Below, one piece after another: positions 1 to 27,250 of a stretch of DNA of 27,250 nucleotides. Numbering within the stretch: position 1 is the first letter of the stretch; every line of letters starts with the position of its first letter. The stretch spans positions 1 to 27,250 of the IMG/VR virus record IMGVR_UViG_3300029984_000027; one strand, written 5' to 3'. The notes under the pieces are model-generated. The model ran no database searches. It saw only the letters and a list, made by a program, of their open reading frames with translations, and was not told where the DNA came from. Both the position numbers and the translations under genes were made by a program. Source of the stretch: a virus.

Positions 1-267
1 TTCAAAAACTCTAGTTGACCAACCTTTGTAATATTTCCACTGAGTCGGTTTTCGTTTACAAATCTTGTAGTACTTGAGCAATCTATCATACTTGTAAAGC
101 TGAATAAATTGCAGTTTTGTCATTGCTGGGCGTTGGTTCAATTTTGCAATCGAATCACTCAATAATATGATTTTAGCGTTCAACACACCAACTGTATCCT
201 TTTTTATAGCCGGTTGTGATAAACAAAACGCCGAGATAAAAAGGAACAAAGGCACTAACTTTTTCAT
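1..267 (-). CDS. Secreted phage protein of the lysis region (partial)
   Basis: The reading frame starts with ATG at 267 and stays open to the window edge, so the C-terminus is missing. The first 18 or so residues (MKKLVPLFLFISAFCLSQ) form a typical signal peptide. The rest is basic and aromatic, with the stretch WKYYKGWSTRVFE near the edge. Its ATG overlaps the TGA of the muramidase gene by four bases (ATGA), so the two are translationally coupled. Placement after the lysozyme suggests a lysis accessory or spanin-like role, but no family motif proves that. I recognise no catalytic residues. Confidence 0.7.
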   Translation of the reverse strand, partial: MKKLVPLFLFISAFCLSQPAIKKDTVGVLNAKIILLSDSIAKLNQRPAMTKLQFIQLYKYDRLLKYYKICKRKPTQWKYYKGWSTRVFE

Positions 268-674
268 ATCATTGAGCTTAATTTTGTAACTAACTCAGGA
301 GTTATAATTCCTGTCTGAGCCATTGTGACGATCGATTGCGCACGTTTGATAGCAGGTTTGATTCCTTCATTTACGGCACTATCCACCAACATATCTGCTA
401 TATCCTGATCAGCAATAAAATCACCGCCGATCTTATCCCAAAAATTTTGTTTATAGAATTGTATAACAAATTCTTGAAGCGGTACAATCTTTTCGAGCGA
501 TGTAGGAAATCCGTTTAATTTTTTAGCCGGATCAATAAATACCCAGCCCATCCACTTTGGCCAAAAGTTGCGTGCAATTCCTTTGTAAGTTTCACCGCCT
601 GCATCATTTTTGTCATTCACATAGCCACCTTCAGTAGTCAGTATCCGTTTAATTGCATGTTTATAGTCTGCCAT
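264..674 (-). CDS. GH108-type phage muramidase (endolysin)
   Basis: This predicted peptidoglycan hydrolase would cleave the glycan backbone at lysis. The N-terminus carries the family signature EGGYVNDKNDAGGETYKGI, with Glu15 as the expected general acid; this EGGYxNDxxDxGGxT pattern is characteristic of glycoside hydrolase family 108 (ZliS/secretion-activator-like). The C-terminal part, from about residue 85, resembles the PG_binding_3 region but is short: 136 aa against roughly 160-180 in many members. No signal peptide or membrane anchor is visible, so export would need a holin or a partner. The gene lies one base after the 165-aa connector gene and overlaps the secreted protein downstream, in the leftward late operon. 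Confidence 0.85.
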   Translation of the reverse strand: MADYKHAIKRILTTEGGYVNDKNDAGGETYKGIARNFWPKWMGWVFIDPAKKLNGFPTSLEKIVPLQEFVIQFYKQNFWDKIGGDFIADQDIADMLVDSAVNEGIKPAIKRAQSIVTMAQTGIITPELVTKLSSMI

Positions 675-675
675 C

Positions 676-1173
676 TTATTTGAATCTAAATGTTGAAGCT
701 ATATCCGGTTCCGGTTTAGCCACTGTGTTACGTTCAATTACTTTCTTATCATCTACCGCAGTGCTAAAGTCAACCCTGAAAAGGATATACTTTTTACCAT
801 ATTGCGGTTTATATTCGGCTAATCTGTTTAGCGGGGTAAGCTTATCAATGGATAAGCCTTCAAAGGCCTGATAAATATCATCAAATTTGTCCAGGATATC
901 CAAGCTTGTATTTTCACTGGTGGAAGTACTGAACGTATCAGAGCCCGAATTGACGTATAGGTAAAGACTTACAATGCCATCACCAATTTGCGCGCTTTCT
1001 CCAAGATTACTAAAGCGGAAATCACCAAGTTCGATAAACAAAGCCGGAAGCGGAACAGGATAATTTTGTACCTCATTTTGCATCTGTCCCTTTTGCAAAT
1101 CTACAAATTTGAGATACTCCAGTTCAGATTTAGCCTGATCGCGTAAGGCTTTGTATATATCGCTTCTTTTCAT
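676..1173 (-). CDS. Putative head-tail connector / tail completion protein
   Basis: This 165-aa protein is encoded between the major capsid and endolysin genes. The frame is open from an ATG at 1203, but that codon lies inside a perfect hairpin (1192-1227); the ATG at 1173 (MKRSDIYKALRDQAKSEL) is therefore the likely start. The N-terminus is helical and charged. The middle (PVPLPALFIELGDFRF, then LYLYVNSGSDTF) looks like the beta-rich fold of tail-terminator or neck proteins. I cannot assign a named family; the role is inferred from position after the capsid gene. It has no signal peptide or transmembrane segment. Confidence 0.65.
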   Translation of the reverse strand: MKRSDIYKALRDQAKSELEYLKFVDLQKGQMQNEVQNYPVPLPALFIELGDFRFSNLGESAQIGDGIVSLYLYVNSGSDTFSTSTSENTSLDILDKFDDIYQAFEGLSIDKLTPLNRLAEYKPQYGKKYILFRVDFSTAVDDKKVIERNTVAKPEPDIASTFRFK

Positions 1174-1191
1174 TCGTTTAGTTTTTGAAAT

Positions 1192-1227
1192 AAACCACTT
1201 CAACCCGTTAACGAATTGAAGTGGTTT
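1192..1227 (-). terminator. Hairpin downstream of the capsid gene
   Basis: A perfect 12-bp inverted repeat (AACCACTTCAA arm at 1193-1203, TTGAAGTGGTT arm at 1216-1226, plus an A-T closing pair) sits 23 bases past the capsid stop. On the minus strand it is followed by TTATTTC, only a weak U-run. It may be a partial terminator or an RNA-processing/stability hairpin that raises capsid expression over the genes downstream. Confidence 0.6.
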
Positions 1228-1249
1228 TCCAACCTATGAAAACTAACCC

Positions 1250-2269
1250 TTATACTGATTTGGCCTGATAAATCATAGCCGAATATTTTTGTGCATCTTT
1301 TGTAAAATCCGCTTTGAATCTGTGAGAGAAACCAAATTCATCGGCACGTCCATTTGGGTTTTGCGCCTTATTCAATAAATACATATCGAATTTACCACTT
1401 GCCCTGAACACTTCCGTTGAACAGAATACAAATCCAGCCGGAACAACATTGCCAGTAATTAATGCTCCCTGAGCAGCCTTAGCAGATGTGGTCAGATTAT
1501 AGGAAACCATACTGTTATTTGAAGCTTTATGAATTTTGAATCCATAATAGTTTACAATAGTTGGATTGATAATCCCATTCTGATTTTGATAACCCAATTG
1601 CGCTTTCAAAATTTGATTGTTTACAACTAAATCCCACCACATGTCACTAGGTAAAACCAGATTTCGTCCATCTTCAGGGAATAATAAATTATCGCAAGCA
1701 CGTGCCAATGTGACAACATCGTCAAGTGTCATCATCTTTAAACCATTGCGTACATTTCCGGTAGTTGGGATAATAATTCTTTTACCTCCATCCGTATCAG
1801 GAGCATATGCATAAGCAGCATCGTTAACCTCTTTCAATCGAATGGCATTAGCCGATTTATTGGTATAGTAAGCCATTTTGTCGAATGGCAATGCGTGCAT
1901 ATTGATATTACGCATCTTATAGTTTTGAGAATCGTAGTAGTCCAATGCAACTTCGTAAGTAGTTTCTGTTGGTTCTACACTGTCAACATCATCCGTTTTA
2001 TTCTTATACACCACTGGAAATGCACCGGCTTCAGGAAATACCAATGTTTGTCCATCGGTAGCAAACGAACTTAAATCCTGCGCTTCATTAAGCCATGAAT
2101 CTATTTTAGAATACTCTTCCTGTAAACTGCGAATAAACACAATTTGCTGAGTAGGCAATACAACGGGGGCTGCAAGTATAGTCCCGGCAATATGCGGCAC
2201 TAATACCGCTCCAAACATGGCAGTAACTACAGCAAGCAGTAACACCATTACACTTAAAAATCTTTTCAT
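1250..2269 (-). CDS. Major capsid protein (Mu gpT-like)
   Basis: The 339-aa product follows the protease/scaffold gene, the position of gene T in Mu, and has the length and composition of an HK97-fold capsid subunit. It shows an early acidic helix (residues 47-62), many beta-prone stretches and no membrane segments after residue 40. Unusually, the N-terminus (MKRFLSVMVLLLAVVTAMFG, then continuing hydrophobic to about residue 40) reads like a signal peptide or membrane anchor rather than a capsid arm; it may be removed by the prohead protease during maturation. The ATG at 2269 is preceded by an A/T-rich leader. The call rests on context more than on diagnostic residues. Confidence 0.7.
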   Translation of the reverse strand: MKRFLSVMVLLLAVVTAMFGAVLVPHIAGTILAAPVVLPTQQIVFIRSLQEEYSKIDSWLNEAQDLSSFATDGQTLVFPEAGAFPVVYKNKTDDVDSVEPTETTYEVALDYYDSQNYKMRNINMHALPFDKMAYYTNKSANAIRLKEVNDAAYAYAPDTDGGKRIIIPTTGNVRNGLKMMTLDDVVTLARACDNLLFPEDGRNLVLPSDMWWDLVVNNQILKAQLGYQNQNGIINPTIVNYYGFKIHKASNNSMVSYNLTTSAKAAQGALITGNVVPAGFVFCSTEVFRASGKFDMYLLNKAQNPNGRADEFGFSHRFKADFTKDAQKYSAMIYQAKSV

Positions 2270-2348
2270 CTTTCTTTCCTTGTTTTTTATTAAAACTAAT
2301 TCCTTTTTAAAGTCCTTCGTAACCCACTTCGCAGGCTTCGCAATCTAT

Positions 2349-2921
2349 TTACACCTCCGTTGTGGTAGCAATACCCATTTTTGAGCTTTCGTTGATAAAA
2401 TCGCCTTCTAATTTCTTGAATTTTTCAGGGTCATTTTTAGCCATCAGTTGCAATGCTTCCTGATCTTTCTTGTAATAGTCCAGATAAGTCCATTTGGCAC
2501 GTTCGTCAGTTTCTTTTTCTTTCCCATCTCCCATGCCCAACACAAATGTTTGAAGCCCATCAACTCCTCTAAGCAATTCAAGTGCTTTTTTAGTACCGTC
2601 ATAATCTGCAATAGCACTTGCACGATACACAAGTTTTTGACTTTCTGTAATTGCACCACGATTTGCATGTATAGCAACCAATGCATCGGCTTTTGTTTCC
2701 GCGGTTTCATTATTGGTCGGAGCTTCTGGTTTTACACGTGCATCAAGCATTTTACTCACGGTATCATAACTGTGCAAAGCCAGCTCTTTCAAACCTTCAA
2801 TTTCTCCATCTTGTAACACGCCACGTTCTTTGTGCCTAAGCACTAAGTTTTCAGCATTCAATTTTTTTGAGGCTGTCAGTTCTGCCTGAAGTTGCTCAAC
2901 TGTTTTTTCTTCTTTTGCCAT
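2349..2921 (-). CDS. Nested scaffold protein from internal start (Mu gpZ-like)
   Basis: An in-frame ATG at 2921 (Met165 of the protease) begins MAKEEKTVEQLQ, just where the protease domain ends. The leader before it is A/T-rich (AATTACAAATTCTACTGCA), like true initiation sites elsewhere in the window. The 190-aa product is highly charged and predicted helical, typical of a scaffold. Mu makes its scaffold gpZ in the same way inside gene I. Internal initiation is inferred; release by self-cleavage of the full-length protein is the alternative. Confidence 0.5.
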   Translation of the reverse strand: MAKEEKTVEQLQAELTASKKLNAENLVLRHKERGVLQDGEIEGLKELALHSYDTVSKMLDARVKPEAPTNNETAETKADALVAIHANRGAITESQKLVYRASAIADYDGTKKALELLRGVDGLQTFVLGMGDGKEKETDERAKWTYLDYYKKDQEALQLMAKNDPEKFKKLEGDFINESSKMGIATTTEV

Positions 2922-3413
2922 TGCAGTAGAATTTGTAATTAAATTAAGTTTATACTTTCCCCCGTCTGGAGTGGATAATTTTACAGCGTTTTTTTGACCG
3001 GGTAATGTTACCAATGAAATTTCTAGTAATTCTGATTTTGTGATTGTTGGACAGCTTTGTCCGGGAAGTAGTTGCTTCACATCATCGCTTTGTTCTATTG
3101 GAATAATATTCAGACTCACGGCACTCATATAGCCATCTTTATATTTCCAGTAAAGTTTTACAGCATCATCATCGTATCGGTCAAATTCAACAGTTCCGAT
3201 TAACTGACCTTTTTCAACCCGAAGGTTAGACCACTTTCCGACCGGAATCATATAGGTGGAATGTTGAACACAACATACCGGATTTTTCAAGAAACCTTCA
3301 GTGTCTATACCTTCTACGAGCAAACGCCAACCGTAACGATTGACTGTATTGTCACAGATAATGAAATCCATTATTAGATTTCCATCCGGTAATTTTCGTT
3401 CTTGTTTCGCCAT
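2349..3413 (-). CDS. Prohead protease with C-terminal scaffold (Mu gpI-like)
   Basis: This 354-aa protein would process the prohead during capsid maturation. Residues 1-160 resemble the HK97/U35-type prohead protease: YGWRLLVEGIDTEGFLKNPV, then His51 in QHSTYMIPVGKW, Ser97/Ser100 in GYMSAVSLNIIP, and ELLEISLVTLPGQKNA closing the domain. Residues 165-354 are charged and helical, beginning MAKEEKTVEQLQAELTASKK, as expected of a scaffold. This matches the Mu I/Z arrangement in which the scaffold is also made from an internal start. It is the first gene of the leftward late block, diverging from the small terminase gene. Exact catalytic assignments are inferred from the family pattern. Confidence 0.8.
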   Translation of the reverse strand: MAKQERKLPDGNLIMDFIICDNTVNRYGWRLLVEGIDTEGFLKNPVCCVQHSTYMIPVGKWSNLRVEKGQLIGTVEFDRYDDDAVKLYWKYKDGYMSAVSLNIIPIEQSDDVKQLLPGQSCPTITKSELLEISLVTLPGQKNAVKLSTPDGGKYKLNLITNSTAMAKEEKTVEQLQAELTASKKLNAENLVLRHKERGVLQDGEIEGLKELALHSYDTVSKMLDARVKPEAPTNNETAETKADALVAIHANRGAITESQKLVYRASAIADYDGTKKALELLRGVDGLQTFVLGMGDGKEKETDERAKWTYLDYYKKDQEALQLMAKNDPEKFKKLEGDFINESSKMGIATTTEV

Positions 3414-3468
3414 TTTTAGTTCTAAATTTTGAGCAAAGTAAAAGCAAAAAAGAGCACAAAAAAAATGA

Positions 3469-3531
3469 TTGATTTATAGTTGTGCCGCTTTCAAACAACT
3501 ACTGTCGGAAATTTAGACTACTATAAATCAA
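3469..3531. promoter_or_regulatory. 12-bp inverted repeat in the divergent late promoter region
   Basis: TTGATTTATAGT (3469-3480) and its perfect complement ACTATAAATCAA (3520-3531) are separated by 39 bp. They lie between the divergent protease (3413) and small terminase (3628) genes. The spacing is too long for a typical dimeric operator, but would suit two half-sites brought together by looping or by a late activator. It lies immediately upstream of the candidate rightward promoter. Confidence 0.6.
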
Positions 3532-3535
3532 ACAT

Positions 3536-3566
3536 TTTAATAAGCACGAAAAAAGTAAAACCTTTG
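3536..3566 (+). promoter_or_regulatory. Candidate rightward late promoter
   Basis: TTTA at 3536-3539 and AACCTTTG at 3559-3566 are 19 bp apart. This approximates the Bacteroidetes TTTG / TAnnTTTG primary-sigma promoter with one mismatch in each box. Transcription would begin about 50 bp before the small terminase ATG. The imperfect match suggests activator dependence, consistent with a late promoter beside the inverted repeat. Confidence 0.4.
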
Positions 3567-3627
3567 TATCTCAAATTACACACATTGTATTTAATCAAGT
3601 CTAACTAAATCATTAATCAGCATGTAA

Positions 3628-4113
3628 ATGGCACAATTCACCAAAGCCGAACGCGAATTGAAAATTGAACAAGCACGGCGAATGTATTGCAAAGGATTCG
3701 ACTCTCAAACCATTGCCGATATTATGGGCGATGTAACCAAACGTACTTTAGACGGATGGATACGCGACTATGATTTTGACAAGAGTAAAAAGAGTCAAAT
3801 AATTGCCCTTTCCGAAATCCGTAATTCCATACTTGAAAGTTATGCCGATTTGCTTGATGGGAAAAAACCTAAGATCACACCCGATCAAGCGGCAAAGTAT
3901 GCAACGGCCTTTGAAAAGTTCAGCAGCAAAAAGCAAGTATTATCGTATATGCACGAAGCTTTTGAGATGCTTAGCGAAGAGTTTATGAATGACATTCAGA
4001 AAGCCGATGGACGGAAAGAAAAAGACAACCTATTGAACGATTTACGCGGGGTACGTTCAAAAATGGAAAATGTATTAACCCGCCTAACAAATGAAGTTTT
4101 AGGTAATGAGTAA
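3628..4113 (+). CDS. Small terminase subunit (DUF1804/Mu gp27-like)
   Basis: This 161-aa protein is the first gene of the rightward late block. Residues 5-50 form a helix-turn-helix (ERELKIEQARRMYCKGFDSQ, then TIADIMGD and TLDGWIRDYDFD) typical of small terminases that recognise the packaging site. The remainder is helical, with a charged C-terminal coiled segment (RKEKDNLLNDLRGVRSKMEN) suited to oligomerisation. The stop overlaps the next start by eight bases and TerL follows directly after, matching the Mu-family order of a small subunit before gp28. The family assignment comes from architecture and position. Confidence 0.8.
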   Translation: MAQFTKAERELKIEQARRMYCKGFDSQTIADIMGDVTKRTLDGWIRDYDFDKSKKSQIIALSEIRNSILESYADLLDGKKPKITPDQAAKYATAFEKFSSKKQVLSYMHEAFEMLSEEFMNDIQKADGRKEKDNLLNDLRGVRSKMENVLTRLTNEVLGNE

Positions 4114-4369
4114 ACTAGAAATGTTTTTTTTCGAGAAACTGGATAAATTAAGACAGTACTATATCGGTTATAAAATCAAACGACTGATAAATGAAGCCGA
4201 TAAGTGTCGCGATAAGTATGGTTCGCAAATGTTTGTTCTCAAATATGAAGGCCGTATACGCACAATCAGTAAACGGTGGTTTAAACGCCAACGCCAAATT
4301 GGAAAATTTCCGAAATCAATGACATCGGATGACTTGAAGAAAATATCCTACTATTACACACGCGGGTAA
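4106..4369 (+). CDS. Small basic phage protein between terminase subunits
   Basis: An 87-aa, very basic protein (YKIKRLINEADKCRDKYGS, then RTISKRWFKRQRQIGKFPKS). It is encoded with an eight-base overlap to the small terminase gene and ends one base before the TerL ATG, so all three are coupled. It has no signal or membrane segment and no family I recognise. The composition suggests nucleic-acid contact, perhaps as a packaging accessory; that is inference only. Confidence 0.65.
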   Translation: MSKLEMFFFEKLDKLRQYYIGYKIKRLINEADKCRDKYGSQMFVLKYEGRIRTISKRWFKRQRQIGKFPKSMTSDDLKKISYYYTRG

Positions 4370-4370
4370 A

Positions 4371-6008
4371 ATGACTAAGAAGGAATACAAAGAACTACTC
4401 GACCGCTTCCGTGAAAAAACGGCTTTTATCAACAAAGCCACGATTGACAACATTATCGAAGAAACACCGGAACAACAGGACGCGCGTATAAAAATGTTGC
4501 TGAAGCCGGAGAACTACGGTCAGTTCTTTAATTACTACTTTGGCAAAGGTACAACCATTCCAATGGCTGACAGTGATTGCGCCTGGTATCATACTTCTAT
4601 TTACAAAGACTTATACAACAACGACTTTATAACGCTGTTTAATCTCATTTTTCGTGGTGGGGCAAAGTCTACCCATGCTAATATGGGTTATGCTTTCGGG
4701 CTCAAACAGACTCGAAAAGCCATGTTTCAATTGGTTGTAGGAGCTAATGAGGTTCGCGCTGCTATGTTGCTTCAGGACTTACAGGTTCAATTTGAATCAA
4801 ACAACCGAATCATTAAAGACTTCGGTATGCAAAAAAGCTATGGCAATTGGGCCGATGGACAATTCGAGACAACCGATCGTTGCACATTTATGGCATTGGG
4901 TATTGATCAACCGTTTCGTGGACTTCGCCAAAACGGTGTAAGGCTTGAATACGTGTCGCTTGATGATATTGAGGACAAAAAGAAATCAATGAATAAATCA
5001 TTGGTTCATGAGTATGCCGATAAAGTAACCGGTGATATTCAGGGCGCGTTTTCCAAGAGTTCAGAACGCACCATTATCAACAACAATTATTTTACCGAAA
5101 AGGGCTTTGTAGCCACTTTGGCAGAACGTAAAGGATTCGACCTGAAAAAAATTGATACTAAAAACAACCAAATTCGGAAAGAAAAATTTTCCACATTGTA
5201 TTTAGTCAATCTTACAACAAAGTACTACGATCAGCTTAATCGTTCTAGCGACTGGAAACCCAGTTGGGAAGAAAGATACACCAAAGCTGATTGTTTACGA
5301 AAGGTTGAACAATACGAACATGATCAGGCAACGCTTTCGGGTGAGTTCTACAATACGCCCATAAACGTGGGTAAGCGTATCAAAAAAGAATGGATACGCA
5401 TGGTTAAGCCAAAACCGTTCGATGCTTACCTAGTGATTGTAGGTAACTGGGATTTTGCCTACTCTGATAAAGCCTGTTACAAAGCATTGGCTACCATTGG
5501 AGTTCGTGACTTGCACATGACTGTTATCGACCTTTATTGCCGGCAAACGGCTGATATCGAAACAGCCCTGGAATATCATTATACACAGGCTAAAAAGATA
5601 CAGAGCATCAACGGCTCAACTATCTATTATTTTGATGGTTCGGTTTCGCAGGAAGTAATCTATTACCCTATTCTTATCAGGGCTGCACAAAAATACAAGT
5701 CAATCAGTATTCCTATTTCACAAAAGAGTGTCACAGACAAATATACCAAAATAGACACTACGCTTGTGAGTGTATTGAGCACCGGCATTTTGGACTTCAG
5801 CGAAGAACTGGAAGAAAATCCTGATTGGGAAGAAGCCAAAGCGCAAATGCTCAACTTTGAGAAAGGCGGTAGTTATCCGGTCGATTTCCCGGACTCCCTG
5901 ACTGATGCAATTCTCAAAGCCCAGGAATACCTGAATGGTGATTTTGAAGAGAACGATGAGACAGATAATAAACCGATAATCGGTAAACGCGAACGCGGAG
6001 GGTACTAA
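4371..6008 (+). CDS. Terminase large subunit (Mu gp28-like TerL)
   Basis: This is the packaging motor ATPase and headful nuclease. It has a Walker A-type motif at residues 94-101 (FRGGAKST), a Walker B strand with acidic pair at 195-202 (YVSLDDIED), and a C-terminal RNase H-like nuclease. Likely metal ligands are Asp361 (VGNWDFAYS), Asp422 (YYFDGSVSQE) and Asp508/Asp512 (FPDSLTDAI). Length (545 aa) is normal for Mu-type TerL. It follows the small terminase and basic ORF with one base of spacing and precedes the gp36-like and portal genes. No disrupted motif is seen. Confidence 0.93.
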   Translation: MTKKEYKELLDRFREKTAFINKATIDNIIEETPEQQDARIKMLLKPENYGQFFNYYFGKGTTIPMADSDCAWYHTSIYKDLYNNDFITLFNLIFRGGAKSTHANMGYAFGLKQTRKAMFQLVVGANEVRAAMLLQDLQVQFESNNRIIKDFGMQKSYGNWADGQFETTDRCTFMALGIDQPFRGLRQNGVRLEYVSLDDIEDKKKSMNKSLVHEYADKVTGDIQGAFSKSSERTIINNNYFTEKGFVATLAERKGFDLKKIDTKNNQIRKEKFSTLYLVNLTTKYYDQLNRSSDWKPSWEERYTKADCLRKVEQYEHDQATLSGEFYNTPINVGKRIKKEWIRMVKPKPFDAYLVIVGNWDFAYSDKACYKALATIGVRDLHMTVIDLYCRQTADIETALEYHYTQAKKIQSINGSTIYYFDGSVSQEVIYYPILIRAAQKYKSISIPISQKSVTDKYTKIDTTLVSVLSTGILDFSEELEENPDWEEAKAQMLNFEKGGSYPVDFPDSLTDAILKAQEYLNGDFEENDETDNKPIIGKRERGGY

Positions 6009-6027
6009 CTATAAACTATCTACTAAC

Positions 6028-6456
6028 ATGGCATTTCTAACTAAAGCAGAACTTAAAACAGTCGCTGATATTAATCTGATTGGCATTCTTACCGATTTGG
6101 ACGACACGATTATAACCGACATTATTGATGAAAGCATTGATAAAATGAAAGGCTATTTAAGCCGCTACTACGACATTGATGCAATTTTCAATGCGGAAGG
6201 TACTACACGTAAAAAGTCTATCGTAAAACGCCTGAAGGATATTGTAATTTATGAAATATACGAACGCCACACACGAGACACCAATGCAGTTGCAGCGCGT
6301 CGATATGCAGAAACAATTGAATGGCTCGAAAAGTCTTACACCGGCGAGCAAGGAGACAGAACGCTCCCTCCAAAACCAGAACAAACAACTGAAATACCTG
6401 GAACAACTGGAGAAAACAGATATGGTGGAAAAAGAAAATATGATTCAGCTTATTAA
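6028..6456 (+). CDS. Head-tail connector protein, DUF1320/Mu gp36-like
   Basis: This 142-aa protein starts with MAFLTKAELKTVADINLIGI and continues through a helical core (IDESIDKMKGYLSRYYDID, VKRLKDIVIYEIYERH, ARRYAETIEWLEKSYTG). This is the pattern of the gp36/DUF1320 connector family, whose members typically begin FlT.eel... and contain a central Y..aeE-like region. The C-terminal 30 residues are polar and probably disordered. In Mu, gp36 lies further downstream; here it precedes the portal by nine bases. Confidence 0.75.
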   Translation: MAFLTKAELKTVADINLIGILTDLDDTIITDIIDESIDKMKGYLSRYYDIDAIFNAEGTTRKKSIVKRLKDIVIYEIYERHTRDTNAVAARRYAETIEWLEKSYTGEQGDRTLPPKPEQTTEIPGTTGENRYGGKRKYDSAY

Positions 6457-6465
6457 TTCATAATT

Positions 6466-7737
6466 ATGAAAAAGCAAAAGAACTTCAATAAATTAGCACT
6501 TGCAGCAAAGCCAACGTCCAATACACAGCCAACCGGGCGCAATGCAAGAAAACCACCTATAGCAGACACGCGGGGTTCTGATACTATGGAAATAGACTAT
6601 TTCCGGTTGTATGAGTCCATGTACCGGAAAGAAGTAACTGACTGGCAAAATGCCCGTCTTGCTCGTTATGACCCATTTAATCCTGTAACCTATTTGATAC
6701 AGCAGTTGTACAAAGACGCGATGTTAGATAATCACCTTCAGGGAGCTATCCAACAGCGTATCTTACGCGTTGTCAATAAAATTGCTGTATTCAAAGACGC
6801 TGAAGGAAAACAGGACGATGTGCGTTCAAAACAAATCAATAAGAAGTGGTTTCGTCATGCTATGCGAAAAGCTATGGAATCAAAGTTTTATGAATACAGC
6901 ATGTTCCTGATATCCGATTTCACTTCGGGGAGCATTCGCAAAGTCATTGATATTCCTCGCGAAAACATTATTCCGGAAAAAGGCTTACTATTGAAAGAAG
7001 CCCATAATCCTTCAGGTGTTGCTATCAGGTACGAAGATTTTTCAAACTTTCTTATTTTCATTCAGCTATCACCAGACAAAGGCGGCATCCTGGAACGTAT
7101 TGCACCAATGACTATCTACAAACGCCATTCGTGGGCTTCGTGGGATGAGTTTGAACAGATATTTGGTGTGCCTATCCGTATTGCAAAAACAATGATCAAC
7201 ACCAAAAAGCATAAAGATGAGCTACAGGAGTGGTTGCAAATGATGGGAACTGCCAGTTATGGTATCTTTGACAAACAAACTGAAATTGAAATCAAAGAGA
7301 ATCAGAAAACTGATTCTTTCAACGTCTTTGATAAGAAAATTGAACGCATCAACAAAGAGATGTCCAAAGGCATTGTGGGGCAAACTATGACAATGGACGA
7401 CGGTTCTAGCAAATCACAGGCAGACGTTCACCTTCAAGTGTTCCAAGATATAACCGATGCTGACATTGCTGATGTTCAGGACTGGATTAACGATGATTTC
7501 ATCCCTGTTTTACGCAACCTTGGTTTTGATATTCCGGAAGGCTATACCGTGGAACTTCAGGCTAAAAAGAACGTGAAAGCGAGTGAAAAAATTAAGGAAG
7601 ATAGTGAGTTGCTTAAGTATGGTTATAACCTTACGCCCGAATATATAGAAAGTACTTACGGTGTAACGCTTGATAAAAAGAATCCCAAAACGCAACCGGA
7701 GAAAGCAAGTAACCAGTCGCTCAGTTTTTTCGACTAG
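6466..7737 (+). CDS. Portal protein (DUF935, Mu gp29-like)
   Basis: This 423-aa protein would form the ring at the capsid vertex through which DNA is packaged. The N-terminus is disordered and basic. The core matches DUF935 portals in order: YRKEVTDWQNARLARYDPFNP, AMLDNHLQGAIQQRILRVVN, ERIAPMTIYKRHSWASWDEF, FGVPIRIAKTM, and GSSKSQADVHLQVFQDITDADIADV near the end. It is shorter than Mu gp29 (about 510 aa). The gene ends AGT TTT TTC GAC TAG, a slippery run followed by a strong stem-loop, so some ribosomes may shift -1 and continue into MuF. It is followed directly by that structure. Confidence 0.9.
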   Translation: MKKQKNFNKLALAAKPTSNTQPTGRNARKPPIADTRGSDTMEIDYFRLYESMYRKEVTDWQNARLARYDPFNPVTYLIQQLYKDAMLDNHLQGAIQQRILRVVNKIAVFKDAEGKQDDVRSKQINKKWFRHAMRKAMESKFYEYSMFLISDFTSGSIRKVIDIPRENIIPEKGLLLKEAHNPSGVAIRYEDFSNFLIFIQLSPDKGGILERIAPMTIYKRHSWASWDEFEQIFGVPIRIAKTMINTKKHKDELQEWLQMMGTASYGIFDKQTEIEIKENQKTDSFNVFDKKIERINKEMSKGIVGQTMTMDDGSSKSQADVHLQVFQDITDADIADVQDWINDDFIPVLRNLGFDIPEGYTVELQAKKNVKASEKIKEDSELLKYGYNLTPEYIESTYGVTLDKKNPKTQPEKASNQSLSFFD

Positions 7738-7806
7738 CCCCGGACTCTAACGCTCCCCTTTCCAAAGTTTCTTTAGACTTTGGAAAAGGTCTAAGAGTAA
7801 CCGGGG
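7725..7806 (+). promoter_or_regulatory. Candidate -1 programmed frameshift signal (portal to MuF)
   Basis: The heptamer T TTT TTC (7725-7731) is in the correct X XXY YYZ phase of the portal frame. Six bases later a long stem-loop begins. CCCCGG (7738-7743) pairs with CCGGGG (7801-7806), and ACTCT (7744-7748) pairs with AGAGT (7794-7798). An apical perfect 9-bp stem joins TTTCCAAAG (7759-7767) to CTTTGGAAA (7778-7786). A -1 slip leads into CGA CTA GCC ..., which is open straight into the MuF coding frame. Geometry and phase match known bacterial and phage -1 frameshift sites. A plain terminator is less likely, as there is no U-run after the stem. Confidence 0.65.
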
Positions 7807-9050
7807 AACTAGACACCGACCTTCTTTATTTCAACAATGATTTTGAAACACGTCAGTTGGCTATTTCAGAATATCCAAGCTTACAACTTGCCAACCGTCA
7901 GACGGATTTAAACAATGCTGTAGAACAAATATGGCAGGGCAAAAGCAGTGAACTAATGCGTCCTATTTTCGACACGTACAACGATGATTTGCATCGTGCT
8001 GTTGCATCCGATAACGAAGAGACTGCGAAGATGTTCAAGAACAATGTTAGTCGAATAGCAGCTGCCAAAAGTAACTATACTATTCAGTTACTTGAAAAAT
8101 GCAAAACCGATGCTAATGGAATTGAACGAAGCAAAGATGAATACTTGAGAGCTGCTAAGGTTGTTGTAGGCCGTGCTAACCGTGCTCAGGCTGCTGAATA
8201 CAATACCACTTCACACCGGTGTCGTGTAGCCAAACAATGGGGACAATTCACAAAGGAAAAACGCTTATTTCCAAACATTGAATGGCTGAGAACTCGTTCG
8301 GCTTCACCGCGTGAACTTCACCTAACATACGTTGGACGTATTTGGTCGATGGATGACCCGTTCTTGAGAAACAATGCACCTGGTTGTATCTACAATTGCA
8401 AATGCGATTGGAAGAATACTGACAAAGCAGTTACTGATAATAGTGATATAACTCCTGTTCCGGTTTCTCCTGGACTAGAAGGTAACCCGTATTATACCAA
8501 CGAGATTTTTACGGACAAACATCCGTATTTTAGTCGAGTTGATAAACATATACCTGATGTTGGAGTATTGTATAATCCTGACGATATTGTTTATCTTAAT
8601 AGAGTAACAGCTTCAGGAGTGAAATACAGAGAACATTTTCTTTGTTTGAAAGAACCCGAAACAGTTGAAAATGCAAAGATTGTAGAAGCATTGGTAAAAC
8701 ACAAAGTAGTAAAAGAAGCCACACTATTACCACGCATTCATACTACAGAAACAGTATTGCGTGAACGTTACTATGGTGAAGCGTATCAGGCAATTCATAA
8801 AACAAAATGTCCGGATTGCCTGGGCGATGGAATGTTACTTGAATTTAAATCGACGGATACAAACCACTTGAGCAGAAATATTTTAAAAGCCTCAAAACAG
8901 GCCGATATAGCCGTGATTAAATGCACTGACATAGTTTCAAGATCGTATTTGGAGCGTTTTACAGCATGGCAATTTGGGCTGAAAGACAGGGGAAACTTAC
9001 AAAAGATTGTTGTAATGGCAGGGGAAGATGTTCACGTATTCGTAAAATAA
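7731..9050 (+). CDS. MuF minor head protein with C-terminal toxin-like domain
   Basis: This would be a minor head protein injected with or bound to DNA (Mu gp30/SPP1 gp7-like). The MuF core lies in the middle, with RSASPRELHLTYVGRIWSMD and the Cys-rich end DDPFLRNNAPGCIYNCKCDW. The last 140 residues form a separate domain: HKTKCPDCLGDGMLLEFKST, then ILKASKQADIAVIKCTDI and a final strand-rich KIVVMAGEDVHVFVK. That pattern resembles the CdiA C-terminal BECR-fold nuclease toxins. There is no in-frame ATG before residue 34 of the obvious protein (TTG at 7857 is the only near start). The frame is open back to 7713, so I give the start as the shifted frame at 7731. If TTG is used instead, the CDS is 7857-9050 (397 aa). 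Confidence 0.8.
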   Translation, partial: RLAPDSNAPLSKVSLDFGKGLRVTGELDTDLLYFNNDFETRQLAISEYPSLQLANRQTDLNNAVEQIWQGKSSELMRPIFDTYNDDLHRAVASDNEETAKMFKNNVSRIAAAKSNYTIQLLEKCKTDANGIERSKDEYLRAAKVVVGRANRAQAAEYNTTSHRCRVAKQWGQFTKEKRLFPNIEWLRTRSASPRELHLTYVGRIWSMDDPFLRNNAPGCIYNCKCDWKNTDKAVTDNSDITPVPVSPGLEGNPYYTNEIFTDKHPYFSRVDKHIPDVGVLYNPDDIVYLNRVTASGVKYREHFLCLKEPETVENAKIVEALVKHKVVKEATLLPRIHTTETVLRERYYGEAYQAIHKTKCPDCLGDGMLLEFKSTDTNHLSRNILKASKQADIAVIKCTDIVSRSYLERFTAWQFGLKDRGNLQKIVVMAGEDVHVFVK

Positions 9051-9051
9051 A

Positions 9052-9089
9052 CCGTGGCGAACAAGTTATAAATAACCTATTCGCCACGG
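9052..9089 (+). repeat. Perfect 10-bp stem-loop between MuF and gpG
   Basis: CCGTGGCGAA (9052-9061) pairs perfectly with TTCGCCACGG (9080-9089), and GTTAT/ATAAC can extend the helix inside the loop. It begins one base after the MuF stop. A smaller hairpin (GCGT/ACGC near 9094-9107) follows. There is no U-tract, so it is probably not an intrinsic terminator; an RNA-processing or attenuation element between the two late genes is plausible. Confidence 0.6.
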
Positions 9090-9179
9090 GTAGCGTCAGA
9101 GTACGCAGCTCCGACACCACAAAAATACAATATATTTTGAATAATTGTACTCACTAACTGATATTTAATAAAAAAAAAT

Positions 9180-9644
9180 ATGGATGGAGATCAATTTGCA
9201 AGCCATTTACTAAACATGTCAGAAGAGGTTAGACGGTTTATTGATGATGATGCACCGGTGATAATGGGGAAAAATGCCAGAGATGTTTTTACCGAGAACT
9301 TTCAACATGAAGGATTTATGGACTCTGTAAATGAGTCATGGGAAGAAGTAAAACGCCGACTAAATCCAAAAATAAAAGGTGCAGCTGCAACACGTAAGAT
9401 TCTAACAGGTGACACCGGTGATTTGGGAATGAGCATTGAGTACAAAAATGCCGCTAACGCCGAAGTTACAGTTGTTTCCGATAAAAAGTATTCCAAAGCG
9501 CAAAACGAAGGCACAACGAATGCCGGACGCAACCATAGCGTTACTATTCCGGCTCGTAAGTTTATCGGTGACTCTGCTGAAGTGGATAAGCGCAACATTG
9601 AAGCCTTTGAACGAAAATTGGCAGATTTAGACAAAAAGCCCTGA
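9180..9644 (+). CDS. Virion morphogenesis protein, Mu gpG-like
   Basis: This 154-aa protein matches the phage virion morphogenesis (tail completion, gpG/gpS) family. It shows the conserved run ARDVFTENFQHEGFMDSVNE (with the usual W in SWEEVKRR), then KILTGDTGDLGMSIEY, VVSDKKYSKAQNEGTTNAG and PARKFIGDSAEVDKRNIEAF. It acts in head-tail joining or tail assembly. The start is the ATG after A8T; the A-rich leader is typical for this window. It is the last gene of the rightward late block, and its TGA is part of the terminator stem. Confidence 0.9.
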   Translation: MDGDQFASHLLNMSEEVRRFIDDDAPVIMGKNARDVFTENFQHEGFMDSVNESWEEVKRRLNPKIKGAAATRKILTGDTGDLGMSIEYKNAANAEVTVVSDKKYSKAQNEGTTNAGRNHSVTIPARKFIGDSAEVDKRNIEAFERKLADLDKKP

Positions 9645-9666
9645 GCATATCTGCCCAGGGCTTTTT
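9633..9666. terminator. Bidirectional intrinsic terminator
   Basis: AAAAAGCCCTG (9633-9643) and CAGGGCTTTTT (9656-9666) form a perfect 11-bp stem with A- and T-runs on both sides. It ends the rightward late block and, read on the minus strand, the leftward operon coming from 10173. The gpG stop codon lies inside the left arm. Confidence 0.9.
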
Positions 9667-9708
9667 AAATATAATTATTTTGTAAATACTCTATTTCAAT
9701 GCTATTTA

Positions 9709-10173
9709 TCAATAATCTTTCAATGTAATACTCCAGTTTTCGCCGCTTTTATTAATCAGATAAGTCATATTATCCCGTTTGATAAACTTAACGCCTTTAG
9801 CTTGCAATGCTTCCCTGTTTTCACCCGGATTCACAAACTTATTCCAGAATGGGAAAAGGTCTAAAAAACGACCTGAAACATACTCAAAACGATATTCAGG
9901 AACACCCTTTATCTCCAGATCTTTGTTTTCGCCTTTCATTGATATGTGAAAGTGAATATATAACCGATCTGAGTTATCTACAGTATTCACATACTCATAT
10001 TTAAAAGCATACTTGCTATTTTCTTCTGATTTAAACACATAGTGATGTTTTGCACTTGACGCAAGGCTATCGCCCAGGGCACGCATATCATTTTTACTTG
10101 ATGAAATGAATTTAATCTGCCCGCAGACAAAAACAGAAACAAAAAGGGCTGTTAATAGAACTAGTTTTTTCAT
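9709..10173 (-). CDS. Secreted/periplasmic hypothetical protein (moron candidate)
   Basis: A 154-aa protein with a clear signal peptide (MKKLVLLTALFVSVFVCGQ). The mature part is rich in beta-prone, aromatic segments (KYAFKYEYVNTV, RLYIHFHISMKG) and ends in a Trp-containing strand (GENWSITLKDY). No family is recognised. It is the last gene before the bidirectional terminator and is separated by 34 bases from the small zinc-finger gene. Phage genes for exported proteins in this position often alter the host envelope (for example superinfection exclusion); this is a contextual guess. Confidence 0.7.
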   Translation of the reverse strand: MKKLVLLTALFVSVFVCGQIKFISSSKNDMRALGDSLASSAKHHYVFKSEENSKYAFKYEYVNTVDNSDRLYIHFHISMKGENKDLEIKGVPEYRFEYVSGRFLDLFPFWNKFVNPGENREALQAKGVKFIKRDNMTYLINKSGENWSITLKDY

Positions 10174-10207
10174 ATGATTGTTATATTATATTCTTTTGCA
10201 AATATAA

Positions 10208-10411
10208 TTATTTGTTTTTAAATGGTTCAACTGTAATAACAGTTATTTTACTCACAACGACTCTTCCACTCCCCAGACATGTTGGGCAATCGGTCGTTTT
10301 AATTGATTCTTGCTTTAGCACATCGAACTCTCTGTAGATGTGTTTAAAACCATCTCCACCGCATGTTTTACAAAGCTCTATTGTTGGGTGCATATATCGT
10401 GTGTGTGTCAT
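10208..10411 (-). CDS. Small DnaJ-type zinc-finger protein
   Basis: This 67-aa protein contains two CxxCxGxG repeats, Cys14-Cys17 (CKTCGGDG) and Cys42-Cys45 (CPTCLGSG). They are linked by 24 residues and would bind one zinc ion, as half of the cysteine-rich region of DnaJ/Hsp40. No J domain is present. Such short proteins are common in phage early regions; the function is unknown. Met7 is an alternative start. The gene lies one base after the 92-aa gene. Confidence 0.75.
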   Translation of the reverse strand: MTHTRYMHPTIELCKTCGGDGFKHIYREFDVLKQESIKTTDCPTCLGSGRVVVSKITVITVEPFKNK

Positions 10412-10412
10412 T

Positions 10413-10691
10413 TCAATTGTATGTTTGAATAATAAAATCGTTTATCGGGTCAATTTCAGAGGCTCTGAAATTGCGTACTGTTTTGTACTTGCTTCCATTT
10501 CGTTCGACAATTAAGCAGCGTTCAGAGCCAATAGTGAAACATAACCGAATTATCTTTTTGTTCTTGTAGTCGTCGAACACTTTGCCATAAACTGTTATTT
10601 CGTCAGTAATTTCATCGAGTGTGTGATTTGGTCCGATGAGTTTCCAGTTGATTGGCGTTTTAAGATGATTAAAGAAGTACTCAGGGGTCAT
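10413..10691 (-). CDS. Hypothetical early phage protein
   Basis: A 92-aa protein starting at the ATG at 10691 (MTPEYFFNHLKTPINWKLIG), one base after the upstream stop. A longer frame from 10781 exists, but it would overlap the ASCH-like gene by 89 bases. The protein appears alpha/beta (DEITVYGKVFDDYKNKKIIR, LCFTIGSERCLIVERN). No family is recognised. It belongs to the tight early operon. Confidence 0.6.
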   Translation of the reverse strand: MTPEYFFNHLKTPINWKLIGPNHTLDEITDEITVYGKVFDDYKNKKIIRLCFTIGSERCLIVERNGSKYKTVRNFRASEIDPINDFIIQTYN

Positions 10692-10692
10692 G

Positions 10693-11112
10693 CTAGTAAC
10701 GTAAGTCTGTCCAATGAATAATTTTTCCTTCAAAGTCTTTATTGAACCATTTGAAAAAGTCTTGTACTGAGTCGAAACCATCGTTATATGCTAATACTTT
10801 TAATAAACCTGAAGGATACATGTTTGTATATGTCCCAATGCATTTATCATCGATATAGACAGCAGCACGCGGTGCATCTTTGTATAAGTTACTCCATTTG
10901 ATTTCAATTTTCTGTGTTCCTGTGCAATCATTATTGTAAAAGTTATCAAAGTGTTTAGTTCTGACACCGTGACAGTGATTTATTTGACGGCCTGCACGCC
11001 AACGATCATGTTGATCAACACGAATAGTGTGCTTCTTTTGACCGCTTATTATTTTTCGGTCGAATTCCGTGAGTTTGTTCCATGGAAATTGTTTTTTGTA
11101 ACCTAGTATCAT
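10693..11112 (-). CDS. ASCH-like domain protein
   Basis: This 139-aa protein starts LGYKKQFPWNKLTEFDRKII, followed by a SGQKKHTIRVDQHDRWRAG segment and a C-terminal FEGKIIHWTDLRY. The opening (target or capture loop with K..TIR) and the closing hydrophobic HWTD.RY resemble phage ASCH-type (PUA-like, RNA/modified-nucleoside binding) proteins. I infer RNA binding from the fold family; no direct active site is shown. It follows the zinc-ribbon gene by four bases. Confidence 0.6.
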   Translation of the reverse strand: MILGYKKQFPWNKLTEFDRKIISGQKKHTIRVDQHDRWRAGRQINHCHGVRTKHFDNFYNNDCTGTQKIEIKWSNLYKDAPRAAVYIDDKCIGTYTNMYPSGLLKVLAYNDGFDSVQDFFKWFNKDFEGKIIHWTDLRY

Positions 11113-11116
11113 AGTG

Positions 11117-11662
11117 TTATTTATTTTTCTCGTTATAGGAGTAATTGTTATTTAGTTCGGTTGCTGATATATCTCCTAAATTTAGCTGGAATAGTAAGTC
11201 TCTACCTTTTGCAATTCCCTCATTATAGATCTTATCACGTTCAACTTTCAATTGTTGTTTGATTAGTTCAGGAATTGACTCTTTTTCATCTTTAACTGTT
11301 ACTATTTCATTTTCAATTTTTAGGAACAACTGCTTTATGGGTTCAACATATTTCTCTTTAATCTTAAATGTGTATTCATTGTTTCCAAATGTTGACTTAA
11401 TGGATGGCCATCCAGATGCATTCGCAGCAGGGGTATGTAATGACTTGAGAATGTTGTATAATTCGGTATTAATCCATTGCGTTCTAAATGCATGATAATG
11501 TTGTCGTAAGTTTACGTATTTATCATTATCATTAAAATCAATCATTCTTCCTTTGTCAAATATCATTTGACAGTTTGGGCATAGTTGATTTTTTGAGTAT
11601 CTATAGTTTGTAGTACCTGGTTTGCCACATCCCTGGCAGGTTTCTTTTCCTTCGTATATCAT
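11117..11662 (-). CDS. Zinc-ribbon hypothetical protein
   Basis: A 181-aa protein. The N-terminus has two CxxC knuckles, Cys9/Cys12 (CQGC) and Cys28/Cys31 (CPNC), spaced as in a treble-clef or zinc ribbon. The rest is helical with a charged middle (KEKYVEPIKQLFLKIENEIV, then LIKQQLKVERDKIYNEGIAK). No catalytic motif is visible. It is part of the early operon, separated by four bases from the next two genes. Zinc-dependent nucleic-acid binding is likely, but no named family fits. Confidence 0.65.
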   Translation of the reverse strand: MIYEGKETCQGCGKPGTTNYRYSKNQLCPNCQMIFDKGRMIDFNDNDKYVNLRQHYHAFRTQWINTELYNILKSLHTPAANASGWPSIKSTFGNNEYTFKIKEKYVEPIKQLFLKIENEIVTVKDEKESIPELIKQQLKVERDKIYNEGIAKGRDLLFQLNLGDISATELNNNYSYNEKNK

Positions 11663-11666
11663 AACC

Positions 11667-11831
11667 TCATTTATTTGATGTAATTATTAGATAAAACCCA
11701 AACAACCATGCAGACACAATTACTCCATCACTTATGTATTCAGCCAAATTCTGAGCTGGTAGCGTCGTCTCTAAGACGATAAATACTACTGATATGATTA
11801 TCAGTAAGAATCCGTAGTCTTTTCTTTTCAT
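11667..11831 (-). CDS. Small two-segment membrane protein
   Basis: A 54-aa ORF starting at the ATG at 11831 with two hydrophobic segments: residues 8-20 (FLLIIISVVFIVL) and 36-52 (GVIVSAWLFGFYLIITS). A short polar loop (ETTLPAQNLAEYISD) joins them. It fills the space between the repeated RNA element copy 1 and the zinc-ribbon gene, four bases before the latter's ATG. The composition and tight spacing support a real gene. A holin-like or envelope role is possible but unsupported. Confidence 0.6.
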   Translation of the reverse strand: MKRKDYGFLLIIISVVFIVLETTLPAQNLAEYISDGVIVSAWLFGFYLIITSNK

Positions 11832-11851
11832 AAAAGTATTGTTTAAATATT

Positions 11852-11925
11852 GTTTAAATGTGCCGGCCTGCGCTCAGGTTATCGGCTTAGTCGCCGAGCA
11901 TCGGTTCAATGATGCGCGGCTAGGA
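11852..11925 (-). repeat. Structured intergenic repeat, copy 1
   Basis: Read on the plus strand the element has two hairpins. The first is GCCG-G-CCTG (11862-11870) with loop CGCT, closed by CAGG-TTAT-CGGC (11875-11886). The second is GCCG-A-GCATC (11893-11902) with loop GGTTCAAT, closed by GATGC-G-CGGC (11911-11920). It lies in the leader of the 54-aa membrane protein gene, followed by an A-rich stretch to the ATG. Copy 2 at 12153 has the same loops but different, compensating stem bases. Confidence 0.7.
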
Positions 11926-11929
11926 GTTA

Positions 11930-12133
11930 TTACCATCCAATACTTTTTGATATTTCAGGTGTAAAGCCTCCATAATGAACAAAGAGTCTGTCTCTGAAGT
12001 ATGCTGCCAGTTCGGTTGTGTTATCTCTCCATATTGCAGGGGATGTACCAAAACGCCACATTTTACACATTTCAATGTGAGATAAAGCATCAATTTTTTG
12101 TTTTTCTCTTTCAATGTCAATTTGTTGTTCCAT
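11930..12133 (-). CDS. Conserved-looking small phage protein
   Basis: A 67-aa protein starting at the ATG at 12133. After a charged helix (MEQQIDIEREKQKIDALSH) it has a Trp-rich core (MCKMWRFGTSPAIWRDNTTE) and ends GGFTPEISKSIGW, ruling out a random ORF by its globular composition. A parallel frame (11920-12120) is a shadow. No function is known to me; it lies between the two copies of the structured repeat, each copy preceding a start codon. Confidence 0.65.
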   Translation of the reverse strand: MEQQIDIEREKQKIDALSHIEMCKMWRFGTSPAIWRDNTTELAAYFRDRLFVHYGGFTPEISKSIGW

Positions 12134-12152
12134 AAATTTTGTGTTTTAAATT

Positions 12153-12222
12153 GTTTTTAAATGTACCGGCCTGCGCTCAGGTAATCGGCTTGGCAGTCAC
12201 GTCGCGGTTCAAAGCGGCGTGA
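12153..12222 (-). repeat. Structured intergenic repeat, copy 2
   Basis: Shares ACCGGCCTGCGCTCAGG-type sequence with copy 1. Hairpin A is CCTG (12170-12173), loop CGCT, CAGG (12178-12181), with CCG/CGG outside. Hairpin B is TCACG-T-CGC (12197-12205), loop GGTTCAAA, then GCG-G-CGTGA (12214-12222). The loop sequence is conserved while the stem of hairpin B changes to maintain pairing. It ends about 20 bases before the 67-aa gene's ATG. Confidence 0.7.
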
Positions 12223-12232
12223 TTGGGTTATG

Positions 12233-12412
12233 TTATATAATTGTTGCATGAGATTTTACAATGCAGCGTTTATTTTCATTCTTATGTATATCATCAGATA
12301 ATAAGTAATAAGAACCCCTATCTACTACATTGAAGTGTCTCCCTTTCATTCCAAAACACCAGACTCCGATTGGCGGGTCTTGGATAATAAGTACTGTGAA
12401 TATTTTATCCAT
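12233..12412 (-). CDS. Small hypothetical early protein
   Basis: A 59-aa ORF starting at the ATG at 12412 (MDKIFTVLIIQDPPIGVWCF), eight bases after the preceding gene's stop and ending just before repeat copy 2. The sequence looks globular (two hydrophobic strands, an H/N/V/V strand and YYLLSDD). Tight fit in the operon supports it; the function is unknown. The opening resembles that of the 85-aa protein in using a beta strand with a D-P-P turn. Confidence 0.55.
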   Translation of the reverse strand: MDKIFTVLIIQDPPIGVWCFGMKGRHFNVVDRGSYYLLSDDIHKNENKRCIVKSHATII

Positions 12413-12420
12413 TATATATG

Positions 12421-12678
12421 TTATTGTTCGATTGGCTTATCTTCTAACACTATAAATCCACAAGGAATTTTCTTTATTTCGATTATTGATACTTTCAATT
12501 GTCCAAACTCAGGCTTTTTTAAGCCAGCTGTTACTACATCAGTTACTTGTTGTTTTATTTTTTCTTCTTTACAAGTTTTACCTTTTGGAATAAATATGCC
12601 TGTTTGAGTCAATGGCTTGTATCTAACAGGACTTTCCTTATCCATTATTATTTCAGCTTTATATCTTACTTTATACAT
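12421..12678 (-). CDS. Small hypothetical early protein
   Basis: An 85-aa protein (MYKVRYKAEIIMDKESPVRY start) with alternating beta-like segments, a Lys-rich middle (FIPKGKTCKEEKIKQQVTDV) and a C-terminal IIEIKKIPCGFIVLEDKPIE. It has no cysteine pairs, signal peptide or membrane segment. A short hairpin (GCGGT-acaa-ACCGC at 12715-12728) lies in its leader. No family is recognised. Confidence 0.6.
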   Translation of the reverse strand: MYKVRYKAEIIMDKESPVRYKPLTQTGIFIPKGKTCKEEKIKQQVTDVVTAGLKKPEFGQLKVSIIEIKKIPCGFIVLEDKPIEQ

Positions 12679-12714
12679 GACTCTTCTGTTTTAGGTTCTT
12701 GTTCTTTAGTTTAA

Positions 12715-12728
12715 GCGGTACAAACCGC
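12715..12728 (-). repeat. Leader hairpin before the 85-aa gene
   Basis: GCGGT (12715-12719) and ACCGC (12724-12728) form a compact stem with loop ACAA on the plus strand. An A-rich leader then runs to the ATG at 12678. The arrangement of hairpin then A-rich tract then ATG is the same as at the two repeats and before the transposase. Confidence 0.4.
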
Positions 12729-12747
12729 GTATGTGTTCTAAATCGTT

Positions 12748-13203
12748 TCATGACATTATATTGGGATTACCAAAAAATGGTATTTGATTTGGATTTGGAG
12801 CTTTACATGGTGCTACATCATGTGGATTCATTACTTTAGGCTTGCTTTCTTCGCGCATTACTGCTATAAGAATGGAAATCCTATATCTTACCACCCATGG
12901 AGGACGTTGACCTGTCACATCGAAATTCTCTTTTTCAATATTGAGAAGATTTTTATTATACATTTCCATCCCAAATGATCTACTAGCCTTATATTTCATT
13001 TCATCTATATAATTTGGAATGTCATATTTTTCGTCTATGTCTATCACCATTTTCATCGGATAAAGATCATATATATTTGACCTCCACATTATGTTATCGC
13101 CAACCGGATATAACCAGTTTCTAAGCTTATAGCGAAGCCAATTTTTAAACCTTATTACTCGTTTTTTAAACTCATTTTTAATCCTTTTTTTTAGTGCTTT
13201 CAT
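12748..13203 (-). CDS. Hypothetical basic protein of the early region
   Basis: A 151-aa protein with a strongly basic N-terminal helix (MKALKKRIKNEFKKRVIRFK), followed by a mixed alpha/beta region (MKMVIDIDEKYDIPNYIDEM) and a Pro/Asn-rich tail. No signal peptide; the basic helix could bind nucleic acid or membrane. It follows the P-loop ATPase gene with a six-base gap. No family is recognised. Confidence 0.6.
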   Translation of the reverse strand: MKALKKRIKNEFKKRVIRFKNWLRYKLRNWLYPVGDNIMWRSNIYDLYPMKMVIDIDEKYDIPNYIDEMKYKASRSFGMEMYNKNLLNIEKENFDVTGQRPPWVVRYRISILIAVMREESKPKVMNPHDVAPCKAPNPNQIPFFGNPNIMS

Positions 13204-13209
13204 ACTTGT

Positions 13210-13836
13210 TTAAAATAATGTTGGTTGTTGATTAGGTGATTTCTGAGGGATAAATAACTGATGCTCTACAGGTGCATCTAAATACCGACTTATTGAGTAC
13301 ACTCGGCCATTTTTAAAGTACATCTTCACGTCGGCTGCATGTAATAAGTCTTTACCACTGTCTGGACTACCTTTTGAACTTCCAAAATCCACTATACAAA
13401 CACATAATAAGCGTTTTGCGAAGCGTTTGCGAAGTTCGCGAAGTTGGTTAAATGTGAATCCCATGTACTTTACCGAGTCGATAATAACAAGGCGGTAGTA
13501 GTTCTTTTCGATAGCCGTACACATTTCATCGAAAGTCATTGCATCAGCCACAAAAAGCTTTTGAGCATCAATGTTGAAATTGTTTATTCGGTTCTGAATA
13601 GTTTGATTCGCACCCTCTTCGTGCGAATTATAGAGCGACTTTCCAAATGTTTTTGCGAAGTAGTCCGAAAACTGCATAAGGAATACCGATTTCCCTGAAC
13701 CGCTTTCACCGTAGCACATCATGGTGAAGTTGCGTTCAGGTTTACCCATGAGTTTAGCGTAGAACTCATCAAATTCAAGTGTATGAAACTTCTTTTCTTT
13801 CATACTTTTTACGCTGTAGATTTTCTTTTTTGCCAT
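13210..13836 (-). CDS. RadA/Sak4-like P-loop ATPase
   Basis: This 208-aa protein resembles the RecA-like ATPase core. It has Walker A GESGSGKS (residues 43-50), a sensor-like YNSHEEGANQTIQNRI, Walker B YRLVIIDSV (Asp120), and a KGSPDSGKDLLHAADVKMYF loop similar to the one in RadA. Phage proteins of this compact type (Sak4-like) act in single-strand annealing or recombination, often with SSB. No Lon-like or zinc domain of full RadA is present. It sits in the early operon with the transposition genes, so a role in phage replication or repair is plausible; the family is inferred from motifs. Confidence 0.7.
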   Translation of the reverse strand: MAKKKIYSVKSMKEKKFHTLEFDEFYAKLMGKPERNFTMMCYGESGSGKSVFLMQFSDYFAKTFGKSLYNSHEEGANQTIQNRINNFNIDAQKLFVADAMTFDEMCTAIEKNYYRLVIIDSVKYMGFTFNQLRELRKRFAKRLLCVCIVDFGSSKGSPDSGKDLLHAADVKMYFKNGRVYSISRYLDAPVEHQLFIPQKSPNQQPTLF

Positions 13837-13857
13837 AAGTTGGTTGGTGTGGTGTAT

Positions 13858-14052
13858 TTAATTGGTTTGTTTATTCGCAGCCTTCATAATCTTGTTTATC
13901 GCACTGACCGAAACGCCATACTTCAGGATTATTTTCTCTTCAATGACCTCGTAACGTAGCCCGGAATCCCAAAGCTTGTTGAATTCATTGACGATACTTT
14001 CATCCCTATTCTTTTTTCCTTTCAGTACGCGTTCGTCGATGATTCTAGGCAT
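13858..14052 (-). CDS. Small HTH-like protein
   Basis: This 64-aa protein is charged and helical (MPRIIDERVLKGKKNRDESI). Its C-terminal half (RYEVIEEKIILKYGVSVSAI then NKIMKAANK) could form a helix-turn-helix. It could be a small regulator such as a middle/late activator, a class otherwise absent from the window, but no specific Mor/C signature is seen. Confidence 0.5.
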   Translation of the reverse strand: MPRIIDERVLKGKKNRDESIVNEFNKLWDSGLRYEVIEEKIILKYGVSVSAINKIMKAANKQTN

Positions 14053-14072
14053 ACGCGTTTGATTTAGTTGAT

Positions 14073-14336
14073 TTATTTAGGGGTTTCTTTCCACTTACTC
14101 ACTATCGCTATCTTTTCCTGAAGCTGTTCTTTGGTCATATTACTAATTTCAATACCCCAATGCTTCAGACAGTAAGTTTTAATATTATTGAAGTCCGGTT
14201 GCTTCTTATTATCGTGATAGCGAAACTCTGGGTATTTGCTCTCTGCAAACACGTATAAAAGTCTCCATCTCATGCGAATCATCGCTTTTTCAAGCAACTC
14301 ATCTACTTTGTCGGGTGTTACATTGATTTCTTTCAT
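14073..14336 (-). CDS. Hypothetical early protein downstream of the MuB-like gene
   Basis: An 87-aa protein; the ATG at 14336 (MKEINVTPDKVDELLEKAMI) is preferred over that at 14360, which would overlap the MuB-like gene. The sequence is mostly helical with a Trp/Arg-rich centre (RMRWRLLYVFAESKYPEFRY). No family is recognised; position suggests a role in replication or early regulation. Confidence 0.6.
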   Translation of the reverse strand: MKEINVTPDKVDELLEKAMIRMRWRLLYVFAESKYPEFRYHDNKKQPDFNNIKTYCLKHWGIEISNMTKEQLQEKIAIVSKWKETPK

Positions 14337-14346
14337 AATGATTATA

Positions 14347-15318
14347 TTACAATATTTCAAACTCTTCAGCCGTAATTTTACTCAAATCAATTCCCATACG
14401 CTCAGCGCGTTTAATCGCCTTGTCAGCCTCTTCGTAGTTCCACCAACGAGCACCGGCCAATCCCAATACTTTATTATTTGAAATACCTTTCTGAGTGCAA
14501 AATGAAGTTATATCATCAGTACTGATATTATCAATCCTGAATACCGAAATACGACGAGCAAATGTGCTGTATATGTTGCTGTTTTCGCGGGTTGGATACC
14601 ATTTGTAGCTGTAGCCGGTTGACGTTTCGTAGGCTTTATATTCCAGTCCAGCCATCTTGCCAATACGGGTTATTACTTCGCTAATTCCTACAATGGCAAT
14701 GCTCAACAAGCCTTCGGTTGCAGTTCGGAAGTTCTTTAAATCCTTGAAAAATGAGTTCTTTGCTACTTCGCTTTCGTCAATTATCAGCATCGGGTTGCTA
14801 TCTGCTTTTTCTTCAACCAGGGTGATAATCTTATCCATTAGATAAGAGGTTGAAAAACGTAGCCGTTTACGATCTAACCGCACCCCCATTTCCGTTGCCA
14901 CTTGCATAAGGAAGCGATTCCAGGTCATTTCTTTGCGGTCAATCTTAATGTACCAGCAGCATTCGTTTTCTTCAGCAAACTTTTTAAATACGATTGATTT
15001 ACCAATACCCGTATTACCTGCAATAAGACGCATGTCGCTCATTTTCTTGCAAGCGGTAGCAATATTCCACATTTTGTTGAACTGACGTGTTGAAACAAGC
15101 GTTTCATCGCCCAAGTAATCTTTCAGACTATCGTAAATCACATTCAATAATTTGTCAGAAAATGACTTCTTATTTCTCAAAAGTTCGGAAATAGTACCTT
15201 CCGAACGACCTGTTATACGTGCAATTTCAGCAGGTTTCAGGGCTTTTTTATCCATCAACACAACCAACTTATCACGTAAAGTGGTTTGTTTAGGACTGAT
15301 TTCAATTTTGTTACTCAT
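14347..15318 (-). CDS. MuB-like AAA+ target-DNA activator ATPase
   Basis: This 323-aa protein is the partner of the transposase: it coats target DNA and stimulates strand transfer. The N-terminus has a helix-turn-helix (residues 25-50, KPAEIARITGRSEGTISELL). Then come Walker A GNTGIGKS (101-108), Walker B MLIIDESE (177-184), a sensor-like AIVGISE and a C-terminal helical region including KIGMDLSKITAEE-type charged ends. Length agrees with MuB (312 aa). It is two genes downstream of the transposase, as expected for A-B. Confidence 0.88.
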   Translation of the reverse strand: MSNKIEISPKQTTLRDKLVVLMDKKALKPAEIARITGRSEGTISELLRNKKSFSDKLLNVIYDSLKDYLGDETLVSTRQFNKMWNIATACKKMSDMRLIAGNTGIGKSIVFKKFAEENECCWYIKIDRKEMTWNRFLMQVATEMGVRLDRKRLRFSTSYLMDKIITLVEEKADSNPMLIIDESEVAKNSFFKDLKNFRTATEGLLSIAIVGISEVITRIGKMAGLEYKAYETSTGYSYKWYPTRENSNIYSTFARRISVFRIDNISTDDITSFCTQKGISNNKVLGLAGARWWNYEEADKAIKRAERMGIDLSKITAEEFEIL

Positions 15319-15342
15319 AGGGTGTATTTTTAAAGGGTTATT

Positions 15343-15564
15343 TTAATTCTGGCTCTTAGGTTTTAATGTTAGTAATGGGTGTTCTGCTACAGCATTAATG
15401 CCTTCGTTATATCCATCTTCCCATATTTTGGCAATAAAGTACTTCATTTTAAGCATTTCTTCCATCTGCTCTGATTGGCTCTCAATTGCTCCTATTCTTG
15501 ACAGATTGTCAAATAGTTCATTCAGAAATTCATCTTGTTTTAAAAAAGGGCTTTTGTTACTCAT
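15343..15564 (-). CDS. Small hypothetical protein
   Basis: A 73-aa acidic, helical protein (MSNKSPFLKQDEFLNELFDN start; then SEQMEEMLKMKYFIAKIWED) with a short coiled-coil. It lies between the DUF551-like gene and the MuB-like gene. No motif identifies its function. Confidence 0.55.
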   Translation of the reverse strand: MSNKSPFLKQDEFLNELFDNLSRIGAIESQSEQMEEMLKMKYFIAKIWEDGYNEGINAVAEHPLLTLKPKSQN

Positions 15565-15590
15565 TTTATTCGGTTTTAAATGTTTCTCTA

Positions 15591-15857
15591 TTAGTCTATA
15601 TATCCATCGTGCAATACAAATTCTAAATTATTTGATTCTACAAAATCAGTAGCATCGGGAATATCGCTCCAGCAAATTAGTTTCATTGAAGCATCACCAA
15701 AATGACTCCATGTTTCAAAATCAAAGTTGTAGTATCCTTTTTCACACCATGTTGGTTCATCTTTATCATAGACTAATACAGATACACTGAATTCTTCGAT
15801 ATTTCCTTTTAAATCTGTTGCTCTTGCAGGAAGTTCCTGCATTTTATGAAATGCCAT
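15591..15857 (-). CDS. DUF551-like small phage protein
   Basis: An 88-aa protein. The order MQELPARATDLKGNIEEFSV, then VSVLVYDKDEPTWCEKGYYN and WSDIPDATDF resembles the DUF551 domain, whose members contain a W/P-rich 'P..G..VLVy....' core. Those proteins are frequent in phages of gut bacteria and have no known activity. It is the first gene downstream of the transposase (20-bp gap). Confidence 0.5.
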   Translation of the reverse strand: MAFHKMQELPARATDLKGNIEEFSVSVLVYDKDEPTWCEKGYYNFDFETWSHFGDASMKLICWSDIPDATDFVESNNLEFVLHDGYID

Positions 15858-15876
15858 ACTGTTATATTTTATAGAG

Positions 15877-18048
15877 TTAGTTCAATTCTATTCTATGTAT
15901 TTCACCGGTATCCGGGTCAGTCAGTTCTTTATATTTTGGAGCTTCTTTAGCTTCAATTTCATCTAGTAGCAAAGCACTTTTATCATACCGACCTTGAATT
16001 CGTTTTTCAGAGTCAACATACGCACGTCGCTTCCCTGTCAGCATTTCATTTCCAAGTTCTTCAATACGTTCATAATCCGGATGCATGCTCACCTGCTGTT
16101 TAATGTCTGCATTTATAGCTTTAGCCGTTTCCTGGACACGATACTGAAGAGCCATAATATTATTTAGCACTTTTTTTTCTTCTTTGGTTTCAGCTATATA
16201 GGCCGTATGTACTTTCAGTCCCCATATTCCAAGATATTTATCATCGTGGCTGAACACTGGTGCGGGATCTCCACCTTTCAGAATGTAGATTTTAAGTTTG
16301 TTGGCAGTATTGGCATCCATTGGAGTGTAAGTAAATATCCGATCAGCATAAGCACGTTGTTCTGGTGTTTCGATACTCGGAAAATAGCAATAATCCTGAC
16401 CATTGTGCCCAATTTCTAAGCCTTTGATGGTTAGCTTTCTTTCATGGAGTGTGCCACACATCGTGCATAGTTGAGAATAGCTCAATTTAGGCACGTAGCT
16501 TTCATTTTCTTCCCACATCTCATAAGGTGTTTTATTGCATGGCTTTTTCTCAAGTGTTTCAATCACTCGCTCGTTCCATGCTTTAATTCCTTCGGTTTTT
16601 GCCCACTCCATAGCTATGGCGGCACTTCGGGCAGCTTGTTTGCCCTTTGTTTCACGTTTATCAGATGGTTTTGAATTAATAGAGCCGGTTGCAGTGCGGT
16701 TCATGCCGCTAAATCCTTTCATGAACTTGGTAATATCATTATCAAACATATTGAACATAGACTCAATTGTTTTTGCACGAGCATTACCGGTTCGCGAAGC
16801 ATAAAGTTTAATTTCATTTTGGTCGCACCAACGCTCCAACTCTTTATAACTCGGCCCGTGGTCACAGTGTATAATAGCTGGCTTGTAGCCGGTTTCTATA
16901 ATTCCCATAATAATGGCTTCTTTCACCGCATAGAACGGTTCTTTCACACCGATCAATGTTGATACTCCAACCATGCGAAGTGTTGACACGTCAGCGACTT
17001 TAATAGCGTAAATATGCTGGCGTACTTTACCTTTAAACTCTACATTTTCATTTTGAGCTGTACCATCAATAACCCATACATGGTTTTTCTTAGTTGGAAG
17101 GTCGCGCGTAGCAGTCGGAACTGTATTTAGGTAATAATCTACACCATCTGTTTTTTCCAGTCGGTTAGGGTTCTTTAGCGGAGCAAGAAGTTGATATAAT
17201 CTGGCTTCAGTTGGCGGGTTAAAGTTTCCGTTTTCATCTATCCACCAACCTTTTTCCTGTCCATATTGCTTCCATTTTTTATACACATTGGCAATACTCA
17301 TGTTTACTCCGTTTATATGCCAAAATGCTGCTATCCTAAATTGCTCATCTGTAACTTTCGATGCATTTCCATTATTCATACGTTTAGGCAGAATAATATC
17401 TTGAGGGCGTTTACCCTTATCCATTGACGTAATCACATCATCAAACCATTTATTGAAGCGGGTCTCGCTCCGAGGTATTTTCACCTCAAATTCTATCTTG
17501 CTGATAGAGGTTAGCAAGTTCATCCGAAAGCTTCGCACCAAGACTTCGCAACGCTTCACATCCACTTCGCTAGTCTGTATTTTGCTTACAAAATCGAACA
17601 TCCATTGCACCAATGCACACTGTTTTGCATATCCTTTAACCGAGTTGGAGTGTAATCCGAGGTCGAGATAAGAAGCCGTATAAAGTGTGTAATGTGTGTT
17701 CATATAACTTTCAATTGTTGATCGTATAAATGACTCATTTATCTGGAGTGATTCTGCCGTGAATTCCACTGCCATGGGAGCACAATCTTCACCGGCATTG
17801 GCCGCAGTACAGAGTAACTGTGAATACTCATTTTTCAAGTTCGCAAATTTCTCAATAACTTTTGCTTTAGTTACACTGGTTAAGCTATCTACAAACACCC
17901 ATCTTCCGTCCTCGTTTTTTATATCTACCAAACGGCCTTTACTCTTTTGGTTTCTATACGAAACTTCCGTATAAATACCTTTCAAAAGCAAATGCTGTTT
18001 GGAGATCATCAATCTTCCTTGTGGGTCTATGAAAAGTTCTTGTTGCAT
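15877..18048 (-). CDS. DDE transposase (MuA-like)
   Basis: This is the enzyme that replicates and integrates the phage by transposition. The ATG at 18048 (MQQELFIDPQGRLMISKQHL) is preferred. The frame is open to 18105, but that upstream part overlaps a long leader hairpin. The 723-aa product has N-terminal DNA-binding helical regions and a catalytic integrase core with Asp328 (VWVIDGTAQNENV), Asp396 (AIIHCDHGPSYKE) and Glu429 (NARAKTIESMFNMF). The 32-residue D-E spacing agrees with the DDE superfamily. The C-terminal domain, with IKQQVSMHPDYERIEEL and similar helices, would bind the partner ATPase. Size is close to MuA (663 aa). Confidence 0.95.
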   Translation of the reverse strand: MQQELFIDPQGRLMISKQHLLLKGIYTEVSYRNQKSKGRLVDIKNEDGRWVFVDSLTSVTKAKVIEKFANLKNEYSQLLCTAANAGEDCAPMAVEFTAESLQINESFIRSTIESYMNTHYTLYTASYLDLGLHSNSVKGYAKQCALVQWMFDFVSKIQTSEVDVKRCEVLVRSFRMNLLTSISKIEFEVKIPRSETRFNKWFDDVITSMDKGKRPQDIILPKRMNNGNASKVTDEQFRIAAFWHINGVNMSIANVYKKWKQYGQEKGWWIDENGNFNPPTEARLYQLLAPLKNPNRLEKTDGVDYYLNTVPTATRDLPTKKNHVWVIDGTAQNENVEFKGKVRQHIYAIKVADVSTLRMVGVSTLIGVKEPFYAVKEAIIMGIIETGYKPAIIHCDHGPSYKELERWCDQNEIKLYASRTGNARAKTIESMFNMFDNDITKFMKGFSGMNRTATGSINSKPSDKRETKGKQAARSAAIAMEWAKTEGIKAWNERVIETLEKKPCNKTPYEMWEENESYVPKLSYSQLCTMCGTLHERKLTIKGLEIGHNGQDYCYFPSIETPEQRAYADRIFTYTPMDANTANKLKIYILKGGDPAPVFSHDDKYLGIWGLKVHTAYIAETKEEKKVLNNIMALQYRVQETAKAINADIKQQVSMHPDYERIEELGNEMLTGKRRAYVDSEKRIQGRYDKSALLLDEIEAKEAPKYKELTDPDTGEIHRIELN

Positions 18049-18069
18049 AACTTTGTAATTGTTTTTTTG

Positions 18070-18113
18070 AACCCTACCGCGGACACGAACCGCGGTTAAT
18101 TCCAAATAGGGTT
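18070..18113 (-). repeat. Double hairpin in the transposase leader
   Basis: ACCGCGG (18076-18082) pairs with CCGCGGT (18090-18096) around a 7-base loop. AACCCTA (18070-18076) pairs with TAGGGTT (18107-18113) as an outer stem sharing one base. It overlaps the stop of the 90-aa gene and ends about 20 bases before the transposase ATG. A leader structure controlling transposase translation is plausible. Confidence 0.6.
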
Positions 18114-18384
18114 AATCTTGAATAGTTATTTTAATGTTTGTGAAAGTCATGCTAACGCAGTTTTTCTTGAGCTCATCAGGGACAATCCCTAAAAGCATTT
18201 CATTTAGTTCCTGACTAATTACCTCACTAACTTCATCCAATTCAATGATTTTATTTTCTTTGTCGTAATCACCTAGTATGAGCGATTCGTAAAGCTCATC
18301 TTCGCTCAATTCAATTTCTTTACATTGATCAACCTCTGTCTCTACTACAGCCTTAAATGAGACTATTGCTATTTTAGAATCCAT
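18112..18384 (-). CDS. Acidic hypothetical early protein
   Basis: A 90-aa, very acidic protein (EIELSEDELYESLILGDYDK; then NKIIELDEVSEVISQELNEM). It could mimic DNA or bind a basic partner, but no family is recognised. It lies between DUF3164 and the transposase; its stop overlaps the transposase leader hairpin. Confidence 0.6.
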   Translation of the reverse strand: MDSKIAIVSFKAVVETEVDQCKEIELSEDELYESLILGDYDKENKIIELDEVSEVISQELNEMLLGIVPDELKKNCVSMTFTNIKITIQD

Positions 18385-18386
18385 AA

Positions 18387-19043
18387 TTACAAGCTTGAAA
18401 GATTAAGTACAATTGGTTCCCATTTCTGCGAAATCTCAGAGCGTTTGTAGAACTCCAGCCTCATTTTGCTAGAAACAGGTCTGAAGCTTTCTTTAAATAA
18501 CCGGATAGCTTCCACCCAACGAGGGTCGCTAAACAACGATTCCTTAGCATATAGAGTCTGAATACGTGATAATTCAAGCTTACCCTCTTTGTTCTTTTCA
18601 ATCAATCCGAGAATCACTTCAAACATTTCTTTGTCACGTTTTTTTAGAACATCAAAAAGGAAATCCTTTAGCAACTCTTCGGCCTTTTCAGCACGCTCAT
18701 CCCAATCGCATGAAGTTGAGTATCGGTAAACTATTTTAAACTTACCGTCATCAGTTTTCAAGTGGAAGCCACCTTTAGAGTTTGCGCGGATAGCACCATA
18801 TTCATTCAGTCGTTCACGCATTTCATCCAATGTCTTAGTTGAATTTTCAAAGAATGTGGTCAAAATAGAGTTCAATTTGAGTGCTTTGCGAACCAACTGC
18901 GAAGTATTTGTTTCCACATATTTTTCATACTCTTTGCGCTTTCTATTCTGTTCATTCACCGTATTTTTTTTTCGTTCATTCAAATAGGCTTCTAACTCTT
19001 CAGTTGTCATTTGATCAACTGTTTTTTCTTGATTTGTTTCCAT
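18387..19043 (-). CDS. DUF3164 protein
   Basis: A 218-aa protein of the DUF3164 family, a regular neighbour of the transposase genes in Mu-like phages of several phyla. Landmarks are the helical N-terminus (MTTEELEAYLNERKKNTVNE), the strand pair RANSKGGFHLKTDDGKFKIV with YRYSTSCDWDERAEKA, and DPRWVEAIRLFKESFRPVSS near the end. Its biochemical role is unknown. Two bases separate it from the 90-aa and 65-aa genes. The assignment comes from these landmarks and position. Confidence 0.85.
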   Translation of the reverse strand: METNQEKTVDQMTTEELEAYLNERKKNTVNEQNRKRKEYEKYVETNTSQLVRKALKLNSILTTFFENSTKTLDEMRERLNEYGAIRANSKGGFHLKTDDGKFKIVYRYSTSCDWDERAEKAEELLKDFLFDVLKKRDKEMFEVILGLIEKNKEGKLELSRIQTLYAKESLFSDPRWVEAIRLFKESFRPVSSKMRLEFYKRSEISQKWEPIVLNLSSL

Positions 19044-19045
19044 TT

Positions 19046-19243
19046 TTAGTTTGTTTTATTTGGGTATACATTGAATTCAGGAACTGAGTCTCCAAAAAAA
19101 TCTGGAAAGGCTTTCACAAGTCTATTTCTATTCGAATTATCTGCTTTGTAAAACAGTTCTTTAAGTCCGATATAGAATGAACCTTCATTAGTTCGTGTTC
19201 CATTATGCATTTGCATGAAAATGCTTTGTTTGATAGTTTCCAT
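19046..19243 (-). CDS. Small hypothetical early protein
   Basis: A 65-aa protein (METIKQSIFMQMHNGTRTNE; then LKELFYKADNSNRNRLVKAF ending PDFFGDSVPEF). The middle contains a 'FYKAD..N...L..AFP.F' pattern seen in small phage early proteins. Unknown role. It is coupled to the next gene by a two-base gap. Confidence 0.6.
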   Translation of the reverse strand: METIKQSIFMQMHNGTRTNEGSFYIGLKELFYKADNSNRNRLVKAFPDFFGDSVPEFNVYPNKTN

Positions 19244-19244
19244 C

Positions 19245-19598
19245 TTAATGTTTTTTTACTTGATTTCTAAATAGTAACCTGTTTAATCGTTCGGTTTCAA
19301 TTTCAGGGTATACGATTTCTACCCATTCACCGTTTTGTTGTATGATTACATCCATGTTCAGCATATCAATGCGTTGTTGAATACGGTGAAATGAGTTGAT
19401 GTGTACTGTAATTTTCTTTCGTGGAGTTTCGCGTCTGTAATCTCTATACATAGATAAAGTGAGTATGCCCATTCCAAAGCTAATTGCATACAAATGATAT
19501 CCATCAAGTGCAATTGCAGCCATCAAACTGCCAATACTGAATGTCGATGTTATGCACATCAACACGATAGAACAAGTGGAAAAAAAATGTTTATTCAT
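19245..19598 (-). CDS. Two-helix membrane protein
   Basis: A 117-aa protein with two hydrophobic segments (residues 8-30 and 33-50, including SIVLMCITSTFSIGSLMAAI) and a cytosolic tail rich in charged residues (NSFHRIQQRIDMLNMDVIIQ). No function is recognised; it lies second in the early operon after the HTH gene. A membrane-associated lysogeny or exclusion role is possible. Confidence 0.6.
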   Translation of the reverse strand: MNKHFFSTCSIVLMCITSTFSIGSLMAAIALDGYHLYAISFGMGILTLSMYRDYRRETPRKKITVHINSFHRIQQRIDMLNMDVIIQQNGEWVEIVYPEIETERLNRLLFRNQVKKH

Positions 19599-19618
19599 AT
19601 TATTAAACTGTATGAGGG

Positions 19619-19816
19619 TTATTTAATCATTTCATAATACTTAGTTGCAGCCTCTTCAATTATCGGTTTCAGAGTTCTATTACCATTTAATTGCTGGCGT
19701 ACAGTTGTTTCTGAATACCCTTTATGTCCACGTTCAACAGCTATTTTGTTAGCAATTTGCATTATTCGCAATGTATCTCCATGCTGTTTTTTTTGTCGTA
19801 ATTCTTGCAGATTCAT
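19619..19816 (-). CDS. Small HTH regulator (Cro/Ner-like position)
   Basis: A 65-aa protein, first in the leftward early operon and divergent from the repressor, so it occupies the Ner/Cro position. Residues 16-55 (RIMQIANKIAVERGHKGYSE then TTVRQQLNGNRTLK) fit a helix-turn-helix whose recognition helix would be around TTVRQQLNGNRT. It probably binds the shared operator region. Family-level homology to Mu Ner is not shown; the role is inferred from position. Confidence 0.65.
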   Translation of the reverse strand: MNLQELRQKKQHGDTLRIMQIANKIAVERGHKGYSETTVRQQLNGNRTLKPIIEEAATKYYEMIK

Positions 19817-19848
19817 ATTTTTGTGTATTTTTGTGCTGTAATTCGGTG

Positions 19849-19880
19849 CAAATATCGCAACAAGTTTCGATTAAAACAAA
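19849..19880 (-). promoter_or_regulatory. Early leftward promoter
   Basis: On the minus strand the -33 box TTTG (19880-19877) is 20 bp from GATATTTG (19856-19849), a one-mismatch version of TAnnTTTG. This is the Bacteroidetes primary promoter. Transcription would start a few bases before 19842, upstream of the HTH gene. The -33 box lies inside operator inverted repeat 1, so repressor binding would block it directly. Confidence 0.65.
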
Positions 19881-19916
19881 TAAAAACGAAACTTTTTTCG
19901 ATTATGATTCGAAAAA
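19862..19916. promoter_or_regulatory. Repressor operator region (two inverted repeats)
   Basis: Inverted repeat 1 is AAGTTTCG (19862-19869) with CGAAACTT (19887-19894), spaced by 17 bp. Inverted repeat 2 is TTTTTCGA (19894-19901) with TCGAAAAA (19909-19916), spaced by 7 bp. Both share a TTTCG core and overlap the divergent promoters, the usual site for an S24 repressor plus a Cro-like protein. A candidate rightward box TATTTTTG lies at 19826-19833. Confidence 0.7.
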
Positions 19917-19926
19917 TATTACGAAT

Positions 19927-20655
19927 ATGGATGCAGTAACGGATATTTCTAACAGAATTAGCGATTTAGTGGTACATTTTGCCGAAGGTAAAAACACTAA
20001 GTTTGCCGAGCTTGTGGGTACAAGTGAGGCCAATATCCGTAACTATAGAGGCGGTAAAATGCCAAAGTTCGATTTTATATATAAAGTTTGCGAGAAACTC
20101 GAAATAAGTTTCGACTGGTTCATTTTGGGAAAGGGAACAATGTTCGACCAGAAGTCATTTCATGAGGTCGAGAAAAACGATATATTGGTACTAAGTGAAA
20201 AATCTAAGACTTATAAAACACTAGAGAAGCAGGTGATTCCAATATATAACCTCAAAGCCGCTGCCGGACTAGTATCATTATTCCAGTCACCCAGTTCTTT
20301 CATACCAGTAGATTACATATCGCTTCCAAATCTAGGAAAGGTTGATGGTGGTTTATATGCTGTTGGAGATAGTATGTATCCGCTTATAAAATCAGGAGAT
20401 ATCGTTGTTTATCGACAGATACATGACATTCTTAACAGCATTTTTTGGGGAGAAATGTATTTGCTATCTTACGACCTAGAAGGCGAAGAGTACATAGTTA
20501 TTAAGTATATCCAAAGATCAGACACCAATGGGTGCATCAAGTTGGTTAGTCAGAATCAACATCACTCACCAAAAGACATCCCTGTTAGTAATGTTAGAGC
20601 TCTAGCGCAAATCAAGGCAAGCGTGCGCTTCAATACTATCCGTCCAAATTCATAA
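19927..20655 (+). CDS. Phage repressor, HTH + S24 peptidase
   Basis: This 242-aa repressor maintains lysogeny. The frame is open from 19771, but the ATG at 19927 is preferred: residues upstream read as non-protein sequence through the operator, and the domain pattern begins here. Residues 22-48 form the HTH (NTKFAELVGTSEANIRNYRG). The Ala113-Gly114 cleavage site is in KAAAGLVSL. The S24/LexA-like catalytic pair is Ser149 (AVGDSMYPLIKSGD) and Lys193 (YIVIKYIQR). RecA-stimulated self-cleavage, and so SOS induction, is expected. It diverges from the early operon. Confidence 0.93.
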   Translation: MDAVTDISNRISDLVVHFAEGKNTKFAELVGTSEANIRNYRGGKMPKFDFIYKVCEKLEISFDWFILGKGTMFDQKSFHEVEKNDILVLSEKSKTYKTLEKQVIPIYNLKAAAGLVSLFQSPSSFIPVDYISLPNLGKVDGGLYAVGDSMYPLIKSGDIVVYRQIHDILNSIFWGEMYLLSYDLEGEEYIVIKYIQRSDTNGCIKLVSQNQHHSPKDIPVSNVRALAQIKASVRFNTIRPNS

Positions 20656-20659
20656 TTTT

Positions 20660-21100
20660 ATGACTACAGAAGAGTATAACAACCTAAGTAAAGAAGATAA
20701 AAAGAAGGTAAAGTTTAAAGAACTGCCTAAGCTCAATAAGTTTGCAGTTATATTTCTTTTCACCACGATTACATTATTGCTATCTACATGCGTAGGCACT
20801 TGTATTAGTTCTAATTCAACAAGTTCTGGAATAGACTCTACAAACCTAGAAGTGACAGCCAAATTCAGAGCCGAAAAAGCTGTAAAATTACTTTTAAAGG
20901 CACCTTCTACAGCTAAATTTGCAGAAGAAACAAAACGTTGTTGGATTATGCCGGATAGCACTATAGTGATAAAAGGAGCAGTTGACGCTCAGAATTCATT
21001 TGGAGCAATGATCAGAAATAGCTACTATGTGAAGTTTAAATGGAATATTGACTCGAATAAACAAGAAAATTGGACTCTAATTGACGTTAAATTAGAATAA
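20660..21100 (+). CDS. Membrane-anchored moron next to the repressor
   Basis: A 146-aa protein beginning with a charged cytosolic stretch, then one transmembrane helix (residues 27-48, KFAVIFLFTTITLLLSTCVG). The exported domain opens RAEKAVKLLLKAPSTAKFAE and contains TIVIKGAVDAQNSFGAMIRN and a strand-rich C-terminus. This 'KAPSTAKF ... G.VDAQNSFGA' domain occurs in several prophage and host envelope proteins; its role is unknown. It is separated from the repressor gene by four bases, so expressed in the lysogen: a candidate superinfection-exclusion or fitness moron. Confidence 0.75.
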   Translation: MTTEEYNNLSKEDKKKVKFKELPKLNKFAVIFLFTTITLLLSTCVGTCISSNSTSSGIDSTNLEVTAKFRAEKAVKLLLKAPSTAKFAEETKRCWIMPDSTIVIKGAVDAQNSFGAMIRNSYYVKFKWNIDSNKQENWTLIDVKLE

Positions 21101-21151
21101 TTCAATATCTTTGTATCGGTGTATTTAATACGGGTGTGGTTATCCGTAGTC

Positions 21152-21187
21152 AAAGGCGAAGCGTTAAAGTTTCGCCTTTTAGTTTTT
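21152..21187 (+). terminator. Intrinsic terminator after the repressor operon
   Basis: AAAGGCGAA (21152-21160) pairs with TTCGCCTTT (21171-21179), followed by T, A, G and a run of T. This ends the lysogeny transcript (repressor and moron). Confidence 0.85.
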
Positions 21188-21195
21188 TTAATCTA

Positions 21196-21269
21196 GTAAC
21201 CGCGGTTACATTTTACGGTTACAATAATGTAACCTCTGCGGTTACATTATTAGTTCATCCGGTTACACA
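21196..21269. repeat. Cluster of CGGTTACA/TGTAACCG repeats, candidate phage end
   Basis: CGGTTACA occurs in direct orientation at 21203, 21216, 21239 and 21260, with inverted copies GTAACCG at 21196 (forming a 14-bp palindrome 21196-21209) and TGTAACC at 21228. Read inward from 21269 the sequence begins TGTGTAACCG. Mu-type phage ends carry TG termini and several transposase-binding copies within about 200 bp, which this resembles. A separate inverted copy, TGTGTAACCG, lies at 21474-21483. Confidence 0.55.
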
Positions 21270-21276
21270 ATCACAT

Positions 21277-21305
21277 AAAAAAAGGACTTACCGAAGTAAA
21301 TCCTT
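21277..21305 (-). terminator. UUCG-loop intrinsic terminator of the small minus gene
   Basis: On the minus strand, AAGGATTTAC and GTAAGTCCTT form a 10-bp stem (one U-G wobble) closed by a TTCG tetraloop and followed by seven T (21283-21277). This is a strong terminator 24 bases after the 40-aa gene's stop. Confidence 0.85.
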
Positions 21306-21328
21306 AAATAATTAAATCTATTATGCGT

Positions 21329-21451
21329 TCATTCTATCCCATTGTTCACAAGCACTTCGCAGTTTTCGCGGCTTATTACACCCATTTTACACGATAATGC
21401 AGCCATTGTCATCCATTTTATTTTCACCCGTTTTTCTATGTTTAGATTCAT
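21329..21451 (-). CDS. 40-aa hypothetical gene beside the phage end
   Basis: The ORF starts at the ATG at 21451 (MNLNIEKRVKIKWMTMAALS) and ends before a UUCG-loop terminator of matching orientation, which supports a genuine minus-strand transcript. The middle, ALSCKMGVISRENCEVLVNN, has the rhythm of a short HTH, so it may be a remnant or a small regulator. It is bracketed by inverted TGTGTAACC sequences (21261-21269 and 21474-21482). Confidence 0.4.
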   Translation of the reverse strand: MNLNIEKRVKIKWMTMAALSCKMGVISRENCEVLVNNGIE

Positions 21452-21548
21452 CACTTTGTTATCCTGTTAGTTATGTGTAACCGCTCGCGTTTGTTTGTTC
21501 GCTTTTGGTTCTTTGCCCCTTAATATCTGCAGGATACCTTCAAAAGAA

Positions 21549-21710
21549 ATGAATATTAGTAACACTATCGTAGATCCATTTAATGACCTAAGTATTATTC
21601 ATATTTATAAGTTTCAAAAGCATGTAATAGATAACTACAGAGCTTTTTCTAAAATAACATCAGCAAATTCTAAAATAACGTTACAAAATGCCACTAAAGG
21701 AATTATTTAA
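21549..21710 (+). pseudogene. 53-aa remnant-like ORF at the head of the SMC cassette
   Basis: The frame begins at the ATG at 21549 (MNISNTIVDPFNDLSIIHIY) and stops at 21710, overlapping the next gene by 23 bases. The stretch FQKHVIDNYRAFSKI resembles an N-terminal F..H..vi..Y..F..I pattern I associate with large DEAD/DEAH helicases; nothing of such a helicase follows. I treat it as the broken or deletion-truncated first gene of the cassette, though a short real peptide is also possible. Confidence in the helicase link is low. Confidence 0.4.
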
Positions 21711-22236
21711 TAAAATTGAATTAGATATTGAGGATGAAATGCGAAGTATATTTGCATTGAGTTATTTCAACATAGGAAAAGTTGAATTTTGTGGAGAAAT
21801 CATTATAGCTTTCGTTAGTTTTAACGATCTGTCTAGTCTCAAAAAACAGTGGAAAGAATTCAATAGTTATTTAACTGTAAAATATATATCCACTATAAAA
21901 GATGAATATTCTAAGTGGAATTTTTATATTTTCTATTTTTCAAAAGATATGATTGAGAAAACTCTTAAATATGAAATTGCGAACAATAAGTTTAGTAGTC
22001 GAAAGATTGTAATCGAGAATGTTACTTCAGAATTAGAAATAAATAAAATTATATCTGAACATATCACAAATGATAGTATTCAAGTTGATATTGAAAATAT
22101 AAAAGTAACCGAATTTATAAAAGACGGTTCACTGTCAAAAATAATTGACATGCTACCAAAAACTAAGAAAATTGATGAAGTAGAACTTCAAAATGCTTTA
22201 GAATTACTCGAAAAAAACTACAAAAATGAAATTTAA
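21688..22236 (+). CDS. Middle component-like protein of an ABC/SMC system
   Basis: A 182-aa protein translated just before, and with an 11-base overlap into, the SMC ATPase. Its pattern (VEFCGEIIIAFVSFNDLSSL, EYSKWNFYIFYFSKDMIEKT then NNKFSSRKIVIEN) resembles the middle components of ABC-three-component systems and LmuC-like proteins, which bridge the ATPase and an effector. The Trp-Asn and SRK elements are the most telling parts; I infer the family from them and from gene order. It has no signal peptide or membrane segment. The gene is much more AT-rich than the phage genes. Confidence 0.6.
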   Translation: MPLKELFNKIELDIEDEMRSIFALSYFNIGKVEFCGEIIIAFVSFNDLSSLKKQWKEFNSYLTVKYISTIKDEYSKWNFYIFYFSKDMIEKTLKYEIANNKFSSRKIVIENVTSELEINKIISEHITNDSIQVDIENIKVTEFIKDGSLSKIIDMLPKTKKIDEVELQNALELLEKNYKNEI

Positions 22237-25200
22237 AAAAGTAGAAATCCAAGCATTTAGAGCTTATGATAAAGCAATTGATGGCACTTTTGATTTCAAA
22301 AGAAAGGAAGATGGTGATAATGCAGATTTTATTTCACTTTATGCTCCAAATGGTTTTGGGAAAACTTCATTTTATGATGCTGTAGAATACGGCATTACAA
22401 ATAACATAGATAGGTTTTTAAGAAAAGGTGCAGAAACATTTAATTCTGTCAAATCTGAAAGGTCTCTCAGAACAAAAAAAAAACAGTACTTTTTAAGAAA
22501 TAATAATTCGGAAGATAGCCTAACGTCATATATCAAACTCTATACAGTGGAATCGGAAGTTCCAATAGAGACTATTATTGCTAAACCTAAAACTAAGGCT
22601 GGTTATGATTATAAATTTGACACAAATAAAACAATAAATAAAGAATTTCAAACCACTATTTTGTCACAAGAATGGATTGATGCTTTTTTAAAGGTAGATA
22701 GACCTGAAGAAAGATATATCACCTTCATAGAATACTTTGGTGATAAAAAGATTGATGAATACTATCAAAGTCTAGTAGCTCTTTTAAACCAAAATAAGAA
22801 AAGAATTGAAGCTCTAACTCATAAGCTAAATGGGATCCAAATGGAATTAGATTTCAATGGAGATATAAATATATTAAGTAAAGTAAATGAAAAAATTTTA
22901 GCTCTAAATAGTGCAGGAGAAAAACTGAAAGAGATTGATAATTCTTTTACTGAAACTGATGCCTTAAATCTTTCTAATACACTATCTGAAAGAATGTTTG
23001 AAATAGATATTGAAAAAAGAAAAGCTACCGAACTAATAAAATACCTAGATATATTCTTTACTGGTAATGCAGAGATAGAAGGGATGGCGAAATATTTTGA
23101 ATCCAACGAAAAAATAGAACAAATTGATAAACAAATAAAAACGCACAATATACTTCTTGGAAAATTTGAATCAAGACAGGAAAGGCAGAATGAAATAGAT
23201 TCAATTAAGCTCCAAAATGATAAATTAAGTTCAAAAAAGCAAGCACTTGAGACTTTAAAAATTGAATTTAAAGAATATTTAAAAATATCGGATAATTTAT
23301 TAAAAAATAGAGAAGAAAACAATGCACTAAAAATTAATACTGAAAAATTGACATTGAAGCTAAACTCTTCTAGAGAAATTGGAAATGAATATACAGTCAA
23401 GCAAATCTCGTTACAAAGTCAGATTTCAAAACTTGAAAAAGATATCTCTGAATTGCCAAAGCTTCGTGAAAACATTGACACAACAAATTTGAAATTGAAG
23501 AAATTACATGAAAAACTCAACGGATTAAATGTTAATATTGAAAACTGTAACAAAGAAATCAATTTTCTAGATATAGCAATAAATAAATTAACTAGTACTA
23601 TTGAAAATATTGGCCTGGGGGCATATCCTTCAATTTCTGATGAGACTTTTATCGACTTATCTAAAAATATTATTAAACTCAATGAAATTGAACATACTTT
23701 AAAAATAGAGAATGAATCACTTCTAAAAATTAACACTAAAATTGATGAACAAGAAAAGTTTCAAAAAGAAATAGAATTATTTATCACAAAAGGTTCAGAA
23801 ATCATAAATAAAGGTCAAACTAATATCTGTCCTTTATGTGAACAACAATATGATTCATTCAACAATTTGGCTCAAAAAGTTTTAAACAACAGTCTTTTAT
23901 CTAATTTTCTCTCTAACTTATTAAACGAAAAGACTAAAAAAAGTAACATTATTCTAAATTTAAATAAGAAGTTAAAAGCCGAAAAAGAAAAAATAATTTA
24001 CGAAATCTCAAAATCACTAGAAATTAATAGAAAAAAACTATCGGAGACATTAAGTGGTTTAAATACTTTTGACGAATTAAAAGTTGGAGTTATATCGGAA
24101 ATCGAATCTCTAAATCGAATTTTAAATAATTTAATTTCAAAATTAAATGGTAAATCAGCTGATGTTTTCGAAAAAGACACAAAGCGTGATTTAGTAAATC
24201 TGCAATTAGATTTGCTTTCAATTATTAGCAATTATGATGAATTGAAAAAAATAATCATTTCAGAGTCTGAGAGTTTGAAAAATTTTCAAAATAAATTAAA
24301 GAATTTAGAAGAAGAAAAAGTTAAACTCAGTAAAGAACCTATATATATAAAAGTAGTAGAATATTTTAGAATAAATTATCCAGAACAGAAGAGAAGTGAA
24401 GCTTTTTTATCAACTGAAATTAAAATGTCAGTTGACAAATTAAATTTAAATTTACACAAGGAAACGATAATAAAAAAAGAAATAGATGATTTGAATATAT
24501 TGTTAAATAAGCATACTAAGGAAGACATTCAAAAGCATTTGGAGTTATTAGAAAAAACTAAAGATTTACACTCAAAAATAATTAACTCATTTAAGCTGGC
24601 AGTCAATACAAAACTCAACATAAAGTTAAATGAGTATAATATAGAATCATTTGCACGACTTCTTAATGAAAGAAAAGGATCTACTCAAAAAGAAATTGAG
24701 AAATACGAATTAAATTTAAAAGACTATAACCTATTATATCAATTCAAAGAAAATGTCACACCATTTTTAAAATATGAGCAAGCTAAAATTAAAGAAAAGG
24801 ATACGAAAGGTAAAATTGAATTTCTAAAATCTAAAATTTCAAAAGAATTAGAAAATGAAAAAAAGAGAGTGTCAGATTATTTGACATTACAGATAAATTC
24901 CTTCTTTTATGAAGGATTGATAAATGATTTATACAAAAGAATAGACCCACATCCTGATTATAAAACCGTAACTTTTAAGTGTGACTTTTCTGATGCAAAG
25001 CCTAAACTTAATGTATGCGTTTTTCAAACAAATCAAGATGAACTAATCATTCCCAATCTCTATTTCAGTACGGCACAATTGAATATCCTAAGTTTAAGTA
25101 TTTTTTTTGCAAAGGCTCTAAATGCAAAAGATGCCAAAGGAAAATCTCTTGATTGCATCTTTATAGATGACCCTATACAATCAATGGATAGTATAAATAT

Positions 25201-25378
25201 TCTATCGATAATAGATTTAATAAGAAGCATTATTGTTAATCAAAAAAAACAAATAATACTTTCTACTCATGACGAAAACTTTCATAACTTATTAAAGAAA
25301 AAGATGCCGACAAATTTATTCAAATCTAAATTTATGGAATTAGAGACATTTGGAAAGGTGAAACAAGATATAGTTTAA
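22226..25378 (+). CDS. SMC/Rad50-like ABC ATPase with zinc hook
   Basis: A 1050-aa ATPase of the SMC type. The head motifs are split as in Rad50/SbcC: Walker A APNGFGKTS (residues 40-48), a Q-loop-type region near residue 150, a coiled-coil zinc hook CPLC at Cys535/Cys538, signature-like STAQLN (948-953, replacing LSGGQ), Walker B IFIDDP (Asp981/Asp982) and the H-loop His1015 (LSTHDENFH). Between head and hook lie two very long coiled-coils (about 190-520 and 560-900). It has no fused nuclease, so it would sense DNA or structures and act through a partner. Length and partner gene suit ABC-3C/Lamassu-type ATPases; RloC also has a hook but contains an HEPN nuclease, absent here. Composition is strongly AT-rich. 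Confidence 0.85.
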   Translation: MKFKKVEIQAFRAYDKAIDGTFDFKRKEDGDNADFISLYAPNGFGKTSFYDAVEYGITNNIDRFLRKGAETFNSVKSERSLRTKKKQYFLRNNNSEDSLTSYIKLYTVESEVPIETIIAKPKTKAGYDYKFDTNKTINKEFQTTILSQEWIDAFLKVDRPEERYITFIEYFGDKKIDEYYQSLVALLNQNKKRIEALTHKLNGIQMELDFNGDINILSKVNEKILALNSAGEKLKEIDNSFTETDALNLSNTLSERMFEIDIEKRKATELIKYLDIFFTGNAEIEGMAKYFESNEKIEQIDKQIKTHNILLGKFESRQERQNEIDSIKLQNDKLSSKKQALETLKIEFKEYLKISDNLLKNREENNALKINTEKLTLKLNSSREIGNEYTVKQISLQSQISKLEKDISELPKLRENIDTTNLKLKKLHEKLNGLNVNIENCNKEINFLDIAINKLTSTIENIGLGAYPSISDETFIDLSKNIIKLNEIEHTLKIENESLLKINTKIDEQEKFQKEIELFITKGSEIINKGQTNICPLCEQQYDSFNNLAQKVLNNSLLSNFLSNLLNEKTKKSNIILNLNKKLKAEKEKIIYEISKSLEINRKKLSETLSGLNTFDELKVGVISEIESLNRILNNLISKLNGKSADVFEKDTKRDLVNLQLDLLSIISNYDELKKIIISESESLKNFQNKLKNLEEEKVKLSKEPIYIKVVEYFRINYPEQKRSEAFLSTEIKMSVDKLNLNLHKETIIKKEIDDLNILLNKHTKEDIQKHLELLEKTKDLHSKIINSFKLAVNTKLNIKLNEYNIESFARLLNERKGSTQKEIEKYELNLKDYNLLYQFKENVTPFLKYEQAKIKEKDTKGKIEFLKSKISKELENEKKRVSDYLTLQINSFFYEGLINDLYKRIDPHPDYKTVTFKCDFSDAKPKLNVCVFQTNQDELIIPNLYFSTAQLNILSLSIFFAKALNAKDAKGKSLDCIFIDDPIQSMDSINILSIIDLIRSIIVNQKKQIILSTHDENFHNLLKKKMPTNLFKSKFMELETFGKVKQDIV

Positions 25379-25412
25379 AGCCTGTTCACTAGCACTGTCT
25401 TATAAACTGTGT

Positions 25413-25463
25413 CTATACAATTTGAATAATAATGTATATGATTAAAATTGTATAGGTAACACA
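25413..25463. repeat. 11-bp inverted repeat with terminal-like TGTGTTACC
   Basis: CTATACAATTT (25413-25423) is repeated inverted as AAATTGTATAG (25445-25455), directly followed by GTAACACA; GGTAACACA spans 25455-25463. Read leftward, this is TGTGTTACCTATACAATTTT, with a TG terminus reminiscent of a transposon end. As a terminator it would be weak, because the stem is AT-rich and has no T-run after it. Confidence 0.45.
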
Positions 25464-25511
25464 ATGCAAATATAAAAAATATCCATGCTAAACGAACGAT
25501 CACCTCTCGCT

Positions 25512-25534
25512 GCCGCACGATTGCATCGTGTGGC
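25512..25534. repeat. REP-like hairpin
   Basis: GCCGCACGAT and ATCGTGTGGC pair with one mismatch (10-bp arms, 3-base loop TGC). The local composition is GC-richer than the cassette, suggesting chromosomal DNA. It may be a short interspersed palindromic element. Confidence 0.4.
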
Positions 25535-25720
25535 TGTTAAGGAAGTAAGTAATAAGTTATAATGAGTAAAAATTATATGTTTAATAACTATTTTCCAACT
25601 CATTACAAATGATGGGAGAAAGGTTTATTAGATATTGTGTTGATTTAATGTTGTTGTCACACGATACAATCATGCGGTTGCGAATGCTCTTAATTTCAGA
25701 CATAAAAAAGAAAAACAGAC

Positions 25721-26575
25721 ATGAACAGATTACTATTAATTCTACTGACTTTTATCAGTTTAAACCTGTTTGGACAGAACGACATAAAGACTCAGACACA
25801 ATCTATTGTTGACGAAGGCAAACGGCTTTACAAGTCGGAAATGGCTTCGTGGTATGGTACAGACTTGTTTTTAGCCAATTATAAAGACAGAGCAAATGTT
25901 GGAGGTTATTTTTCCTACACAACAAAGGACGAAATATCTAAATGTGTTTTCTTCTCAAAAACAGACAAACCAAGAGTTATTGGCACTATTTCATTTGATA
26001 GTTCATTTAGTACTTCATCAGCAAAAATCGACCTGACAGAGAAAGACTTTTCGGGTTCAGAAAATGACTTATATACAATTAGAAAAATTGCATTAGGGAA
26101 ATTGAACTCAGACACCTTATTTAAAAAGTACAACAATACCGATTTAAACATTATACCCTTAATCTACAATAATGAAAAGAAAGTATATGTTTTGACTGGT
26201 CCGAAACAGAGCGGAGTAGTTATTTTTGGAAATGACTATTTGCTTACATTCGACAGCAAGAATAGCCTGACGAATGCCAAACGACTTCATAAAAATATTA
26301 TTCCAATCGGTTTTGGCAACAAACAAAAGGCAGGAGCAGAGGTTGAAGGAACTATGCATTCACATTTACCGGAAACAGGCGACTTTATTACTGCTACTGA
26401 CATTTGCACTTTGATGTTGTACGAGAAATTCGCAAAATGGAAAAGTCATAATGTTGTTTCGCAGAAGTTTTTAAATGTTTGGAACTGCTTAACTGACGAA
26501 TTAAACGTGATTCCGATGGAGGCTATAGAGAAAATGAACAAAGACCGGAAAAACACGAAGAAACAAAACGAATAA
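25721..26575 (+). CDS. Secreted host protein with a JAMM-like H-S-H motif
   Basis: A 284-aa protein with a signal peptide (MNRLLLILLTFISLNLFGQ). The C-terminal half contains EVEGTMHSHLPETGD and ITATDICTLMLYEK. A Glu before H-S-H, with Asp 12 residues after, is close to the JAMM/MPN metal site (E...HxHx10D), but the spacing is one residue longer. A periplasmic metalloprotease-like fold (DUF4329-like) is therefore possible. Base composition and lack of phage-type neighbours suggest a chromosomal gene. Function unproven. Confidence 0.65.
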   Translation: MNRLLLILLTFISLNLFGQNDIKTQTQSIVDEGKRLYKSEMASWYGTDLFLANYKDRANVGGYFSYTTKDEISKCVFFSKTDKPRVIGTISFDSSFSTSSAKIDLTEKDFSGSENDLYTIRKIALGKLNSDTLFKKYNNTDLNIIPLIYNNEKKVYVLTGPKQSGVVIFGNDYLLTFDSKNSLTNAKRLHKNIIPIGFGNKQKAGAEVEGTMHSHLPETGDFITATDICTLMLYEKFAKWKSHNVVSQKFLNVWNCLTDELNVIPMEAIEKMNKDRKNTKKQNE

Positions 26576-27014
26576 AATGAGGGCTGCTAAAATGCGTTTT
26601 GTCGTAGAGCAATAGTCTGAACTTGGATTCAGCTGATTAATCAGATAAAAAAGAACGCTCTGAAATCTGATTCATCATTTAATCTGATAAAATCGTGGTT
26701 CAGATAGTAACAGTCAATTTTCAAATAAGCACAACACCCAATCATCACATCCCTTGATGGTTGTCTGTTTTTTATTTTTTGCACTCCAATATATGGCGTT
26801 TTCGGGCAATTTATGTGGCAAAAAACAGGGATGTCCAAAAATTTTGTTGGCTGCGTGTATAAGCATTTAATAAGCAATGAAATAAAAAATGGAATGTCCA
26901 AAAAAAGTTGAATTGAAATTTGGGTAATAATACCTAAAACAATTATATTTGCAGTCTAAATTAATAATATGTAAAATCCGTCTCACATCTACGTAGACAT
27001 AGAGCTAACCGACT
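26576..27014. other. Host intergenic region
   Basis: No convincing gene. An 86-aa frame on the minus strand (26641-26901) lacks protein-like structure. Two copies of ATGTCCAAAAA occur (around 26833 and 26894). The stretch with ATCTGAT and GATTAATCAGAT repeats (26610-26710) resembles decayed coding DNA. The right end carries a promoter for the next gene. Confidence 0.5.
26919..26951 (+). promoter_or_regulatory. Bacteroidetes-type promoter of the LytTR gene
   Basis: TTTG (26919-26922) and TATATTTG (26944-26951), a perfect TAnnTTTG, are 21 bp apart. Transcription would begin about 55 bases before the ATG at 27015. This match is one reason for assigning the host to Bacteroidetes. Confidence 0.8.
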
Positions 27015-27250
27015 ATGCGTGAAAGAATAATTAACTTCCTGAATCGTCCATCGACATTATTTTTATCGTACCAAAAAGGCAGAATCTATTTTCTTGAATT
27101 GATAATTGTTTTTGCTATTTTTCTGAATGTATTTCAACCCTTTGATATCAACAACTGGCAGGCCTTGCATAAACCTTTGTTTTTGAGTGGCTACAGTATG
27201 ATTTATATTGGTACCTATGGGGTAATCTATTTTGTTTATTCGTGGTTACA
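27015..27250 (+). CDS. Membrane-anchored LytTR-family regulator (partial)
   Basis: The 78 visible residues start MRERIINFLNRPSTLFLSYQ, followed by transmembrane helix IYFLELIIVFAIFLNVFQPF and a second hydrophobic segment (YIGTYGVIYFVYSWL). The FQPF(D/G)I motif after the first helix is typical of Bacteroidetes membrane LytTR DNA-binding proteins, whose DNA-binding domain would lie past the window edge. A membrane sensor kinase is the alternative. It is chromosomal. Confidence 0.6.
   Translation, partial: MRERIINFLNRPSTLFLSYQKGRIYFLELIIVFAIFLNVFQPFDINNWQALHKPLFLSGYSMIYIGTYGVIYFVYSWL

Follow-up and report, generated by a model that had tools for sequence, protein, structure and literature searches.

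A two-hairpin RNA that fills gene seams in the early operons of Mu-like phages represents a new structured RNA family, previously undescribed and absent from Rfam. The fold is conserved on the coding strand at these seams, stands at fixed distances from the neighbouring stop and start codons, and precedes genes that are exchangeable. Two copies, E1 and E2, lie in the window (the whole stretch of DNA analysed, an IMG/VR virus record of 27,250 bases), and a covariance model raised the total to 16 distinct copies, spread over 13 viral records. All of these belong to a single group of Mu-like phages whose hosts are probably Bacteroidota.

The window virus is a relative of the transposable phage Mu. 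Its minus-strand early operon encodes a MuA-like transposase whose rve domain match falls below the Pfam cut-off, a MuB-like ATPase that matches PHROG 296, and a second ATPase. Its genes are ordered similarly to those of Elizabethkingia phage TCUEAP3 and Flavobacterium phage fF4, which are named Mu-like phages of Bacteroidota (PMC7761591), and by analogy with these relatives the host group is probably Bacteroidota as well. No other non-coding gap of this operon is as long as the two seams that hold the elements (98 and 99 nt); the remaining gaps are at most 34 nt, except one of 69 nt (12679-12747, minus strand), which holds a short piece (MKRFRTHTRFVPLKLK...) left over from a gene of 59 aa that is intact in L018, L021, and L022.

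Two elements had been reported by the sequence-only reading just before two small early genes, and both are present there: E2 precedes a 67-aa ORF (11930-12133, minus strand) and E1 a 54-aa ORF (11667-11831, minus strand), neither of which has a Pfam or PHROG match. Because both genes are on the minus strand, the transcribed sequences are the reverse complements of the letters first read. The hairpin described as CCTG-CGCT-CAGG is therefore transcribed as CCTG-AGCG-CAGG, and the conserved GGTTCAAW loop is the complement of a transcribed YYGAHC loop (TTTGAACC or ATTGAACC). The compensating change reported for the second stem is likewise real and concerns hairpin P1, which pairs CCGCGCATC with GATGCTCGG in E1 and TCACGCCGC with GCGACGTGA in E2.

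The whole of E2 (model positions 1-65) occupies 12165-12229 on the minus strand and scores 76.8 bits (E 2.6e-15) with the second covariance model, R2. Its P1 (12197-12222) has a 9-bp stem with one C-A mismatch and the 8-nt loop TTTGAACC, and its P2 (12165-12189) reads GCCG-ATTA-CCTG-AGCG-CAGG-C-CGGT. The stop codon of a 59-aa ORF (12233-12412, minus strand) lies 10 nt before P1, and an A/U-rich leader of 31 nt (12134-12164, 13% G+C, two TTTAAA) runs from P2 to the ATG. E1 occupies 11862-11926 on the same strand (R2, 72.4 bits, E 2.8e-14), with P1 at 11894-11919 (one mismatch, loop ATTGAACC), P2 at 11862-11886 (GCCG-ATAA-CCTG-AGCG-CAGG-C-CGGC), and a 30-nt A/U-rich leader to the ATG at 11832-11861. 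The two are the sole CCTGAGCGCAGG sites within the window. In general form, P1 has 9 bp, lengthened to 10-12 bp in some copies, and an 8-nt loop, followed by a short linker that ends in RC(N)AA in most copies; P2 has a 4-bp outer stem, an A-rich internal loop of the AUAA type, a 4-bp inner stem, and an AGCG tetraloop. Single-sequence folding already recovers this two-hairpin structure, and both window copies fold better than their dinucleotide shuffles (z -2.5 and -2.3).

The covariance model was begun from seven sequences and then extended to R2, and the search covered fetched sequences located through IMG/VR patterns and neighbour proteins. Two copies each were found in the window, L022, L038, and L085, and one each in L005, L008, L017, L018, L020, L021, L031, and L095; the thirteenth record, L019, has a copy identical to that of L018. 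True copies score 56.8-82.2 bits with R2, and the best other match scores 12.6. Selection on the fold had been proposed from the two window copies, and this covariance-model search in related phages bears the proposal out, since homologues exist and pairing is conserved across the 16 distinct copies. In these sequences 94.1% of cells are paired, compared with 74.3% after shuffling and 20-45% when the structure is slid. Both sides have changed at 12 of the 17 base pairs, and 52 cells are doubly changed versus 15.6 in shuffles (0 of 500 shuffles reach 52); the shuffle control ignores the relatedness of the copies, which the slid controls account for. The loops are conserved while the stems vary. 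The inner P2 stem occurs as CCUG/CAGG, CCAA/UUGG, CCAU/AUGG, and others around an almost invariant AGCG loop, which reads AGAG in L095, and G4, A5, and C7 of the P1 loop are kept in all 15 normal copies; L085b has a replaced P1 loop on a retained stem. Pairing of the P1 loop with either P2 or the leader into a pseudoknot was considered by eye and discarded, as invariant partners were lacking. The sequence-only reading had left open whether the hairpins act as RNA or DNA. Wobble use, with eight G-U pairs in the sense orientation and four in the antisense, all four in one column, favours RNA, as do gene orientation and the fixed stop and start spacing; a role for the DNA keeps a small probability.

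The earlier statement that the element is no known riboswitch or tRNA holds: Rfam gave no match on the window at the gathering threshold and nothing relevant near the elements even at a lenient E<10, and ARAGORN finds no tRNA in the window. Named phage and plasmid collections searched by DNA yielded chance matches of 21-31 nt. Most exact-pattern matches in IMG/VR were also due to chance, having no fold and at most 25 bits and often lying in G+C-rich contigs, and the match from a scan of genome contigs was a chance hit to an unrelated Chloroflexota sequence. With filters off, the element is absent from the whole record of TCUEAP3 and from the early regions of fF4 and phiRTG5; it is also absent from the whole record of L023. 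L090 and L091 give a weak model match of 12.5 bits. Early-region gaps in L090 (6023-6108) and L096 (3140-3356) open with an AGCG-capped hairpin, CCCGA-AGCG-UCGGG in L090, followed by GUAUCGAAUAC, an arrangement reminiscent of P2.

Every copy fills a gene seam on the coding strand (16/16). In all 16, P1 starts 4-13 nt behind the upstream stop codon, and in 14 of them P2 is followed by an ATG after 26-40 nt. The longest such distance, 56 nt, is found in L008, which carries an extra inserted hairpin, and L005 has no convincing gene start behind its element. Behind that element (L005 1403-1600) come a T run and roughly 130 nt of G+C-rich sequence, with no clear gene and no Rfam match. The leaders between P2 and the ATG are A/U-rich and often contain two TTTAAA motifs. 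The genes downstream of the copies are mostly unrelated to one another: they encode a DUF4494 protein (L038a), a DUF7768 protein (L008), a C-5 cytosine methylase (L031), relatives of PHROG-8581 (L038b and L095), and tandem paralogues (L017, L020, L021, L085b, and L022b), the remainder being small ORFs without Pfam matches. Some accessory genes of the window operon have no element, for example that at 12233-12412. In L085 (4794-6860), an early-region reverse transcriptase (RVT_1) lies behind two tandem paralogues with variable-looking stretches of the GSGSRLQ type; the locus looks like a diversity-generating retroelement in an early operon, and the paralogues also occur in L017, L020, L021, and L022.

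Pairwise comparison showed that the upstream gene, the element, and the downstream gene recombine independently, with junctions at the element borders. L021 and L085b, for example, share downstream DNA that is 98% identical, while P1 is 57% and the upstream DNA 61% identical against a shuffled baseline of 60%. E2 and L038a are 92% identical in P1, and neither flank is similar. Since flanks and element recombine independently, the element is a seam between exchanged genes, with the fold selected while the sequence drifts. These observations add a structured RNA family to a poorly studied phage group and reveal strong selection on RNA folds at the junctions used for accessory-gene exchange.

The leading interpretation, which we credit with slightly less than an even chance, is that the element would be a cis-acting intercistronic RNA that punctuates the early mRNA and serves as a start module for the following gene. 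It would be transcribed as part of a long early mRNA, with P1 beginning a few bases after the upstream stop codon and P2, whose AGCG loop hardly varies and whose internal loop is A-rich, marking the cistron boundary. The unstructured A/U-rich leader of about 30 nt after P2 would suit initiation without a Shine-Dalgarno sequence. To our knowledge, Bacteroidota do not use Shine-Dalgarno pairing, and the element makes translation start inside long operons of their phages testable. In Flavobacterium, weak structure and adenines further upstream tune initiation without Shine-Dalgarno pairing (PMC6847099). The fold would probably insulate the downstream cistron against translation and secondary structure on its upstream side, and a host RNase may cut in or close to P1, so that P2 would remain to stabilise the 5' end. 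Unrelated accessory genes could thus enter the early operon by exchange without losing expression, each having its own translation start. The start-module reading is supported by the location of the copies at seams, their fixed spacing, their A/U-rich leaders, their unrelated downstream genes, their mosaicism, and the constancy of their loops on changing stems, as well as by a separate tRNA-like RNA that precedes MuA in the same stop-RNA-start layout. Against it, P1 is without the elbow features of tRNA, so RNase P and RNase Z need not recognise it; the L005 element has no clear gene start after it and some accessory genes of the operon are elementless; and adjacency to stop codons could come partly from compact gene packing.

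Some standard signals were sought at the same seams and rejected. No intrinsic terminator or attenuator (a G+C-rich hairpin with a T run) is present on the minus strand at E1 or E2, and no copy has the pair of Bacteroidota promoter motifs, at -33 and -7 (TTG-N19-TAnnTTTG), anywhere from 120 nt upstream of the element to nucleotide 40 of its leader. Readthrough of the stop codon would reach the next stop within 0-30 codons across copies (7 and 0 in the window).

Two other explanations are serious rivals of the start module. The first, unlikely in our estimation, is an operator: an RNA-binding protein encoded by phage or host would read one or more of the AGCG loop, the AUAA internal loop, and the loop of P1, and would co-regulate all the marked accessory genes as a regulon. 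Conserved loops on changeable stems are the classic pattern of a protein target, and several copies per genome stand before unrelated genes, but no candidate binding protein was identified and the P1 loop is gone from L085b. Other phages, T4 among them, have translational operators of the regA or gene 32 type, which are also structured RNAs just upstream of phage cistrons; they overlap the ribosome binding site, whereas P2 ends 26-40 nt before the AUG. That is farther upstream than an initiating ribosome usually covers, so simple occlusion is not obvious. The second, which we consider improbable, is an antitermination RNA that modifies the polymerase and would prevent Rho-dependent polarity in untranslated seams. 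The put sequences of phage HK022, which suppress termination without extra proteins, are ~65-70 nt long and occur in two copies of two hairpins in early transcripts, and the present element resembles them in its size (~65 nt), its two hairpins, its occurrence at least twice in some of the genomes, and its place in early operons. However, put lies near early promoters, while the copies described here lie mid-operon, directly before start codons and away from such promoters; both window copies are in one early operon, 303 bp apart, and antitermination gives no reason for a fixed distance from P2 to the AUG.

The independent recombination of flanks and element, with junctions at its borders, could also reflect an element acting as DNA, either a recombination boundary or a folded single-strand site of the attC type that moves gene cassettes. 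Integron attC sites resemble it as structure-conserved sites right after a stop codon between swappable genes; they form one long hairpin with conserved RYYYAAC/GTTRRRY cores and are set apart by fold from the two separate hairpins found here. As the wobbles favour the mRNA strand and recombination needs no fixed distance to a start codon, this explanation is very improbable. Still less credible is a small-molecule riboswitch: the fold is compact, with two hairpins and conserved loops, but it has no Rfam match, no coding-strand terminator at E1 or E2, and no pairing that sequesters the start codon in predicted folds, and it is confined to a single group of phages, in which its duplicates precede unrelated genes. 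A chance repeat, or a recent duplication without structural selection, would account for the almost identical 3' halves of E1 and E2 but is practically negligible, given that 52 cells are doubly changed where shuffles give 15.6 and that slid structures pair in 20-45% of cells.

The start-module reading gains a parallel in a second RNA, a miniature tRNA-like element at 18070-18113 on the minus strand of the window, which ends 21 nt before the MuA ATG. The family came to light at equivalent seams in relatives lacking the two-hairpin element, and most of the Mu-like phages of Bacteroidota that were inspected have such an RNA before MuA. The window copy consists of an acceptor stem (AACCCTA/TAGGGTT), a linker with GG, and a T-arm with a UUCG-type loop (CCGCGG[TTCGTGT]CCGCGG) followed by CAAAA, and its spacing to the ATG falls within the family layout: an acceptor-like stem, a GG linker, a T-arm loop of UUCGNNN or AUCGNNN, usually CAA, and an ATG 15-49 nt on. 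The linker is usually 11-14 nt and is longer in the second copy of TCUEAP3, in Porphyromonas phages, and in one faecal contig. Such an RNA lies directly before MuA in the window, L017, L018, L021, L022, L023, L095, TCUEAP3, fF4, and two Porphyromonas phages, the Porphyromonas version being an almost whole tRNA with the D-arm included; a looser candidate precedes a 694-aa ORF in the faecal contig L116. Second copies stand before other early genes in L023, TCUEAP3, and fF4, the last being a cultured phage with Flavobacterium columnare as host. Shuffled sequences give 0-5 descriptor matches per set, and the pairing is partly circular in that the descriptor selects for it, while the MuA position, GG, and CAA are not selected for. 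GG stands near the start of the nine distinct short linkers, which was reproduced in no shuffled trial. This arrangement fits an elbow of D-loop guanosines and C56, the feature by which RNase P and RNase Z identify tRNA mimics (PMC11693755; PMC4919913).

P1 resembles the T-arm of these mini-tRNAs, as in GUAGG-UUUGAUCG-CCUGC of L017 and GUAGG-UUCGACC-CCUGC of TCUEAP3. Both RNAs occupy the same kind of seam, with a stop codon, a folded RNA, an A/U-rich leader (15-49 nt before MuA in TCUEAP3, fF4, and the Porphyromonas phages), and an ATG, and both have a helix with a T-loop-type loop followed by CAA or, after P1, RC(N)AA. Behind one of the mini-tRNAs, that at 7118-7208 in fF4, stands a second hairpin as well. 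Compared with an acceptor and T-stem of ~12 stacked bp and an NCCA-like end, P1 has 9 bp, or 10-12 bp in some copies, and then RC(N)AA in most. Its loop, however, is 8 nt (NYYGAHCV) rather than the 7-nt UUCRANY with C56, position 56 being U in 14 of 15 copies; it forms one continuous helix without a GG linker of the D-loop type; and a second hairpin with an AGCG loop follows. The two-hairpin element was not filed as tRNA-like because of its loop length, the missing C56, and the missing GG linker. The two RNAs coexist in the window and in L095. A full tRNA also counts among the closest systems: in Bacteroides phage p00 (L120 1767-1850), a tRNA-Arg (CCT) found by ARAGORN is squeezed between two early genes in the same seam layout.

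Punctuation of mRNA by tRNA-like folds is familiar from mitochondria, and the tRNA mimics before MuA suggest that it may operate in phages. Such folds are natural sites for RNase P and RNase Z, and human mascRNA and menRNA are tRNA mimics cut by both enzymes (PMC11693755). The phage RNAs share with them the idea of a tRNA-like fold as a processing site within a longer RNA; unlike them, P1-P2 has no G19-C56 elbow for RNase P and RNase Z to read, and processing here is a proposal. That Mu-like phages of Bacteroidota punctuate their early mRNA in both ways, with host RNase P and RNase Z cleaving tRNA mimics before MuA and with an elbow-less, portable two-hairpin start module, is possible but, as a joint claim, somewhat unlikely. 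The tRNA-like RNA also bears on the start of MuA. In the window the MuA gene (15877-18048, minus strand) probably starts at the ATG at 18048, giving 723 aa; the mechanically assigned TTG start at 18105 reads through the mini-tRNA. In Porphyromonas phage BK068094, the annotated MuA start (3111) similarly falls inside the tRNA-like element.
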